Assembly: GCA_913058255.1 (NCBI GenBank)
Contig: CAJXQU010000003.1
Span: 62,001-126,000, forward strand
DNA length: 64,000 nt
Reading direction: 5' to 3'
Source of the DNA: an uncultured Pseudomonadota bacterium
GTDB lineage: Bacteria; Pseudomonadota; Gammaproteobacteria; CAJXQU01
Part shown: in pieces, positions 1-64,000 of the stretch
Layout: each line of letters begins with the position of its first letter
How positions within the stretch are numbered: position 1 is the stretch's first letter
Position numbers and translations under genes: made by a program
Notes under the pieces: model-generated
Seen by the model: only the letters and a program-made list of their open reading frames with translations
Databases searched by the model: none
What the model was told of the DNA's origin: nothing

Positions 1-164
1 ATCATTTCCTCAGGATCACGAATAGCCGTTAGGTTATAAGTCTTATTCCAGCGAACCAAGAGTTCTAGATAATCGATCAAGCGATCCTGAGCATCATCTT
101 CTAAAGAAATATCTTGCAGAACTAGCGCATGATCGAGCTGTTGTTTTAAATCTTCCTTATTCAA
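1..164 (-). CDS. rsmG: 16S rRNA (guanine-527-N7)-methyltransferase, N-terminal part
   Basis: Only the first 54 or so codons are inside the window; the rest lies beyond position 1. The minus-strand translation contains the RsmG N-terminal pattern with [20 protein letters not shown]. The reading frame opens with TTG at 164 (TTG-AAT-AAG), which overlaps the mnmG stop codon in a TTGA junction, so the two genes are translationally coupled. RsmG methylates G527 of 16S rRNA using SAM. The mnmG-rsmG order is standard in proteobacteria. The SAM-binding core is not visible here because of the truncation. Confidence 0.9.
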
Positions 165-2032
165 CCGACTTTCTTCAAATGGACGAGTAATAGAGAAATT
201 GCAGCGGGAGTCACACCTGAAATGCGTGATGCTTGGCCGATAGTGGTTGGCCGAAAGTCAGTCAATTTTTGACTAACTTCCGCTGACAAGCCATGCACAG
301 AAGCATAATCAAAGTTTTCTGGGAGCGATTTACCCTCGAGCTTCTTCGTTCGCTCAATTTCCACTTCCTGTCTTTCTATGTAACCACTATATCGGGCTTG
401 AATAGTCACCTGTTCGGCGATGACAGGATCAGACACACCCTCACCCGCTCCCGGAAGGCTCATAAGATCCTTATAAACTACATCGGGTCGTTTCAATAAA
501 TCAGCCAACGAATACTCTCGACCTAACGCTTTACCAACGACGCGTTCAGCATCTTCTGCTGGAACCTTGTCCGGATGAAGCCAAGTAACAGACAGGCGTT
601 GCTTTTCTTTTTCGACCTGCTCTAGCTTGGTTTCAAACAAACGCCATCGTTCATCATCAACCAAACCTAGTTCTCGGCCTTTCGGTGTCAGTCGCAGATC
701 CGCATTATCTTCACGTAACATCAGCCGATATTCAGCACGGGATGTAAACATTCGATAAGGTTCTTTGGTTCCCCTTGTTGTCAGGTCATCAACCAAGACT
801 CCAAGATATGCCTCATTGCGACGTGGAGTCCACGGCTCACGATCTTGAACTTGTAATGCTGCATTTGCTCCCGCTAACAAGCCTTGTGCACCCGCTTCTT
901 CGTAACCCGTTGTGCCATTAATTTGTCCCGCAAAAAACAATCCACTTAGATATTTAGTTTCTAGCGTTTGCTTCAAATCACGCGGATCAAAATAATCATA
1001 TTCGATCGCATAGCCTGGACGTGTAATATGTGCATTTTCAAAGCCCTTAATTGATCGAACCAGATCCAGCTGCACATCAAACGGGAGGCTGGTGGAAATA
1101 CCATTAGGATAAACCTCGTGCGTATCTAATCCTTCTGGTTCTACAAAGATCTGATGTGAATCTTTTTCGGAAAATCGTACAACCTTATCTTCAACCGAAG
1201 GGCAGTAACGAGGCCCAGTACCTTCGATGCTGCCGTTGAACATAGGCGAACGATCCAGCCCAGCTTTGATCACATCATGCGTTTGCACATTGGTATGTGT
1301 GATATGGCATACCTTTTGTTCTGGATGCTCAGAAACATCGCCGATGAATGAAAACACCGGCATAGGATCATCGCCCGGCTGTTCTTCCAATTGGCTGTAA
1401 TCAATAGTACGTCCATCAATTCTCGGCGGTGTGCCTGTTTTTAACCGTTCGACTCGAAAAGGTAATTCTCGTAATCGAGCAGCCAATGCATTTGAAGGTT
1501 GATCTCCCGCGCGTCCGCCTTGGTAATTACTCTCACCTATGTGAATTTTTCCGGCAAGAAAAGTCCCAACGGTTAAAACAACGGTTGGTGCCTCAAACCG
1601 CAAGCCCATTTGCGTGATAACACCTTTAACTTGCGTCCCCTCAATGATCAAATCATCAACTGACTGTTGAAAAATCGAAAGGTTTTCCTGTGCCTCTAAC
1701 CAGCGACGTGTTTCTATCTTGTAGAGAGTCCGATCAATCTGTGCTCGGGTCGCGCGCACAGCTGGTCCTTTGCTGCTATTTAATGTTCGGTAGTGGATCC
1801 CTGAACGATCAGCGACTCGCCCCATCATGCCACCCAGTGCATCAATCTCTTTAACTAAATGTCCTTTACCAATGCCACCAATCGCTGGATTGCAAGACAT
1901 TTGTCCCAAGGTATCCATGCTCAACGTCAATAAAAGTGTACGCGCACCCATTCGTGCCGCAGCTAGCGCAGCTTCTGTACCGGCGTGCCCTCCACCGACA
2001 ACAATGACATCATAATCTTGAGGATGTTTCAT
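161..2032 (-). CDS. mnmG: tRNA uridine-5-carboxymethylaminomethyl modification enzyme MnmG (GidA)
   Basis: A 623-residue FAD-dependent protein that, with MnmE, installs the cmnm5 group on U34 of certain tRNAs. The N-terminus has the dinucleotide-binding motif [11 protein letters not shown] (residues 12-22), followed by the family signature [15 protein letters not shown] near residue 45. A second conserved patch, [17 protein letters not shown], lies near residue 370. Length matches the family (about 630). The stop overlaps the rsmG start. A TATAAT-type -10 box lies 34 bp upstream of the ATG. Confidence 0.98.
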
Positions 2033-2065
2033 AAAACCTTATATTTGAACAGCGATAAAAACCGT

Positions 2066-2071
2066 ATTATA
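2066..2071 (-). promoter_or_regulatory. mnmG: Probable -10 box of the mnmG promoter
   Basis: The minus strand reads TATAAT here, placing a start point about 27 bp ahead of the mnmG ATG at 2032. The -35 region, 17 bp further upstream, is a poor match (AGGTTT). The call rests on the perfect -10 hexamer and its position. Confidence 0.45.
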
Positions 2072-2208
2072 GGCATGATGTGTAGAAAAAACCTGTTAAT
2101 TATTACCCTCTAAAAAATTGCTGAACAACTTAATCTAATTCTCGATTAAAGATTCTGCCCATAGAGGCGCTAATTACCTTTAATAGCTAACTCAAATTAA
2201 GATAATAA

Positions 2209-2727
2209 ATGAACAAACACCAATCAGGCTTCACTCTAGTTGAACTCGTCATTGTGGTGGCAATCATCGGCTTACTCGGGGCCGTTGCTGTCCCTAAGTT
2301 TATTGATGTCACTAAAAAAGCTGAAACCGCTTCTGTCAAAGCTGTTCTCGGCTCTGTTCGCAGTGCCTTATCAGCTAAAGTAGCGAAAGGGCTAGCGAAT
2401 GGAGAAGACATCACCGCATGGAAGTTTGATGGCAGTGCTGCATTAAATCCGATAACAGATCTACTCACAGATTACCCTGAAAATTTTATTGGACTAAAAA
2501 CGATCAACACATCATCTGACGAGACTGGAAAATGGTGGGATCGGAGTTTCAGATCGAACGATCATTGGATGATGTATAAGCTGAAAAGTACCTCTCTCAT
2601 CTCTGGCGGTTGGGAAAATGCGGGTCTTAATATCATCAATCACATTGTTGAAGTTAACAATGAAAATGGTGAGCTTATGGGGCTCAGCCTTACTCCTGGC
2701 AGCTATACCTATACCTGGAATAACTAA
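2209..2727 (+). CDS. Type IV prepilin-like protein, first of three tandem paralogues
   Basis: A 172-residue protein with a short leader MNKHQSG, a prepilin peptidase site (G|FTLVE, with the conserved Glu at +5) and a hydrophobic helix up to about residue 30. The mature part carries the KFIDVTKKAE stretch common in minor pilins and pseudopilins. The C-terminal half has the WWDRS...HWMMYKLK block shared with the next two genes. No cysteines are present, so there is no disulfide-bonded D-loop as in many major pilins. No strong ribosome binding site is seen. Likely an envelope pilus or pseudopilus subunit; which machine it belongs to cannot be told from this window. Confidence 0.85.
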   Translation: MNKHQSGFTLVELVIVVAIIGLLGAVAVPKFIDVTKKAETASVKAVLGSVRSALSAKVAKGLANGEDITAWKFDGSAALNPITDLLTDYPENFIGLKTINTSSDETGKWWDRSFRSNDHWMMYKLKSTSLISGGWENAGLNIINHIVEVNNENGELMGLSLTPGSYTYTWNN

Positions 2728-2963
2728 ACATCGCCCGCTAAACATTAATATTAATGCGTTACGAGCCTCTATTAACTTGCTAACTCGAGTGACTCCCCAT
2801 AATTAATAAAACCATCCCTTCATTTATTAGCTCAAAATCCACTCGTCATACAGCCTAGCTTTTTAATAAAGTACTCATAAAAATAATCATTCCGAAAAGT
2901 TAAAGGCATTTCCTTAACCGTCGATATTGGTATCAGTAACATAAGTTTCTAGGAGGAAACAAA

Positions 2964-3482
2964 GTGCGTAAACAACAAAGTGGTTTTACATTAATTGAAT
3001 TAATCGTCGTCATGGTGATCGTTGGCTTACTCGCCGCCGTTGCAGTGCCTAAATTTCTTGATGTAACAAAAAAAGCAGAAGCAGCTTCTGTTAAGAACAT
3101 TCTCGGTTCGGTTCGTAGTGCCTTATCTTTAAAAGTGGCCTCAGGTCTTGTTAATGGTGTTGACATTGCAACTTGGGCCTTCGACGGTGGGGATGATGCA
3201 CTCGACCCAATGAATGACCTACTAGCTGATGCACCCGAAAGCTATGTTGGTATTAAAACAATCCGTGCAAGTGGCGATAAAGGCAGCTGGTGGGATCGAA
3301 ACCTCTCTGCTTCAGACCACTGGCTGATGTATAGAGTTAAAAACGAATCGATCATTACCGGTGGTTGGCAAGCTTCTACAAACCCTCATATCATAAGCCG
3401 AATAAAACTTTTGGAAGAGGATGGAGAGAATGTAGGTTTAACCCTTGACGCTACAAGCTATCCGTACACATGGAATGAATAA
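2964..3482 (+). CDS. Type IV prepilin-like protein, second tandem paralogue
   Basis: A 172-residue prepilin starting at GTG behind a strong AGGAGG site seven bases upstream. Leader MRKQQSG, cleavage site G|FTLIE, then a hydrophobic segment VVMVIVGLLAAVAVP. The mature domain has DVTKKAEAASVKN, a GGDDALDPM loop and the paralogue-wide WWDR...DHWLMYRVK block. The ribosome-binding region and first 170 bp are nearly identical in DNA to the third copy, while the C-terminal third diverges. Function as a pilin or pseudopilin is a family inference. Confidence 0.85.
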   Translation: MRKQQSGFTLIELIVVMVIVGLLAAVAVPKFLDVTKKAEAASVKNILGSVRSALSLKVASGLVNGVDIATWAFDGGDDALDPMNDLLADAPESYVGIKTIRASGDKGSWWDRNLSASDHWLMYRVKNESIITGGWQASTNPHIISRIKLLEEDGENVGLTLDATSYPYTWNE

Positions 3483-3579
3483 AAGTATTCTTTTTTTAAA
3501 TATTCCATAGACCAAGTTAAAGCTATTTCCATAGCGGTCGTTATATATGGCATTCGTTAAGTTTCTAGGAGGAAACAAA

Positions 3580-4104
3580 GTGCGTAAACAACAAAGTGGT
3601 TTTACATTAATTGAATTAATCGTCGTCATGGTGATCGTAGGCTTACTCGCCGCCGTTGCAGTCCCTAAATTTCTTGATGTAACAAAAAAAGCAGAAGCGG
3701 CTTCTGTTAAGAATATTATCGGTTCACTTCGTAGTGCCTTGTCTTTACAAGTAGCCTCAGGTCTTATTAATGGTAACGATATTGCAGATTGGGCCCACAA
3801 CGGTGGGGATGATGCACTTAACCCTATGGATGATCTGTTAGCCGACAAGCCCGAGAGCTTTATCGGGGTCCTTCCTGGCAATGCACCTGCTAGCGAAAAA
3901 GGAAAATGGTGGGATCGTTCTAGCAATCATTGGACTATATACAAGTTGAAGAATGAGTCTCTTATTGAGGCATCATCTGGCTATAACACCGCGGGTAAAA
4001 ACATCATGCATCGTATTGAAACGGTTACAGACCCTGATACTAGGGACCTTGTTGGCTTAACCTTCACCACTTATCCACGTTATAAGCACGTTTGGACTGA
4101 GTAA
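3580..4104 (+). CDS. Type IV prepilin-like protein, third tandem paralogue
   Basis: A 174-residue prepilin. The GTG at 3580 is chosen because it follows the same AGGAGG and spacing as the second copy and gives the same leader MRKQQSG; a longer in-frame ATG at 3547 would spoil the short leader expected for prepilin peptidase. It has the G|FTLIE site, DVTKKAEAASVKN and WWDRSSNHWTIYKLKNES, then a variable C-terminus ending in HVWTE. A strong hairpin terminator follows, so the three pilin genes probably end as a unit here. Confidence 0.85.
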   Translation: MRKQQSGFTLIELIVVMVIVGLLAAVAVPKFLDVTKKAEAASVKNIIGSLRSALSLQVASGLINGNDIADWAHNGGDDALNPMDDLLADKPESFIGVLPGNAPASEKGKWWDRSSNHWTIYKLKNESLIEASSGYNTAGKNIMHRIETVTDPDTRDLVGLTFTTYPRYKHVWTE

Positions 4105-4129
4105 CCCCACTAACCAATAATAACCTTTC

Positions 4130-4161
4130 AAAAGGGCTACGATACTAATCGTAGCCCTTTT
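4130..4161 (+). terminator. Strong intrinsic terminator after the pilin genes
   Basis: A perfect 14-bp inverted repeat (AAAAGGGCTACGAT and its complement) with an ACTA loop, rich in GC at its centre and ending in TTTT on the plus strand (AAAA on the other side). It separates the pilin genes from the ABC transporter genes and could act in both directions. Confidence 0.85.
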
Positions 4162-4211
4162 GGTATTAAACTTGCTACTATCTTTTGAATTACATTTAAC
4201 GATAGATCAAC

Positions 4212-4853
4212 ATGTCACACGCTTCATTAATTTTGTTAGGCCATAACGGCGCCGGAAAATCGACACTAATTCGCTGGTTGCTTGGCTTTTATCCCGATAG
4301 TTCACACCACCCTTATCTTGAGCAATGGCAAACAGTGCCACAGCTGAAACTAGATGAGTTAGGTTTTGTGCCTGAGCTCCCTTATCTTGATCAGAATCTG
4401 ACGGGCGCTGATCAGTTCAGACTTTTCTCTCGACTTAAACATGTTTCTTTATCACATAAAAAAATGTGTCAACTTCTCGATCGAACCGGACTAGAGCATA
4501 ACGTTCTAAAATTGCCCATTAAGAAATACTCCAAAGGTATGAAACAACGGTTAATGCTTTCCATTGCTCTGATCGGCGAACCTAAAACCTTATTACTAGA
4601 CGAACCTCTATCAGGTCTCGACCCATTTGGCCATAAACAAATTATTGATTTATTGCTGGAGATAAAAGCTAGTTGTAAACTGATTTTATCAACTCACAAC
4701 CTACAAGATGCTTGGAATTTGGGAGATGAAATATGGCTGCTTCAACAAGGTCAGTTTGTATACCAAGGTGATAAACCCGAAAACCAAGCTGCGTTAGAAA
4801 ATCTCTATTTCGATCACCCGCCTCTCGTTAATAATTCAAGCGTAAAAAAATGA
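4212..4853 (+). CDS. ABC transporter ATP-binding protein with short N-terminus
   Basis: A 213-residue ATPase with Walker A GHNGAGKST (residues 10-18), signature YSKGMKQR, Walker B LLLDEP and H-loop STHN. The Walker A motif comes after only nine residues, whereas most ABC ATPases have about 30 residues ahead of it, including the aromatic A-loop. An in-frame TAG lies just upstream of the ATG, so no longer start is available in this frame. The stop overlaps the permease start (ATGA), so the two form a transporter. Substrate is unknown. The pairing with pilin genes recalls the PilH/PilI ABC proteins of Myxococcus, but the terminator between them argues against one transcript. Confidence 0.85.
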   Translation: MSHASLILLGHNGAGKSTLIRWLLGFYPDSSHHPYLEQWQTVPQLKLDELGFVPELPYLDQNLTGADQFRLFSRLKHVSLSHKKMCQLLDRTGLEHNVLKLPIKKYSKGMKQRLMLSIALIGEPKTLLLDEPLSGLDPFGHKQIIDLLLEIKASCKLILSTHNLQDAWNLGDEIWLLQQGQFVYQGDKPENQAALENLYFDHPPLVNNSSVKK

Positions 4854-5632
4854 AACATCATCCAATAGCGGCTATCGCATCAGCGACACTTATTTCACTA
4901 TTACGCAATAGACTCACCACATTTTTACTTTCATTAATGGTGCTCTTCACCCTGCTTTGTCTGGTGATTTCAACCGTCGATGCCGGCATTAGATTTCGCT
5001 TGTTTGAAAACCTTATGCTGAGCGGCCAAGCATTACTACTCTACGGCTTTGCATGGTTATATAGTTTTGAGATTCTGCGCCGTGAGCAATCCGAACTGCT
5101 CTTCATGTTACCGCTAAGTTCAGGGATTTCACGATCGCATTACCTCGTAGGACGTTTCATTGGCATGGCATCGACTATATTAGTGCTTGGAGGATGTTTT
5201 GTTCTACTCGATACGCTGTTGATTTTATGGTTAGAAAAAGCTTTTGTTTGGCAGCCTTTAATGCAAATCGTGATCACTACATTTGGTGCGATTCTAGCCG
5301 CAGCCATCGTTTTTTGTTTTGGTGTCATAACCCCCGCATTTAGTGCCGTCATCTACTCTTTATTGTTTTGGTTGATCGGACACGGGTTAGATGAGCTTTA
5401 TTTATTTGCTGAACAAAAAATGTCTGTTGCTGCCCAAATAACGACAAAAGTTTTTTATTATTTATTACCTAACTTCAGCTTAACGGATCTGAGCTCGACG
5501 GCACTGAATCGGTTACCGGCTTCGAGTTGGGATTGGATTTTCCCGATCATATATTCATTAGGTTATAGCGCCCTGCTTTTAATGATTGCCAGTCTTCTTT
5601 ATCAACGTAAAGCTTTGGTCGGAAATGATTAA
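4850..5632 (+). CDS. ABC-2 type membrane permease
   Basis: A 260-residue protein with about six hydrophobic segments, typical of ABC-2 type permeases that pair with a separate ATPase. It overlaps the upstream ATPase gene by four bases. The only charged N-terminal part is MKHHPI, followed at once by a membrane segment. The segment around SFEILRREQSELLFMLPLS resembles the cytoplasmic coupling region seen in this superfamily. Its last codons overlap the next gene. No substrate can be named. Confidence 0.8.
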   Translation: MKHHPIAAIASATLISLLRNRLTTFLLSLMVLFTLLCLVISTVDAGIRFRLFENLMLSGQALLLYGFAWLYSFEILRREQSELLFMLPLSSGISRSHYLVGRFIGMASTILVLGGCFVLLDTLLILWLEKAFVWQPLMQIVITTFGAILAAAIVFCFGVITPAFSAVIYSLLFWLIGHGLDELYLFAEQKMSVAAQITTKVFYYLLPNFSLTDLSSTALNRLPASSWDWIFPIIYSLGYSALLLMIASLLYQRKALVGND

Positions 5633-6284
5633 AAAAACGATGTCAAAACCACTTGGAGCCTTATTTATTGGAAGTCTTTTCTTTATTTGGGTTTCTCAAA
5701 TAGCACCTAAACCCAATATTAAAAATATCGACACGCCATCTTTCGCAGGTAAGTTAACGTTGCTACGCGCTTTGTCAGGACCATTTCATACCCTACTGGC
5801 TGATCGCTATTGGTTGTTATCCAGTTCGCTCAACGAGGCTAGTGCTACAACGGCTAAAGAACAAAACAGCCTACCTTTTTTTGATGCCATGAATACAATC
5901 GCAACACTCGACCCAGGCTATATGAACAGCTTACGTTATGGCAGCACATACTTAGCTTCCATTTACCGTCAACCAGATCAAGCACATAAACTGATCGACA
6001 CAGCACTTCACTATACAAAAAAGAATAGCGATCTTTATTTATTAAAAATCAGCCAGGAAATTGGCTACCACTACCCGCCTCGTTATGAATTGATCAATCA
6101 ATGGATTGCTGATTTTGAAAAAATTGAAGGTGATGCTCCTGATTGGTTGGGAGGTTCCTTACTCTATGCAAAACAACGTGAGCTTCGACGAGAATTACAA
6201 CACGAAGACCTCAAGTGGCTACTCGACAACGCCACGAGTGAAATAGAGCGCTCCGCCATTGAGAAAAAAATGGCAGAGTTATAA
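5625..6284 (+). CDS. Membrane-anchored protein of unknown function, third gene of the ABC operon
   Basis: A 219-residue protein when begun at ATG 5625, inside the end of the permease gene; the longer frame from 5586 would overlap by 47 bases and has no clear ribosome site. It has one N-terminal transmembrane anchor (ALFIGSLFFIWVSQIA), then a helical, probably periplasmic domain. Repeated helical stretches such as DPGYMNSLRYGSTYLASIY suggest a TPR-like fold, which is inference. Tight overlap with the permease suggests an accessory subunit of that transporter. Confidence 0.7.
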   Translation: MIKKTMSKPLGALFIGSLFFIWVSQIAPKPNIKNIDTPSFAGKLTLLRALSGPFHTLLADRYWLLSSSLNEASATTAKEQNSLPFFDAMNTIATLDPGYMNSLRYGSTYLASIYRQPDQAHKLIDTALHYTKKNSDLYLLKISQEIGYHYPPRYELINQWIADFEKIEGDAPDWLGGSLLYAKQRELRRELQHEDLKWLLDNATSEIERSAIEKKMAEL

Positions 6285-6297
6285 AGAAAATAGATTA

Positions 6298-6579
6298 ATG
6301 TTTGAATTGGTTTTAACCATTGAATATAAAAGTATCGTTTTGGCCATAACAACCGTTTCCTTCTAGTTTGGCTTTCCAACCATATGGCAGGTTTATTTTG
6401 GAAATAAATATGGATTCAGAGAATCAATACATTTCCTTTTTAAATCAGATATACAATCATTATTAAAAGGGCAATACTACGAAGATAAATGGCATGAATA
6501 CAAGCTAGTGCTATTCCCACTAACGTGTATCGCATGGGTGGCTGCCATTTACAAATTATTTCTTCAAATATTTACTTAA
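6298..6579 (+). pseudogene. Small membrane protein gene interrupted by an amber codon
   Basis: An ATG at 6298 opens a 93-codon frame broken only by TAG at 6364-6366 (codon 23). Before the stop is a hydrophobic start (KSIVLAITTVSF); after it the frame continues with FGFPTIWQVYFGN, then a hydrophilic part (KGQYYEDKWHEYK) and a second hydrophobic segment LVLFPLTCIAWVAAIY. No in-frame start follows the TAG, so the second half needs readthrough. It lies 14 bases after the preceding operon gene and looks like its former last member. A sequencing error or a real nonsense mutation are both possible. Confidence 0.5.
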
Positions 6580-7103
6580 CCATTCTTATGTTCATCAGCC
6601 AACTCGGCATAATGTGTCGCTGAGTATTTAAGCATTTTAATCTCATCTTCGGTCAGATCACGTTTCTTTACTGCTGGTCGCCCAACCCAGAGTCCGCTCT
6701 CTAACACCTTATTCGGTGAGACTAAACTGCCTGCACCAAGAATAACATTATCCTCGATCACAGCATTATCCATCACCGTTGCACCCATTCCGATCAAACA
6801 ATGATTGCCGATGGTACACGCGTGAATCAATGCTTGATGTCCAACGGTGACATACTCACCAATCGTTAAAGGGTCACCATCAGGATTCGTTGGACTCGAA
6901 TGATTAACATGCAACACCGTTCCGTCTTGTATATTAGTGTAGTCACCGATCCTAATCGTATTCACATCCGCTCTGATCACCGTCATCGGCCAGATAGAAA
7001 CATGTTCTCCAAGTGTCGCTTTGCCGATCACTAAGGCAGTTTCATCAACAAACGCACTGTCAGGAATCTCTGGTGAAACACCTTTAAAGGTTCTTATCGT
7101 CAT
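6576..7103 (-). CDS. Gamma-carbonic anhydrase family hexapeptide protein (YrdA-like)
   Basis: A 175-residue left-handed beta-helix protein made of hexapeptide repeats (ALVIGKATLGEHVSIWPMTVIR...). The three histidines that hold the metal in gamma-class carbonic anhydrases are present in LHVNHSS, VGHQALIH and IGNHCLIG. The length matches the YrdA/PaaY family. Enzyme activity is not certain because many members of this family are weak or inactive as anhydrases. It stands apart from the lipase gene by 24 bases on the same strand and may be co-transcribed with it. Confidence 0.9.
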   Translation of the reverse strand: MTIRTFKGVSPEIPDSAFVDETALVIGKATLGEHVSIWPMTVIRADVNTIRIGDYTNIQDGTVLHVNHSSPTNPDGDPLTIGEYVTVGHQALIHACTIGNHCLIGMGATVMDNAVIEDNVILGAGSLVSPNKVLESGLWVGRPAVKKRDLTEDEIKMLKYSATHYAELADEHKNG

Positions 7104-7127
7104 TTTTAATTTTTCTCAGTTTATTTT

Positions 7128-8165
7128 TTATGTTCTATCTAGGCTGTTCTGAAGTCTTGCAACGTAATTGGCTGGAGCGTGACCAGAAAGCATTAGTGGA
7201 AGCTTATCTGACATTGATTTTAGTCGATAAGCCCAGTCTGTAAATGACTTCAGGTCAGGTACCCTCCAACCATTCAGCTTCCTATCTTGTGTGATCAGTT
7301 GTTGAGTAGTTTTATAATGGAGCTCTCCATCATGGTCAAAATAATAGCACTCACCTGCTGCAGAATATTTAACTTGAGCAATATCAAGAGGAACGCTAGT
7401 AACGAAATCACTGGCATTTTCGACACGAAAAAAAGGCATGTTATTGAAAGATCGAGTAAACCGCTGATCACCCGTGCGTGGTGAGCCAAACACGTAACAA
7501 GCTTCAACCGCATGACCTTTCCTAAGAAGTTGTGCTGTTGCTAAGGTTGCAAGTGCGGCTCCTAGGCTGTGCCCTGTAATATACAAAGGTCCTTGTTGTT
7601 CTCGAAGTAAAATTCGTAAATCTTTCCAAATAGCTCTTAACGCACGCATAAAACCTGCGTGAACCATGCCGCCATCAAATGCCTTCGTCTGATAGAGCAT
7701 AAAATTATTTCGCCAGTCTTCAAACTCATTGCTGCCTCGAAAGGCTAACACCGTACAAGGCTTTTGATCTATCGTCTGCGCTGCTACCAGCATAGCAAAA
7801 CTCGAAACTTGATCATTTTTCAGAGCCGCTATCTCACGCATTCCAGCTTGCTGTAAAACCGTCTGTCGAGTCAAACCATCGAAATCATCACCCAGCTCAT
7901 CTGATTCCTGTCGATAAACTAAACGTGACAACTCGGCCAAACACCAAGCATTCTGCAAAGAAAATTGCTGTGAGCCAACCTCTAATAGAGGTTGTTGTTT
8001 TAATGAAAAATAATCTTTTGCCAGACCTGCCTTCGTTAGGGCTTGAAATGATGTATTCAATTGCATAACAGGATCATACAACGAAACCGGCTGAGTTTTA
8101 GCTTTAAAATTTAACCTTAAAGTTTCGTTAAGTAGCCCCAGTAACAACTTCATCATTTTCATCAA
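7128..8165 (-). CDS. Lipase family class 3 protein
   Basis: A 345-residue alpha/beta-hydrolase. The class 3 lipase nucleophile elbow GHSLGAALA is present near residue 200, with an upstream LAFRGSNEFEDWRNNF strand typical of the family and a VFGSPRTGDQRF stretch after it. The N-terminus (MMKMMKLLLGLLNETL) is amphipathic but not a clear signal peptide, so the location is uncertain. Likely an esterase or lipase acting on an ester lipid; the natural substrate cannot be told. Confidence 0.88.
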   Translation of the reverse strand: MMKMMKLLLGLLNETLRLNFKAKTQPVSLYDPVMQLNTSFQALTKAGLAKDYFSLKQQPLLEVGSQQFSLQNAWCLAELSRLVYRQESDELGDDFDGLTRQTVLQQAGMREIAALKNDQVSSFAMLVAAQTIDQKPCTVLAFRGSNEFEDWRNNFMLYQTKAFDGGMVHAGFMRALRAIWKDLRILLREQQGPLYITGHSLGAALATLATAQLLRKGHAVEACYVFGSPRTGDQRFTRSFNNMPFFRVENASDFVTSVPLDIAQVKYSAAGECYYFDHDGELHYKTTQQLITQDRKLNGWRVPDLKSFTDWAYRLKSMSDKLPLMLSGHAPANYVARLQNSLDRT

Positions 8166-8382
8166 GCATTACGAGGCTCTAGCAAGCTCTCAAACCTCTG
8201 AGGTTACAGCAGCGATAAGACAGCTTCTTAGTGATTTTTTTTCAATTCAAGATCCTCTATTGTGCGGATAATTCCAAAATGGATTTACTGAAAAAATATG
8301 ATGTGAAAGGATCTTTAGTGACCATTACAATCCATTTAAATTACTGTAATCTAGCCATTTCAAATCAAGGAATTGAGCACAC

Positions 8383-8760
8383 ATGTCAAAAAGCTCCTTT
8401 AAAGGCACTACAGGGTTAAAACGTATTTGGAATGCTTACCACTATTCACTGGCAGGGCTTATCTCAGCCTACAAACACGAATCAGCCTTTCGGCAAGAAC
8501 TTGCACTCGGAATTCCATTAATAATCATTGCGCTATTTCTGCCCGTCACCTTACTGGCAAAAGCACTTCTGATCAGCTCTATTTTTCTTGTTTTACTTGT
8601 TGAACTAATCAACTCAGGTATCGAAGCAATTGTTGATCGCGTCTCTCTTGAACAACACGAACTTTCAAAACGTGCAAAAGATGTCGGTAGTGCCGCAGTC
8701 TTAATTAGCCTGCTTAATTGCTTCGTTATTTGGTGCTTTGTACTTGTTGATCAATTATAA
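8383..8760 (+). CDS. dgkA: Diacylglycerol kinase
   Basis: A 125-residue integral membrane kinase, matching the size of prokaryotic DgkA. It has an N-terminal amphipathic stretch with KHESAFRQE, three hydrophobic segments, and the family signature ELINSGIEAIVDRV followed by HELSKRAKDVGSAAV. It phosphorylates diacylglycerol to phosphatidic acid, recycling lipid left from the synthesis of periplasmic glucans and lipopolysaccharide decorations. The next gene starts four bases after its stop. Confidence 0.95.
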   Translation: MSKSSFKGTTGLKRIWNAYHYSLAGLISAYKHESAFRQELALGIPLIIIALFLPVTLLAKALLISSIFLVLLVELINSGIEAIVDRVSLEQHELSKRAKDVGSAAVLISLLNCFVIWCFVLVDQL

Positions 8761-8764
8761 AAAT

Positions 8765-10201
8765 ATGAATAAAAAACAATTACAACGTTATATAGAAAAA
8801 AAATGGGATGATTCGATCACCCCAGAGCTGATCGACTACATTCGCATTCCAAATAAATCGCCAGCTTTTGATCCTGACTGGCAAGAAAATGGCCATATGG
8901 AAAAAGTCGTTGATCAGTTTGTTCGTTGGGCAGCAGACCAGAATGTTCCAGATATCAACATTGAAGTGATTCGTTTAGAAGGCAGAACGCCACTCATCTA
9001 CATGGATATTCCAGCGACAGATAAAAAAGAAAAATCACCTTCAATTTTGCTCTACGGTCATCTCGACAAACAGCCTGAAATGAAAGGCTGGAAAGAAGGT
9101 CTAGGCCCATGGATCCCGGTAATCAAAGACAACAAACTCTACGGTCGCGGCGGCGCTGATGATGGTTATGCGATGTTCGCTTCACTAACAGCGATTACCG
9201 CATTACAAGAACAAAACATTCCACATGCGCGCTGCGTGGTCATTATCGAAGCCTGCGAAGAAAGTGGTAGTTATGACCTACCTTTTTATATTGATGAATT
9301 AGCCGATCGCATCGGCCAACCAAGTCTTGTCATCTGTTTAGATTCAGGTTGTGGAAACTATGATCAACTTTGGTGTACTTCTTCTTTACGCGGTTTAGCC
9401 GGCGGTACATTGTCTGTCGACATCATTGGCCAAGGCGCACATTCCGGTGATGCTAGCGGTATTGTTCCAGACTCATTTCGTATTATCAGACAAGTGATCG
9501 ATAGAATTGAAAGTGCTGAGACTGGCGAGATTTTACTTAAAGAAGCACAGGCTGAAATTCCTCAGTCACGACAAGACCAAGCGAAAATAGCCGCTGAAGT
9601 CATCGGTGAAGAATCCCACTCACGCTTCCCATTTGTCGGTGATGAAGACAGCAAAGCAGAACCTATCAGTTATGATCTGACTGAACTGGTTTTAAACAGA
9701 ACGTGGCGACCCGCATTATCCGTCATCGGTGCTGATGGCCTGCCTTCGGTTGAAGATGCCGGTAATGTCCTAAGACCGAACACAAGCCTAAAATTATCTC
9801 TACGCTTACCACCCACCATCGATGCAGAAATAGCCTCAACCAAACTAAAAGAAATATTAGAAACCAATCCGCCTTACAACGCTGAAATCCACTTCGAGCC
9901 AGACTGGACGGCCAGCGGCTGGCATGCACCAGAACTGTCTCCATGGCTAGAAGAATCGATCAATAAAGCCTCAAATAACTTCTTCGGCAAACAAGCCGTA
10001 CACATGGGCGAAGGAGGATCAATTCCATTTATGGGCATGCTCGGCGACAAGTTTCCCCAAGCGCAATTCATGATCACCGGCGTGCTTGGGCCGAAGTCAA
10101 ATGCACATGGGCCGAATGAGTTTTTGCATATTCCGACTGGGAAGAAATTGACCTGCTGTGTGGCTAAGGTGATTGCTGATCATTTTGGGATTGCTGGTTA
10201 A
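8765..10201 (+). CDS. M20 family metallopeptidase (dipeptidase)
   Basis: A 478-residue zinc peptidase starting at ATG 8765, just after dgkA; a longer frame from 8738 would run into dgkA. Metal ligands expected for the M20 family are visible: YGHLDKQP, GRGGADDG, EACEESGS, CLDSGCGN and the late SNAHGPNEF histidine. The dimerisation domain lies between about residues 215 and 370 (HSGDASGIVPDSFR). It most resembles the carnosinase/Xaa-dipeptidase branch. It has no signal peptide and is probably cytosolic. Confidence 0.92.
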   Translation: MNKKQLQRYIEKKWDDSITPELIDYIRIPNKSPAFDPDWQENGHMEKVVDQFVRWAADQNVPDINIEVIRLEGRTPLIYMDIPATDKKEKSPSILLYGHLDKQPEMKGWKEGLGPWIPVIKDNKLYGRGGADDGYAMFASLTAITALQEQNIPHARCVVIIEACEESGSYDLPFYIDELADRIGQPSLVICLDSGCGNYDQLWCTSSLRGLAGGTLSVDIIGQGAHSGDASGIVPDSFRIIRQVIDRIESAETGEILLKEAQAEIPQSRQDQAKIAAEVIGEESHSRFPFVGDEDSKAEPISYDLTELVLNRTWRPALSVIGADGLPSVEDAGNVLRPNTSLKLSLRLPPTIDAEIASTKLKEILETNPPYNAEIHFEPDWTASGWHAPELSPWLEESINKASNNFFGKQAVHMGEGGSIPFMGMLGDKFPQAQFMITGVLGPKSNAHGPNEFLHIPTGKKLTCCVAKVIADHFGIAG

Positions 10202-10375
10202 GCTTTTGCCGGATTGTACCCCAATGGAACTTCCTTCGAACCTGCTACGCTAACCCGACCTACATACTTTTAGAAATTCGGAGTAAAGTGTGAATGATGG
10301 AAAGACTATTCTTGTAAATGTTTTCCATTAAGATATTTTCTTTCCAGAAATATAATAAATAAAAAAGGAGTCATT

Positions 10376-11245
10376 ATGAAAGTAGGCATTATAGGTCTTG
10401 GCGCGATGGGCATGGGAATGGCCCTAAATCTATCTAAAAAAAATCAACTCTCTTCTTTCTGGAACCGTAGCAAAGAGCCGGCTCAAGAGTTATCAAACAC
10501 AACAGGACTTACCGCAGCAAACTCCCCTGCAGAAGTCGCTAGTCAGTCTGAGTTAATCATCATTTGTGTATCCCGTGATGCCGATGTCCTAGAGGTCGTC
10601 AATGCCATGCTTTCGGGTATCAAGGAAGGAACGATTGTTTTGGATACTTCTACGGTGAGTTCTAATACGGCGAAAGAAGTTTCTGACATTTTAAAAACCG
10701 TCGGTGCCCGCTTTCTTGATGGCCCTGTGTCTGGTGGTGTCGAGGGGGCGAAAAATGGCACGATGGCCATGATGATCGGGGGTAATGAAGTGGACTTAGA
10801 AAAAATCCGCAGTTGCCTAGAAATCATCACTGGGAATATTGTCTATATAGGCCCAACAGGAAGTGGCCAAGCCACGAAAGCGGTTAATCAAATTATGGTT
10901 GCGGGGATCAATCAAGCCGTCACAGAAGCATTAGCATTTGGTCAAGCAATGGATCTTGACATGGATAAAGTCATCGATGTTGTTGGCAGCGGGGCTGCAG
11001 CGAATTGGTTTCTGGATCACCGTGGTAAAACCATGCTGAAAAATGAGTTCAAGAACGGTTTTAAAGTTGCCTTGCACCATAAAGATTTATCGATCTGCCA
11101 AGATATGGCAAAAAACAATTCTGGCGTTGATTTACCAACGGTAGAAATGACGCTGGATAACTATCAAGAATTGATCAAGCAAGGTTATGGTGAAGAAGAT
11201 ATTTCCTCACTTTTCCGAATCAAAAAATCCACTCAAAAAACCTAA
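10376..11245 (+). CDS. NAD(P)-dependent beta-hydroxyacid dehydrogenase
   Basis: A 289-residue member of the 3-hydroxyisobutyrate / tartronate semialdehyde / succinic semialdehyde reductase family. It has the Rossmann motif GLGAMGMGMA (residues 7-16), the substrate-binding loop DGPVSGGVEGAKNGT near residue 120, and the catalytic lysine in GSGQATKAVNQ near residue 170. A good AAGGAG site precedes the ATG. The exact substrate is not determined by these motifs, and no pathway neighbours are present. Confidence 0.92.
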   Translation: MKVGIIGLGAMGMGMALNLSKKNQLSSFWNRSKEPAQELSNTTGLTAANSPAEVASQSELIIICVSRDADVLEVVNAMLSGIKEGTIVLDTSTVSSNTAKEVSDILKTVGARFLDGPVSGGVEGAKNGTMAMMIGGNEVDLEKIRSCLEIITGNIVYIGPTGSGQATKAVNQIMVAGINQAVTEALAFGQAMDLDMDKVIDVVGSGAAANWFLDHRGKTMLKNEFKNGFKVALHHKDLSICQDMAKNNSGVDLPTVEMTLDNYQELIKQGYGEEDISSLFRIKKSTQKT

Positions 11246-11268
11246 CGAATTAGTTAGGAAAAAAGGCT

Positions 11269-11290
11269 CTCTTCATAAAGAGGTGAAGAG
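11269..11290 (-). terminator. Intrinsic terminator of plsY
   Basis: A 7-bp perfect stem (CTCTTCA/TGAAGAG) with an 8-base loop. Read on the minus strand it is followed by AGCC and six T residues, as expected for a terminator just after the plsY stop at 11300. A second short repeat, CCTAAC/GTTAGG at 11241-11258, lies at the end of the convergent dehydrogenase gene. Confidence 0.6.
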
Positions 11291-11299
11291 GCAGGATCC

Positions 11300-11917
11300 T
11301 TAGGTTAAGTCACTATCTTGCGGTGGCTTTTTCTGTCCAAATTTGTTTTCATTTCCAGCGATTAATTTTTTAATATTTTCTTTATGTCGCCAAAAAATCA
11401 ATACCACCATAATAATGCTGCACACTAAATAATGAGGCAGTGGCATAAAGTAGCTAATCGCAAGCAAACTCACTAAAGATGCCGCTAACGCCGCGAGGGA
11501 TGAAAATCGAAAAAGTACCGCCATCAATACCCACATAGAAAGAAATGCGATGCCTACTTGCCAAGCAGTGGCAAAAATAACGCCTATAAAAGTCGCGATC
11601 CCTTTCCCACCTTCAAAGCCAAAGAAAATGGGATATAAATGGCCTAAAAATGCAGCAAGTCCGATACCCGCAATGATCAGATCTGGAGCACCCAGCATTT
11701 TTCCTATGAACACAGGAATAAGGCCTTTTAATAAATCGCCAGCCAGTGTGAGAAGGGCCGCAGGCTTGCCATGTAAACGCAGAACATTAGTTGTCCCAGG
11801 GTTATTAGAGCCACCTTGACGGGGATCTGAAAGTCCCATCATCTTGCAAACAACAACGGCTGAGCTGAAGGATCCAAGGAGGTATGCAAATATAAGGTAG
11901 CAAAGGTTTAGTATCAT
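11300..11917 (-). CDS. plsY: Acyl-phosphate:glycerol-3-phosphate acyltransferase
   Basis: A 205-residue inner-membrane enzyme that makes lysophosphatidic acid from acyl-phosphate and glycerol-3-phosphate. Family motifs are clear: YLLGSFSSA at the start, RQGGSNNPGTTNVLR (phosphate loop), GDLLKG and GHLYPIFFGFEGGKGIAT. It has about five membrane segments. It is divergent from folB, the arrangement common in gammaproteobacteria. Confidence 0.96.
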   Translation of the reverse strand: MILNLCYLIFAYLLGSFSSAVVVCKMMGLSDPRQGGSNNPGTTNVLRLHGKPAALLTLAGDLLKGLIPVFIGKMLGAPDLIIAGIGLAAFLGHLYPIFFGFEGGKGIATFIGVIFATAWQVGIAFLSMWVLMAVLFRFSSLAALAASLVSLLAISYFMPLPHYLVCSIIMVVLIFWRHKENIKKLIAGNENKFGQKKPPQDSDLT

Positions 11918-12004
11918 ATTAAGACGTTTAATTTATATTATTGGGTTTATATTATTGGGTTTTGCGCTTAGGCTTAATAAAAATACTTTGGAGCTAATAT
12001 CAAC

Positions 12005-12361
12005 ATGGACATAATATACCTGACTGATTTGAGAATCGACACCGTTATTGGTGTTTATGATTGGGAACGTAAAATTAAACAAACCTTGATCTTCGATCTG
12101 GAGATTGGTACCGACATTCGCAAAGCGGGTGAAACGGATGATCTGCAATATACCGTCGATTATGCCGCTGTTGCTGAACGTCTGGTGGAATATGTTGAGG
12201 CCAGTAGCTTTAAACTAATCGAGTCCGTCGCAGAAGGCATAGCAGACATTATTCTGAACGAGTTTGATGCGCCTTGGATGCGCTTAAAGATCAACAAAAA
12301 AGGAGCTGTCCCAATCGTCCGTGATATTGGTGTCATCATCGAAAGAAGCCGTGACTCATAA
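12005..12361 (+). CDS. folB: Dihydroneopterin aldolase
   Basis: A 118-residue protein of the tunnelling-fold family, usual length. The N-terminus MDIIYLTDLRIDTVIGVYDWE and the YTVDYAAVAE, SFKLIESVAEGIAD and INKKGAVPIVRDIGV blocks match FolB, which converts dihydroneopterin to hydroxymethyl-dihydropterin for folate. Its last 11 bases overlap folK, so the two folate genes are coupled. Confidence 0.96.
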   Translation: MDIIYLTDLRIDTVIGVYDWERKIKQTLIFDLEIGTDIRKAGETDDLQYTVDYAAVAERLVEYVEASSFKLIESVAEGIADIILNEFDAPWMRLKINKKGAVPIVRDIGVIIERSRDS

Positions 12362-12863
12362 GGTCTTTATTGGTATCGGCAGTAATTATGAGCGTGAAAA
12401 AAACATTACTCTCGCGCTAACTGCGCTACGAGATACATTTGGTGAACTGCTACTCTCAAACGTCTACGAAACCGTAGCGATGGATAGCCTTGCCCGCCGA
12501 AATCACGCTAATAATTATTATAATCTTGCCGTCGGTTTAAACACTAAATTATCCCCCTTACAAACGAACCAATGCTTGAAAGCTATTGAAACAAGTGCCG
12601 GGATTCGCCGAAATAAAGTTTGCCCATTAGACATAGATTTATTGCTGTATGATGACCTGATTCAACATGATGCGGAACTTGATCTTCCGCGTCGCGACAT
12701 TCTGGATTATGCCTACGTTACGATTCCCTTGGTTGAGATAAATGCTGATCAGCGGCATCCAGAAACAGGAAAAACATTTAAAGAGCATAGCCAATCAGAT
12801 AACATTACTCATCAAAAAGTATGGCTTACTAATTTCAATGAGGGGAAAATTCATGTTTCTTAA
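12351..12863 (+). CDS. folK: Hydroxymethyl-dihydropterin pyrophosphokinase
   Basis: A 170-residue HPPK when started at GTG 12351, which gives MTHKVFIGIGSNYEREKN, the typical FolK N-terminus. An upstream ATG at 12321 would overlap folB by 41 bases and add ten residues not seen in the family. It has the ATP/Mg signature CPLDIDLLLYDD in place of the usual RTLDLDLLLY pattern and a LPRRDILDYAYVTIPLVEI block. It acts directly after FolB in the folate pathway and overlaps it by 11 bases. Confidence 0.93.
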   Translation: MTHKVFIGIGSNYEREKNITLALTALRDTFGELLLSNVYETVAMDSLARRNHANNYYNLAVGLNTKLSPLQTNQCLKAIETSAGIRRNKVCPLDIDLLLYDDLIQHDAELDLPRRDILDYAYVTIPLVEINADQRHPETGKTFKEHSQSDNITHQKVWLTNFNEGKIHVS

Positions 12864-13296
12864 TCGCTTAAAATTAACACATCTTTTTACTACTTCGATC
12901 GTCTGTATAAGCTTAATGCTTTCAGCCTGCACATCAATGGATAGTTCCAAACGCATGGATAATATTAGCGACAGCCTCAACAGTTTTAGGAAAGCCGTGC
13001 GCTGGGGGTACTATGATGAAGCAACCCGCTATATTCAACTTAAAGATTACACACAAACCATGCGCGATACTGAGTATTTAAAAAATATCCGCATAACATC
13101 CTATGAATATGGTCAAAAACACTTTTCAGAAGATAAAAATAAACTCGACGTTATCGCCTTGATCAGTTTTTATGACGTCAATCGCGGTTCTGTCCGTTCA
13201 ATTTCGGAAAAACAAAGCTGGTGGTTTGATGAGGAAAACAAACGCTGGTTCCTCGATGGAGATATTCCTGACTTCACCGATATATCGCGTCAATAG
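12853..13296 (+). CDS. Lipoprotein of unknown function
   Basis: A 147-residue protein starting at ATG 12853, 11 bases inside the end of folK. It has a signal sequence and lipobox LMLSAC|TS, so Cys is lipidated and the protein sits in the envelope. The residue after Cys is Thr, which does not suggest retention in the inner membrane. The mature domain (RKAVRWGYYDEATRYI, WWFDEENKRWFLDG) resembles conserved hypothetical lipoproteins. Function unknown. Position in the fol operon is probably incidental. Confidence 0.82.
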   Translation: MFLNRLKLTHLFTTSIVCISLMLSACTSMDSSKRMDNISDSLNSFRKAVRWGYYDEATRYIQLKDYTQTMRDTEYLKNIRITSYEYGQKHFSEDKNKLDVIALISFYDVNRGSVRSISEKQSWWFDEENKRWFLDGDIPDFTDISRQ

Positions 13297-14457
13297 ATGC
13301 TCGGCTTCCCTCCCCCCGAGCCAGCAGCCCTTGAGCTTAGTGAACAGTTACAAGCAAAAATTCGTCAAAGAATCCTAACAAAAGGCGGCAGTATTTCATT
13401 TGCAAACTTTATGCATATGGCCTTATACGAACCAGGGTTGGGATATTACAGTGCCGGCTCAGCCAAGTTTGGGTCTGCAGGCGATTTTATTACCGCGCCC
13501 GAAACATCCTCATTATTTGGACGTTGTTTTGCTCGTCAAATTCATCAAGTCTTTCAAGAGCTTGATCAAAAAATTATTCTCGAGTTTGGTGCTGGCAGTG
13601 GGCGGCTTGCTTGTGATGTTTTAAAAGAGCTAGAAAAACTACACGCCTTGCCTGATACCTATCTTATTTTAGAAGTTAGTGCCGATCTACGCGAACGGCA
13701 GCAACAATTAATCAAAACCCAACTACCCCATCTAATGGATAAAGTTGAATGGCTAGATTCCCTCCCAGATGAAAAATTCAGCGGGGTGGTTTTGGCCAAT
13801 GAGATTTTAGATGCGATGCCTATTGAACGGTTTCAAATCACCGCCGAAGGCATTCAAGAACAACAAGTAACTTTCGATTCAGGCCAGTTCAGCTATACCA
13901 ACAAGCTCGCTTCAAATACGCTCATAACCGCAGTAGAATCAATCTGCGTCGATCTACCTCTTGGCTATACATCAGAAATTAACCGTTCTCTCCCCGCTTG
14001 GTTCAACGGAATTTCTAACTCACTCTCTTGTGGTGTAATTTTCTGTGTCGATTACGGCTATACACAACGTGATTATTATCATCCTGAACGAATAAATGGT
14101 ACGTTAATCTGCCACTACAGACACCGATCTCACGATGACCCATTTTTTGCCATTGGGCTTCAAGATCTCAGCGCTTCGGTCGATTTTACTAGTACGGCAG
14201 ATGCAGCTTTCAACAATGGACTATCCGTTGCAGGTTATACCACACAGGCGATGTTTTTATTAGCTTGTGGCTTAACCGAGCTACTCGAGGATGAAAAGGA
14301 ACACAATCCCGAACAATATTTACTGTTTTCCCAACAAGCGAAAACACTCACCTTGCCTGCAGAAATGGGTGAGCCATTTAAAGTGATCGGGCTGACCAAA
14401 CAATTAGACATTCCCTTATTAGGGTTTGAAATAAACGATATGCTAGATCGGTTATAA
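13297..14457 (+). CDS. SAM-dependent methyltransferase, MidA/NDUFAF7 family
   Basis: A 386-residue protein of the DUF185/COG1565 family, whose eukaryotic member NDUFAF7 methylates an arginine of complex I. The N-terminal FANFMHMALYEPGLGYYSAG and GDFITAPETSSLFG motifs are followed by the SAM loop LEFGAGSGRLACD and the NEILDAMPIERF block. The ATG directly follows the lipoprotein stop (TAGATG). The bacterial substrate is not established. Confidence 0.92.
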   Translation: MLGFPPPEPAALELSEQLQAKIRQRILTKGGSISFANFMHMALYEPGLGYYSAGSAKFGSAGDFITAPETSSLFGRCFARQIHQVFQELDQKIILEFGAGSGRLACDVLKELEKLHALPDTYLILEVSADLRERQQQLIKTQLPHLMDKVEWLDSLPDEKFSGVVLANEILDAMPIERFQITAEGIQEQQVTFDSGQFSYTNKLASNTLITAVESICVDLPLGYTSEINRSLPAWFNGISNSLSCGVIFCVDYGYTQRDYYHPERINGTLICHYRHRSHDDPFFAIGLQDLSASVDFTSTADAAFNNGLSVAGYTTQAMFLLACGLTELLEDEKEHNPEQYLLFSQQAKTLTLPAEMGEPFKVIGLTKQLDIPLLGFEINDMLDRL

Positions 14458-14522
14458 GCTTTTAGCCGAATCAATCTAGCGATATCTTAGATTAATATAA
14501 AGGCTTAAAACAGGAAACCATT

Positions 14523-15335
14523 TTGGACTTAATACAACTTATCGTACTCGCCCTCATTCAAGGGCTAACAGAATTTCTCCCGATCTCCAGCTCGGCTCAC
14601 TTGATCTTGTTACCACTATTAACAGGCTGGGCAGATCAAGGTTTAGTCTACGATGTTGCTGTTCACTTTGGCTCTCTTTTTGCGGTAGTGTTCTACTTCC
14701 GCGAAGACATCAAACACGTTCTGTTTGCTTGGTTTTCCTCCGTGTCAGGTGGAGAGCAAACAGCCAATAGTCGTCTTGGCTGGGCCGTTATCCTTGGAAC
14801 TATTCCCGCCGTTATCGTTGGCTTGTTACTCAAAGACTATATCGAAAACGAACTACGAAGCCCACTCGTTATCGCCACAACAACCATCGTCTTTGGTTTA
14901 TTACTTTGGTATGCCGATACGAGTGCTAAACACGTCCGTGATGAAAAATCGCTCAGCATAAAAGACGTTATGTTCATAGGTATAGCCCAAGCTATCGCCT
15001 TAATTCCAGGCACTTCGCGCTCAGGTATCACCATAACGGCAGGTCTCATGCTTGGTTTAACTCGACAAGCAGCGGCTCGCTTTTCATTCCTACTTTCAGT
15101 TCCCTTAATCCTTGCAGCAACGGGGTTAAAAACCAAAGATCTTATCGAAGCCGGTGGAGCAATTGATGTTTCTGGCCTGCTCATTGTTGTCGCCCTGTCT
15201 GCAGTGAGTGCTTATATTTGTATCCACTACTTCCTGAAAATCATCGATCGCATTGGAATGTTGCCATTTGTCATCTATCGGCTACTGTTGGGAACCTTCC
15301 TTTTCTGGTTACTACTTGTTCATACAGCAGCCTAA
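14523..15335 (+). CDS. uppP: Undecaprenyl-diphosphate phosphatase
   Basis: A 270-residue membrane phosphatase that recycles the lipid carrier for cell-wall and polysaccharide synthesis. It has the two signature blocks: QGLTEFLPISSSAHL near the N-terminus and IPGTSRSGITITAGL near residue 165. It starts with TTG at 14523 behind an AGGAAA site. It stands directly upstream of the polysaccharide genes, which also depend on undecaprenyl phosphate carriers in most systems. Confidence 0.96.
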   Translation: MDLIQLIVLALIQGLTEFLPISSSAHLILLPLLTGWADQGLVYDVAVHFGSLFAVVFYFREDIKHVLFAWFSSVSGGEQTANSRLGWAVILGTIPAVIVGLLLKDYIENELRSPLVIATTTIVFGLLLWYADTSAKHVRDEKSLSIKDVMFIGIAQAIALIPGTSRSGITITAGLMLGLTRQAAARFSFLLSVPLILAATGLKTKDLIEAGGAIDVSGLLIVVALSAVSAYICIHYFLKIIDRIGMLPFVIYRLLLGTFLFWLLLVHTAA

Positions 15336-15394
15336 ACTTTTCACTGATATGTGCCGCTAACTTGTGAGTTAAAAGCGAATTAGAAATATAAATT

Positions 15395-16168
15395 ATGGCA
15401 AGACAATACCCCGTTTTGATGTATCACGGAATTCATGATTCTGAAAATGAACCAGGCCGCTTTGATTCTGTTTACAGCGTCACGCATCAGCAATATATCG
15501 AACAACTGGATTGGCTAAAAGATAATGGCTACAGAGCCTGCACACTGGCCCAGGCCGACACGGCAGCAAATGATGAAAAACTTGTTGTCATAACGTTTGA
15601 TGATGGTGATGCGACCAACTTTACTGCCGGCCTAGCGCCTTTGAAGGAGCGAGACATGCTCGCCGAGTTTTACATCACAAGCGATTGGATCGATAACGAT
15701 TTTAGCATGAGTTCGGATCAACTTCGCGAGCTTGATCAGTCTGGTATGGCGATCGATTCACATGGCAAAACGCATCAATATCTTAGTGATTTAGAGGATG
15801 CTGAAATACGCTTAGAGCTAGAAGAAAGTAAGCGTAAACTAGAAAAGATTCTCGATCATGAAATAACCACCATTGCCCTACCCGGTGGTCGTGGCGACCA
15901 ACGAACACGAACTATAGCAAAAGAGTTAGGCTACAAAAAACTCTGTACCTCAGTACTCGGCTATAACGATAAAGGGTCTGACCCCTTTAAATTAAATCGT
16001 ATCGCCATTACACGTCCGCTTAGTCTTGAAGACTTTGCTTCTTTAGTCTCAGCCGATGGCCGTGTTATGCGTAAGTTAAAACTTCGCCAGTTTATTCTAA
16101 CCAGCATGAAAGCAGTGCTTGGGAATAAACTTTACGAAGTTGTTCGTAATAAATTTTTACCTGGTTAA
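15395..16168 (+). CDS. Polysaccharide deacetylase family protein
   Basis: A 257-residue NodB-fold protein. Motif 1 is ITFDDGD (the Asp pair binds metal and acts as base); motif 2 is IDSHGKTHQYLSD, where SHGKTH matches the H(S/T)xxH metal-binding pattern. A late LPGGRGDQRT block matches motif 3. No signal peptide is evident. It heads an operon with two glycosyltransferases, so it probably removes acetyl groups from a polysaccharide or its precursor. It could be the deacetylase of an exosortase-linked polymer locus, which is inference. Confidence 0.88.
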   Translation: MARQYPVLMYHGIHDSENEPGRFDSVYSVTHQQYIEQLDWLKDNGYRACTLAQADTAANDEKLVVITFDDGDATNFTAGLAPLKERDMLAEFYITSDWIDNDFSMSSDQLRELDQSGMAIDSHGKTHQYLSDLEDAEIRLELEESKRKLEKILDHEITTIALPGGRGDQRTRTIAKELGYKKLCTSVLGYNDKGSDPFKLNRIAITRPLSLEDFASLVSADGRVMRKLKLRQFILTSMKAVLGNKLYEVVRNKFLPG

Positions 16169-16184
16169 TAAAGAGATCGACTTA

Positions 16185-17312
16185 ATGATATTAATCTTTT
16201 GGCTTAGCGCCCTATTCCTTTTTTATACCTATATCGGTTATCCCCTGCTGATGTTTTTGTGGGCTAAACTTCGTCCAAATAAAGTTGCAATGAGCGAATA
16301 TGAACCGACAGTAACAGTCGTCATTTCAGCGTTCAACGAAGAAGATAAAATCGTTCCGCGCATAGAAAACCTTTTGCAACAAAATTACCCTGAAGACAAG
16401 CTAAAGATCATTGTTGTATCTGATGGTTCTACCGATGAAACGACCAGCAGGCTAAAACAACTCAACACCGATCGCTTACATATAATTCCACTAGAACGTA
16501 ACTGGGGAAAATCGATTGCCGTCAGTCGTGGCGTATCAGAAGCAACGGGGGAAGTTATCGTTTTTGCCGACGTCAGACAACGCTTCTGTCCAGATGCAAT
16601 TCGTTCATTAGCCCAACCATTTTCTGATAAACAAATAGGTGCAACCACAGGCGAGCTGATTTTAGAATCATCAGGTTCTGATCAGGAGCTAGAAGGCGTT
16701 GGTCTATATTGGAAATACGAAAAAATGATCCGTGATTCAGAAAGTACCGTTGATTCAATGGTCGGGGCAACGGGTGCCATTTACGCAATCCGACGCTCAC
16801 TCTACGAACCTCTCCCCGAAGGCATTATTCTTGATGATGTCCTGACACCAATGCGCATAGCAAAACAAGGCTACCGCGTTTGTATGGTTCGCGATGCCAT
16901 CGCATATGATCAATTAAGTGGTTCAGGTGGAGAAGAATTTGCACGAAAAGTGAGAACACTTGCTGGTAATTTTCAACTCATGCAAGTTGCTCCTTGGATC
17001 AATAGTCCATTCAAAAACAGATTATTTTTCCAATGGATTTCACATAAAGTATGTCGACTGTTCTCACCCTACGCGATGATTTTATTACTACTCTCATCAT
17101 TCCTGATCGGGCATCCCTTTTATAGCTTCATAGGGCTATTGCAGCTGGTTGTATATATCGCTGCCACCGCAGGTTTAGTTGCAATGGCGCAAGGAAAAAA
17201 AGTAAAGCTCGTCGGTACAGCTTCGAGTTTTCTAATGCTAAATATCACCGCAGTCGTCGGACTATATTCAATTCTTACTGGCCAAACCGCCAGCTTATGG
17301 AAGAAACACTAA
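16185..17312 (+). CDS. Membrane glycosyltransferase, family 2
   Basis: A 375-residue processive-type GT2 enzyme, started at ATG 16185, after the deacetylase stop; a longer frame from 16119 overlaps that gene. It has an N-terminal membrane helix, nucleotide-sugar motifs VVISAFNEED and VSDGSTDETT, an ADVRQRF metal-binding position, the EDD-like ILDDVLTPMR, and two or three C-terminal membrane helices. The pattern matches polymerising or export-coupled transferases. It overlaps the next gene in a TAATG junction. Confidence 0.9.
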   Translation: MILIFWLSALFLFYTYIGYPLLMFLWAKLRPNKVAMSEYEPTVTVVISAFNEEDKIVPRIENLLQQNYPEDKLKIIVVSDGSTDETTSRLKQLNTDRLHIIPLERNWGKSIAVSRGVSEATGEVIVFADVRQRFCPDAIRSLAQPFSDKQIGATTGELILESSGSDQELEGVGLYWKYEKMIRDSESTVDSMVGATGAIYAIRRSLYEPLPEGIILDDVLTPMRIAKQGYRVCMVRDAIAYDQLSGSGGEEFARKVRTLAGNFQLMQVAPWINSPFKNRLFFQWISHKVCRLFSPYAMILLLLSSFLIGHPFYSFIGLLQLVVYIAATAGLVAMAQGKKVKLVGTASSFLMLNITAVVGLYSILTGQTASLWKKH

Positions 17313-18535
17313 TGGCTAAAATTTTATTTGTAACAACACGAATACCTTACCCACCTTGGGAAGGTCACCAGATCCGTACCTACAATCTGCTGAAACGTGT
17401 TTGTGATGTCCATGAAGTAAAACTTGTTTCTTTTGTTCGCAGTGATGAAGATCCAGCACATGCCGATCATTTACGCACTATTTGTAAATCGGTTGACCTA
17501 ATAAAAATTCCCGCCGACCAAACTAAATTTAAATTATTTAAGACCATCCTTTCAGGTGTCTTAACTAAAACACCGTTCGTCGTTAAAAAATATTCTGCGC
17601 CTGAAATGGAACAAAGATTACGTCAAGTGATTGAACAAGATTCACCTGATCTAGTTCACTTTGACATGCTACCACTTGCGCAATATTTACCACTGTGTGG
17701 AAATATTCCAACGATTTTAAATGATCACAATGTCGAAAGTTTATTGGTTGAACGACGTGCAGAAGCAACCTCTTCAATTCCACAAAAAATATTCTTTTCA
17801 AACCAAGCTCCTAAGCTTGAACAGTTTGAAATTTTCGCCTCAAAAACCGCAACTCAAGTACTCGCTTGCTCGCAAGACGATGCCGATATCCTTAGCAAAA
17901 TGGGGCAATCAGATGGCAACAATAAAGCTATCAATATTATTGCCAACGGTGTCGATATCGAACAATTTCAACCAAATCAAATAGATACTTCAGCTTCTGT
18001 TCAGGTTGATCCAAATAAAATCATATTCGTCGGTGGCATGGGCTGGTTCCCGAACAAGGACGGAATGAACTTTTTCATCAAGGAAGCGATGCCGTTGATC
18101 AGTGAAAAAAACCCTGACGCTCGTTTAATCGTCGTCGGAAAATCCAATGGATTGGACATACCTGATCAACTGCGGGACCAGATCTCTGCCACCGGCTTCG
18201 TTGATGACTTTCGACCACTCGTACATGAAGCAGGTGTTTACATTTTACCTCTGCGTGTCGGCAGTGGCACCCGCCTGAAATTACTCGAAGCAATGGCGAT
18301 GGGTAAAGCGATTGTCTCTACACGAATAGGTGCTGAAGGTGTTGTGCTGGAAGATGGCAAAAACATTCTTATGGCCGATACTCCACAAGAAATTGCCGAT
18401 GCCGTGCTCAAACTCATGGGTGATGCTGAATTACGTGATCGTCTCGGCAAAGCCGCACACGAACAAGCAGAAAAACTTTATGACTGGCGTATACTCGGCG
18501 ATAAATTATTAGCGGTTTATGACACCATGCTATGA
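17312..18535 (+). CDS. Glycosyltransferase family 4, PEP-CTERM/EPS-associated type
   Basis: A 407-residue GT-B enzyme starting at ATG 17312, overlapping the GT2 stop. The N-terminus FVTTRIPYPPWEGHQIRTYN and the HFDMLPLAQYLP/NDHNVES blocks resemble the sugar transferase family found with exosortase systems (TIGR03087-like; recalled similarity, not searched). The C-terminal nucleotide-binding half has FVGGMGWFPNKDG and PLRVGSGTRLKLLEAMAMGK. It likely adds a sugar to an exopolysaccharide repeat. Confidence 0.88.
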   Translation: MAKILFVTTRIPYPPWEGHQIRTYNLLKRVCDVHEVKLVSFVRSDEDPAHADHLRTICKSVDLIKIPADQTKFKLFKTILSGVLTKTPFVVKKYSAPEMEQRLRQVIEQDSPDLVHFDMLPLAQYLPLCGNIPTILNDHNVESLLVERRAEATSSIPQKIFFSNQAPKLEQFEIFASKTATQVLACSQDDADILSKMGQSDGNNKAINIIANGVDIEQFQPNQIDTSASVQVDPNKIIFVGGMGWFPNKDGMNFFIKEAMPLISEKNPDARLIVVGKSNGLDIPDQLRDQISATGFVDDFRPLVHEAGVYILPLRVGSGTRLKLLEAMAMGKAIVSTRIGAEGVVLEDGKNILMADTPQEIADAVLKLMGDAELRDRLGKAAHEQAEKLYDWRILGDKLLAVYDTML

Positions 18536-18558
18536 TCATTTCCTCAAGGAGGATTAAA

Positions 18559-19833
18559 ATGAAAAGATCATTAGGTTCAGCTTTATTATTTTCTCTCACC
18601 TTTTTATCATCGACTTGTTTCAGTTTTGATTATACGAAAGGCCTGTCTGATGAAGTCTTTCCGATCACCATCCCAACAGAATTACCCCCCGCAGGAACCA
18701 CCTACAAAGACCCAATCTTCGGCACAAACATCACCCGTATTACGGATATCAGAGATCGAAACCCATCATCCAAAGCCGATGGGATTGTTAATGAATACGC
18801 CCGTTTTGATCCGCAAAATGCCGATGGCAGCTTAGCCATTTTTCGTGGCACTGATGCGACGTGGTATTTATACGATATGAAAACCCTTAAATCCAAGGGA
18901 AAGATCCTCAAACAAGGTCGTTACGAACCTCGCTGGCATGCCACCGATCCTGAAATATTCTTCTACATCGACGAAAATAAATTCTACAGATACAACACTA
19001 AGAAACGGAAAAGAACACTACTCTATAACGCACGAAAAGATTATAAAAACTCCTCTTGGATCACGACTCAAGGCGATGGTGACAGCTCTTCAGATAGTCG
19101 CTACTGGGCTTTTATGGTCGTCAACTACACCAACACTTCGATGACAGAATTGGATCGCATTATTTTCGATACCGAAAAAGGCGAAATCATCGCACGTTAC
19201 ATGGACACGCCCAACGCAAAAATCACCGATGCATATAACGTCAGTATGAGCATGACAGGAGAATACATCGTCGTCGAAAGCACACCCGCACAAGTATTCA
19301 ATCGTGATTGGTCAAATGTAAGAACGCTTCCGGGTGTTCATGGGCATGGCGATCTAGCGATCTCAAAAGATGGCCGCGACGTGCTCGTCACACAAGACAA
19401 CTCAACCGATTATGTAACAATGGTTTATCTCGACACATTGGAAGAAGTGAACCTAATGTTCATCCCCTTTCAGCCGCCAGAAGAAGGTGGCGTTAGTTAC
19501 CAAGGCTTTCACTTTTCAGGCAATAGTGTCGCAACACCCGGTTGGGTTTTAGTTTCGACCTATGGTTATTCAGATACAACATCCTACTGGTCTGACGGCA
19601 CATTATTTTTATTAGAATTAAAAGAAAATGGTCGCCACTTTCGCATCGCCCACACCAATGCAAAAACCACCAAAGACGGCAATAAAGACTACTGGGCAGA
19701 AGCCTTCGCCACTATTGATCGTCAAGGTAAATATGTTTTCTGGGGAACCAATTGGGGTATTACTGGAAAAGACTATGCGGATGTATATCGCGTGACATTA
19801 CCTGAAGGTTGGTTTGAAGAGTTGGGAGAGTGA
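18559..19833 (+). CDS. Secreted beta-propeller-like protein of unknown function
   Basis: A 424-residue protein starting at ATG 18559 after a full AAGGAGG site; the longer frame from 18532 lacks one and overlaps the preceding gene. A signal peptide (LGSALLFSLTFLSSTCFS) precedes FDYTKG. The mature part has recurring strand-rich units such as DPQNADGSLAIFRG, SKDGRDVLVTQDNS and DRQGKYVFWGTNW, which look like blades of a propeller. Its place after the two glycosyltransferases suggests a role in handling the polymer outside the membrane. No catalytic motif is recognised. Confidence 0.78.
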   Translation: MKRSLGSALLFSLTFLSSTCFSFDYTKGLSDEVFPITIPTELPPAGTTYKDPIFGTNITRITDIRDRNPSSKADGIVNEYARFDPQNADGSLAIFRGTDATWYLYDMKTLKSKGKILKQGRYEPRWHATDPEIFFYIDENKFYRYNTKKRKRTLLYNARKDYKNSSWITTQGDGDSSSDSRYWAFMVVNYTNTSMTELDRIIFDTEKGEIIARYMDTPNAKITDAYNVSMSMTGEYIVVESTPAQVFNRDWSNVRTLPGVHGHGDLAISKDGRDVLVTQDNSTDYVTMVYLDTLEEVNLMFIPFQPPEEGGVSYQGFHFSGNSVATPGWVLVSTYGYSDTTSYWSDGTLFLLELKENGRHFRIAHTNAKTTKDGNKDYWAEAFATIDRQGKYVFWGTNWGITGKDYADVYRVTLPEGWFEELGE

Positions 19834-19950
19834 ATCCTCTACGAACCACTTTAACACTTGATCTTTAAATCTATTTTCTCAACTAGCTTTTCGAATTCTC
19901 TATAGGCTGATAATATCTGCTTCTTTATAATAAGCTACTAGGCATATAGA

Positions 19951-20262
19951 ATGAATATGAAGGGGATATCAAAGCACATGCTTATTGGAGTAACTATTCC
20001 AGTAGCTTTTATTATTAATGCCTTTCTAATCCCAGAACCTTATTCACACCCTTTAATTTATGTTGGATTGGCACCCTCCAAACTAATGCCTTTTCTAGAG
20101 AATCGTGAACTTATGAGACATGCAACAGAATTTGTATTTGGTCGAATGACGCCAAATTTCGCTCCAATTCAAATCATATTTTTAATCATATTCTGGTTTT
20201 TGCTCTCAATGTTGTCATCAATATCTGTGGCTCATTTAAAAATGGTGCGTAAAAATTCCTAA
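19951..20262 (+). CDS. Small two-helix membrane protein, possible gene cassette
   Basis: A 103-residue protein with hydrophobic segments near residues 9-28 (LIGVTIPVAFIINAFLIP) and 74-95 (IIFLIIFWFLLSMLSSISV). No family is recognised. The stop codon TAA is the first part of an attC-like hairpin, the arrangement typical of an integron gene cassette. A second start, ATG 19957, is possible. Coding quality is moderate: it is short and composition is AT-rich compared with the operon upstream. Confidence 0.6.
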   Translation: MNMKGISKHMLIGVTIPVAFIINAFLIPEPYSHPLIYVGLAPSKLMPFLENRELMRHATEFVFGRMTPNFAPIQIIFLIIFWFLLSMLSSISVAHLKMVRKNS

Positions 20263-20337
20263 CAAACACATTAAAAGTCGCCCACAAAAAGCATGGGCTG
20301 GACTCGCTAACGATCACCTTTTATTGCGGCGTTAGCT
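20257..20337 (+). other. attC-like recombination site
   Basis: The segment has the architecture of an attC site. The outer arms CTAAC (20259-20263) and GTTAG (20331-20335) are complementary. Inside them CACATTAAAAG (20267-20277) pairs at 9 of 11 positions with CTTTTATTGCG (20318-20328), with unpaired spacers between the two helices. A GCCCA/TGGGC mini-hairpin occupies part of the centre. It begins at the stop codon of the gene before it, and the GGCGTTAG end is common in attC sites. The core GTTAGCT departs from GTTRRRY at one place. No integrase gene is in the window. Confidence 0.5.
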
Positions 20338-20376
20338 CTCTTATCATAGCAGCTAGGCATTCGCAAGTTCCGAGAA

Positions 20377-20586
20377 ATGAGAGACAAGATATCTAGGCCT
20401 TCATAGATTCACGTCAAAGCAGTTTGACTCTCATATTAATGAAAAAATGAGATGCTAGACATCTAGGCCTCCATGGATTCATATCAAAACAGCTAGACTC
20501 TCACATTCATGAAAAAATGAGATTCTAGGTATCTAAACTTCAATAGATTCACTTCTAATTTAATAGCCTCTCACTTTTAGCGATAT
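20377..20586. repeat. Three 70-bp tandem repeats with conserved pairing potential
   Basis: Units start at 20377, 20447 and 20517, each exactly 70 bp. Units 1 and 2 match at 57 of 70 positions by hand alignment; units 2 and 3 at about 46. Each can fold: outer stem TGAGA (2-6) with TCTCA (53-57), a second stem at 9-12 with 47-50, and an inner hairpin ATCTA (15-19) with TAGAT or TGGAT (28-32). The pair 10-49 changes from A-T to T-A between units. The array ends 74 bp before the fic start. Function unknown. Confidence 0.8.
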
Positions 20587-20660
20587 TTGACTTTCAAATA
20601 TATTGAAATATAATAATCAAACCATATTGATGCCAATATTTATCCTACCGTGAGAGACTA

Positions 20661-21791
20661 ATGGAAATTAAGGATCTAGATCTAGAAAATGCAGTAGATT
20701 ATCACTACGAGCAATTTCCGCCTAAACAGTTGAACTATGAAAATTTCGTTGATGGCTTAATTAAGGCCACTGACGCGATAGCTCGATATGATCAGATGCT
20801 TAAGAATATGCATAATAGTGAGATATTATTAGCTCCTCTAAGAAATCAAGAAGCGGTTATTTCCTCGAGAATGGAGGGAACTGTGAGTACGATGGATGAG
20901 ATTCTAAAATACGAAGCAGATCATGAAGGGGAAGCTACAGAAACTCTGAATGTACGATCGGAAGTAATAGAAACCATTCTTTATCAGAGAGCATTAACAG
21001 CCGCACAAAAAGCAATGAATGATGGGTATCCCATTTCTCAATCGATGATAAAAGCAATCCATCAGCGACTTCTGTCGTTTGGACGAGGAGCCAAAAAATC
21101 TCCTGGGGAGTTTAAAACAGAGCAAAACTATCTTGCTGATAGGAATAAGAAGAAAATATTATTTGTTCCAATTCGCCCTGAGAAATTACAAGATGGCTTA
21201 GATGTATTGTTTGAATATATAAGTAACAATACTGAGCCAGCACTAATTAAATCGGCAATGACACACATTGAGTTTGAAGCATTGCACCCATTTAAAGATG
21301 GTAACGGGCGGATTGGTCGAATGCTAATAACTCTAATGCTATGGAAGTCTGGCACCATATCAGCTCCTCATTTCTATGTGAGTGGTTATTTCGAAGAAAA
21401 TAAAGACGAATACATCGATACTATGAGGCGTGCATCAGAAACTGGAAACTGGGATGAATGGTGCTCATTCTTTCTGACAGCAATCGAACAGCAAGCAATA
21501 AGAAACTTAGCTATTGCTGAAAATATAAGAGAGCTCTACGAAGAAATGAAACAGATATTTTCTGACACCTTGTCTTCGAAGTGGAGCGTAACAGCCCTTG
21601 ACTTTGTATTTACAAATCCTGTGTTCCGCAACAATAAGTTCACATCTAATAGCGGTATTTCTGCAGCAACAGCAGCACGATTCACAAGGACGCTATTGGA
21701 TGAAGGAATTATTCGAACTGTTGAAGAGGCGTCAGGAAGAAGACCTGCACTATACTCTTTTGAGTCGTTAATGAATCTAGTTCGAGTATAA
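20661..21791 (+). CDS. Fic family protein, class II
   Basis: A 376-residue protein with the complete Fic motif HPFKDGNGRIGR (from His209), so the nucleotide-transfer site is intact. The N-terminal part carries the inhibitory motif S68-x-x-x-E72-G73 (SSRMEG), placing it with class II Fic enzymes such as the Shewanella SoFic group. An N-terminal Fic_N-type domain precedes, and the C-terminus looks like a winged helix (SAATAARFTRTLLDEGIIR). Such enzymes attach AMP to target proteins, often themselves. No separate antitoxin is adjacent. Confidence 0.92.
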   Translation: MEIKDLDLENAVDYHYEQFPPKQLNYENFVDGLIKATDAIARYDQMLKNMHNSEILLAPLRNQEAVISSRMEGTVSTMDEILKYEADHEGEATETLNVRSEVIETILYQRALTAAQKAMNDGYPISQSMIKAIHQRLLSFGRGAKKSPGEFKTEQNYLADRNKKKILFVPIRPEKLQDGLDVLFEYISNNTEPALIKSAMTHIEFEALHPFKDGNGRIGRMLITLMLWKSGTISAPHFYVSGYFEENKDEYIDTMRRASETGNWDEWCSFFLTAIEQQAIRNLAIAENIRELYEEMKQIFSDTLSSKWSVTALDFVFTNPVFRNNKFTSNSGISAATAARFTRTLLDEGIIRTVEEASGRRPALYSFESLMNLVRV

Positions 21792-21868
21792 AGGCGGTTC
21801 CAAACTCAAACTTTTTATCAAGAAAAATAATATAAATACATCAGTCTAACCTATCGATAAAAACCTCC

Positions 21869-23074
21869 TTACATAACCCTCTTAATAACGACCAACCTTT
21901 CCCGACGTAATGCTTCTGCAATCTGTGGGCCTTTCATTCCCGCTTCAATAATAGGCTTTATATCTACCGCAGATGCGGCAACCTGAACCGATTTAAAATA
22001 CGCGGCTTGTGGGTAGTCTGAGTCTTCTTTTCCGCCACGCCCTTTTGCCTCGGCTTCACACGTTTGCAAAAATTGATCAAATCTTTCCGTTCTTCGAAAG
22101 GCGTCCATTTGTTCTAATTTTTTTAAAATGGTCGAGGCTTTCATTTCTTTAACACGGTGGCAGATTGTATGAAACTCACTCACGATCAAAGCTAGATCTC
22201 GATAGTCATTAGGAACTTTTGTTCGTGCGCAAAGTGTTTTTATTTCATCAAGGCCACGTTGTTCATGACCGTGATGGCTCGGTAAAATATCTTTTGGTGT
22301 CGTGCCTTTTCCAAGATCGTGCACCAGTGCTGCGAACCGAACTTGTTTATCGTCTGTCAGTCTCACCGCTTGCTCTAATACCATCATGGTGTGTATGCCA
22401 GTATCGATCTCGGGATGATATTCTGCGGCTTGGGGAACGCCGTATAAGCGATCAATTTCTGGAAAAATAACGGCCAGTGCTCCGCACGATCGCAAGACGG
22501 CAAAAAATTGCTCTGGGTGTTCTTCGCCTAGTGCTCGTTCGAGTTCTTGCCAGACGCGTTCGGCGACTAGGGCATCCACTTCGCCTGACGTAACCATTTG
22601 CTTCATTAAAACAAGGGTTTCATCGGCAACTTGAAATCCGAACCGTGCTGCAAAACGGGCAATACGTAGTATCCGCACAGGGTCTTCAGCAAAGGCTTCG
22701 GAGACGTGTCGTAGAAGTCCTTTTTTCAGATCAGCATAACCATTAAATGGATCAATAATTTTTCCATTCTCATCTTCGGCCATTGCATTGATCGTGATGT
22801 CTCGTCGTAGTAGATCTTCTTCTATCGTCACACTGCGTGAGGTATCAAATTCAAAACCCGTATAACCTGCTGCAACCTTTCGTTCTTTTCTGGCAAGGGC
22901 ATATTCTTCATTGGTTTTTGGATGCAAAAAAACGGGAAAGTCTTTTCCAACTTGTTTGTATCCTAGATCACTTAACTCATCCGGCAAAGCACCAACAACC
23001 AACCAATCAATATCTTTGACCTGAAGTTTTAAAAGCTTGTCGCGGACAGCACCGCCTACTTTATAGATCTGCAT
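21869..23074 (-). CDS. cca: CCA-adding tRNA nucleotidyltransferase
   Basis: A 401-residue class II nucleotidyltransferase that builds or repairs the tRNA 3' CCA end. The catalytic head has YKVGGAVRDKLL and DIDWLVVG with the two metal aspartates, and RRDITINAMA follows. A C-terminal HD domain (AALVHDLGKGTTP) marks it as the gammaproteobacterial form with phosphatase activity in E. coli. Length is as expected. It is followed upstream on the same strand, nine bases away, by slt. Confidence 0.96.
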   Translation of the reverse strand: MQIYKVGGAVRDKLLKLQVKDIDWLVVGALPDELSDLGYKQVGKDFPVFLHPKTNEEYALARKERKVAAGYTGFEFDTSRSVTIEEDLLRRDITINAMAEDENGKIIDPFNGYADLKKGLLRHVSEAFAEDPVRILRIARFAARFGFQVADETLVLMKQMVTSGEVDALVAERVWQELERALGEEHPEQFFAVLRSCGALAVIFPEIDRLYGVPQAAEYHPEIDTGIHTMMVLEQAVRLTDDKQVRFAALVHDLGKGTTPKDILPSHHGHEQRGLDEIKTLCARTKVPNDYRDLALIVSEFHTICHRVKEMKASTILKKLEQMDAFRRTERFDQFLQTCEAEAKGRGGKEDSDYPQAAYFKSVQVAASAVDIKPIIEAGMKGPQIAEALRRERLVVIKRVM

Positions 23075-23083
23075 AGCGTTATT

Positions 23084-25057
23084 TTAATGCTTAACCGATG
23101 ACGAAGAGCAAGTAGTTTCTAATGCAGGCACAGGCTTTAGTTGAGAATGTACAGAATCGATTTCCTCATTCATTCTCCATTGATACAGCACTGAGTAAAA
23201 CAAGGCTCGTCGAACATAGCGTCGAGTCTCTGTAAAAGGAATCGTCTCAGTCCAAAATTCTCCGGGCATACAGCCCTGTTTTGGTCGCCAGCGTTTTACT
23301 CGGTGTGGCCCTGCGTTGTATGCTGCCGCGGCCATAATCAAGTTTCCATCAAACCGTTCGAGCATCTCTTTTAGATAAGCCGTGCCTAGTGCGATGTTCG
23401 TTTCTGGTTCGTAAAGCTGTCTAGAATTTTTAAGCTTGAAACCGATTTTTTTCGCCGTTTGCTTTCCTGTTGCAGGCATTAATTGCATTAGCCCCAATGC
23501 GCCCGCCGATGATGTAACGTCGTGTATAAAAGCACTTTCTGATCGCATCAAGGTGTAAATAATGGATGTCGGCAAATCTCGTTTTTTAGCATAGCTCTTT
23601 ATTATTTTATTGAAGGGTAATGGAAAACGACGAGATAAATCGTTGTAGGCTTTTGCTTTGCCTAGTGTCAGAATACTTCGATCAGGCCATCCCCATTGAT
23701 CAGCGAGCACTGCGGCCAACAACAATTCTTCACGCTTCATCTTGTTGGTGGAGTGTGTCCACTCACGCCGAGCATCTTCATACATTTTTAATTGATAAAG
23801 TTCACCTGCTCTTTCGATTCCTTTGTTCTTCAATAAGCTTGTTTTCTGTTCATTACTCAAAGGTAAGCGGTTGTCACTAAATTTATATTCTTGACCTAAT
23901 TTTTCTGCTGATAGAAAACCATAATAGTCACGTTTTTTTGCCAACGATTTAAAGATCACATCGGCAGCGGCTTTGCGTCCCGTTTCTTCGCTTGCACGTG
24001 CACGCCAATATTGCCAGCGGAGCTTATTAAATTCCGGTGTCGATTCTTTTTTCGTCCATTTGTATAAACGTTTCCAATCCTGATTTTGTGTGCCATAGCG
24101 AATGACGTAACGTTGAATATACTGACCAGCCTGTTTTTCTTGTAGAGTATCTAACCATTTGCCAGCCTGTGGTTGTTTTTGCTGAATGGCCGTAAATGTA
24201 ATTTCACGATTCATCGCATTTGATTCAGTCTGGCTAAACTTATGCTGCGCCGATAAAATCTTCCAAAGCCTATGCGCTTTAAGTGCATTTTGATTGGTGA
24301 GTTGTTTCAAGCCATAAAAAATTACTTCTCTGGAAAATACGGTGTCTTTTTTTAATCGTTTATCTAACAGATTTTTCTCTGGATCAGCATAAACGTCTCG
24401 CCATAACTGAACCTTTCCTTGATCCTTTGTATTTAGTCTTTTTGACAAATGCTTTGCTAAACCTATGTTATTTGCATTCATCGCTAACCCCACGCGCTGC
24501 ATAACTAACGAGCCTGTCATCGCTTTACTACCATACAAAACCTTAAAAGTGGGATCACATTCACGCTTTTGAGATTTTCCTACCAACCACATTTTTTTTA
24601 TATCGTTCAATAGTGCAGCGTCAACCGGTGCTGTTTTGATACGAGCTTGCAGCTGATAACAACGCAAAACATCACCATAGCTATCTTTGTAATGATGGAG
24701 AAAGATCTTCCACTCTTTTCGTCGCGCCAGTGAATACAGCCAACGCACTCTTAAACGTCTCGCTAATGGCGTTCCGGCATTGTTGGATAAAAAATGTTCA
24801 ATATCATGCTTCGATCGGCCAGCAACATTTGAGTATAAGTGTCCGAATTCTAAATACGGATAGAGAGAATAGTCTTCCAAACCTTTCGACAACTGAGCAA
24901 GATCGTACTCTCCCCTAGCTTGAATCTTCTTATATGATTGTTGAAACTGCTGCCGTTGTTGTTCTAAATTTTTTGCGTTGGAATTGATCGGGAAAACCAA
25001 TATTAACGAAAGACCTATAGCAAACGAAATTAATTTTCTTAACGACACCAATGGCAT
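23084..25057 (-). CDS. slt: Soluble lytic murein transglycosylase
   Basis: A 657-residue periplasmic enzyme that cleaves peptidoglycan to 1,6-anhydro products. A signal peptide (LISFAIGLSLILVFPINSNA) is followed by a long helical superhelix domain (about 30-480). The C-terminal SLT domain has the catalytic Glu in MRSESAFIHDVTSSAGALG and GLMQLMPATGK, then NIALGTAYLKEML and AAYNAGPHRVKRW. Length matches E. coli Slt70. It lies next to cca with nine bases between them. Its products feed the AmpG recycling pathway, also in this window. Confidence 0.95.
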   Translation of the reverse strand: MPLVSLRKLISFAIGLSLILVFPINSNAKNLEQQRQQFQQSYKKIQARGEYDLAQLSKGLEDYSLYPYLEFGHLYSNVAGRSKHDIEHFLSNNAGTPLARRLRVRWLYSLARRKEWKIFLHHYKDSYGDVLRCYQLQARIKTAPVDAALLNDIKKMWLVGKSQKRECDPTFKVLYGSKAMTGSLVMQRVGLAMNANNIGLAKHLSKRLNTKDQGKVQLWRDVYADPEKNLLDKRLKKDTVFSREVIFYGLKQLTNQNALKAHRLWKILSAQHKFSQTESNAMNREITFTAIQQKQPQAGKWLDTLQEKQAGQYIQRYVIRYGTQNQDWKRLYKWTKKESTPEFNKLRWQYWRARASEETGRKAAADVIFKSLAKKRDYYGFLSAEKLGQEYKFSDNRLPLSNEQKTSLLKNKGIERAGELYQLKMYEDARREWTHSTNKMKREELLLAAVLADQWGWPDRSILTLGKAKAYNDLSRRFPLPFNKIIKSYAKKRDLPTSIIYTLMRSESAFIHDVTSSAGALGLMQLMPATGKQTAKKIGFKLKNSRQLYEPETNIALGTAYLKEMLERFDGNLIMAAAAYNAGPHRVKRWRPKQGCMPGEFWTETIPFTETRRYVRRALFYSVLYQWRMNEEIDSVHSQLKPVPALETTCSSSSVKH

Positions 25058-25293
25058 AAAGAGTTTTCCTTGTTAGTTTAAAAACAAAATATCAGGACTG
25101 TTATACGGCCAGTTTTTCTCTCAGGTAAACAAAGATATAAAAAATATCCTATTAATACTTTATCAAGCAACGAAAGGATATTTTTCAACCATTTCGGTAG
25201 AAAAAAACAATCTTATTCTGAGTTCTCATCATATGACATTTACCTGCATTGAACTAGAACTCACTGTTACAATAAGTGTGAGGAGCCACACAT

Positions 25294-26079
25294 ATGTTAA
25301 TTCTACTTGCTTATATTCTTACTGGTATTGTCGCTGGTATCACTGCGGGCCTTTTAGGACTTGGTGGTGGGGCAATCATCGTACCTATTCTATATGCTAT
25401 TTTTCAGTCTCAAGAACTCGCCCTTAGCTCCACGATGCAGCTAGCGGTAGGAACTTCTCTCGCAACCATCGTCTTCACCGCCATCTCATCAGGACTATCG
25501 CATCACCGATTGGGTAATGTTCAAATGAAAACCGCCCTTTATTTAGCTCCTGGAATCGTCATTGGGGCTTTATTAGGTGCGGCTATCGCTGATATCGTCT
25601 CAACCGATGTCCTAAAACGTGCATTTGGAATATTCGAAATTTTGGTCGCCATTCAAATTGGCTTAGGCTTCAAGCCCGCCGCTCAAAGAACTCTTCCTAA
25701 CCCTAAAGGCTTAGCTGCATCAGGAGGAGTCATCGGCACCATCTCATCACTTATGGGTATCGGTGGTGGCTCCATAACGGTTCCTTTTCTACTCTGGTGC
25801 AATGTTTCTATGCGCGAGGCTGTGGGAACATCAGCCGCTTGCGGACTACCAATAGCCATTGCAGGTGTATTAGGATTCATCATCGCAGGGCTCAACAACA
25901 CGGGCTTACCTGAGTGGAGTGTGGGATACGTCTATCTGCCCGCCATGATCTGCATCATTTCCACCAGCGTTTTCTTTGCCCCCATGGGAGCAAAACTGGC
26001 ACATCGCCTTCCAATACAAACGCTTAAACGCATTTTTGCCATCGTGCTTGTACTTGTTGGGCTGAAAATGATCTTCTGA
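25294..26079 (+). CDS. TauE/SafE family sulfite or anion exporter
   Basis: A 261-residue membrane protein with about eight hydrophobic segments. The two family repeats appear at the start (GLLGLGGGAIIVPIL) and in the middle (SSLMGIGGGSITVPFLLW), as in TauE/SafE (DUF81) proteins. These carry sulfite, sulfoacetate or other small organic anions. The substrate cannot be told, and no sulfonate genes are nearby. Confidence 0.9.
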   Translation: MLILLAYILTGIVAGITAGLLGLGGGAIIVPILYAIFQSQELALSSTMQLAVGTSLATIVFTAISSGLSHHRLGNVQMKTALYLAPGIVIGALLGAAIADIVSTDVLKRAFGIFEILVAIQIGLGFKPAAQRTLPNPKGLAASGGVIGTISSLMGIGGGSITVPFLLWCNVSMREAVGTSAACGLPIAIAGVLGFIIAGLNNTGLPEWSVGYVYLPAMICIISTSVFFAPMGAKLAHRLPIQTLKRIFAIVLVLVGLKMIF

Positions 26080-26134
26080 TAGACTTAAGCCATTGTTTTT
26101 AAGGTTTAAATAAATAATTGAATATTTTTAGAAA

Positions 26135-26433
26135 ATGGCTGTCCAAACATTAATAGAAATAACGACCCGTGGTAGGAAAATGCATGAGATCACAGCAGAA
26201 GTCCAAGGGCTTGTTTCGAGTTCAGGCGTAAAATGGGACCAAAGCTTCTCCCTGATCGCGATCCACTGTTTCAACATAGAATGGCAGGCTCTGACGATAT
26301 GCAGGCTAATCTTAGGACGGTTTTAACCGATAGCAGCCTATCGGTCCAATTGGTTCAGGACGCTGCCGGTTAGGGGCATGGCAAGGAATTTTTTCATGGG
26401 AACATCGTCATAATGTCTCATCGAAGAAATATA
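26135..26433 (+). pseudogene. Decayed YjbQ/UPF0047 family gene
   Basis: Three pieces of the YjbQ family appear in three frames. From 26135: MAVQTLIEITTRGRKMHEIT, as in the family N-terminus. From about 26251, two bases out of phase: DRDPLFQHRMAGSDDMQANL, matching the DP..H..EG.DDMP.H block. From 26370, in a third phase: LGAWQGIFSWEHRHN, matching LGTWQGI..WEHR. The central stretch holding the QHTSASLTINENADP signature is missing. The total is about 300 bp against about 420 bp for an intact gene. The gene is dead by frameshifts and a deletion. Confidence 0.85.
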
Positions 26434-26485
26434 GTGATAACATCCTTAAGAGCGTAAACTACGCAACTAAGAATTTAATAATGTT

Positions 26486-27094
26486 ATGAAGTTAAATATG
26501 AAAAATATATACCCACTTTTGTTAGTTTTAATGAGCTTCTTCCTCTCAGCTACGGTACAGGCTGAATCGAGCGCCCTAGATGTGGTGAAAAATACCTCAA
26601 GCCAGGTAATCGAACGCCTTAAAGACGATTCGCAAGGGATAAAATCTGATCCAAAACGGATCAATCAACTTGTCGATGAGCTGATCACGCCTAGTTTTGA
26701 CTTTCCTAAAATGTCTCGTTGGGTTTTAGGTAAAAACTGGCGAAAAGCCTCAGATGACCAGAAAGTACGTTTCAGCAATGCCTTTCAAAGTCTATTGATC
26801 CGCACCTATTCTAGAGCATTAGCACAGTCAGATAATGTCGATATTAAATACTTGCCTGAGCATCCCTCAAAGGATGGCAAAAAAACCACCATAAAAACTG
26901 AAGTATATAGACCTGGTGGAGCGCCGCTAATCCCGATCAGCTATCGTTTATATAAAGCTGGCGACACTTGGAAAGTTTACGACGTGTCGATTGATGGCGT
27001 GAGTTTGGTCTCAACCTATCGTGGTTCGTTTAATGACAAGATCAAAAAGAAAGGCTTAGATGCCTTGATCAGCAGCTTGGAATCTCGTTCTTAG
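26486..27094 (+). CDS. mlaC: MlaC-like periplasmic phospholipid-binding protein
   Basis: A 202-residue protein of the Tgt2/MlaC family. It has a signal peptide (LLLVLMSFFLSATVQA) and the conserved blocks FDFPKMSRWVLGKNWRKAS, FSNAFQSLLIRTYSRAL and KVYDVSIDGVSLVSTYRGSF. MlaC carries phospholipid between the outer-membrane MlaA complex and the inner-membrane MlaFEDB transporter. Here it stands alone, with no mlaFEDB genes nearby, so it may be a second copy or a separate homologue. A hairpin terminator follows. Confidence 0.9.
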   Translation: MKLNMKNIYPLLLVLMSFFLSATVQAESSALDVVKNTSSQVIERLKDDSQGIKSDPKRINQLVDELITPSFDFPKMSRWVLGKNWRKASDDQKVRFSNAFQSLLIRTYSRALAQSDNVDIKYLPEHPSKDGKKTTIKTEVYRPGGAPLIPISYRLYKAGDTWKVYDVSIDGVSLVSTYRGSFNDKIKKKGLDALISSLESRS

Positions 27095-27124
27095 CTTAAT
27101 AACTATAGGCCGCAAGCTTTAATA

Positions 27125-27152
27125 TGCTCATCCGCTTAACTGAGGATGAGCA
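27125..27152 (+). terminator. Hairpin terminator after mlaC
   Basis: A perfect 9-bp inverted repeat TGCTCATCC/GGATGAGCA with a 10-base loop, 30 bases after the mlaC stop. The following sequence is pyrimidine-rich (CTTCTTCC) but has no clean T-run, so it is a modest intrinsic terminator. Confidence 0.5.
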
Positions 27153-27232
27153 CTTCTTCCGCCTTATAAACTTCCTTCAATATTATCTTTACCCTCATTC
27201 ATAACAACTATATAACGCAAGGTCTTTTCTAA

Positions 27233-27249
27233 CTGACAATAACTGTCAG
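27233..27249. promoter_or_regulatory. Short palindrome upstream of the cupin gene
   Basis: CTGACA and TGTCAG flank five bases, about 80 bp before the cupin start. The spacing of dyads fits a dimeric repressor site. There is no further evidence and chance occurrence is possible. Confidence 0.25.
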
Positions 27250-27329
27250 CTCATCTCGAGCACCTAAGTTCACAAATATGATGACTCTTTGTTGATGTCA
27301 TCTCTTTCTTATTCTGTTATAGATAAGCC

Positions 27330-27704
27330 ATGAACTCAGATATTTATAAAAAACACCTGAAAGATTGTGAAGAGATTATTGCTAATGATGGTTGTCAATT
27401 AAAAGAATTATTACATCCAAAAAATGATCCAATAGACTTACCCTACTCTTTTTCTGTCGCCACTGTAGAAATCGGCAAAAGTACCTACCGGCACTATCTC
27501 AAGCAATCAGAAGTCTACTTTATTCTTGAAGGACAAGGACGACTTCATATTGGAGATAAAACAACCGAACTAATAAAAGGCGGAACAGCACTGGTGCCAC
27601 CTGGACAAGAGCAGTGGTTAGTCAATACCGGAGAATCAGAACTAGAGTTTATCGCTATTGTCAGCCCTCCTTGGCGTGAAGAGGATGATGTTAGAACTGA
27701 GTAA
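27330..27704 (+). CDS. Cupin domain protein
   Basis: A 124-residue single-domain cupin_2 protein. The first cupin motif is altered around YRHYLKQSEVYFILEGQGRLHIG (first metal-ligand histidine, then Glu), and the second is LVPPGQEQWLVNTGE, where the usual His is replaced by Gln. Metal binding is therefore uncertain. Members of this group include sugar isomerases and unknown enzymes. No pathway context is available. Confidence 0.85.
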   Translation: MNSDIYKKHLKDCEEIIANDGCQLKELLHPKNDPIDLPYSFSVATVEIGKSTYRHYLKQSEVYFILEGQGRLHIGDKTTELIKGGTALVPPGQEQWLVNTGESELEFIAIVSPPWREEDDVRTE

Positions 27705-27745
27705 TAAACTCTTGAAGTAAAGCCATACCTGTTAAGGAAGAAAAC

Positions 27746-28462
27746 ATGTTAGTCAAAATCAAAAATCTACTAGAAAATCCTGAGACTCGACAGGGTAAGA
27801 AGCTAGCTTTCTTTATCCAGTTTCTAATAGTGATTTCATTGATCTCTTTTTCAATTGATACCCTTCCTAACTTATCGATAGGCATTAAAAAAATTTTACG
27901 GTTGATGGAAATGTTTACCATCGCAATTTTTACAGTTGAATACCTTCTTCGAGTATTCACTGCTGATAAAAAGTTTGGTTTTATTTTGAGTTTCTATGGG
28001 CTTATCGATTTAGCCGCTATCCTGCCTTTTTATATTGTATCGGGTCTTGATCTTCGAGCCATGCGAATTTTCAGACTTCTGCGTCTTTTTAGAATACTTA
28101 AATTAGTTAGATACAATAAAGCAATCAACCGACTCCACCGAGCTTTTATCATCGTAAAAGAAGAGTTAATCTTTTTTTCATTTGTTTCATTGATATTATT
28201 GTATCTTTCCGCCGTCGGGATTTACTTTTTTGAACATCATGCCCAACCAGAGCAATTTAAGTCCATATTTCATAGCCTGTGGTGGTCAGCTACAACACTA
28301 ACGACAGTTGGTTATGGGGATATCTATCCTATAACCACAGGTGGTCGTATATTTACATTCTTTGTGCTGATGATAGGGCTTGGAACAGTTGCAATACCTA
28401 CAGGCCTAATCGCTTCAGCTCTGTCTCAGGTAAGATCTGAGGTTAACGATAAGAATGAATAA
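27746..28462 (+). CDS. Voltage-gated potassium channel-type ion transporter
   Basis: A 238-residue six-helix channel subunit. The pore loop holds the selectivity sequence TTVGYGDIYP (near residue 190). The S4-like helix has regularly spaced arginines (MRIFRLLRLFRILKLVRYN), so it is a voltage-sensor type. The N-terminal helix starts after a short charged tail. It resembles bacterial Kv/KvAP-like channels. A good AAGGAAG site precedes the ATG. Confidence 0.92.
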   Translation: MLVKIKNLLENPETRQGKKLAFFIQFLIVISLISFSIDTLPNLSIGIKKILRLMEMFTIAIFTVEYLLRVFTADKKFGFILSFYGLIDLAAILPFYIVSGLDLRAMRIFRLLRLFRILKLVRYNKAINRLHRAFIIVKEELIFFSFVSLILLYLSAVGIYFFEHHAQPEQFKSIFHSLWWSATTLTTVGYGDIYPITTGGRIFTFFVLMIGLGTVAIPTGLIASALSQVRSEVNDKNE

Positions 28463-28799
28463 AACAAAGGGCTAAAATTATGACAAAGACCTTACATTTT
28501 ATTTTCGATAACTAGAAAAATTACTCTGAAACTTTGCCCCTACAAAAATGAGAACACCATTCATCACACGATATGTTTACGATGTTTTCTAAATCAACTG
28601 GGATCGGTATTAACTATTCATCTTTTAGAATATTCCTCATTTTGGCTAGTAAATCTAAAAAACATAACCTGCTCTTTGGTCTCTATTTTTACAACTTCCA
28701 TTATGTCCTCCTACAGCATAATATTGATTAATACTTTTAGACTCGATCACTTATAACCATACTTTTTATTTCACATAAAAAAATATTTGAGGGTAATTA
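28463..28799. other. 337-bp intergenic region with one small antisense ORF
   Basis: AT-rich stretch between the channel and Nudix genes. No plus-strand gene, tRNA or strong hairpin is apparent. The one item of note is a 27-codon frame on the minus strand (28618-28701) behind a strong ribosome binding site, listed separately. Confidence 0.6.
28618..28701 (-). CDS. Possible 27-residue small protein
   Basis: ATG at 28701 lies five bases after AGGAGG (GTAGGAGGACATAATG), an unusually strong site for non-coding DNA. The product, MEVVKIETKEQVMFFRFTSQ and seven more residues, is charged with no membrane segment. It could be a real small protein, a leader peptide, or the truncated N-terminus of a lost gene, since the downstream sequence shows no further long frame. 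No homologue is recognised. Confidence 0.3.
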   Translation of the reverse strand: MEVVKIETKEQVMFFRFTSQNEEYSKR

Positions 28800-29366
28800 A
28801 TGAAGTTTTGCAGCCAATGTGGAGATCCTGTCACTCTTAAAATTCCAGATGATGACAACCGGCCAAGGTTTGTCTGCGGATCCTGTGACAGGATTCATTA
28901 TGAAAACCCCAAAATTATCGCTGGTTGTTTACCCATCTGGGAAGACAAAGTTTTACTATGCCGACGTGCGATTGAACCACGACATGGCTATTGGACCTTA
29001 CCTGCAGGCTTTATGGAGAATGATGAAACCATCCAACAAGCCGCAGTAAGAGAAACAATGGAAGAAGCGAATGCGAGAGTTGAGTTACAAGAACTTTTCA
29101 CGCTACTCAACCTCCCTCATGTTAGCCAAGTCTATATGATTTTCAGATCTAAGCTGCTTGATCTTGATTTTAAACCTGGAGTCGAAAGCCTTGAAACTAA
29201 ATTGTTTAGCAAGAATGAAGTCCCTTGGAATGAGCTTGCCTTCAAAACAATTGAACATACCTTAAAACTCTACTTTGAAGATTATCAGCACAAAGACTTT
29301 CAATTTCACCTCGGTGATATAATTCCACAAGAACAAGAGATGATCTTAGTTAAACACGAGCCTTAG
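28800..29366 (+). CDS. Nudix hydrolase with N-terminal zinc ribbon
   Basis: A 188-residue protein. The N-terminus has four cysteines in two pairs (CSQCGD at residue 4 and CGSCDR at residue 26), a zinc ribbon. The Nudix box GFMENDETIQQAAVRETMEE follows at about residue 72: G-x5-E-x7-RE-xx-EE is kept, but the late Gly is Asn (EEANA). The core glutamates needed for metal are present. It probably hydrolyses a nucleotide diphosphate derivative such as ADP-ribose or NADH; the exact substrate is unknown. Confidence 0.9.
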   Translation: MKFCSQCGDPVTLKIPDDDNRPRFVCGSCDRIHYENPKIIAGCLPIWEDKVLLCRRAIEPRHGYWTLPAGFMENDETIQQAAVRETMEEANARVELQELFTLLNLPHVSQVYMIFRSKLLDLDFKPGVESLETKLFSKNEVPWNELAFKTIEHTLKLYFEDYQHKDFQFHLGDIIPQEQEMILVKHEP

Positions 29367-29387
29367 AGATATGAAGGGAACCTATTT

Positions 29388-29729
29388 ATGACAGACACTA
29401 TTTTCAGCAAAATTATAGCTAGAGAAATTCCAGCTGATATTATCTATGAAGATGATCTCTGCTTGGCATTCAACGATATTGTTCCACAAGCACCAATGCA
29501 TTTCTTGATCATTCCCAAAAAGCCTATTGTGAACATCTCTGATGCTGAGTCAGAAGATAAAACACTATTAGGCCATATGATATTAAAAGCGGGAGAGATC
29601 GCTGCAGAACAAGGTCATGGCGACAATTTCAGGTTAGTTACGAATAATGGTGAGACTGCAGGTCAGACTGTTTTTCACCTGCATTTGCATGTGCTTGCGG
29701 GAAGAGCTTTCGCTTGGCCGCCGGGTTAG
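29388..29729 (+). CDS. HIT family (HinT-like) protein
   Basis: A 113-residue histidine-triad protein. The N-terminus SKIIAREIPADIIYEDD and the DIVPQAPMHFLIIPK block match HinT; the triad is FHLHLHVLAGR with the expected GQTVFHLHLH context. HinT proteins hydrolyse aminoacyl- and lysyl-AMP phosphoramidates. It is separated from the Nudix gene by 21 bases and shares its strand. A bidirectional terminator follows. Confidence 0.95.
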   Translation: MTDTIFSKIIAREIPADIIYEDDLCLAFNDIVPQAPMHFLIIPKKPIVNISDAESEDKTLLGHMILKAGEIAAEQGHGDNFRLVTNNGETAGQTVFHLHLHVLAGRAFAWPPG

Positions 29730-29747
29730 TTTTTTGTAATAGAATTT

Positions 29748-29790
29748 AAAACCTCTTCATACATTTTTAACAAACGTATGAAGAGGTTTT
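29748..29790. terminator. Bidirectional terminator between hinT and rho
   Basis: A perfect 15-bp inverted repeat (AAAACCTCTTCATAC and complement) with a 13-base loop. Each arm ends in AAAA or TTTT, so it serves both the plus-strand HIT gene and the minus-strand rho gene (stop at 29801), which converge here. Confidence 0.85.
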
Positions 29791-29800
29791 AAACTAAACT

Positions 29801-31057
29801 TTAGCGCTTCATTGTATCAAAAAACTCATTGTTATTTTTAGTCGCTTTCAAGCGTTCGATCAAGAATTCCATCGCTTGAATATCTTCCATGCTATGCATG
29901 AGCTTCAATAAGATCCAAATCTTCTGCTGTACTTCTGGTGTTACTAATAAATCGTCACGTCGTGTTCCAGAACGATTGATATTGATCGCAGGATAAATAC
30001 GTTTTTCAGCAATCTTACGTTCAAGATGCGCTTCCATATTACCGGTACCTTTGAACTCTTCAAAGATAACATCATCCATTCGTGAACCTGTATCAACAAG
30101 TGCCGTGGCCAAAATAGTTAAACTACCACCCTCTTCGATATTTCGTGCTGCACCAAAGAAACGCTTAGGACGTTGTAGTGCATTCGCATCCACACCACCC
30201 GTAAGCACTTTACCTGAAGAAGGAACTACCGTGTTATATGCACGAGCTAATCGAGTAATTGAGTCAAGTAGGATAACGACATCTTTTTTATGCTCAACTA
30301 AACGCTTAGCTTTTTCGATAACCATCTCAGCCACTTGAACGTGACGGCTAGCTGGCTCATCAAAAGTACTGGCGACTACTTCACCCCTAACTGTACGACT
30401 CATTTCCGTAACCTCTTCAGGTCGTTCATCGATGAGTAATACGATCAAGTGGCATTCAGGATGGTTGATTGAAATCGAGTGCGCGATGCTTTGTAGCATC
30501 ATCGTTTTACCCGCTTTTGGTGGTGAAACAATCAAACCACGCTGGCCTTTACCTATCGGAGAAACTAAATCGAGCACCCGTGGAGTCAGATCTTCTGTAC
30601 TACCATTGCCCAACTCAAGAGTAATACGCTCGCGTGCGAACAAAGGGGTTAAATTTTCAAATAAAACTTTATTCTTTGCATTCTCTGGTGGTTCAAAGTT
30701 GATTTCTTCAACCTTCAGTAAAGCAAAATATCGCTCACCATCTTTCGGTGGTCTAATCTTTCCGGCAATCGTGTCACCGGTACGTAAACTAAACCGTCTA
30801 ATCTGGCTAGGTGAGACGTAAATATCATCCGGGCCTGCAAGATAAGAGCAATCTGCTGATCGTAAAAATCCAAAACCATCCTGTAGAATTTCTAGAACAC
30901 CATCTCCAAAAATATCTTCGCCTTTTTTAGCATGTGCTTTAAGGAGATTAAAAATAAGGTCCTGCTTCCTTGCGCGCGCAATATTATCAATTCCCATCGA
31001 TTCCGAGACCTTGATCAGTTCGGCGGCAGAGTGTTCTTTCAGTTCTGTTAGATTCAT
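29801..31057 (-). CDS. rho: Transcription termination factor Rho
   Basis: A 418-residue hexameric RNA helicase, usual size. The RNA-binding OSB domain holds [27 protein letters not shown]; the motor domain has Walker [12 protein letters not shown], the switch [13 protein letters not shown] and Walker [16 protein letters not shown]. The Q-loop region [24 protein letters not shown] is intact. A leader of about 200 bases separates it from trxA, as in E. coli where rho leader attenuation controls expression. Confidence 0.98.
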
Positions 31058-31091
31058 AGTGTATTTTTGTGTTTATTAGGTATAGAAAATG

Positions 31092-31107
31092 CGCAGAAAC
31101 CTCTGCG
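31092..31107 (-). promoter_or_regulatory. Hairpin in the rho leader
   Basis: CGCAGA/TCTGCG with a four-base loop lies about 35 bases before the rho ATG and is followed on the minus strand by CATTTTC. In several gammaproteobacteria the rho leader is subject to autoregulation. Whether this hairpin takes part is unknown. Confidence 0.3.
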
Positions 31108-31223
31108 GAAAGATGTAGCTAATGATTATTGGCTGAATTTGTTGGATTTGAGTTCTTTTTATGAAGCGGCCCGGCAGACTGCTTCGTTATTGATATTCCG
31201 AGGATAGCACTACATAAAGCACT

Positions 31224-31253
31224 CGTCCAGCCTCAATTAGCCAAGACTGGACG
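31224..31253 (-). terminator. Possible terminator after trxA
   Basis: CGTCCAG and CTGGACG form a 7-bp stem with a 16-base loop just after the trxA stop (31262 on the minus strand). No clear T-run follows, so termination would be weak or Rho-dependent. Confidence 0.4.
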
Positions 31254-31261
31254 ATGAAGTG

Positions 31262-31588
31262 TTAAATTGTGCTATCAATAAAAGCAGCAAGCTGAGATTT
31301 TGACACTGCACCAACTTTTGTTGCTTCAACATTTCCATTTTTAAAAATCATCAAGGTCGGGATACCACGGATACCATATTTAGGTGGTGTATTCTGATTT
31401 TCGTCAATGTTCAGCTTAGCGATTTTGATCTTATCACCGTATTCACTGGCAATTTCGTCCAGAATTGGGGCAATCATTTTGCATGGTCCACACCATTCGG
31501 CCCAGTAATCGACCAGAACAGGTTGCTCGCTATTCAGAACTTCTTCTTCAAAAGAATCGTCAGTAACTGCGTGAATATTCTCGCTCAT
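31262..31588 (-). CDS. trxA: Thioredoxin 1
   Basis: A 108-residue thioredoxin with the active site [12 protein letters not shown] and the cis-Pro loop [14 protein letters not shown]. It reduces disulfides of ribonucleotide reductase, PAPS reductase and others in the cytosol. The trxA-rho arrangement is conserved among gammaproteobacteria. Length and motifs match E. coli TrxA. Confidence 0.97.
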
Positions 31589-31689
31589 TTATATATTTCC
31601 TCTAGAATTACTTGTGCCTGCTCATTTTATTAAAAACGGCACGGATGCTGATTTTCGGCTAGTTTCCAGCCACTAGTCAAGTCTTATCG

Positions 31690-32400
31690 CTACAATTCAG
31701 ACAGTTGTTTCACCATTGGTTCAATCCATTGTCGAATTTCTTCTGTAATTAGATCGGCACCTTTTCCTTCTGCTTCGATTGCTTCACCAATAAAAATATC
31801 GATCACGCCCGGTTTTTTCAAGAAACTATTCCGGGGCCAAAACAAGCCGGCATTATGTGCCACGGGTACAATTTTGGCTCCAGACTCTTCCGCTAAAACC
31901 CCACCGCTCTTACCATAACGACGAGTTTGCCCGACAGGAATTCTAGTTCCTTCAGGGAAGATGGTGACCCAATAACCTTTCTGCAAACGTTCCTTTCCTT
32001 GATCAACCACTTGCCTCAATGCCTTGCGTCCAGCATTACGATCAATCGCAATAGGGCTTAGTGTTGCAAGTCCCCAACCAAAAATAGGGATCCACAATAA
32101 CTCTTTTTTTAATACCCAAACCTGTGGTGGGAAAATAAATTGTAGCGCTAAAGTTTCCCAAGTTGATTGGTGATTACACATGATAATCGACGCTTCTTTA
32201 GGAATATTTTCTTTTCCATGAAGACGAAAGGATAAGCCGCAGGTGATTTTTACCCACCAAATATTACAACGCGCCCAACCACTTACGATTTTATAACGTC
32301 GTTTAAAAGGCAAAAAAACGATCAATACACTTAAGATGGAAAAGAAAATCGTTAAAGGCACTATCCCGAGAAAATAAAGTATCGATCGTACAGTTAACAT
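31690..32400 (-). CDS. plsC: 1-acyl-sn-glycerol-3-phosphate acyltransferase
   Basis: A 236-residue membrane-anchored acyltransferase. The catalytic motif NHQSTWE (NHxxxxD variant, with Glu in the last place) near residue 75 and the FPEGTRIP motif near residue 147 place it in the PlsC family, with an N-terminal hydrophobic segment. It converts lysophosphatidic acid to phosphatidic acid. It abuts gmhB, overlapping it by one base, so the genes form a run from glyQ. Confidence 0.92.
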   Translation of the reverse strand: MLTVRSILYFLGIVPLTIFFSILSVLIVFLPFKRRYKIVSGWARCNIWWVKITCGLSFRLHGKENIPKEASIIMCNHQSTWETLALQFIFPPQVWVLKKELLWIPIFGWGLATLSPIAIDRNAGRKALRQVVDQGKERLQKGYWVTIFPEGTRIPVGQTRRYGKSGGVLAEESGAKIVPVAHNAGLFWPRNSFLKKPGVIDIFIGEAIEAEGKGADLITEEIRQWIEPMVKQLSEL

Positions 32401-32942
32401 TAATTTTTCTCTTCCAATAAAGTATCTATACAGGCCGCTAGATCTGAAAATATCTCGACATCTGACAATTCGTTATCAGCCGCCATCGTTCTTTCTCCCT
32501 TACCTGTTCGTACTAATTTAGGAATTGCTCCCGCCGCACGCGCAGCCTTAATATCAGAGTAACTATCCCCAACAAACCACACTTTTTCTAGAGAGATATT
32601 CAGTCGTTCTTGAATCTCTTTCAACATTCCTGGCTTGGGCTTCCTACATTCACAACCCTCGTCCGGCAGATGTGGACAAAAGAAAATGGCTTCTATTTCT
32701 CCTCCCAGCCGTGCTAGTTTTTTATGTAGCTTTTGATGCATTGCATTGAGCATGTTGATATCGAAATAACCCCGCGCTAGCCCCGATTGATTGGTAACAA
32801 CAATCACTCGAAACCCTGCTCGGTTAGCCTTCGCAATAGCCTCTAAGCTACCAGGAATAGCTATCCACTCTTCAGGACTCTTTATATAATCATCTGAGTC
32901 TTGATTAATGACCCCATCACGATCGAGAATAAGATAAGCCAT
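32400..32942 (-). CDS. gmhB: D-glycero-beta-D-manno-heptose 1,7-bisphosphate 7-phosphatase
   Basis: A 180-residue HAD phosphatase of LPS heptose synthesis. The nucleophile motif LDRDGVINQDSDDYIK is at the N-terminus; VTNQSGLARG follows; the zinc-binding loop CPHLPDEGCECRKPKPG carries its cysteines and histidine. It shares an end base with plsC and overlaps glyS by one base. Length matches GmhB (about 185). Confidence 0.95.
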   Translation of the reverse strand: MAYLILDRDGVINQDSDDYIKSPEEWIAIPGSLEAIAKANRAGFRVIVVTNQSGLARGYFDINMLNAMHQKLHKKLARLGGEIEAIFFCPHLPDEGCECRKPKPGMLKEIQERLNISLEKVWFVGDSYSDIKAARAAGAIPKLVRTGKGERTMAADNELSDVEIFSDLAACIDTLLEEKN

Positions 32943-35011
32943 TAGCTTTGTAAGCTGGAAATATCAGCAATTTCCATAAACAATGAACGCAATTGAGCTA
33001 ATAAGGCTAAACGATTATTCTTCACCCTTGCATCGTCACACATCACCATAACCTGATCAAAGAAAGTATCAACAGGCTCGCGCAGTACGGCCATACCCGC
33101 AAGTGCTTCGGTGTACTGCTGCTGTTCTAAGTTGTCACGAATGTTGTCTTTTACCTTAGTTAGGGCTGAAAAAAGATCCTTTTCTGCCGGTTCGTCTAAC
33201 AGTTCAATGTTAATTTGATCTGCTGGTTGGCTGTCCAATTTTTTCAGTATATTTCTGATCCGTTTATTCGCCGCCGCCAAGCTTTCAGCTTCTGCTAACA
33301 CCCCAAAAGCTTTTACAGCATGCATGCGACGATCAAAGTCATACGGTTTTGTTGGTCGTTTCGCAACCACCGCTTCATAAATATCAACACTGATCTTTTG
33401 ATCGATGTAATAACCTCGCAATCTTTCTAGCATGTAGTTGAAAACCTGTTCGACAACATCTTTTTCAGTAATGACATCCACATAATTTTCAGCTGCTTTG
33501 CTCAACAGATCGTTTAAATCAAGATCCAGCTTGGCCTCGATCATAATACGTAAACATCCAAGTGCTGCACGACGCAAAGCAAATGGATCTTTAACACCGG
33601 TCGGTGGCTGACCTATGCCAAAAATACCGATCAGTGTATCTAACTTTTCAGCAATCGCGATCGATTGTCCCGTGATGGTTACTGGCAGTTGATCACCGGC
33701 AAAGCGGGGTAAATATTGCTCTTCTATCGCCTGACACACTTCTGTAGGCTCTTGCTTATGTTCAGCATAATATCGGCCCATCAATCCTTGAAGGTCAGGA
33801 AACTCACCGACCATTTCGCTCATGAGATCACATTTCCCGATTAAACCCGCACGCGTTGCCCACTCAACATTACCACTCAAAGAATGAGCAATGTCACCCG
33901 CAAGGCTTGCGACACGTCGAGATTTATCCGCTGTGCTTCCAAGCATTTTTTGAAAGACCACTTTCTCCAGTGCCCACTCCCAAACAGAGTATTCTGTTGC
34001 TAGATCGGTTTTCCAAAAATGAACAGAATCACTAAGCCGTGGTCGCACGACTCTTTCATTTCCCTGTTTTACAATAGCAGGATTGGTACTTTGAAGATTA
34101 CTGACGGTAATGAAATAAGGCATGAGCGTGCCTTTTGCATCATTAACATGAAAATATTTCTGATGACTGGCCATAGTTGAAACCAGCACTTCATCAGGCA
34201 ATTCTAAAAACTGCTGTTCAAACTCACCCGACAAGGCCACAGGCCATTCGACCATCCCTGTCACTTCATCTAACAGCTCCTCTTCCATGACAGCGTTGCC
34301 ACCAATTTTGTCCGCTATCACATTGACTTGTTCTATTATCAGCTTTTGACGAAGCTTATAATCCGCAATGACTCTGGCATCTTTTAATTGTTGCTCATAA
34401 TCCACAGGATCTGAAATCGTAATCGCTTCTGGTGCATGGAAACGGTGTCCATAAGTGGTGTTACCCGATTGAATACCTAAAATTTCGGCATCGATCACCT
34501 GCCCGCCATACATCATCACGATCCAATGAACGGGGCGGACAAATGCTGCATCACCATCTCCCCAACGCATCCGTTTAGGGATAGGAAGTTTGCTCAAAGC
34601 ATTTTCGACGATCTGGGGCACAAGCTCCGTGACTGCTTTGCCCATTTCTTTGACCTTATAAACCAACCAAGTGCCTTTATCAGTTTCCATTTGTTGCAGG
34701 TCAGAAACCTCTACCCCACAAGAGCTGGCAAAACCTGTAGCTGCACGTGTTGGTTCACCGGCGGCGTCATAGGCCGCTTTTAAAGCGGGGCCACGACGTT
34801 CAACCTCTTTATCAGCCTGTTGTGCTGCAAGGCCAGAGATCAAAATCGAAAGCCGGCGTGGGCTGGCGAATAATTTCAATTCTTCATAGGAAAGTTCTTG
34901 TTCGTTGAGTGCTTCCGCGACTTCTTTACCAAAGGCTTCGCTAAGTTTTTTCAGTGCTTTAGGCGGAAGCTCTTCGGTTCCAATCTCTACTAATAATGTG
35001 TTGTTGATCAT
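32942..35011 (-). CDS. glyS: Glycine--tRNA ligase beta subunit
   Basis: A 689-residue subunit of the bacterial tetrameric glycyl-tRNA synthetase. The N-terminus MINNTLLVEIGTEELPPKAL and PFALRRAALGCLRIMIEA block are diagnostic; the C-terminal anticodon-binding region ends with LLAQLRSLFMEIADISSLQ. It lies two bases after glyQ, its partner, as in most proteobacteria. Confidence 0.98.
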   Translation of the reverse strand: MINNTLLVEIGTEELPPKALKKLSEAFGKEVAEALNEQELSYEELKLFASPRRLSILISGLAAQQADKEVERRGPALKAAYDAAGEPTRAATGFASSCGVEVSDLQQMETDKGTWLVYKVKEMGKAVTELVPQIVENALSKLPIPKRMRWGDGDAAFVRPVHWIVMMYGGQVIDAEILGIQSGNTTYGHRFHAPEAITISDPVDYEQQLKDARVIADYKLRQKLIIEQVNVIADKIGGNAVMEEELLDEVTGMVEWPVALSGEFEQQFLELPDEVLVSTMASHQKYFHVNDAKGTLMPYFITVSNLQSTNPAIVKQGNERVVRPRLSDSVHFWKTDLATEYSVWEWALEKVVFQKMLGSTADKSRRVASLAGDIAHSLSGNVEWATRAGLIGKCDLMSEMVGEFPDLQGLMGRYYAEHKQEPTEVCQAIEEQYLPRFAGDQLPVTITGQSIAIAEKLDTLIGIFGIGQPPTGVKDPFALRRAALGCLRIMIEAKLDLDLNDLLSKAAENYVDVITEKDVVEQVFNYMLERLRGYYIDQKISVDIYEAVVAKRPTKPYDFDRRMHAVKAFGVLAEAESLAAANKRIRNILKKLDSQPADQINIELLDEPAEKDLFSALTKVKDNIRDNLEQQQYTEALAGMAVLREPVDTFFDQVMVMCDDARVKNNRLALLAQLRSLFMEIADISSLQS

Positions 35012-35013
35012 AC

Positions 35014-35925
35014 TTAGTCAGCCTTCTTCTGTTGCAACAAAGGAAAATCAAGAGTTTCTCGCTTCTCAAAATAGGCCGTTGCAACGGCTCTGGCCAATGT
35101 TCTTATCCGTAAAATAAAACGCTGCCTCTCTGTAACCGAAATCGCATGTCGCGCATCCAACAGATTAAATGTATGTGAAGCTTTCATCACTTGTTCATAG
35201 GCTGGCAGAGACAAACCGTTATCAATCAACTTTTGGCTTTCCTGCTCACAAACATCAAACCAGTTAAATAGGGAGTCCGTATCTGCATGTTCAAAATTGT
35301 AAGCCGACATTTCCACTTCGTTCTGATGAAATAAATGCCCATAGGTCACATCACCATCTGGTGTATGTGCCCAAACCAAATCATAAATGCTATCAACATC
35401 TTGCAGGTACATGGCGATCCGTTCCAAACCATAAGTAATCTCACCGGAGATCGGGCGACAATCTAAGCCTCCAACTTGTTGAAAGTAGGTAAACTGACTG
35501 ACTTCCATACCATTGAGCCAAACTTCCCAGCCCAAGCCCCAGGCCCCTAAGGTCGGTGATTCCCAGTTATCTTCAACAAAACGGATGTCGTGCTCTAATG
35601 GATCAATACCCAAACGTTTGAGAGATCCTAGATAAAGCTCTTGAATATCAGGTGGTGACGGTTTCAAGATAACCTGAAACTGTGAAAACCGTTGCAGACG
35701 ATTAGGATTCTCTCCATAACGACCATCTGTCGGGCGTCGCGAGGTTTGAACATAAGCCGAACGCCAAGGTTCAGGCCCAATCGCTCGTAAAAATGTGGAG
35801 GGGTGAAAGGTCCCAGCCCCCATTTCCATATCGTAAGTCTGCTCAATAACACAGCCCTGTGAAGCCCAATAATCCTGCAACTCACGGATCAGCCCTTGAA
35901 AAGTATCAATGTTTTGTGTCATCAC
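35014..35925 (-). CDS. glyQ: Glycine--tRNA ligase alpha subunit
   Basis: A 303-residue subunit with the class II catalytic core. The N-terminus [21 protein letters not shown], the block [19 protein letters not shown] and the [13 protein letters not shown] motif 3 region match GlyQ. It forms the heterotetramer with GlyS that charges tRNA-Gly. Upstream is a TATAAT -10 box facing it. Confidence 0.98.
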
Positions 35926-36311
35926 TCTTTACTATTAATGGAGAAAAACGGCAAGAATTATAGCCTTTCATGAAACGCTTGTGTAATTAACCTCAACTCA
36001 GATTAAGAATGGTTAGAAACATATTGCATACAATTAAGTTAAAGATTATGTCTTTGATAATTAAAGATGCACTCCTCAGCCACTATCCCCTGTGCGTTTA
36101 TTGTAGTGGTTCTCAAGACGGAGTGACGCAGCAGTAGCGAGCCATTGGTTGCCAATCCAACACAAAGAATCGTTAAGAGAAACCTGCTAAAGAGCTGTTT
36201 TTATCCCGAGTTTAGGTTAATTATTCATTCCTGCACGAATTAAAGCTTCTCACATCACTGCCGCTCAACACTCTATATAAAACAATTATTGATTACTTCA
36301 AGGAAGGAATT
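35926..36311. other. 386-bp divergent intergenic region
   Basis: Lies between glyQ (minus) and the signalling cluster (plus). It holds the glyQ promoter near its left end. A ribosome binding site (AAGGAAGG) leads into the next gene at the right end. The middle contains no tRNA, long frame or strong hairpin that I can identify. Confidence 0.6.
35957..35962 (-). promoter_or_regulatory. Probable -10 box of the glyQ operon promoter
   Basis: The minus strand reads GGCTATAATTC here, with a perfect TATAAT 32 bp ahead of the glyQ ATG. A weak -35 (TTACAC) is 18 bp upstream. It would drive glyQ-glyS-gmhB-plsC. Confidence 0.55.
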
Positions 36312-36887
36312 ATGTCTCACGTCATGTTACACACTCCAGATACGGCTTTATGGCATGCTCTGGTAGGAGAAGCTCAAGCGGCGGCAGGCTGTATGCTTGA
36401 TCAGGAAACTGAAGGCTATCTCGTAACTACACTCGTACGGTTTATAGGGAATATGGGACAAGGGCAGGAGAATCAAAAACAAAATAATTCAATGGGTTTG
36501 CTTGATGATTTCCTAGATACCGGTCAAATTCACTATGGCAACATGCAGGAAGTAGCTGATCAATGTCTAATATTAGCAGGCTTACTGCCTGATTATGCAG
36601 GACAAAAACAAATATCAATTAATTACTTTGTCGAGCTAGGACAAGGCACCTACGCCAAATTAGCCGCTGGTGATTTTGACAACGTCTATGCACATATGAG
36701 CCGTGACTTCGTCAAACTTATGGACGTTCTACAAAACCTTCGCGAAATAGACGATGGACGGAGCTGTCTAGAGCCTATGCAAGCACATGAGTTATGGACA
36801 AGTGTCGGCAGTAAAAATGCGAAAAAAACGTTAGACAAGATCTCAAGTTCGGCACTCTTTATGCATGGGACAGACTCCATACACTAG
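36312..36887 (+). CDS. Conserved hypothetical protein upstream of the signalling genes
   Basis: A 191-residue soluble protein with a strong AAGGAAGG site before the ATG. It has no signal peptide or membrane segment. Helical stretches such as TEGYLVTTLVRFIGNM and YAKLAAGDFDNVYAHMSRDF resemble a family of hypothetical gammaproteobacterial proteins that I cannot name. Its gene starts the plus-strand cluster that continues with three signalling genes, so a regulatory role is possible. Confidence 0.75.
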   Translation: MSHVMLHTPDTALWHALVGEAQAAAGCMLDQETEGYLVTTLVRFIGNMGQGQENQKQNNSMGLLDDFLDTGQIHYGNMQEVADQCLILAGLLPDYAGQKQISINYFVELGQGTYAKLAAGDFDNVYAHMSRDFVKLMDVLQNLREIDDGRSCLEPMQAHELWTSVGSKNAKKTLDKISSSALFMHGTDSIH

Positions 36888-36913
36888 ACACTAGCTCCTC
36901 GGAAAAATATACA

Positions 36914-38848
36914 ATGACAGATCAAACCATAAAGTCCAGCAGAAACCTTCTGGAAGAGGCTCATATTGATGACCAGTTCACGTTTAAAACGGCAAGTTTC
37001 ATTCAGAATGATCTGCAGCTTTCATTAATATACTTCGGTCTTATACTTTTCTCGCCACTGCTTTTATGGAATCAGGTCGACCACGCACTTTTATTTTCTT
37101 GGCAAGGTGGAATGCTCGCTATCACTACGGCTCGCTGGGTATGTCGTTTTGCAACAGAATCAAAAATCAGCAAAGATAACTTGGATGGATTTTGGAGTGG
37201 CGTTCTAGTATTTCTTACCTTGTTAGAAGGACTTGGCTGGGGAGTCTCAGGCGCTATATTGTTCCCCATTAATTCAACGCTAACAATGAGCCTGATCGCA
37301 CTACTCCTTATAGGAGTCGGTGGTGTTGGTGCGGCTTCATATTCCTCTAGAATGCTAATCGCTATTCCATATTTACTCTGTGTGATTACCCCCTATATTT
37401 CAAGATTATATTTTACTGGCGGAGAAGATAGTTTTCTAATAGCAAGCGTACTTTCTTTAGTGGCGATCATGTTTTGCTTTGCAACAGATAGATTAAATAT
37501 CACGCTATCTTCTGCGCTTAAATCAAAAACAACAGCAGGTGAAGAAGTAAAGGTCCAACACTTTTCAGAAAACAATAACCAACTGCAGAACTTAATTGAA
37601 AGTGAAAAAAAACACTCCAAAAATTTAGAAGAACAGCTCATCAACAATTCTCAAAAACTAGCAAATCTTCATGATGTTATGACCGAGTACAACAACGAGC
37701 TTCATCTACTTGCAGGCCGTTCGATAAACTTGCAGTCTGATCTTAAAAGTTTAAAAAATACGGATTTAAGTCAAGAACAAAGTAACTTAATTTATAAAAT
37801 TGAAGAAAATGCTCAACACCTAACTAATATTTTAAACGATTCCAATAAAGGTCAAGAGCCTCAACCTGTCAAACAAGATGCTAATCTGAACTCAAACATT
37901 AACGAACCTCAATCATCAAATCAAGAGTTTTATTTAACAGAAAGTCAAACTATTAAACAAACAATACAAGCATCTGAACGTACATTAGACATCAGTAGTG
38001 ATGCTCAGAAAGTCCTTGTGGTTGGTGATAATAAAAACGAACGAGAAACCGTTGAAGCTTGTTTACGCGAAATAGATTTAAGTTACAAAAGTGTAGAAAA
38101 TGTACCCGCGGCATTAGCCGTGCTTTGCGAGGCGGAAGCGAATGATAATAGCTTTGATGTTGTTATCGCAAACATGTGGATGCCCGATATAGATGGCATT
38201 GGATTCGCTGAAACTTTACAAAACGACCCTGAATTTAAAGGTATTAAATTTATCCTGATCAATTCAGGAGAAATGCCTCCAGAAAATCTATTGAAAAAAG
38301 TGGGTATTAATCGAGTGGTGCAAAAGCCTATACAAACAGATGATCTGATCAACATAGTCAGTGCTTTAGTCCAAGAACCAAAAACAAAAAAACTGCCAAC
38401 CTCCATCGAATCAGTTATTGATGAAGCCATTCAAATTTCATTGAATGGGCCCGAAAATGAAGAAGAAAACTATAGCTCTGACGATCTCATTGATCAGTAT
38501 GTTATCGAAGAATTACGCACATCAACCACAATCAATTTCATCGAGGCCGTTAATGACTTCCTCGAGGATGTGCCACAACTTATCGAGGATGCAAAAGTAG
38601 CCTGCAACGATAGAGATTATTCTGCGATTAAAAAATCAATTAAAGATCTCGGAGGGCGTAGCCTTCATATCGGTGCAAAAAGCCTACTTGAATCTGCACG
38701 ATCAATAGAAGCGTCTCTTGAAGATGATCAGATAGAAAGAGTTATTGGAAAACTACAAGTGATAGATGCTGAGTTTATTCAGGTTGAATCTGCATTACTT
38801 GCCGAATTAACCAACGGCTCCTTATTTTTCAATGAAATAAAACATTAA
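36914..38848 (+). CDS. Membrane protein with degenerate receiver and Hpt-like domains
   Basis: A 644-residue protein with four to six membrane segments (about 30-195), a coiled coil (about 210-320) and a receiver-like domain (about 365-485). It ends in a C-terminal helical Hpt-like domain (about 530-620). The phosphoacceptor Asp of the receiver is Asn420 (VIANMWMPDIDG), and the usual acidic pair near its start reads VVGDNKNE. In the Hpt-like region the expected His is Lys577 (KDLGGRSLHIGA). No kinase domain lies between. It is therefore probably a non-phosphorylated scaffold, sensor or decoy partner of the adjacent hybrid kinase. Confidence 0.8.
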   Translation: MTDQTIKSSRNLLEEAHIDDQFTFKTASFIQNDLQLSLIYFGLILFSPLLLWNQVDHALLFSWQGGMLAITTARWVCRFATESKISKDNLDGFWSGVLVFLTLLEGLGWGVSGAILFPINSTLTMSLIALLLIGVGGVGAASYSSRMLIAIPYLLCVITPYISRLYFTGGEDSFLIASVLSLVAIMFCFATDRLNITLSSALKSKTTAGEEVKVQHFSENNNQLQNLIESEKKHSKNLEEQLINNSQKLANLHDVMTEYNNELHLLAGRSINLQSDLKSLKNTDLSQEQSNLIYKIEENAQHLTNILNDSNKGQEPQPVKQDANLNSNINEPQSSNQEFYLTESQTIKQTIQASERTLDISSDAQKVLVVGDNKNERETVEACLREIDLSYKSVENVPAALAVLCEAEANDNSFDVVIANMWMPDIDGIGFAETLQNDPEFKGIKFILINSGEMPPENLLKKVGINRVVQKPIQTDDLINIVSALVQEPKTKKLPTSIESVIDEAIQISLNGPENEEENYSSDDLIDQYVIEELRTSTTINFIEAVNDFLEDVPQLIEDAKVACNDRDYSAIKKSIKDLGGRSLHIGAKSLLESARSIEASLEDDQIERVIGKLQVIDAEFIQVESALLAELTNGSLFFNEIKH

Positions 38849-38887
38849 ATCGTCTAAAAAGTTAACCTCTTAAAAAATACGAAAACA

Positions 38888-41674
38888 ATGGATAACAAAG
38901 ACTTCGCATCAGAACTATTTATTAAAAATATCATTGCGAAAAACACCCAAATGTATTTCATTTTTTCAGCTCTAGTCGCTTTATTTATTTATACTGTTTT
39001 ACGCGATGAGAATATCTCATCACTAACTTTTTGGCTGGCATGCATTGAAACCAACATCATTGGTTTAGCATTACTCCACACCCTTTCGACCAAGAAAAGA
39101 GTTGATCCTCTTAAAAATATTTTATTTAAGATCGGAATTATTACAAATGGTTTGCTCTGGGGGGCTTTCAGCATCGTATCTTTGTCGGTGATGAACATAG
39201 AGAGTCAGGCTTTGATCATAATCGCACTAATTGCTATTGTTTCACTTGGCGTACCACTACTCGCCTCATCTCCAAGGCTCGCATTATTATTTTCATCCGT
39301 TATTTTACTACCTCTATCAGCCTATTTTTTATTTAAGTTTACCTTCATATCAATAGGTAAAAGCTTGGTTGTTGCATTATTAGTACTCGCAATAACAAGG
39401 GTTGCCTCCATCATTCATGATTTTCAAAAACATTCTGAATCTCTTCGCAAAAAACATCAGAGTTTAATAGAACAATTGAATGTTGAGGCTCAGAAGTCTG
39501 AGTCAGCAAATATTGAACTTAAAAATGAGATCGCAGAAAAGAAAAAAACTGAAGGTTCTTTAATTAAAGCACGCGATCAAGCAGAGAATGCTCTCAAAGC
39601 TAAAAGTGAGTTCTTGGCAACAATGAGTCATGAAATAAGAACACCAATGAATGGTGTTTTAGGTATGACAGAGCTACTTAGTGGTACAGACTTATCAAAC
39701 AAACAAAAACGCTTCACAGAAACTATCCATAAATCAGGGAGTGCTCTATTAACCATTATTAATGACATTCTAGACTTTTCAAAAATTGAAGCTGGAAAAC
39801 TAGAGTTAAACAATAGTGTATTTGATCTCAGGTTATTGCTTGAAGATATCGGAACTATGTTTGCCGAGCAAGCACATCGTAAAAATTTAAATCTTTCTTG
39901 TATTTACCCCGCCGATGGGCACGCCATGTTTCGTGGAGACCCGGAAAGAATTCGTCAAATACTAACAAACCTCATCGGTAATGCTATAAAGTTTACCGAA
40001 AAGGGGGAAATACTCTGCAAGGTTGAACTTATAGAGCAGAACAGTAACGATTTTCTTGTACGTTTTAGAGTACAAGATACAGGTATTGGAATACACACTG
40101 ATGCACAAGGAAAAATATTTGATTCATTTTCTCAAGCAGATAACACAACTACTCGTAAGTTTGGAGGAACAGGGCTAGGTCTTGCTATTTCTAAAATGCT
40201 GGTCAAATTAATGAAAGGAAAAATTGGTGTAAAAAGCCAAGCTGGTCGAGGTTCAATTTTCTGGTTCGCTATCCCTCTCATGAAAGAGGCTGCCGTAACA
40301 CAATCTCTTTCACAAACATTGCCTCAAAACTTCAGTCATTTTCGAGTCATGATCGCAGATGCAAATCCAACAAGCCGCCAAGTTCTTGAGCAACAGCTAG
40401 ACAACTGGGATTTAGACTATTACTCCATAGACAATGGGAAAAAAGCGCTTTTAAAAATGAAAGAAGCCGCACAGCAAGGCCAGCCTTTTAGCCTTGCTAT
40501 CCTTGATAATGAACTACCTGGCATGAATGGCATTGCTCTTGCAAAAAAAATAAAAGATGATCCTGAAATAATGGATGTGAAACTGATCATGGTAAGTTCC
40601 GTTGGAAACTTGGAGCAAACTGGACAGTGGTTGATGGCAGGAATTGAAAGCTATTTAAGCAAACCTATTCGTCAAAACGAGTTATATGAGTCGATCAGCA
40701 AAGCACTTACCCCCGCAAGTAGCAGTAAGATGAAAGTTAAAAAAAATAAAAGTTTCAACCCCGAAAAAACAATCAGCTTAACCGGCCATATTTTGGTTGC
40801 AGAAGATAATATCGTCAATCAAGAACTTGTACGCGAAATGCTCACCAAGCTGGGTTGCACTGTCGAAGTGGTTGAAAACGGTCGTATCGCACTAGAAATT
40901 ATTTCTGACTGTCCTCTTGATAATTTGCATAAACCTTTCGATGTGATTTTGATGGATTGCCAAATGCCAGAAATGGATGGGTTTGAAGCCACAACCAATA
41001 TTCGCAACTGGGAAAACCAACAAAAAGTTCTAAACAGGATTCCTATCATTGCCTTAACAGCAAATGCTATGGAGGGTGATCGAGAGAAATGTATCAATTC
41101 AGGCATGGATGACTATATGACCAAGCCTTTTAACCTTAAACAAATCGGAGCACTTTTACATCGCTGGCTACCATTATTAGCTAAAGAAAATGTTAGTGAG
41201 TTTGCCCGTCTAAATAAACATAATAAAAAAGCAGAGCAAGTGTTAGAAGTATCGCCACCGACTAGATCTAAAAAGGTTCAAAGTCTGCCAACAAAGCTTA
41301 GCCCGCTGGATACCAATGCATTTACAAAAATACGTCGTTTACAACGTGAAGGGCAAGAAAACATCGTTATAAAGGTCATCAAGCTATTTTTAGAGAATTC
41401 ACAAAAAACACTATTGTCCGTGGAGTCTGCAATTTCAAAAGGTGAAACAGAAGCACTACAACGTGCAGCAACAAGCCTTAAGTCCAGCTGTTTAACCATA
41501 GGGGCAACAGAACTTGCTAAACTTTGTTTAGAACTTATTGAGCTCGGTAAGTTAGGAAACTCAGGGCAAGCCCAATCTCGACTTGGTATTTTAGAATTTG
41601 AATATGATGAAGCCTGCAAGGCACTGCACTCCATCATCGTTGAAGAGCAAGAGGCTGAAGTTGCTTCGAATTAA
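38888..41674 (+). CDS. Hybrid sensor histidine kinase with two receivers and a degenerate Hpt
   Basis: A 928-residue membrane sensor kinase. Membrane segments occupy about residues 20-185, followed by a coiled coil. HisKA has the intact His248 (MSHEIRTPMNG); the HATPase has RIRQILTNLIGNAIKFTE and the DTGIGI and FGGTGLGLAI boxes. The first receiver keeps Asp in LAILDNELPGMNG, the second in VILMDCQMPEMDG. The C-terminal Hpt region reads TSLKSSCLTIGA, where the usual His is Thr862. The output may leave the protein by the second receiver or another Hpt. Confidence 0.9.
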   Translation: MDNKDFASELFIKNIIAKNTQMYFIFSALVALFIYTVLRDENISSLTFWLACIETNIIGLALLHTLSTKKRVDPLKNILFKIGIITNGLLWGAFSIVSLSVMNIESQALIIIALIAIVSLGVPLLASSPRLALLFSSVILLPLSAYFLFKFTFISIGKSLVVALLVLAITRVASIIHDFQKHSESLRKKHQSLIEQLNVEAQKSESANIELKNEIAEKKKTEGSLIKARDQAENALKAKSEFLATMSHEIRTPMNGVLGMTELLSGTDLSNKQKRFTETIHKSGSALLTIINDILDFSKIEAGKLELNNSVFDLRLLLEDIGTMFAEQAHRKNLNLSCIYPADGHAMFRGDPERIRQILTNLIGNAIKFTEKGEILCKVELIEQNSNDFLVRFRVQDTGIGIHTDAQGKIFDSFSQADNTTTRKFGGTGLGLAISKMLVKLMKGKIGVKSQAGRGSIFWFAIPLMKEAAVTQSLSQTLPQNFSHFRVMIADANPTSRQVLEQQLDNWDLDYYSIDNGKKALLKMKEAAQQGQPFSLAILDNELPGMNGIALAKKIKDDPEIMDVKLIMVSSVGNLEQTGQWLMAGIESYLSKPIRQNELYESISKALTPASSSKMKVKKNKSFNPEKTISLTGHILVAEDNIVNQELVREMLTKLGCTVEVVENGRIALEIISDCPLDNLHKPFDVILMDCQMPEMDGFEATTNIRNWENQQKVLNRIPIIALTANAMEGDREKCINSGMDDYMTKPFNLKQIGALLHRWLPLLAKENVSEFARLNKHNKKAEQVLEVSPPTRSKKVQSLPTKLSPLDTNAFTKIRRLQREGQENIVIKVIKLFLENSQKTLLSVESAISKGETEALQRAATSLKSSCLTIGATELAKLCLELIELGKLGNSGQAQSRLGILEFEYDEACKALHSIIVEEQEAEVASN

Positions 41675-41743
41675 CTTCAAGCTCATCAAGTATTTGCCGC
41701 TAAACAATATATCTAAACATGAGTTTATTTAAACGGACTTTCT

Positions 41744-43915
41744 ATGCTTTCTATTAATGACAATCGGCTTAATTCGGTAATACTCGTTGTTGACGATGAC
41801 ATTACCATTCGATTTATGGTGAAAGAATCGTTAGAACAACTTGGTTTCATCGTTGAAGAAGCTGAGAATGGTAAACAAGCTATAGAGAGAGCCAAGGAAT
41901 TAAAACCCGATCTCATCCTTCTTGATGTCATGATGCCAGAGATGGATGGTTTCACCGCTTGCCCACTACTCAAAGAACTTCCTGAGTGCTTACATACACC
42001 TATTTTGATGATGACTGGACTTGATGATCTAGAATCGATTAATAAATCGTACCAAGTCGGTGCAACAGACTTTACGACAAAGCCTATCAACTACACATTA
42101 CTGTCCCATAGATTGTTTTATATGTTGCGTTCTAAGCAAACCGCAGATGATCTACGTGCCAGCCAAGAACGTTTAGATCAAGCACAACGCCTAGCAAAGC
42201 TTGGATACTGGGAGTGGGACTTTAATGACCTCGTCAGCTGGTCTGAACAAGTAACTGAAACATTTTTACTTCCATCGAATAAACAATTTTCTGATATTGG
42301 ATATTTTTTCCAATATTTAGATAAAGATGATATTGAAAAAGTAAAATCAGCCTTAAAATTAGCTAAGGAAAAACAACAAAATTTCAGCATTGAATATCAC
42401 CTGCAAAAAGGCACAGATCTTTCTCGAGTGATTTTTCATGAAGCTGAAATTAATTATGATGAGGCAGGTTCTCCAATCAGTCTGATTGGAACTATCCAAG
42501 ATATCACTGAACGCAAGAGAGCTGAAGAAGAAATTTTAAAGTTAGCCAACTTTGATAAAGTGTCAGGCTTACCTAACCGTACATCGATAAGACAAAAACT
42601 CGAAAAAATTGTTTCTCAAAAATGTACTACCAACCAAAACACCGCTATTCTAACACTCGATTTAGACCATTTTAAACGACTCAATGATACCTTAGGACAC
42701 GATAGAGGAGACGAGCTACTACGTAAAATAGGCACTCGTTTGAGTGATTACCTCGAAGCGTATTCATATGAAGTAAATGGAGCGCTAACGAAGCAAAGCG
42801 CTATGCTCGAAATGACGCTTGGCCACTTTGGTGGAGATGAGTTTGTATTGTTGATGAGTGGTATTAAAGCTGCTGAAGACGCAGCAATTATGTCTCGTAA
42901 AATCAATGAGGTAATATCCGAACCAATCGAAGTTAACGGAAATGCTATCTCACTAACAACCAGTATCGGGATCAGTGTATTTCCTGATGATGGCAAAGAT
43001 GTAGATACACTTCTAAAGCAAAGTGGCGCCGCACTTTATCATGCTAAAAGCGAAGGAAGAAACTCCTACAAATTCTTCACCGCTTCAATGAATGCACGTG
43101 CCTTCGAACGTTTGTCATTAGAGGTGAATTTAAGAAGAGCTATTGAAGAAAATCAATTTTTACTATTCTATCAGCCTAAAGTTGATGCAATGACAGGAAA
43201 AATATTAGGGGTTGAAGCATTGATCCGCTGGAAACATCCAGAATTAGGAATGATTTCACCGGCAGAGTTTATTCCTGTAGCAGAACAAACAGGGCTCATC
43301 ATACCAATAGGTCAATGGATTTTTGAAGAATCTTGTCGTTTCATAAAGTCGATGTTAGACAAGGGATTACCATCTTTGAGCATTGCGGTTAATATTTCAG
43401 GAACCCAGTTCAATGAAAAAAATCTTTTAACAACATTGTCTAACACCGTCAATGAAGCTGGCGTAAATCCTCAACAAATAGAACTCGAAATCACAGAAAG
43501 CTTGATTATGAAAGACGTTGATCAAGCTATCGAAACCCTTCATCAACTGAGAGACTTTGGCTTTTCTATTGCTATTGATGATTTTGGAACGGGTTACTCT
43601 TCTTTATCCTATTTAAAGAAATTTCCCATAACGACACTTAAAATTGATCAATCTTTTATACAAGAAATTCACAAAGATGCAGATGATAGGGCCATCGTGC
43701 AGGCTGTTATTTCCCTCGCTCACAGTTTACGTTTAAAAGTAGTTGCAGAAGGCATAGAAGAGAAAGAACAGCTAGAAGTACTCAAAGAACAGGGATGTGA
43801 CATCATCCAAGGTTATTTCTTTAGTCGACCACTGTGTGGTGAAGATCTCATTGAATGGACGACTCAACACGCGGATGATCAAATCGAAGATCTCGAAGCA
43901 ACCCTAGTCGTTTAG
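41744..43915 (+). CDS. REC-PAS-GGDEF-EAL cyclic-di-GMP protein
   Basis: A 723-residue cytosolic protein. The receiver (10-125) keeps Asp in LILLDVMMPEMDG and a later Lys in TTKPIN. A PAS_3-type domain spans about 145-260 (LGYWEWDF, DITERKRAEEE). The GGDEF domain has the full motif HFGGDEFVLL, with about 20 extra residues between its helix and that motif. The EAL domain keeps GVEALIRWKHP, ELEITESLI, DDFGTGYSS and VAEGIEE. Both synthase and phosphodiesterase activities are possible; which prevails is not visible. It likely receives phosphate from the hybrid kinase upstream. Confidence 0.92.
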   Translation: MLSINDNRLNSVILVVDDDITIRFMVKESLEQLGFIVEEAENGKQAIERAKELKPDLILLDVMMPEMDGFTACPLLKELPECLHTPILMMTGLDDLESINKSYQVGATDFTTKPINYTLLSHRLFYMLRSKQTADDLRASQERLDQAQRLAKLGYWEWDFNDLVSWSEQVTETFLLPSNKQFSDIGYFFQYLDKDDIEKVKSALKLAKEKQQNFSIEYHLQKGTDLSRVIFHEAEINYDEAGSPISLIGTIQDITERKRAEEEILKLANFDKVSGLPNRTSIRQKLEKIVSQKCTTNQNTAILTLDLDHFKRLNDTLGHDRGDELLRKIGTRLSDYLEAYSYEVNGALTKQSAMLEMTLGHFGGDEFVLLMSGIKAAEDAAIMSRKINEVISEPIEVNGNAISLTTSIGISVFPDDGKDVDTLLKQSGAALYHAKSEGRNSYKFFTASMNARAFERLSLEVNLRRAIEENQFLLFYQPKVDAMTGKILGVEALIRWKHPELGMISPAEFIPVAEQTGLIIPIGQWIFEESCRFIKSMLDKGLPSLSIAVNISGTQFNEKNLLTTLSNTVNEAGVNPQQIELEITESLIMKDVDQAIETLHQLRDFGFSIAIDDFGTGYSSLSYLKKFPITTLKIDQSFIQEIHKDADDRAIVQAVISLAHSLRLKVVAEGIEEKEQLEVLKEQGCDIIQGYFFSRPLCGEDLIEWTTQHADDQIEDLEATLVV

Positions 43916-44074
43916 CCGCCAATCAAAACCTAGTAACTCATCATACTTTCAGCGGAGAGTTTTTCGACTTAATTTTTACGCAATATCGATAAAAAAACGT
44001 ATAGAGAGCTTCAACTTTGGACGTCCGTTAGAAACTTCGCTCAGAAAGTATAACAGGCCATTTTGACTTTATTT

Positions 44075-45250
44075 CTACTGAGGAACAACTCCAGCAGGGA
44101 TCAATTTTTTCAACATCTCGGGAGTTATACCCGGAGGTAAGTTTGTAGGTATTCCAGCAGAATCCATTTTTTCTTCAACCGGTACTTTTGCGCCTTCCGC
44201 AATGATGAGATCGTCCAACTTACGAGTCATCATTTTTGCTTTATAGGCAGGCAAAGCATAAATCCAGTTTTTCGTTTTTGCATTTAACAATTCAGCCTGC
44301 TTTTTAACGGTCAGTTCTATTTTACCAGCATCTTTTTGTTCTGCTGTTGAATTCTCTTCCCCAGTAAACTCAAATGAAAAACTCGCCCAAGTTTTATCTT
44401 TATATAAGGAACTCTTGATCCTTACAAGCAAACCATCAAACGTTTGATAAGTTGTGGTTAAGCTTTCTGTCGGCCATTTAAAATCAGAAACATTATTAAC
44501 ATCATCAAAATGTAGTTCTTCGACAGCTGCAGCTAGACTATTAACCGTTGTTTGAGACTTAACTTTAAAACCTTCCGGCAAGTTTTGTATTTGATAATCT
44601 TCTGCTCCTTTATCATCACGTATAGCGCGAACGGTTTCGCTTTCACCATGCTCAATCGTAATACTTTGCAGACGTTCTGAAGAAAGATTAATTAGACTGT
44701 TTTCAAGCCAATCTGACGGATCGGCCGAGAACATTAATTCACCCTTGACCAAGTAAGACTGAGCCTCTTCAGACTTACGAACATACAACGAATCTATTGA
44801 TCCATCGGAACGATTTATTCGTTCTTTACCGACAATTAATGAGGCTAAGGAGTTTCCTTTAGCATCGAGCAAATTAATTTGTTTTGACTTTGCTTTATCA
44901 ACCGTTATATCTTCGATCCCTAAGCGAGAAAACAATTCTGGGTTAGCTGTTTTTGCTTCATGAACTTCTAATTTACTTAGCGACAGCACCAAAGGTTTTA
45001 TGCGATTAAACAAAGCGGGGTAACCGCCACGGTTTTCCAAAACCCACTGTCCATCTTTTGCGACGAGTATGGCAGAATATTCAGCCGTTTTAAGCTCAAC
45101 TCTAACAACATCTTGAATTTCACCTGCCAGCTCAGGAAACAAAGGTGCTTTTTCAACTACGGTCTCTGCAGCCCGTTGGTTCACTGAAAACCAAGCCGCG
45201 ACAACAAACAATAAGGTAACAATTATAAGTATTGGAAGTGATTTTTTCAT
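44075..45250 (-). CDS. DUF4340-type membrane-anchored protein of the Gld-like ABC cluster
   Basis: A 391-residue protein with an N-terminal membrane anchor (LPILIIVTLLFVVAAWFSV) and a long extracytoplasmic part built of repeated strand units such as VRVELKTAEYSAILVAKDG and INLLDAKGNSLASLIVG. It matches the DUF4340 family, regularly found as the last gene after GldG-type ABC genes. Function unknown. The C-terminus is Pro-rich (IPTNLPPGITPEM). Confidence 0.85.
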   Translation of the reverse strand: MKKSLPILIIVTLLFVVAAWFSVNQRAAETVVEKAPLFPELAGEIQDVVRVELKTAEYSAILVAKDGQWVLENRGGYPALFNRIKPLVLSLSKLEVHEAKTANPELFSRLGIEDITVDKAKSKQINLLDAKGNSLASLIVGKERINRSDGSIDSLYVRKSEEAQSYLVKGELMFSADPSDWLENSLINLSSERLQSITIEHGESETVRAIRDDKGAEDYQIQNLPEGFKVKSQTTVNSLAAAVEELHFDDVNNVSDFKWPTESLTTTYQTFDGLLVRIKSSLYKDKTWASFSFEFTGEENSTAEQKDAGKIELTVKKQAELLNAKTKNWIYALPAYKAKMMTRKLDDLIIAEGAKVPVEEKMDSAGIPTNLPPGITPEMLKKLIPAGVVPQ

Positions 45251-45267
45251 AGTTAGTCGTTAGCCTT

Positions 45268-47133
45268 TTATGCTACTTTTCGATTTCTGTTGAACACGGC
45301 TATCGCAATTGCCAATATGCCGATCAAGAGTGGAATTAAACCTATATTTAAAAACTTCAGTTTATTTCCAAGCTGCTCAATGTCTTTATTCAAGTCATGT
45401 TGTACCGAACGTAATTCTTTTCTATTTTTCATCTGTTCTTGCTGGAAATTTTCGATCTCTTTACGTTGCTCAGGACTCAACAAAGTGTCACTGTTTTCAG
45501 TGTTTTGTAGCTGAAGTTGTTGTAGCTTTTTCTCTGTTTCTTGTAGTTTCGCCTGCAAGGCTTGCTCACGTGAACGAAATTGTGTTTCAGCCTCTCGTCG
45601 AATATCTTCAACGCGATCAAATGGACGCGCATACTGACCTCGGCTACGTAAGCTAACCATGTCTGCATTCCCGCCTAGTAGATCAATACTATTTAAGATA
45701 AATTTTGCATTATCTGCATGCGGTGAAGCCACTCGAGTACCCATGAAGTTTTGGAACTGTACCCAAAATCTATCAGCCAGAATATCAGTGTCAGCAACTA
45801 CAATCAGATTAATAGCTTCTTCTGATTCACTGACAAAAGTAGGATCTTTCTCATCCGCAGCAGGCCTTCCTTCAGGAAAAGCCGTTTTAACCTTACCGTT
45901 AATACGTCCAGCTATGACTAATGATTTCTCACCCGATTCAAACTGGTCAACAAGCACAGATGGATCTCGTACGAAAACGACCGCATCACGTTCGTAAACC
46001 ATGGCTTTTTTACTGGTAGATATCAGTGCCGTTAACGTCGTTGCCGCCCCCTCTTCTAACGCTATAGATCCTGCCGTACCTAAATTGATCAATGTCAGCT
46101 GATTGGTCGAAAAATCATCTTTATTAAAATGTTTTCGCCCCAACCGCATCCAAGGAATGTAAGCCATTTCTTTTGGCCCACGTTGGTTCCTAGACTGAAC
46201 CTTAATCGCAGCATCTAGGTCACCGGCGATCTTCGTTGTCTCAAAAACCACCCCCCACTTGTCAAACAACATTGGCATGGTTGAATCTCTTTCCGGCATT
46301 ACCATCTGACTTTGTTGATCGGGCATTGTTTCATCTGACTCAGACATGGGATCAACAAAGATCATCGCCTTGCCACCTTTCAATACAAATTGATCGATCG
46401 CGTATAAGGTTTTATCTTTTAGAGATTTCGGATGGATCACTAACAAAGTGTCGATGGAGGGATCGATATAGCTTGCTTGGATCCCTAAATCACGGACTTG
46501 ATACTCACCACGAAGCATATCCATAACCGCCCATGCAGGCATATTACTATTCCCATCTGGGGATGATTCACCAAACACAGGCAAAGTACTGATCACGCCG
46601 ATCACGCGATCTTTTGGATTGCCCAAGTCATAAACCATCTTGGTCAGTTCGTATTCTAGCGTTTGTTCTTTTTCTGGTTGGAAAAAAGGTACCGTCAATT
46701 CGTCATCGGTAGTATTTGTTCCAGCTAAGCCAAAATAAGCCAACTCACCACTATTACTCACCGGCAACTGACGCATTCCATAACTAACCGCTTCATCTTC
46801 TAATTCAGAAAAGGGCTCTGGATCCGTAATGACCAATTTTATTTTTCCATTCGCCGCTTCTTCATATTCTTCCAACATATCTCGAACACGTGTGCCGTAG
46901 TTCATCAAGTTAGGAATACCATTCAACATTTTTTGCGAAAAGTAATAACGTAAAGTGATCGGCTCTTGTAAATTCTCAAGAATATTCGATGTACCTTCAG
47001 ACAAGGTAAACAGCTTGTTATCTGTCACGTCCATACGCCATGAGGTAAACGTGCCGCTAGCGAAAATATTGATCGCAAGAAATAAAACAATCGCTAAGCT
47101 TAAACTACTTAATGTTAGAATTTTTTTACTCAT
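45268..47133 (-). CDS. GldG-like ABC transport auxiliary protein
   Basis: A 621-residue protein anchored at both ends: an N-terminal helix (LSLAIVLFLAINIF) and a C-terminal helix (IGLIPLLIGILAIAIAV). Between them lies a DUF4350/ABC-type uncharacterised domain, with LSEGTSNILENLQEPITLRYYFS at its start, and a coiled coil (EAETQFRSREQALQAKLQE) near the end. GldG proteins in Bacteroidetes partner GldA and GldF in gliding. Here the same trio occurs in a non-gliding type of genome, so only the complex type is inferred. Confidence 0.88.
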   Translation of the reverse strand: MSKKILTLSSLSLAIVLFLAINIFASGTFTSWRMDVTDNKLFTLSEGTSNILENLQEPITLRYYFSQKMLNGIPNLMNYGTRVRDMLEEYEEAANGKIKLVITDPEPFSELEDEAVSYGMRQLPVSNSGELAYFGLAGTNTTDDELTVPFFQPEKEQTLEYELTKMVYDLGNPKDRVIGVISTLPVFGESSPDGNSNMPAWAVMDMLRGEYQVRDLGIQASYIDPSIDTLLVIHPKSLKDKTLYAIDQFVLKGGKAMIFVDPMSESDETMPDQQSQMVMPERDSTMPMLFDKWGVVFETTKIAGDLDAAIKVQSRNQRGPKEMAYIPWMRLGRKHFNKDDFSTNQLTLINLGTAGSIALEEGAATTLTALISTSKKAMVYERDAVVFVRDPSVLVDQFESGEKSLVIAGRINGKVKTAFPEGRPAADEKDPTFVSESEEAINLIVVADTDILADRFWVQFQNFMGTRVASPHADNAKFILNSIDLLGGNADMVSLRSRGQYARPFDRVEDIRREAETQFRSREQALQAKLQETEKKLQQLQLQNTENSDTLLSPEQRKEIENFQQEQMKNRKELRSVQHDLNKDIEQLGNKLKFLNIGLIPLLIGILAIAIAVFNRNRKVA

Positions 47134-47134
47134 T

Positions 47135-47869
47135 TTATCTTGCCTTATTGCTATCGATAGCGAGCGTGTTGAGATACAACCATAAGCTGATCAGCGAAGC
47201 GAAAAAGATAATGTCACGAATATCGATCACACCTTTCATAATCGAATTAAAATGACTTAGAAAACTAAAAGAACTGATCGCATCAAGAATAGGTTGTGGT
47301 GCCCAACTACTGAAAAAATCTAAAACTAACGGGAAACCACTAAGAATAAATGCAAAACAAATCACCACACTCACCACAAACGCAATCACCTGATTTTTTG
47401 TCAAGGCCGATATACACGAGCCTATCGCTAGAAAACCTCCGGCCATTAGCAAACTACCTATATAGCTGACAAATATAACGGTGTTATCTGGCTCACCTAA
47501 GTAATTGACTGTAATCCAGATAGGAAATGTCAATGCTAAAGCAATGGCTGTGAAGCACCATGCAGCTAGATACTTTCCTACCACCGCTTCTGCTAGCGAT
47601 ACAGGCAACGTCATTAATAGCTCGATGGTTCCCGTCTTACGCTCTTCTGACCAAAGGCGCATTGAAATCGCCGGGATCAAAAATAAATATAACCAGGGGT
47701 GAAAACTGAAAAAGGGCGTCAGATCAGCTTGATTGCTTTCATAAAAGCCACCAATATAAAAAGTGAAAATTCCCGTAAGGAAAAGAAAAATTACGATAAA
47801 AACGTAAGCTACAGGTGTTGAGAAATAAGCTCGTAACTCACGTTTAAAAATAGCGCTAATATTATTCAT
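47135..47869 (-). CDS. ABC-2 type permease, GldF-like
   Basis: A 244-residue membrane protein with six hydrophobic segments. The start ISAIFKRELRAYFSTPVAYV and the block SMRLWSEERKTGTIELLMTLP are typical of GldF/NosY-type permeases. Its ATG overlaps the stop of the ATPase gene (ATGA), and the GldG-like gene follows two bases later. Substrate unknown. Confidence 0.9.
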   Translation of the reverse strand: MNNISAIFKRELRAYFSTPVAYVFIVIFLFLTGIFTFYIGGFYESNQADLTPFFSFHPWLYLFLIPAISMRLWSEERKTGTIELLMTLPVSLAEAVVGKYLAAWCFTAIALALTFPIWITVNYLGEPDNTVIFVSYIGSLLMAGGFLAIGSCISALTKNQVIAFVVSVVICFAFILSGFPLVLDFFSSWAPQPILDAISSFSFLSHFNSIMKGVIDIRDIIFFASLISLWLYLNTLAIDSNKAR

Positions 47870-48843
47870 GACAAATGCTCCGGCTCAGTCAACTTCTTAA
47901 CTGAACCTATGGTTATATCACGGAACACTTCATCAACGCGTCCTGCTTCAACACGTAATTGTTCGACTCCCCAACCATTGTTGTTAACCAAGCTACTAAC
48001 CGTGCCAGCAATGCTCATTGCATTTGTAGGGATGACCAACAATTGCGACATGCCCATTGGTTGCTCTTCTATTTCAACAGCTTTGACACTCGGCAAATTG
48101 AGTAATGCTAGCTTAGCAGCACCGCTTTGGTTTGTGTTTATTAATAGTGAGACAGCATTATGAAATTTAGATTTCGCGATCAACTCGGTCGGCGTTCCGT
48201 TAAACAATAACTGACCTTTCGAAATGATTATTGCGCGATCACAAACCGCATCGACTTCTTCTAGAATATGTGTCGAAATAATGATCGCCTTATCTTTTGC
48301 CATGTTCTGTATCAAAGTACGAACTTCGTGCTTCTGATTTGGATCTAAACCATCGGTAGGTTCATCCATAATCAAAACGTCTGGATCATGCAGTATCGCT
48401 TGCGCCATACCTACTCTGCGTTTAAAGCCTTTAGATAAAGTATCTATTGACTGATGCAATACACCTTCAATATGAATTTTCTCAACCACATCGATAATTC
48501 GTTCTTTTCGATAGCGGCCTTTCAGGCCACGGATATCGGCGATAAAATTGAGAAATGTCAGTGGCGTCATTTCACCATAAGCTGGCGCGCCCTCAGGCAA
48601 GTAACCTAGTTTCTTTTTTAAACTAATCGGATCTGTTAACACATCATAACCACAAAGACTGACTGTGCCGTGTGTCGGTTCAAGAAAACCTGCGATCATT
48701 TTCATAGTCGTCGATTTTCCTGCTCCATTCGGACCAAGAAAACCGAGAACTTCACCGCGCGCTACGTTAAACGAAACATCATCTACCGCACGTAATGAAC
48801 CAAATTGCTTACTTAAGTTTTTTACTTCTATTGCATAATCCAT
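47866..48843 (-). CDS. ABC transporter ATP-binding protein, GldA-like
   Basis: A 325-residue ATPase with Walker A GPNGAGKST, Q-loop YLPEGAPAYGEMT, signature LSKGFKRRVG, Walker B VLIMDEPTDGLDP and H-loop STHILEEV. A C-terminal extension of about 85 residues follows, as in GldA/CcmA-like exporters. It heads a four-gene run with permease, GldG-like and DUF4340 proteins, all on the minus strand with near-zero spacing. Confidence 0.93.
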   Translation of the reverse strand: MDYAIEVKNLSKQFGSLRAVDDVSFNVARGEVLGFLGPNGAGKSTTMKMIAGFLEPTHGTVSLCGYDVLTDPISLKKKLGYLPEGAPAYGEMTPLTFLNFIADIRGLKGRYRKERIIDVVEKIHIEGVLHQSIDTLSKGFKRRVGMAQAILHDPDVLIMDEPTDGLDPNQKHEVRTLIQNMAKDKAIIISTHILEEVDAVCDRAIIISKGQLLFNGTPTELIAKSKFHNAVSLLINTNQSGAAKLALLNLPSVKAVEIEEQPMGMSQLLVIPTNAMSIAGTVSSLVNNNGWGVEQLRVEAGRVDEVFRDITIGSVKKLTEPEHLS

Positions 48844-48975
48844 AGGAATTTTGAGTAAACTTTTTTAATTTAGGCTGATGATTAATTCTTATTATTTTCA
48901 GCATTTAATGAGCTGCAATATTCTCCACACTTAATGCGCGGCGTCAACTTTACATATATTCACAGACCACTATTG

Positions 48976-50358
48976 TCAGGAATCGTTCCTCGCGGGAATA
49001 AGTTTCATCGCAAGTAAGATCAAAAATAATACCGGAATTCCAAGTAATGCTGTACCAACAAAAAACTCAGAGAACCCTACCCGATCAACAATCACACCCG
49101 AAAATGTTGCGGTAAACTTTGGTAGTAACAGCATCATGGAACTAAACAATGCATATTGGGTTGCTGAGAACTCAATGTTAGTCAGGCTCGACAGGTAGGC
49201 AACAAAAGCAGCTGTTGCGATACCTGCACTAAAATTATCAAAAGAAATTATCCCCGTTAACCACCATATATCATGACCAACACCTGCTAAGACGGAGAAC
49301 AATAGATTACTACCTGCCGAAAGTATAGCGCCAAGAAATAGTACTGGCATAACTCCCCAACGTACGATTAATAAACCACCTGCTCCCGCACCTACAATAG
49401 TCATTAGCACGCCATAGATTTTTGTAATACTTGCAACCTCACCTTTAGTAAATCCCATCTCATGGTAGAAAGGATTAGCCATAACCCCTAATACCACATC
49501 AGAAATTCGGTAGGTACCTATTAAGGCTAAGATCAAAAACGCTTGCCAACCATATCGTTTTAGAAAGTCCCAGAATGGGCTGACCACAGCATCGAGTAGC
49601 CAAATTAGAAGCCGCGGCAATGGATCCGGTAAGTGCTGATAACGTGCGACCAGATCGGTGATTTTTGCTTTCCTTTGATCTGATGCTTCAGTTACTACGT
49701 GCTCTGGTTCTGAAACAAGCATGGTTGAAATAATGCCAACCAACATAAAAGCAGCCATACAGAAATATGCAAACTCCCAAGGTGCGGCTTCATAAGTGGC
49801 TTCATTCAGATCAGCTAAGGCCGCGATCCCTAGTGCGCCTGCTGAAGCGAGGATCATCCCTAATCGGTATCCAGCCATATAACTTGCCGACATTGCCCCC
49901 TGCATTTCTTCTGGTACCGCTTCGATACGATATGCGTCCAGCGCAATATCTTGGGTAGCCGAAGAAATGGCGACCACTAACGCAAAAATAGCCATTAGTG
50001 TCAGGTCAACAGAGGGATCCGTTTGTGCCATCCCAATTAAAGCCAGCACAATTGCGACTTGTGACAATAGGAGCCAACTTCGCCGACGACCTAGTTTCTT
50101 CGTCAAAATAGGAATAAGCATCCGATCAACCAGCGGTGACCAACACCATTTGACAGCATAAGCCAGACCTATTGCACTAAAATAGCCGATGTTTGTTCGT
50201 GAAATGCCCGCTTCACTCAACCAGAAAGACAACGTTCCAAACACAAGTAAAAATGGCAATCCAGCTGAAAAACCAAGAAACAACATCCCAATTACGCGCG
50301 GCTTCTTATAAATAGCCAAAGCTGCAGCCCACAACCTTATTTTAGATAAGTAATTCAT
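48976..50358 (-). CDS. ampG: AmpG-family muropeptide MFS transporter
   Basis: A 460-residue major facilitator with about 12-14 membrane segments. The N-terminal GMLFLGFSAGLPFLLVFGTL and WCWSPLVDRMLIP, with SSATQDIALDAYRIE, match AmpG, which imports anhydromuropeptides for peptidoglycan recycling. The ATG at 50358 is a choice; in-frame ATGs at 50385 and 50379 add up to nine residues and none has a clear ribosome site. Slt, which makes the substrates, is also in the window. Confidence 0.88.
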   Translation of the reverse strand: MNYLSKIRLWAAALAIYKKPRVIGMLFLGFSAGLPFLLVFGTLSFWLSEAGISRTNIGYFSAIGLAYAVKWCWSPLVDRMLIPILTKKLGRRRSWLLLSQVAIVLALIGMAQTDPSVDLTLMAIFALVVAISSATQDIALDAYRIEAVPEEMQGAMSASYMAGYRLGMILASAGALGIAALADLNEATYEAAPWEFAYFCMAAFMLVGIISTMLVSEPEHVVTEASDQRKAKITDLVARYQHLPDPLPRLLIWLLDAVVSPFWDFLKRYGWQAFLILALIGTYRISDVVLGVMANPFYHEMGFTKGEVASITKIYGVLMTIVGAGAGGLLIVRWGVMPVLFLGAILSAGSNLLFSVLAGVGHDIWWLTGIISFDNFSAGIATAAFVAYLSSLTNIEFSATQYALFSSMMLLLPKFTATFSGVIVDRVGFSEFFVGTALLGIPVLFLILLAMKLIPARNDS

Positions 50359-50542
50359 ATGCCCGATATCATAGTCCATATACAAATGGAATATGAGCTA
50401 TAACATTCTATGAACCCTATTAATTGTCATAAATCAATAACTTATTTAAATAACTATTGAAATACTTTATTCCCTGCCATACCCTTCTAGATACGCAATG
50501 GATGCGTACAACTATTTTTCAAAAAACTCATGGAAGGGCATT

Positions 50543-51331
50543 ATGAAAAAATATATCATTTCAAGCTTGGCTTTGGTCACGCTATTCACATCAACCACAA
50601 TTTTCGCATACGATCTCGAAGACAATTACATCGGTGGCAGCAACCCTAACGATGTCATTGGCGCACGCTCAACCTTCGATATAAAAGGTCTTGATGCCTC
50701 TCTATTAGGCACTACCTTAACCGTAGATATTTACACCAACTTTGCAGGCAAAGCAGATAATGGCGTCTACCCATCACTCACTCAAACAGAAGCTAGCGGC
50801 TGGGGTAACGGTATTGGCTATGGAGATCTCTTTCTTGCTGATGATGATGTTAAAGATGGATGGGAATACGGCTTTTCCTTAGATAATCGTTGGAGCGCAA
50901 CCGGTGGCACAGCTGATCTCTATGCAGTGTCAGGTAGCTTATTAGCCAATGCAGCCCCTGCCGACTATTTGCTGAGTGATAGCTTTATCTCTTCAGGTAC
51001 ATATAGAAACGATAAAGAAGTTGCCGTTAACACGAATGGTCCATACTCATCTGCAACACTAGTAAGTTCTGGAAGCTGGTCTGTTAATGAGTCCACCGGC
51101 AGCCTGCGTTTTTCTGTTGATCTATCAGGCACAGGTTTACCATACTCAAGACAAGGGATACGCATTGGTTGGGGTGAAACCTGCGCGAACGACCTTATTC
51201 AAGGAACTGTTTCCATGGATACTTTAACGGATAAAGCGACAAGCGTTCCTGAGCCCGCAGCACTTGCTTTAGTTGGTCTAGGTTTATTCGGAACAATAAT
51301 CAACCGTCGACGAACTAAGCCGTCAACGTAA
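50543..51331 (+). CDS. PEP-CTERM sorting domain protein, first paralogue
   Basis: A 262-residue exported protein started at ATG 50543 behind GGAAGG; the longer frame from 50498 would hide the signal peptide. The signal is YIISSLALVTLFTSTTIFA, then YDLEDNYIGGSNPNDVIG. The C-terminus has the PEP motif (SVPEPAA), a hydrophobic helix ALVGLGLFGTII and basic residues NRRR, the tripartite exosortase tail. The mature domain shares ASGWGNGIGYGDLFL and RWSATGG with the next gene. Exosortase is expected to cut at the PEP motif and attach the protein to the envelope. Confidence 0.92.
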   Translation: MKKYIISSLALVTLFTSTTIFAYDLEDNYIGGSNPNDVIGARSTFDIKGLDASLLGTTLTVDIYTNFAGKADNGVYPSLTQTEASGWGNGIGYGDLFLADDDVKDGWEYGFSLDNRWSATGGTADLYAVSGSLLANAAPADYLLSDSFISSGTYRNDKEVAVNTNGPYSSATLVSSGSWSVNESTGSLRFSVDLSGTGLPYSRQGIRIGWGETCANDLIQGTVSMDTLTDKATSVPEPAALALVGLGLFGTIINRRRTKPST

Positions 51332-51355
51332 TTGCTTCATAATTTACAGATAAAA

Positions 51356-51393
51356 CAAGTTCCTAGCTCAATCTAATTTGAACTAGGAACTTG
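51356..51393 (+). terminator. Inverted repeat after the first PEP-CTERM gene
   Basis: CAAGTTCCTAG and its complement form an 11-bp perfect stem with a 16-base loop. No T-run follows, so it may be a Rho-aided terminator, an RNA-stabilising hairpin or a processing site between the two paralogues. Confidence 0.4.
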
Positions 51394-51441
51394 CTAGATC
51401 AAGCTCACACCCGTACCAAATGAAACAATGTGTCAACAAAC

Positions 51442-51457
51442 CGTCACAGAGCTTGCA
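51442..51457 (+). promoter_or_regulatory. Weak sigma-54-like site before the second PEP-CTERM gene
   Basis: CGTCACAGAGCTTGCA fits a -24/-12 layout with TTGCA intact, but the upstream half reads GT where GG is nearly invariant. It is 85 bases before the ATG. It is listed because many exosortase systems use a sigma-54 activator. Evidence is slight. Confidence 0.2.
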
Positions 51458-51541
51458 ACAAGATCAATCATTACTTACTCTTGTCGCAGTTAAAACGGAT
51501 TTAACGAACCTCTAAATTATTACTACAAGGATGTAGAAATT

Positions 51542-52282
51542 ATGAACAACTATTTAATATCTGGCCTAGCTCTGGCTGCAATCATCACTTCTGGCGCAAC
51601 AGCTGCTTACGATCTAAACGACACTTACATCGGTGGAAACGATCCACGTGATGTCATCGGCGGCCTAGCTGATTACGATACTCTCGGTTTAAACGCGACA
51701 ATTTCTGGCACGCTCTTAACAATCGACATTCATTCTAATTTTGCTGGTAAAGCCGAATATGGTTACAGCACATACCAAACTCAAACGGCTGCAAGTGGTT
51801 GGGGTAATGGTATCGGTTATGGTGATTTATTCCTTTCTTCTGGTACAAGCACTAGCCCTTGGGAATATGGTCTATCTATCGATGACCGCTGGAGCGCAAC
51901 AGGTGGCGCGGCAGACTTATTCGCATTAGGCGGAACAAGTGCAGACTACCTTTTGAGTGATGATTTCATCTCAACGGGTGATTATCGTCATGGCGAAGCT
52001 GTTGCCGTTGACTCAGGATCAGCCTCGGTTTCTCAAATTGGTTATGGTAACTGGACAGTCAATGAAGCTGATCAAATAATCAGTTTCTCTGTTGATATTG
52101 CAGGCACAAACTTAGATCCTATCAATGGTATCTCACTTGGTTGGGGAATGACCTGTGCTAACGATTTAATTCAGGGTTCTGTCAAAGCTACAGACATCCC
52201 AGAACCTGGTGCACTTGGTCTTGTTGGCATTGGTTTACTAGGAACAATTATTGGACGTAGACGTAATAAAAAACCCGTTTAA
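51542..52282 (+). CDS. PEP-CTERM sorting domain protein, second paralogue
   Basis: A 246-residue paralogue of the gene before it. Signal peptide LISGLALAAIITSGATAA, then YDLNDTYIGGNDPRDVIGG. Shared blocks are ASGWGNGIGYGDLFL, DRWSATGGAADL, ADYLLSDDFIS and LGWGMTCANDLIQG. The C-terminal tail is DIPEPGA, then LGLVGIGLLGTIIG and RRRNKK. The two cysteine-containing GWG(E/M)TCANDLIQG ends are conserved, giving one Cys per chain. A strong terminator follows. Confidence 0.93.
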   Translation: MNNYLISGLALAAIITSGATAAYDLNDTYIGGNDPRDVIGGLADYDTLGLNATISGTLLTIDIHSNFAGKAEYGYSTYQTQTAASGWGNGIGYGDLFLSSGTSTSPWEYGLSIDDRWSATGGAADLFALGGTSADYLLSDDFISTGDYRHGEAVAVDSGSASVSQIGYGNWTVNEADQIISFSVDIAGTNLDPINGISLGWGMTCANDLIQGSVKATDIPEPGALGLVGIGLLGTIIGRRRNKKPV

Positions 52283-52321
52283 AAATATTAAAGATACATA
52301 GCACATAGTCCTGCTGTCAAA

Positions 52322-52351
52322 AGCTACTGAACAAAGAATTGTTCAGTAGCT
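52322..52351 (+). terminator. Intrinsic terminator after the PEP-CTERM pair
   Basis: A perfect 12-bp stem (AGCTACTGAACA and complement) with a six-base AAGAAT loop is followed by a run of seven T residues. This is a textbook terminator 39 bases after the gene's stop. Confidence 0.92.
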
Positions 52352-52446
52352 TTTTTTGCTTTAAGTTGCAAATTAAACAACACCTCTGGTAACTAGCGGC
52401 CTATTTCTTGTCCAAAAGTTTAAGATCTTTGCCTTTATCTACAAAA

Positions 52447-53448
52447 TTAAATCGCTTTCAAACTTTCCATCGTCCAACGTGGTTGAGCATGAAAAGAGAG
52501 CCCTTTTCTTTCACCAGCCATTAGCCGGATCGCTCCTGCATAGGCAATCATTGCACCGTTATCCGTACAAAATTCTTGCCGTGGATAATAAACTTCACCA
52601 CTCAATTCACTTAAACGTTCACGCAACTGTTCGTTTGCACTCACTCCGCCAGCAACCACCAATCTATCAAGGTTTGTTTCTTGAAATGCTCGCTTACATT
52701 TAATAAATAAAGTATCAAAAACAGCTTCTGAAAACGCATAGGCTACATCTGCTTGTGTTTGCTCATCCTTTTCTGAAGCTTCCCAAGTGTTTCTTGCAAA
52801 TGTCTTCAAACCGCTAAAACTAAAATCCAAACCTGGACGATTAACCATGGGACGAGGAAACTTATATTGTTTAGGGTTCCCATTTAAAGAAATTTTTTCG
52901 ATCATCGGACCACCGGGATACGATAAACCCAAAAGTTTTGCGGTCTTATCAAATGCCTCACCTACCGCATCATCGAGAGTTTCTCCTAAGATTTTATATT
53001 GTCCAACACCATCGACCCTAACCAATTGAGTGTGGCCTCCAGAGACCAATAAAGCGACAAAAGGGAAACTAGGCGGGTTGTCTTCAAGCATACAAGCTAA
53101 TAAATGACCTTCCATATGATGAACGCCAACACTCGGAACCTGCCAAGTCCATGCTAGCCCTTGAGCGACAGAAACACCGACTAATAATGCTCCGATAAGG
53201 CCTGGACCTTCTGTATATGCAATCCCGCCTACCTCCTTGGAGTGAATGCCCGCTTCCTCTAAAACCTTTTCTACCAAAGGAATTATTCTCCTTACATGGT
53301 CACGTGAAGCAAGTTCAGGAACCACTCCTCCGTAGCGAGCATGCATTTCTACTTGGCTGTATAAAGCGTGTGATAACAAGCCCTGATCTGTGTCATAAAT
53401 TGCAACACCAGTCTCATCACATGAAGTTTCGATACCTAAAACGCGCAT
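52447..53448 (-). CDS. tsaD: tRNA N6-adenosine threonylcarbamoyltransferase
   Basis: A 333-residue enzyme of the t6A37 pathway. The metal-binding site [10 protein letters not shown] is present, with the N-terminal [16 protein letters not shown] and the SGGHTQLV and [13 protein letters not shown] motifs. It works with TsaB, TsaC and TsaE. It is divergent from rpsU across an 81-bp gap, the usual gammaproteobacterial arrangement. Confidence 0.98.
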
Positions 53449-53453
53449 AGTCT

Positions 53454-53482
53454 TTGCTTTTCTCCTATTAAGACACTAGAAT
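53454..53482 (+). promoter_or_regulatory. Probable sigma-70 promoter of the rpsU-dnaG operon
   Basis: TTGCTT (53454-53459) and TAGAAT (53477-53482) are separated by exactly 17 bases, with the start expected near 53489, about 40 bases before the rpsU ATG. The position just after the tsaD start fits the divergent arrangement known for this operon. Confidence 0.6.
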
Positions 53483-53529
53483 AATGCGCCTTTTTAGATT
53501 AATGCAACTTAAAATTACAGGACTATAGA

Positions 53530-53745
53530 ATGCCATCAGTTAAGGTCAGAGAAAACGAACCTTTTGACATCGCACTGCGACGTTTCAAACGCTCATGTGA
53601 GAAAGCCGGTACACTGGCTGAAGTTCACCGCCGTGAGTATTACGAGAAACCAGCACAAGAAAGAAAGCGTAAAGCAGCAGCAGCAGTAAAACGTTGGCAG
53701 AAAAAAGCCTCGCGCACTAGCCTGCAAAGAAAGCGTCTTTACTAG
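53530..53745 (+). CDS. rpsU: 30S ribosomal protein S21
   Basis: A 71-residue basic protein with the S21 pattern [22 protein letters not shown] and [14 protein letters not shown]. It is the first gene of the macromolecular-synthesis operon, followed by yqeY-like, dnaG and rpoD, which couples ribosome, primase and sigma factor output. Length equals that of E. coli S21. Confidence 0.98.
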
Positions 53746-53766
53746 AACATTAATTAGTATTTCAAA

Positions 53767-54219
53767 ATGACAGACTCCTTGAAGCAACGTCTCTCCGATG
53801 ATGTAAAAAATGCCATGCGCAGCAAAGATAAGCCGCGTTTGGGTGTTTTACGTCTTATCACTGCCGCGATCAAACAGCGTGAAGTAGACGAGCGTATCGA
53901 GTTAACAGATGACGATGTCACTGTTATTCTGGATAAAATGACCAAACAACGACGGGAATCGATCAGTCAATTCGAACAAGCCGACCGCCAAGAATTAGCT
54001 GATCAAGAAAAGTTTGAGATTGAAATTATTAAGGAATATCTACCCGAGCAACTTTCAGAGGAAGAAATTGTTAAGCTAGTACAAGAAGCCATTAGCTCCT
54101 CAGGCGCTAGCGAGATGAAAGACATGGGGAAAGTTATGGGGCTTCTTAAACCCCAACTCCAAGGTCGTGCCGATATGGGAAGTGTCAGCGGGCTGATCAA
54201 AAAGCAACTCGCTGGTTAG
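53767..54219 (+). CDS. GatB/YqeY domain protein
   Basis: A 150-residue protein of the GatB/YqeY family, homologous to the tRNA-binding tail of the GatB amidotransferase subunit. Family blocks: MRSKDKPRLGVLRLITAAIKQ, DEFEIEIIKEYLP-like EKFEIEIIKEYLPEQLSEEEI and KDMGKVMGLLKPQLQGRADM. In many gammaproteobacteria and pseudomonads it stands between rpsU and dnaG, as here. Its function is not settled. Confidence 0.95.
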   Translation: MTDSLKQRLSDDVKNAMRSKDKPRLGVLRLITAAIKQREVDERIELTDDDVTVILDKMTKQRRESISQFEQADRQELADQEKFEIEIIKEYLPEQLSEEEIVKLVQEAISSSGASEMKDMGKVMGLLKPQLQGRADMGSVSGLIKKQLAG

Positions 54220-54269
54220 ACTTACACTCTCGATTCCAAGCAAGTTAAGTATACGGTTATACTGACGCT

Positions 54270-56030
54270 ATGGCCGGACTGATCCCACAAGATTTTATTG
54301 ACGACTTGCTGAGTCGTACCGATATCGTTGATGTTATTGGTGATCATGTTCAGCTGCGAAAAGCTGGCAAAGACTTCCAAGGCCTCTGCCCGTTCCACAA
54401 TGAGAAATCTCCTTCTTTTACCGTAAGCCAAACCAAACAGTTTTATCATTGTTTTGGCTGTCAAGCTAGCGGCTCAGCTATTAGCTTTTTGATGGATCAC
54501 AACCATCTCGATTTTGTAGAGACTATCAAAGAACTTGCATCTAAAGCAGGGATGCAGCTACCTGAAAATACCGATTCAAATAAACCTCGCGTTAATAACG
54601 ATCCTGTTTATAGCATTCTTGAACAAGCAACCAAATTCTTCGCCGTGCAATTACGTCAGCATTCAACCAAACAAAGAGCTGTCGACTATCTAAAAAACAG
54701 GGGACTCTCTGGAGAAATAGCGAAGGCCTATGATATTGGTTACGCACCCGATGGATGGGACAACCTACTTAAACATTTAGACAACGAGGCGGATCAAAAA
54801 AACCTGCTGATAAAGGCCGGATTAATCATCGAGAAAGAATCTGAGAATAACAAACCCAAGCGTTATTATGATCGATTCCGCGATCGCATCATATTTCCTA
54901 TTCGTGATTACAAAGGACGCGTTATTGGGTTTGGTGGACGCATTCTTGATAAAGGTGAACCGAAGTATTTAAACTCGCCTGAAACCCCAGTTTTTCATAA
55001 AGGTCGTGAACTTTACGGACTTTACGAAGCACGTAAACGTTGCCGTGATCTCGATCAAATTGTTGTAGTTGAAGGCTACATGGATGTTGTCGCATTAGCA
55101 CAGTTTGGTATTAATCACTCTGTGGCTACGCTTGGCACCGCAACCACAACAGAACACCTACAGCGTCTCTTCAAAGCAACCCGTGAAGTTATATTTTGTT
55201 TTGATGGTGACAGAGCGGGTAAACGTGCTGCCTGGAAAGCATTAGACTTATCATTGCCTCTTTTGAAAGAGGGTTACACCGTACAGTTTATGTTTTTACC
55301 TGAGGGTGAAGATCCTGACAGCATGGTTAGAAGCAAAGGTCCTGAGTATTTTAGAAACCATAAGAATTTCACAGCCTTATCAGAGTTTTTATTTAACAGC
55401 TTATTGCTAAAAGCCGATATCAATACACTTGAAGGTCGCGCTCAACTCGTTAACCTAGCCAACCCACTAATAACAAAAATACCGACCGGAGCATTACGCT
55501 CACTAATGCAACAACGCCTAAGTAAACTCTCTCAACTGGAAGGCCAAGCGATTGAACAAATCATTCCTGAAGTTGCTCCCCCAGCAGAAATACCACAACC
55601 AAGACAACGGGCGCTTATAAATCGAAACCAGCGACTCTCTAGAACCTTAGTTGAACAGGCTATACATATAATTCTGAATCATCCAGGCTTTGCCAATGAA
55701 GTAGACTTTGACGAAAATTTAGTCGAATTAGCCGATCCATATCTACCACTTTTATTAGAACTATTGAGAATGGTAAAAAGCCAACCAACTATCTCAACAG
55801 GCCAACTTTTGGAACACTGGCGAGGAACAGAAACATTAATTGCATTAAATGATCTGATCTCAGGGAAAAAAGAACTTCCTGATGAGGCTATTCAAACCGA
55901 ATATACCGGGATTATAACGGCCCTAAAGAAAAACCTTCTAAAACAACAACGTTCCGCCATAATCAATACTTCCGAAGGAAAAATCACCGATCGAGTAAAA
56001 AATATCTATAAACGCCCAGAAAACAAGTAA
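54270..56030 (+). CDS. dnaG: DNA primase
   Basis: A 586-residue primase. The zinc-binding domain reads CPFHNEKSPSFT and HCFGCQASGSAI; the toprim core has VVVEGYMDVVALAQFG and FCFDGDRAGKRAAWKAL with its catalytic acids. The C-terminal DnaB-binding region follows a Pro-rich linker (PEVAPPAEIPQPRQ). It synthesises RNA primers at the replication fork. It starts 50 bases after the yqeY-like gene. Confidence 0.98.
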   Translation: MAGLIPQDFIDDLLSRTDIVDVIGDHVQLRKAGKDFQGLCPFHNEKSPSFTVSQTKQFYHCFGCQASGSAISFLMDHNHLDFVETIKELASKAGMQLPENTDSNKPRVNNDPVYSILEQATKFFAVQLRQHSTKQRAVDYLKNRGLSGEIAKAYDIGYAPDGWDNLLKHLDNEADQKNLLIKAGLIIEKESENNKPKRYYDRFRDRIIFPIRDYKGRVIGFGGRILDKGEPKYLNSPETPVFHKGRELYGLYEARKRCRDLDQIVVVEGYMDVVALAQFGINHSVATLGTATTTEHLQRLFKATREVIFCFDGDRAGKRAAWKALDLSLPLLKEGYTVQFMFLPEGEDPDSMVRSKGPEYFRNHKNFTALSEFLFNSLLLKADINTLEGRAQLVNLANPLITKIPTGALRSLMQQRLSKLSQLEGQAIEQIIPEVAPPAEIPQPRQRALINRNQRLSRTLVEQAIHIILNHPGFANEVDFDENLVELADPYLPLLLELLRMVKSQPTISTGQLLEHWRGTETLIALNDLISGKKELPDEAIQTEYTGIITALKKNLLKQQRSAIINTSEGKITDRVKNIYKRPENK

Positions 56031-56071
56031 GAATAACTCCCTAGGCTATCGCCGCCCTCCAAAAACTATTG

Positions 56072-56077
56072 TATAAT
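56072..56077 (+). promoter_or_regulatory. Candidate -10 box upstream of rpoD
   Basis: TATAAT lies 170 bp before the rpoD ATG, in the 217-bp gap after dnaG, where an internal operon promoter is expected. No convincing -35 stands 17 bp upstream. A short GCCAT/ATGGC hairpin (56091-56104) lies just downstream. Confidence 0.4.
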
Positions 56078-56247
56078 TGACGGTTAGCATGCCATTTTTA
56101 TGGCGGTATTGATAACTTACTACTAAACTTTAGCTGTATAAATATTAAAAACTGTCGATACCTGATTATTACAGAGAAATAATACTCAATAATAATTAAC
56201 AACATCATTAACGCGTTAACTCATTTAAAACGGATCCCATTAAATTA

Positions 56248-58110
56248 ATGGCTAAAACAAACGAAAAATCAACGTCACCTGCTTCCAACTCGCCTATAGC
56301 AACAGACGAGCAGCGCTCCTTACTAAAGGAGTTAATCGCAAAAGGAAAAGAACAAGGTTATCTGACATATCACGAAGTCAACGACCACTTACCTGGTGAG
56401 ATTGTAGGTCCAGAACAGATAGAAGAAATCATAAGCATGATCAATGATATGGGGATTACTGTTCACGAAACAGCTCCCGATATGGACACGCTTCTAATGT
56501 CAGATAATGCGGTTACCGACAGTGAAGAAGCTGCCGAAGAGGCCGCCGCCGCACTCGCTTTAGTCGAAAATGATTTTGGCCGAACAACCGATCCTGTGCG
56601 TATGTACATGCGCGAGATGGGTACTGTAGATCTACTCACGCGTGAAGGCGAGATCGTTATCGCAAAACGCATCGAAGATGGTTTGAGTCAAGTGCTTGCC
56701 GCGCTTTCGGATTTTCCTTATATCATGCATCAGGTCTTTGCAGAATACGATAAAGTTACTGTTGAAGAAATCAAATTAACCGATGTCATTTCAGGATTTT
56801 TTGATCCAAATGAAGAAGCAGCTCAACCAGCTCCTCGTCCATCTGAAGATGATAATTCTGATGATGATGACGATTCTGAAGAAGAAGAGGATCCGAATGC
56901 CTTAGATCCTGACGAGGCTAGAGAGCGCTTTATTGCAATGGCAAAACTTCATGACAACGTTTTGGCTTCTACGGAAGCGAATGGACGAGAAAATGAAGAG
57001 ACTAAATCACTAAGAACAGAACTTGCTGAGCGCTTCCGCGAGCTTAAATTTACACCAAAACTAATTGATCGCTTAAACAAACAAGTTCGTGCGATTGTCG
57101 ACGAAGTTCGCAAACAAGAAAAAGATATCATGACTGCCTGTATTAAAAAATCAGGTATGCCACGTAAAGATTTTATTGCTTCTTTTCAAGATAATGAAAC
57201 AAATCAAGAGTGGACGAACCAGCTAATCTCCGCAGGTAAAGGCTGGTCTGAAAAACTTAAGACTGAACAAGAGCTAATACAATATGCTCAAAAGCGTCTT
57301 CTTGCACTTGAAGTAAATTCAAACATGCCGATTGTTGAAATCAAAGAGATCAACCGCCGTATGTCTATTGGTGAAGCAAAAGCCCGCCGCGCGAAAAAAG
57401 AAATGGTCGAAGCGAACTTGCGACTTGTAATTTCTATTGCTAAAAAATACACCAATCGTGGCTTGCTATTCCTTGATCTAATCCAAGAAGGCAATATCGG
57501 CTTGATGAAAGCCGTAGATAAATTTGAATACCGTCGTGGTTACAAATTTTCAACCTACGCAACATGGTGGATCAGACAAGCTATTACACGCTCGATCGCG
57601 GATCAAGCTAGAACAATACGTATTCCAGTCCATATGATCGAAACGATCAACAAACTAAACCGTATTTCACGTCAGATACTACAAGAAATGGGTAGAGAAC
57701 CAACACCTGAAGAGCTCGCAGAGCGTATGCAAATGCCAGAAGACAAGGTGAGGAAAGTATTAAAAATAGCGAAAGAGCCGATTTCAATGGAAACACCTAT
57801 CGGTGATGATGAGGATTCTCATTTAGGAGACTTCATCGAAGATATCAATATACAAGCTCCTGTTGACTCTGCCACATTCGAAGGTCTATGTAGAACCACG
57901 AGTGATGTATTAGAAGGATTAACACCACGTGAAGCAAAAGTTCTTAGAATGCGTTTTGGCATAGGAATGAATACCGATCACACTCTTGAAGAAGTCGGAA
58001 AGCAGTTTGATGTAACCCGTGAGCGTATTCGACAAATTGAAGCAAAAGCATTAAGAAAACTGCGCCACCCTTCAAGATCTGAACAGCTAAGGACTTTCCT
58101 AGATAACTAG
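56248..58110 (+). CDS. rpoD: RNA polymerase sigma-70 factor
   Basis: A 620-residue primary sigma factor. Region 1.1 is at the N-terminus, followed by NDMGITVHE and region 1.2 ([21 protein letters not shown]). The non-conserved region holds a highly acidic run ([16 protein letters not shown]). Regions 2.3-2.4 contain [20 protein letters not shown] and [15 protein letters not shown]; region 4.2 has [21 protein letters not shown]. It is the last gene of the macromolecular-synthesis operon. Confidence 0.99.
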
Positions 58111-58115
58111 AGTAA

Positions 58116-58154
58116 TTGAGCAGGATCATGATTAATTAACATGATCCTGCTCAA
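58116..58154 (+). terminator. Long hairpin after rpoD
   Basis: A perfect 15-bp inverted repeat (TTGAGCAGGATCATG and complement) with a nine-base ATTAATTAA loop, five bases after the rpoD stop. No T-run follows, so this may act as a terminator with help or as an RNA-end stabiliser. Confidence 0.6.
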
Positions 58155-58204
58155 AGATCTTTCAGCAATCCAAACCGTCCGTTATACTTCACACCCCATA
58201 ATAC

Positions 58205-58281
58205 GGGCCTGTAGCTCAGTTGGTTAGAGCAGTGGACTCATAATCCATTGGTCGGAGGTTCGAGTCCTCCCGGGCCCACCA
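58205..58281 (+). tRNA. tRNA-Ile2 (CAU anticodon, lysidine type)
   Basis: A 77-base tRNA with encoded CCA end. The acceptor G1-G2-G3-C4-C5-T6-G7 pairs with its 3' strand, with one G-U wobble. The D-arm (GTAGCTCAGTTGGTTAGAGC), the anticodon loop ACTCATAAT and a T-arm GGTTCGAGTCC are canonical. The CAU anticodon is shared by Met and Ile2; the C4-G69 and C5-G68 pairs match the determinants used by the lysidine synthase TilS, so Ile2 is favoured over elongator Met. A TATACT box lies at 58193. Confidence 0.9.
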
Positions 58282-58315
58282 TATTTATCACGTAACATTA
58301 TCGATAAATATGGTG
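58277..58315 (+). repeat. Inverted repeat built on the tRNA 3' end
   Basis: CACCATATTTATC (58277-58289) and its perfect complement GATAAATATGGTG (58303-58315) flank 13 bases. The left arm includes the last five bases of the tRNA (CACCA). No T-run follows. It could be a processing or termination hairpin in the precursor. Confidence 0.7.
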
Positions 58316-58398
58316 TTGTACTTCACTATGCAAGCACGCTTGTTAACTAAATATAATACTCTCTGAACTATTTATACTCTGTTCAGAAAGTTAAATAC

Positions 58399-58920
58399 CT
58401 ATAACCAGGGTCGCTCATCGTCAAGTCCTTCAACATGGAACTTCTTGCTTTTCTCCATAACCTCTTTACGCAGTGCATTCCGCATCTGTGCAGCTTCGAA
58501 AAGCTTCACTTCTACTTCTGAGACGACCTCTAATGGAGGGAGCTCTTGTGTCTCACCAGACTCATCCTTCGCGACCATCGTAAAATAACATGAGTTAGTA
58601 TGTCGTGATTCATGAGTTTGTAAGTTTTCGGCAACGACTTTGACACCAACCTCCATAGAGGTTCTGCCAACATAATTCACATTGGCTTTAAATGTTACTA
58701 GTTCACCAACATAAATGGGCTCCTTAAAATACACCTGATCGAGGAATAGAGTGACAACATAGCTTTGCGAATATCTTGCGGCACAAGAGTACGCAACCTG
58801 ATCAAGTAATTTTAATAAAGCCCCCCCATGAACAACTCCCGAAAAATTCGCCATATCTGGCGTCATCAAGACCGTCATATAAAGGGACTTCCTTTGCTTC
58901 AACGTTTTATTTTTATCCAT
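58399..58920 (-). CDS. Acyl-CoA thioesterase, hotdog fold (YciA/BACH type)
   Basis: A 173-residue single hotdog-domain thioesterase. The PDMANFSGVVHGGALLKLLDQVAY block holds the catalytic region (GxVHGG and Asp), followed by VYFKEPIYVGELVTF and ANVNYVGRTSMEVGV. It hydrolyses acyl-CoA esters; chain length is not determined. The C-terminus has an extension of charged helix (EAAQMRNALRKEVMEKSKK). Confidence 0.9.
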   Translation of the reverse strand: MDKNKTLKQRKSLYMTVLMTPDMANFSGVVHGGALLKLLDQVAYSCAARYSQSYVVTLFLDQVYFKEPIYVGELVTFKANVNYVGRTSMEVGVKVVAENLQTHESRHTNSCYFTMVAKDESGETQELPPLEVVSEVEVKLFEAAQMRNALRKEVMEKSKKFHVEGLDDERPWL

Positions 58921-59345
58921 GACCTACTTCCTTAATTTATAATTCTGTTTGAATTGAGACCACTATTTGGGACTTATCTATTCGTACTAAATCAAACCAT
59001 CTAGTCGTTGATACTCAAAATTCAATTGTTTCCCACTAACCGACTCTTTACTGTTCTTGTACACTATAGTGACAAAAATAATAATCTAACCATAACTTCA
59101 AGATAGGTAAGGTATTTTCAGAAAGGCTGTAGCTAGAGAACTCATTAACCAACATTCAAAAATGCCATTAATTTGTTTAGATGTACCAAGAAAATTTACA
59201 GGTAACAATAGCACATACAGCCATTAATATTTAACCATTGAGCATCAGGCACTTTTAAATATAATGAAAACACGCTGATAAAGATCCAAAAGACAATTTC
59301 ACACTGCTGCTTTTGAAACAACCGAAATTTTCGAATGTCATTCCT

Positions 59346-59367
59346 CTATAAATAATATTATTTATAG
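59346..59367. promoter_or_regulatory. Perfect 22-bp palindrome upstream of the bactofilin promoter
   Basis: CTATAAATAATATTATTTATAG is its own reverse complement over 22 bp. It lies 67 bp before the -24 element of the sigma-54-like promoter, in the range where an activator or repressor dimer could bind. It is AT-only apart from its ends, so chance is not negligible. Confidence 0.4.
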
Positions 59368-59433
59368 CTTTCAAGCACTCAAATGCAGTCATCTTTTGGT
59401 AATGAACATCATTACTTTTAATCTCTTAAAAAA

Positions 59434-59449
59434 TGGCATAAGAACTGCT
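59434..59449 (+). promoter_or_regulatory. Sigma-54 (-24/-12) promoter of the bactofilin gene
   Basis: TGGCATAAGAACTGCT fits the consensus TGGCAY-R-N4-TTGCW at every fixed place but one (C for the first T of TTGC). The invariant GG and GC doublets are correctly spaced. Transcription would start near 59460, giving a leader of about 30 bases with GGAGG before the ATG at 59491. Confidence 0.7.
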
Positions 59450-59490
59450 GTATTAATTCAATAAAAAATAATCCTTTGGAGGATTTCACA

Positions 59491-59814
59491 ATGAACGATT
59501 CTGTTGGATTAGTAGGAAAAAATGTTGAGGTTTCAGGTGAAATTAATTTCGAAGGAACTCTAAGAATTGAAGGAAAAGTAAAAGGTTTTATCCATGGAAA
59601 CACCGGCACCGTTTCCATTGGTAGTAGTGGTTCTGTTAAAGGCGATATTTCAGCAGATATCTGTATCGTTGATGGCCTTTTAGAAGGCGATCTTACCGCT
59701 ATGACTCGAGTTGAAATCACTAGGACAGGCCAAGTAGAAGGTAACGTTACCACCAAAGAACTTATAATTGCTGAAGGAGCTGTCTTAGCTGGAAACCTTG
59801 TGATGAGTAAATAA
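59491..59814 (+). CDS. Bactofilin
   Basis: A 107-residue polymer-forming cytoskeletal protein. Started at ATG 59491 because GGAGG lies at the right distance and the upstream extension is weak. The whole chain is made of beta-helix turns such as GTLRIEGKVKGFIHGN and ITRTGQVEGNVTTKELII. It has short, uncharged tails at both ends. Bactofilins assemble without nucleotide and place wall, stalk or polar enzymes. It stands alone under its own promoter. Confidence 0.93.
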   Translation: MNDSVGLVGKNVEVSGEINFEGTLRIEGKVKGFIHGNTGTVSIGSSGSVKGDISADICIVDGLLEGDLTAMTRVEITRTGQVEGNVTTKELIIAEGAVLAGNLVMSK

Positions 59815-59879
59815 ACGCATACCATTAGAAAACTGAGGTTGATCCCAAAGCAAGCATATTTTGAATATGCTCAAGGATA

Positions 59880-59908
59880 ATAACCTTCCGTCAATTTTAA
59901 AAGGTTAT
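59880..59908 (+). terminator. Weak hairpin after the bactofilin gene
   Basis: ATAACCTT and AAGGTTAT form an 8-bp stem with a 13-base loop; a further small hairpin AGCATATT/AATATGCT is at 59853-59871. No T-run follows. One of these may end the bactofilin message. Confidence 0.35.
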
Positions 59909-59995
59909 AACAAAAAATCTCTCACCACATCTACGCCCTATTTCAGGTAGACTAAGCAGTCAATTTTACATTGCTCATAGCTAAGAACTGATCGC

Positions 59996-61081
59996 ATGAA
60001 AGAATCCTTACTCTTAAAACTTGAAAACCTGTCTGAGCGCAAAACTGAACTTGAAGGCATGTTGTCCGCACCAGAAATTATTAATGACCAGACAAAGTTT
60101 CGCGAATTATCACGCGAATATGCTGAAGTTGACCCTGTTGTCATTTGTTTTCATAAATATAATGAGAATCAGGAAGCTATTTCTAGCGCCCAAGAAATGA
60201 TGAAAGATTCGGATCCTGACATGCGCGAGATGGCCGTTGAGGAGATGAAAGAAGCAGAAGCCAATATTGAAGCTTTGGAACAAGAGCTACAAGTTTTACT
60301 CTTACCGAGAGATCCTTCCGATAATAGCAATATCTTCCTTGAGATCCGCGCTGGAACAGGTGGTGATGAAGCCGCTCTTTTTGTCGGTGATTTGTTGCGC
60401 ATGTACACACGCTATGCAGAGTCTCAAAAATGGAGACTAGAACCGATCAGCCAAAACGTCAGTGAAGTGGGTGGTTATAAAGAGATGATCGTCCGGGTTA
60501 TTGGCCAAGGGGCATATTCTCGGCTTAAGTTCGAGTCTGGAGTCCATCGTGTACAACGTGTGCCCGAAACTGAATCTCAAGGACGTGTACACACTTCGGC
60601 TTGTACCATCGCTGTGCTGCCTGAAGTCGATGAAGTTGCGGAAATAGATATCAACCCAGCTGACATACGGATTGATACTTTTCGAGCCTCAGGCGCAGGT
60701 GGACAGCACGTTAATAAAACTGACTCCGCGATCCGCATCACCCATGTTCCTACAGGTGTAGTGGTAGAGTGTCAGGACGATCGTTCACAGCATAAAAATA
60801 AAGCCAGTGCGATGAATCTGCTCAAATCGAGATTATTATCAGCCGAGCGTGAGAAGCAAGAATCTGAACAAGCTGAAAATCGTCGCTCACTCGTCGGTAA
60901 TGGTGATCGATCTGAGCGCATTAGAACCTATAACTTCCCACAAGGTCGTGTGACCGATCATCGAATAAACCTAACTTTATACAAGCTAGACTCCATTATG
61001 GAAGGCGATGTCGATCAAGTTATTGAGCCATTGATTCAGGAACATCAGGCGGATCTATTCGCCTCTATGGCCGACTCATGA
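59996..61081 (+). CDS. prfA: Peptide chain release factor 1
   Basis: A 361-residue class I release factor. The GGQ loop [13 protein letters not shown] sits near residue 230, and the PxT-type specificity motif for RF1 lies in the region [15 protein letters not shown]. It ends translation at UAA and UAG and is modified on the GGQ Gln by PrmC, encoded next with a four-base overlap. Standard length. Confidence 0.98.
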
Positions 61082-61929
61082 GCTCAGTCTCGACACTGCT
61101 CCGGCAGGGTCAGATAGCTTTAGCAGAATCAAGCAGTCCTCTTATTGACGTACAAATTCTGCTTTGTCATGTGCTTGAAGTTGATCGCAGCTATTTATAT
61201 ATGGCTCCAGAGGAAACTGTTCCAGCAATACAAGAAAATGAATTCCGTACACTCATTGCCCAGCGCCAAATAGGAACTCCCATATCTCATCTGACTGGCC
61301 GACGTGATTTCTGGTCACTGAATTTAAAAGTGAATGAACACACGCTTATCCCAAGACCTGAGACGGAACACCTTGTTGAAGCAGCTTTATCGATAATTCA
61401 AAAAGGTCAAGTCAGTAGAATAGCCGATTTAGGAACCGGTTCTGGTGCTATTGCGCTAGCCATCGGTAACGAGATCGAATCAAGCTTTCCACGCTGTCAA
61501 ATCATCGCCACCGATATTTCAGAAGAAGCCTTGTTGATCGCAGCAGAAAATCTCAAAACCTCAAAGCTCAAAAATGTCAGCCTCAAACAAGGTCGTTGGT
61601 GCGAAGCTTTCGATGCTGATGCTAAGTTCGATCTCATCGTCAGCAATCCTCCTTATGTTGCAGAAGGTCATCACCTCTTAGATGAAGGCGATGTCCGCTT
61701 TGAGCCACAACTTGCCCTGACCAGTGGTAGAGATGGCTTAGATGCTATACGTGAAATCATTCAAACTGCTCCTGATAATATGCAACCAAATGCTTGGTTG
61801 ATGTTCGAACATGGCTATGACCAAAAACAAGCCATTCAACAACTTTTCCTGCAACGTGGCTTTCAAGCGATCGAAACTACCCAAGATTATGCTAACCTAG
61901 ATAGAGTAACCATTGGGCAATGGCCATAA
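61078..61929 (+). CDS. prmC: Release factor glutamine methyltransferase
   Basis: A 283-residue SAM-dependent enzyme that methylates the GGQ glutamine of release factors. It has the SAM loop [15 protein letters not shown] and the catalytic NPPY in [11 protein letters not shown], plus [12 protein letters not shown] ahead of the core. It overlaps prfA by four bases (ATGA), so the enzyme and its main substrate are made together. Confidence 0.97.
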
Positions 61930-62123
61930 ACATGAATTTAGCAGCGTGGAAGCAAAAGGTTCAAGCCGCAAGAACTGAAACAGTTCAAGGTTGGGATAAA
62001 CAAGTAATACAAGCTTATCATTCCTATCATCAACTTCGTAAAAACTCGCTGGATCTAGAGAATCGTTCACGTCATTGGCGTCAATATCTACGCAACAAAC
62101 CTTCTTCAGAATACATTAAATGA
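61920..62123 (+). CDS. Small hypothetical protein between prmC and moeB
   Basis: A 67-residue basic, Gln/Arg-rich protein (KQKVQAARTETVQGWDKQV and ENRSRHWRQYLRNK). It overlaps the prmC stop at its start and the moeB start at its end (ATGA), which supports real translation. A second start at ATG 61932 is as likely. It lacks the C-terminal Gly-Gly of a sulfur carrier. No family recognised. Confidence 0.6.
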   Translation: MAINMNLAAWKQKVQAARTETVQGWDKQVIQAYHSYHQLRKNSLDLENRSRHWRQYLRNKPSSEYIK

Positions 62124-62881
62124 AAGACGAACAATTGCTCCGCTACAGCCGCCAGATCATGCTTCCTGAAATGGACATCGAAGGCCAGCAAAAACTTTTA
62201 AACTCAACCGTTATGTTGATCGGTTTGGGCGGTCTTGGCTCTCCCGTTTCCATGTATCTTGCCAGTGCTGGAATCGGTCATTTAGTTCTGGTGGATTTTG
62301 ACACCGTTGAGTTATCCAACTTGCAAAGACAAATTGTGCATTCGAGCACCGATATTGATCGAGAAAAAGTTGAGTCCGCTAAAGACCGATTGCTCGGATT
62401 AAACCCTGATTGCAAAATAACCACCATTAATAAGCAGCTTGATGACAACGAACTAGCAGAACAGGCTCGTTTAGTTGATGTCCTAATTGATGGCAGCGAT
62501 AACTTCGCGACACGTTTTGCTGTTAACAAAGCCTCAGTAGAAACTAAAACCGCATTAGTCTCAGGTGCGGCGATTCGGTTTGAAGGTCAAGTCAGTGTCT
62601 TTGATCCAAACCAAGAATCGAGTCCTTGCTATCGCTGTTTATATAGCGATGAAGAAATGGCAGCTGAAACCTGCAGCCAGACGGGAGTCGTTGCACCTTT
62701 GCTCGGCGTGATAGGTTCTATGCAAGCTCTAGAGGCAATCAAACTGATCACAAATATCGGCAATAATTTAATTGGAAAATTATTATTATTCGACGCCATG
62801 TCATCAGAATTTCAGACGATGAAATTTAAGAAAGATCCAGCCTGCCCTATTTGTGGCCCTCTCTCTGGAGGAGGCTTCTAG
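62120..62881 (+). CDS. moeB: MoeB/ThiF/HesA-type adenylyltransferase
   Basis: A 253-residue E1-like enzyme. The ATP-binding GLGGLGSPVSMYLASAG, DFDTVELSNLQRQ and DGSDNFATR motifs match MoeB. The zinc cysteines are CYRC near residue 172 and CPIC near the C-terminus. It activates the C-terminal glycine of a sulfur carrier such as MoaD or ThiS. The next gene encodes a JAMM peptidase, so it may serve a carrier other than MoaD. The symbol is by similarity. Confidence 0.9.
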   Translation: MKDEQLLRYSRQIMLPEMDIEGQQKLLNSTVMLIGLGGLGSPVSMYLASAGIGHLVLVDFDTVELSNLQRQIVHSSTDIDREKVESAKDRLLGLNPDCKITTINKQLDDNELAEQARLVDVLIDGSDNFATRFAVNKASVETKTALVSGAAIRFEGQVSVFDPNQESSPCYRCLYSDEEMAAETCSQTGVVAPLLGVIGSMQALEAIKLITNIGNNLIGKLLLFDAMSSEFQTMKFKKDPACPICGPLSGGGF

Positions 62882-62885
62882 AGAA

Positions 62886-63287
62886 ATGTCTTTCATCTTG
62901 CCTCAAGTACTAAAGCAGCACATGTTAGATCACGTTTTAGAAACGCCCGAAGTCGAGGTCTGCGGATTATTGGCTGGCAATACTTCAGGCCTAACCAGCC
63001 TTTATCGAATCCCAAACATTGCAGACGATCCGACAACAACATTTTATATGCAGCCCCAAGCTCAAATAGCTGCGCTGCAAACAATGCGGCAGTCAGGCGA
63101 GCAACTTTGTGGAATTTATCATTCTCATCCTAACAGCGGAGCATCACCATCAAACAAAGATCGAGAACAAGCAGCCTACCCTGGGACGGCTTACTTCATC
63201 GTGTCCTTAATGTCGCCCGAACCCGTCATTGGATCGTTTATGTTTGATGGCGAAATATTTCAAGATCTTGAAATAGAAATTGATTGA
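62886..63287 (+). CDS. JAMM/MPN+ metalloprotease-like protein (M67 family)
   Basis: A 133-residue protein with the JAMM zinc site: an early Glu (EVCGLLAG) and HSHPNSGASPSNKD, matching H-x-H-x7-S-x2-D. The start at ATG 62886, five bases after moeB, is favoured over ATG 62853, which overlaps moeB. Bacterial members such as Mec cleave residues from the tail of sulfur-carrier proteins. The pairing with a MoeB-like enzyme fits that scheme. Confidence 0.9.
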   Translation: MSFILPQVLKQHMLDHVLETPEVEVCGLLAGNTSGLTSLYRIPNIADDPTTTFYMQPQAQIAALQTMRQSGEQLCGIYHSHPNSGASPSNKDREQAAYPGTAYFIVSLMSPEPVIGSFMFDGEIFQDLEIEID

Positions 63288-63288
63288 T

Positions 63289-63978
63289 TTATTCCAACCA
63301 CTTTTCTAATAAATCTCCCATTTTTTCTACACTCATCGGCGGCTTCGCTGACTCAAACCAAATTACCGACTGAGCGGCGATCATCGCCGCTAAAGCGTTA
63401 CCATTACTCAAACCAGAATCATCACGACAGGCATTCGGCTCCTTTGAGACAATATTGAATGCAGCACCTAACACTTTCTCTCGATCACTAGAGCGAAATT
63501 GTGAAGCGGCACTTGCGGGATCAGATGACAAAACGTCCATTTGAGCAACGGGCTTCTTCATCACCGTCATGACAAACTGCATCAAACTATCCAGTGAGTC
63601 AGGCACCGTTATCCCCTGCGCATTTAACCAACGATAAAACTCCGCAGGACTCACTTTCCAATCGCCTGTTTCATCATCAAGGTTCAGGACATTTGGCCCT
63701 GCATCTGTGGGTGATACACTTTCAAAAGCTTCCCAGGCTGCCGTTTCTAGTTCTTCAAATCCAGCTACGTTAAATAGCTCGGCCCATTTTTCAGGATCTA
63801 AACCTATCGCGAGAGGCATGCCTTCGTCACGCAAACTCCAATTCTCCTTTCGGATCCATTTCTCATAAATTTTTTGTTGGTCAAAAGGATCTTGCTCAAG
63901 GTTTTCTGTTATCTTTTCTAGTGCGGCATTTCCTAAATCAAACATTGCCTGAACCAGCTTATCCGCCGAATCACTCAT
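63289..63978 (-). CDS. Hypothetical protein, probably soluble
   Basis: A 229-residue acidic protein with no signal peptide or membrane segment. Its helical N-terminus (LVQAMFDLGNAALEKITENL) is followed by a mixed region with several tryptophans (WAELF, AAWEAF, WKVSP, YRWLNAQG). No motif is recognised. It converges with the JAMM gene, only one base lying between the two stops, so it belongs to a separate unit that starts near the window end. Confidence 0.6.
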   Translation of the reverse strand: MSDSADKLVQAMFDLGNAALEKITENLEQDPFDQQKIYEKWIRKENWSLRDEGMPLAIGLDPEKWAELFNVAGFEELETAAWEAFESVSPTDAGPNVLNLDDETGDWKVSPAEFYRWLNAQGITVPDSLDSLMQFVMTVMKKPVAQMDVLSSDPASAASQFRSSDREKVLGAAFNIVSKEPNACRDDSGLSNGNALAAMIAAQSVIWFESAKPPMSVEKMGDLLEKWLE

Positions 63979-64000
63979 GGCTCATTATCTCCAAATAGCA

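What the first reader, a model, noticed from the sequence alone, without database searches (positions are those of the whole stretch)
20377..20586. Three 70-bp repeats with conserved RNA-like folding before a Fic gene
Three units follow each other with an exact 70-bp period. Each can form the same two-part fold: an outer TGAGA/TCTCA stem and an inner ATCTA/TAGAT hairpin. Between units the sequence changes but pairing is mostly kept: unit position 10-49 goes from A-T to T-A, 12-47 from G-T to G-C, and one inner pair becomes a wobble. Compensating changes are what a selected RNA structure leaves behind, though only three units are available. The array ends 74 bp before an intact class II Fic gene. 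Tandem repeat RNAs ahead of a toxin-like gene are known from type III toxin-antitoxin systems, but with a different toxin. A repeat RNA or protein-binding array controlling a Fic enzyme would be new to me.
Basis: partly seen in the sequence, partly recalled or inferred. Interest (0 to 1): 0.75.

Follow-up and report, generated by a model that had tools for sequence, protein, structure and literature searches.

The report
Operator array before Fic toxin gene
The three 70-bp repeats are not a folded RNA but a strictly spaced array of DNA half-sites, conserved across many bacterial phyla directly upstream of one family of Fic (Sofic-like) enzymes, which very probably bind it with their own DNA-binding tail to keep their own gene shut down.

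Summary
The repeats are real (three 70-bp units, 20378-20587; fic starts at 20661), but the RNA reading fails. Homologous Fic genes (about 60-86% identical to the window's) from Pseudomonadota, Bacteroidota, Desulfobacterota, Nitrospinota, Planctomycetota and others carry the same array. Each unit holds four 11-bp half-sites (consensus TTTGWYTMTCA) in alternating orientation with gaps 4-4-4-14, giving exactly 70 bp. Pairs of sites 70 bp apart occur in 58 of 76 loci (159 pairs; 1.8 in shuffles). In 493 kb of flanking DNA all 136 strong units lie within 620 bp upstream of fic, and genome-wide scans find almost nothing elsewhere. Arms complement non-partner arms as well as their own partners, and G-U is not preferred over A-C, so the compensating changes come from repeated protein-binding sites. 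The last half-site carries the -35 box in about half of the loci. Fic has a C-terminal winged helix, no neighbouring gene is conserved, and half-sites diverge with Fic, including a switch (TCA to CAA/CAG) where recognition-helix Arg340 is lost. Best explanation: cooperative autorepression by Fic, as shown for CccR with just two boxes. New variant of a known kind; binding itself is inferred, not shown.

The parts
20378..20447 (+). Unit 1: half-sites A' 20378-20388, B 20393-20403, B' 20408-20418, A 20423-20433, then a 14-bp spacer
   Evidence: Composite profile score 62.3 bits; TRF
20448..20517 (+). Unit 2: half-sites A' 20448-20458, B 20463-20473, B' 20478-20488, A 20493-20503, then a 14-bp spacer
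   Evidence: Composite profile score 47.0 bits
20518..20587 (+). Unit 3: half-sites A' 20518-20528, B 20533-20543, B' 20548-20558, A 20563-20573, then a 14-bp spacer
   Evidence: Composite profile score 36.7 bits
20586..20636 (+). Promoter-proximal half-sites: TTTGACTTTCA 20586-20596, also read as A' TGACTTTCAAA 20588-20598; TAATAATCAAA 20611-20621; ATTGATGCCAA 20626-20636. They overlap the -35 and -10 boxes.
   Evidence: Sequence; CWA-N6-TWG junction at 20618; model hit 82586-82639 of contig C3
20587..20614 (+). Predicted sigma-70 promoter TTGACT-16-TATAAT (11 of 12), downstream of the three full units and overlapped by the last half-sites
   Evidence: chance expectation in the region 1.9; the same placement in 33 of 67 loci
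20651..20661 (-). Half-site TGAGAGACTAA touching the fic start codon
   Evidence: Sequence; the Rheinheimera relative L036 has TGAGAGCCTAATG at the same place
20661..21791 (+). fic: class II Fic adenylyltransferase (376 aa), Sofic-like, with a C-terminal winged helix (H309-318, H324-330, recognition helix H335-347, wing 352-366)
   Evidence: Pfam, PADLOC SoFic E 6.8e-108, AlphaFold2 mean pLDDT 90.5, Foldseek best match SoFic 3zec/3eqx

Best explanation
The array is a DNA operator. Each 70-bp unit offers four 11-bp half-sites (A'-4-B-4-B'-4-A-14) in alternating orientation. The Fic protein binds them through its C-terminal winged helix, probably as dimers that bind cooperatively along the array. 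The last half-sites cover the -35/-10 boxes and reach the start codon, so binding shuts off fic transcription and holds a toxic AMPylating enzyme at a very low level. Loss of bound Fic (titration, dilution, change of state) would derepress the gene. Shown here: the array, its spacing, its conservation, its almost exclusive location upstream of fic, the absence of RNA-specific covariation, and co-divergence with Fic. Inferred: that Fic is the binder, that the effect is repression, that binding is cooperative, and what triggers release.
For: (1) 7-mers of the half-site are hugely enriched upstream of fic (GATAGAC in 29 loci vs 1.5 expected). (2) Fixed lags of 70/23/40/30/47/17/53 bp: 159 pairs at 70 bp vs 1.8 in shuffles. 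(3) 139 units in 69 of 78 loci. (4) 136 of 136 strong units in 493 kb lie within 620 bp upstream of fic. In 10 whole genomes 42 of 44 model matches sit at fic, and the other two are marginal, about 23 bits. In the own genome all six matches are at fic. (5) The last half-site carries the -35 box at offset 0/-1 in 33 of 67 loci. (6) No neighbour gene is shared by more than 3 of 79 loci, so Fic is the only constant partner. (7) Confident C-terminal winged helix. (8) Half-site profiles diverge with Fic sequence (rho 0.61-0.66); distal triplet is TCA-type with R/K340 and mostly CAA/CAG in the nine loci without R/K340. (9) Precedent: CccR, a class II Fic with a C-terminal HTH, represses its own promoter by binding AGATAATCAT-N26-ATGATAATCT (PMC9755527), a box resembling this half-site.
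Against: No binding or expression data. The correlation of half-sites with the winged helix (partial 0.28 +- 0.06) is not clearly higher than with other parts of Fic (0.15-0.26), so co-divergence could be co-inheritance. The R340 switch rests on nine loci, mostly Bacteroidota. Spacing differs from CccR's two boxes. Fic relatives at 38-40% identity carry similar sites downstream of the gene instead.
Confidence: 0.77

Rival explanations
1. A transcribed repeat RNA with a conserved two-stem fold controls Fic, in the manner of a type III toxin-antitoxin system.
For: Repeats precede a toxin-like gene. Covariation scores exceed column shuffles for the outer and extended stems.
Against: The same excess arises from coherence of all half-sites within a locus: in arrays of three or more units partner arms match 8.38/11 and non-partners 8.62/11. 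In two-unit arrays there is only a small excess, about 0.5 of 11 bases, across the 14-bp gap. G-T and A-C mismatches are about equal (86/78, 86/115, 97/77). Folding z -1.89. No Rfam match. The promoter lies downstream of the units.
Confidence: 0.04
2. The array is an operator for a different, host-encoded DNA-binding protein, not Fic itself.
For: Binding by Fic is not shown; co-divergence is not clearly stronger for the winged helix than for all other regions.
Against: The same architecture occurs in unrelated phyla with no conserved neighbour gene, there are practically no other sites in the genomes, and half-sites follow Fic sequence.
Confidence: 0.12
3. The array serves mainly as a recombination, replication or partition site, for example part of a mobile cassette end.
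For: fic, the array, a 103-aa ORF and an attC-like element form an insertion absent in a sister genome; an integron integrase is in the genome; several Bacteroidota loci have an attC-like right end about 250 bp upstream of fic.
Against: Sites are in fixed phase with the promoter and are found in many contexts, chromosomal and plasmid, mostly without attC.
Confidence: 0.04

Closest known systems
CccR, class II Fic effector and autorepressor of Yersinia pseudotuberculosis (PMC9755527)
   Same: Class II Fic with C-terminal HTH; inverted boxes near -35/-10; box AGATAATCAT/AGATTATCAT resembles TTTGATTATCA; negative autoregulation shown there
   Different: CccR has one pair of 10-bp boxes 26 bp apart. 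Here four half-sites per 70-bp unit are repeated one to four times with 4-4-4-14 gaps. CccR is also a secreted effector; nothing here suggests secretion.
SoFic/Sofic anti-phage defence protein (PADLOC SoFic; PDB 3eqx, 3zcn; PMC12249575)
   Same: Domain order, fold, inhibitory motif and PADLOC model
   Different: 25% identical; NCBIfam SoFic equivalog cut-off not reached (152.8 of 550 bits). A 2023 paper states that SoFic DNA binding had not been shown (PMC10628234). The E. coli Sofic antitoxin AS1 is a downstream small protein; no conserved downstream gene is seen here.
Coxiella CbFic2, a DNA-binding Fic (PMC10628234)
   Same: Fic with a DNA-binding HTH; DNA alters AMPylation activity
   Different: No specific operator known; targets a host histone
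Type III toxin-antitoxin systems (ToxIN and relatives)
   Same: Tandem repeats directly before a toxin-like gene
   Different: There the repeats are a transcribed RNA antitoxin processed by an RNase toxin; here DNA half-sites precede a promoter and the enzyme is a Fic AMPylase

Membership tests
Autoregulating class II Fic with HTH (CccR-like) | Inhibitory motif (S/T)xxxE(G/N) N-terminal to the Fic core | tested here: met
   S68, E72, G73 invariant in 38 aligned sequences
Autoregulating class II Fic with HTH (CccR-like) | C-terminal (winged) helix-turn-helix | tested here: met
   AlphaFold2 model; fold match SoFic
Autoregulating class II Fic with HTH (CccR-like) | Inverted boxes overlapping -35/-10 of its own promoter | tested here: met
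   (promoter predicted, not mapped)
Autoregulating class II Fic with HTH (CccR-like) | Operator of just two boxes 26 bp apart | tested here: not met
   Half-sites start 15/15/15/25 bp apart in repeated 70-bp units
Autoregulating class II Fic with HTH (CccR-like) | Protein binds the boxes and represses | not testable with these tools
   Needs gel shift, footprint or reporter
Sofic anti-phage system | PADLOC SoFic profile | tested here: met
   E 6.8e-108, 359 bits
Sofic anti-phage system | NCBIfam SoFic equivalog cut-off | tested here: not met
   152.8 bits vs cut-off 550
Sofic anti-phage system | Protects against phage | not testable with these tools
   No assay
Type III toxin-antitoxin | Toxin of ToxN/CptN/TenpN RNase fold | tested here: not met
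   Fic domain and SoFic fold
Type III toxin-antitoxin | Repeat RNA with conserved structure | tested here: not met
   No partner-specific covariation in longer arrays and no G-U bias

The most novel reading that the evidence does not exclude
The array is more than a repressor site: Fic bound along the array is held in an inactive conformation, so the DNA itself acts as the antitoxin, and disruption of the nucleoprotein array (for example by phage takeover of the chromosome) both derepresses the gene and releases active enzyme.
Probability: 0.12. Interest if true: 0.88.

Novelty: new variant of a known kind. Interest (0 to 1): 0.62.

Why it matters
How single-gene Fic/Sofic defence toxins are kept silent is open: wild-type Sofic was hard to clone because leaky expression is toxic (PMC12249575). 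A phylum-crossing, precisely spaced operator array found almost only before these genes points to tight self-repression and gives an immediately testable system: binding, stoichiometry, specificity switch at residue 340, and whether DNA binding restrains AMPylation. It also gives a DNA signature for finding such genes.

Tried and rejected
RNA structure: covariation counts on 48 relatives, own-partner vs other-partner tests, folding, Rfam. A paired test seemed to show partner specificity across the 14-bp gap (+1.42 matches). It compared inner with edge sites; restricted to inner sites of longer arrays it vanished, leaving a weak +0.49 (sd 0.17) in a regression. A simple 35-bp period (2 x 35 = 70) was rejected: lag 35 gives 7 pairs, against 159 at lag 70. 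A claim that half-site divergence tracks the winged helix specifically was tested and not clearly supported. Phage records hold no relative at E 1e-30. Literature searches found no description of such arrays.

Full report
Observation. The window (G000:C3:62001-126000) holds three tandem 70-bp units at 20378-20587 (TRF) before an intact 376-aa Fic gene at 20661-21791.

What the unit is. The search for related loci brought 80 loci encoding relatives of this Fic (about 60-86% identical) from many phyla. Reading their upstream DNA showed the same kind of sequence in nearly all. 7-mers such as GATAGAC, TTGTCTA and CATCAAA are strongly enriched (29 loci vs 1.5 expected for GATAGAC). A profile fitted to these sites gives 643 sites vs 220 in dinucleotide shuffles, and fixed distances between them: 70 bp (159 pairs, 58 of 76 loci, 1.8 expected), 23, 40, 30, 47, 17 and 53 bp; 35 bp is not a period. 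A composite profile resolves the anatomy: A'(11)-4-B(11)-4-B'(11)-4-A(11)-14 = 70 bp, with 139 units in 69 of 78 loci.

Location. In 493 kb of DNA around 79 relatives, 136 of 136 strong units lie within 620 bp upstream of fic. In ten whole genomes, 42 of 44 model matches lie at the fic locus and two are marginal. In the window's own genome all matches are at fic. Plasmid-borne relatives down to 48-51% identity have units too (L146-L148). More distant Fic proteins (36% identity or less) have none. Those at 38-40% (L011-L013) carry half-sites just downstream of the gene.

Promoter. In the window TTGACT-16-TATAAT lies at 20587-20614 (11 of 12; about two such matches are expected by chance in the region), inside the last half-sites. 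In 33 of 67 loci the best promoter starts exactly at the last A' half-site. Half-sites continue to the start codon.

RNA or DNA. Column shuffles are exceeded, but this reflects coherence of all half-sites within a locus. In arrays of three or more units an arm matches its hairpin partner in 8.38 of 11 positions, its outer partner in 8.36 and unrelated arms in 8.62. Two-unit arrays leave a small excess (0.49, sd 0.17) across the 14-bp gap, which a DNA dyad would also give. G-T and A-C mismatches are about equal; a selected RNA should favour G-T. The single-strand fold is unremarkable (z -1.89).

Who binds. Fic is a class II enzyme with a confident C-terminal winged helix, closest in fold to SoFic and matched by the PADLOC SoFic model. 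No other gene is conserved beside it (at most 3 of 79 loci). Half-site profiles diverge with Fic sequence (rho 0.61-0.66); the winged helix has the highest partial correlation, but not clearly so. Residue 340 on the recognition helix is R or K in 71 of 80 sequences, with distal triplet TCA or similar; in the nine without it the triplet is mostly CAA/CAG. The published precedent is CccR, which binds AGATAATCAT-N26-ATGATAATCT in its own promoter and represses it. Binding by the window's Fic remains an inference.

Mobility. In sister genome G002 the two flanking genes are 29 bp apart (L118). G001 likewise has no fic match at the cut-off, with a short stretch without fic between the same genes (L117). 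In the window about 2 kb containing a 103-aa ORF, an attC-like element, the array and fic is inserted. The genome encodes an integron integrase.

Verdict. An operator array for Fic self-control, conserved across phyla, not found in the searched literature. It is a new, elaborate variant of the CccR kind of control rather than a new kind of RNA system.

Noticed in passing
window 20256-20336: attC-like integron element after a 103-aa ORF (19951-20262, no Pfam family) and just before the array; single-strand DNA fold z -2.0; no second copy in the genome, but an integron integrase is present.
   Followed up: partly
window 19834-21868: About 2 kb insertion (ORF, attC-like element, array, fic) between two genes that are adjacent in sister genome G002 (L118).
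   Followed up: partly
L056, L061, L064, L065, L070, L073, L077 upstream of fic: Bacteroidota loci share an (A/C)CGTTGT(AGG) element about 240-260 bp upstream of fic, at the left edge of the array, resembling an attC right end.
   Followed up: no
L011, L012, L013 just 3' of fic: Fic genes 38-40% identical to the window's carry similar half-sites directly downstream of fic instead of upstream.
   Followed up: partly
L123 about 1430-1590 (genome G249): An array match (27.9 bits) directly downstream of a HipA-like gene, with no fic nearby.
   Followed up: partly
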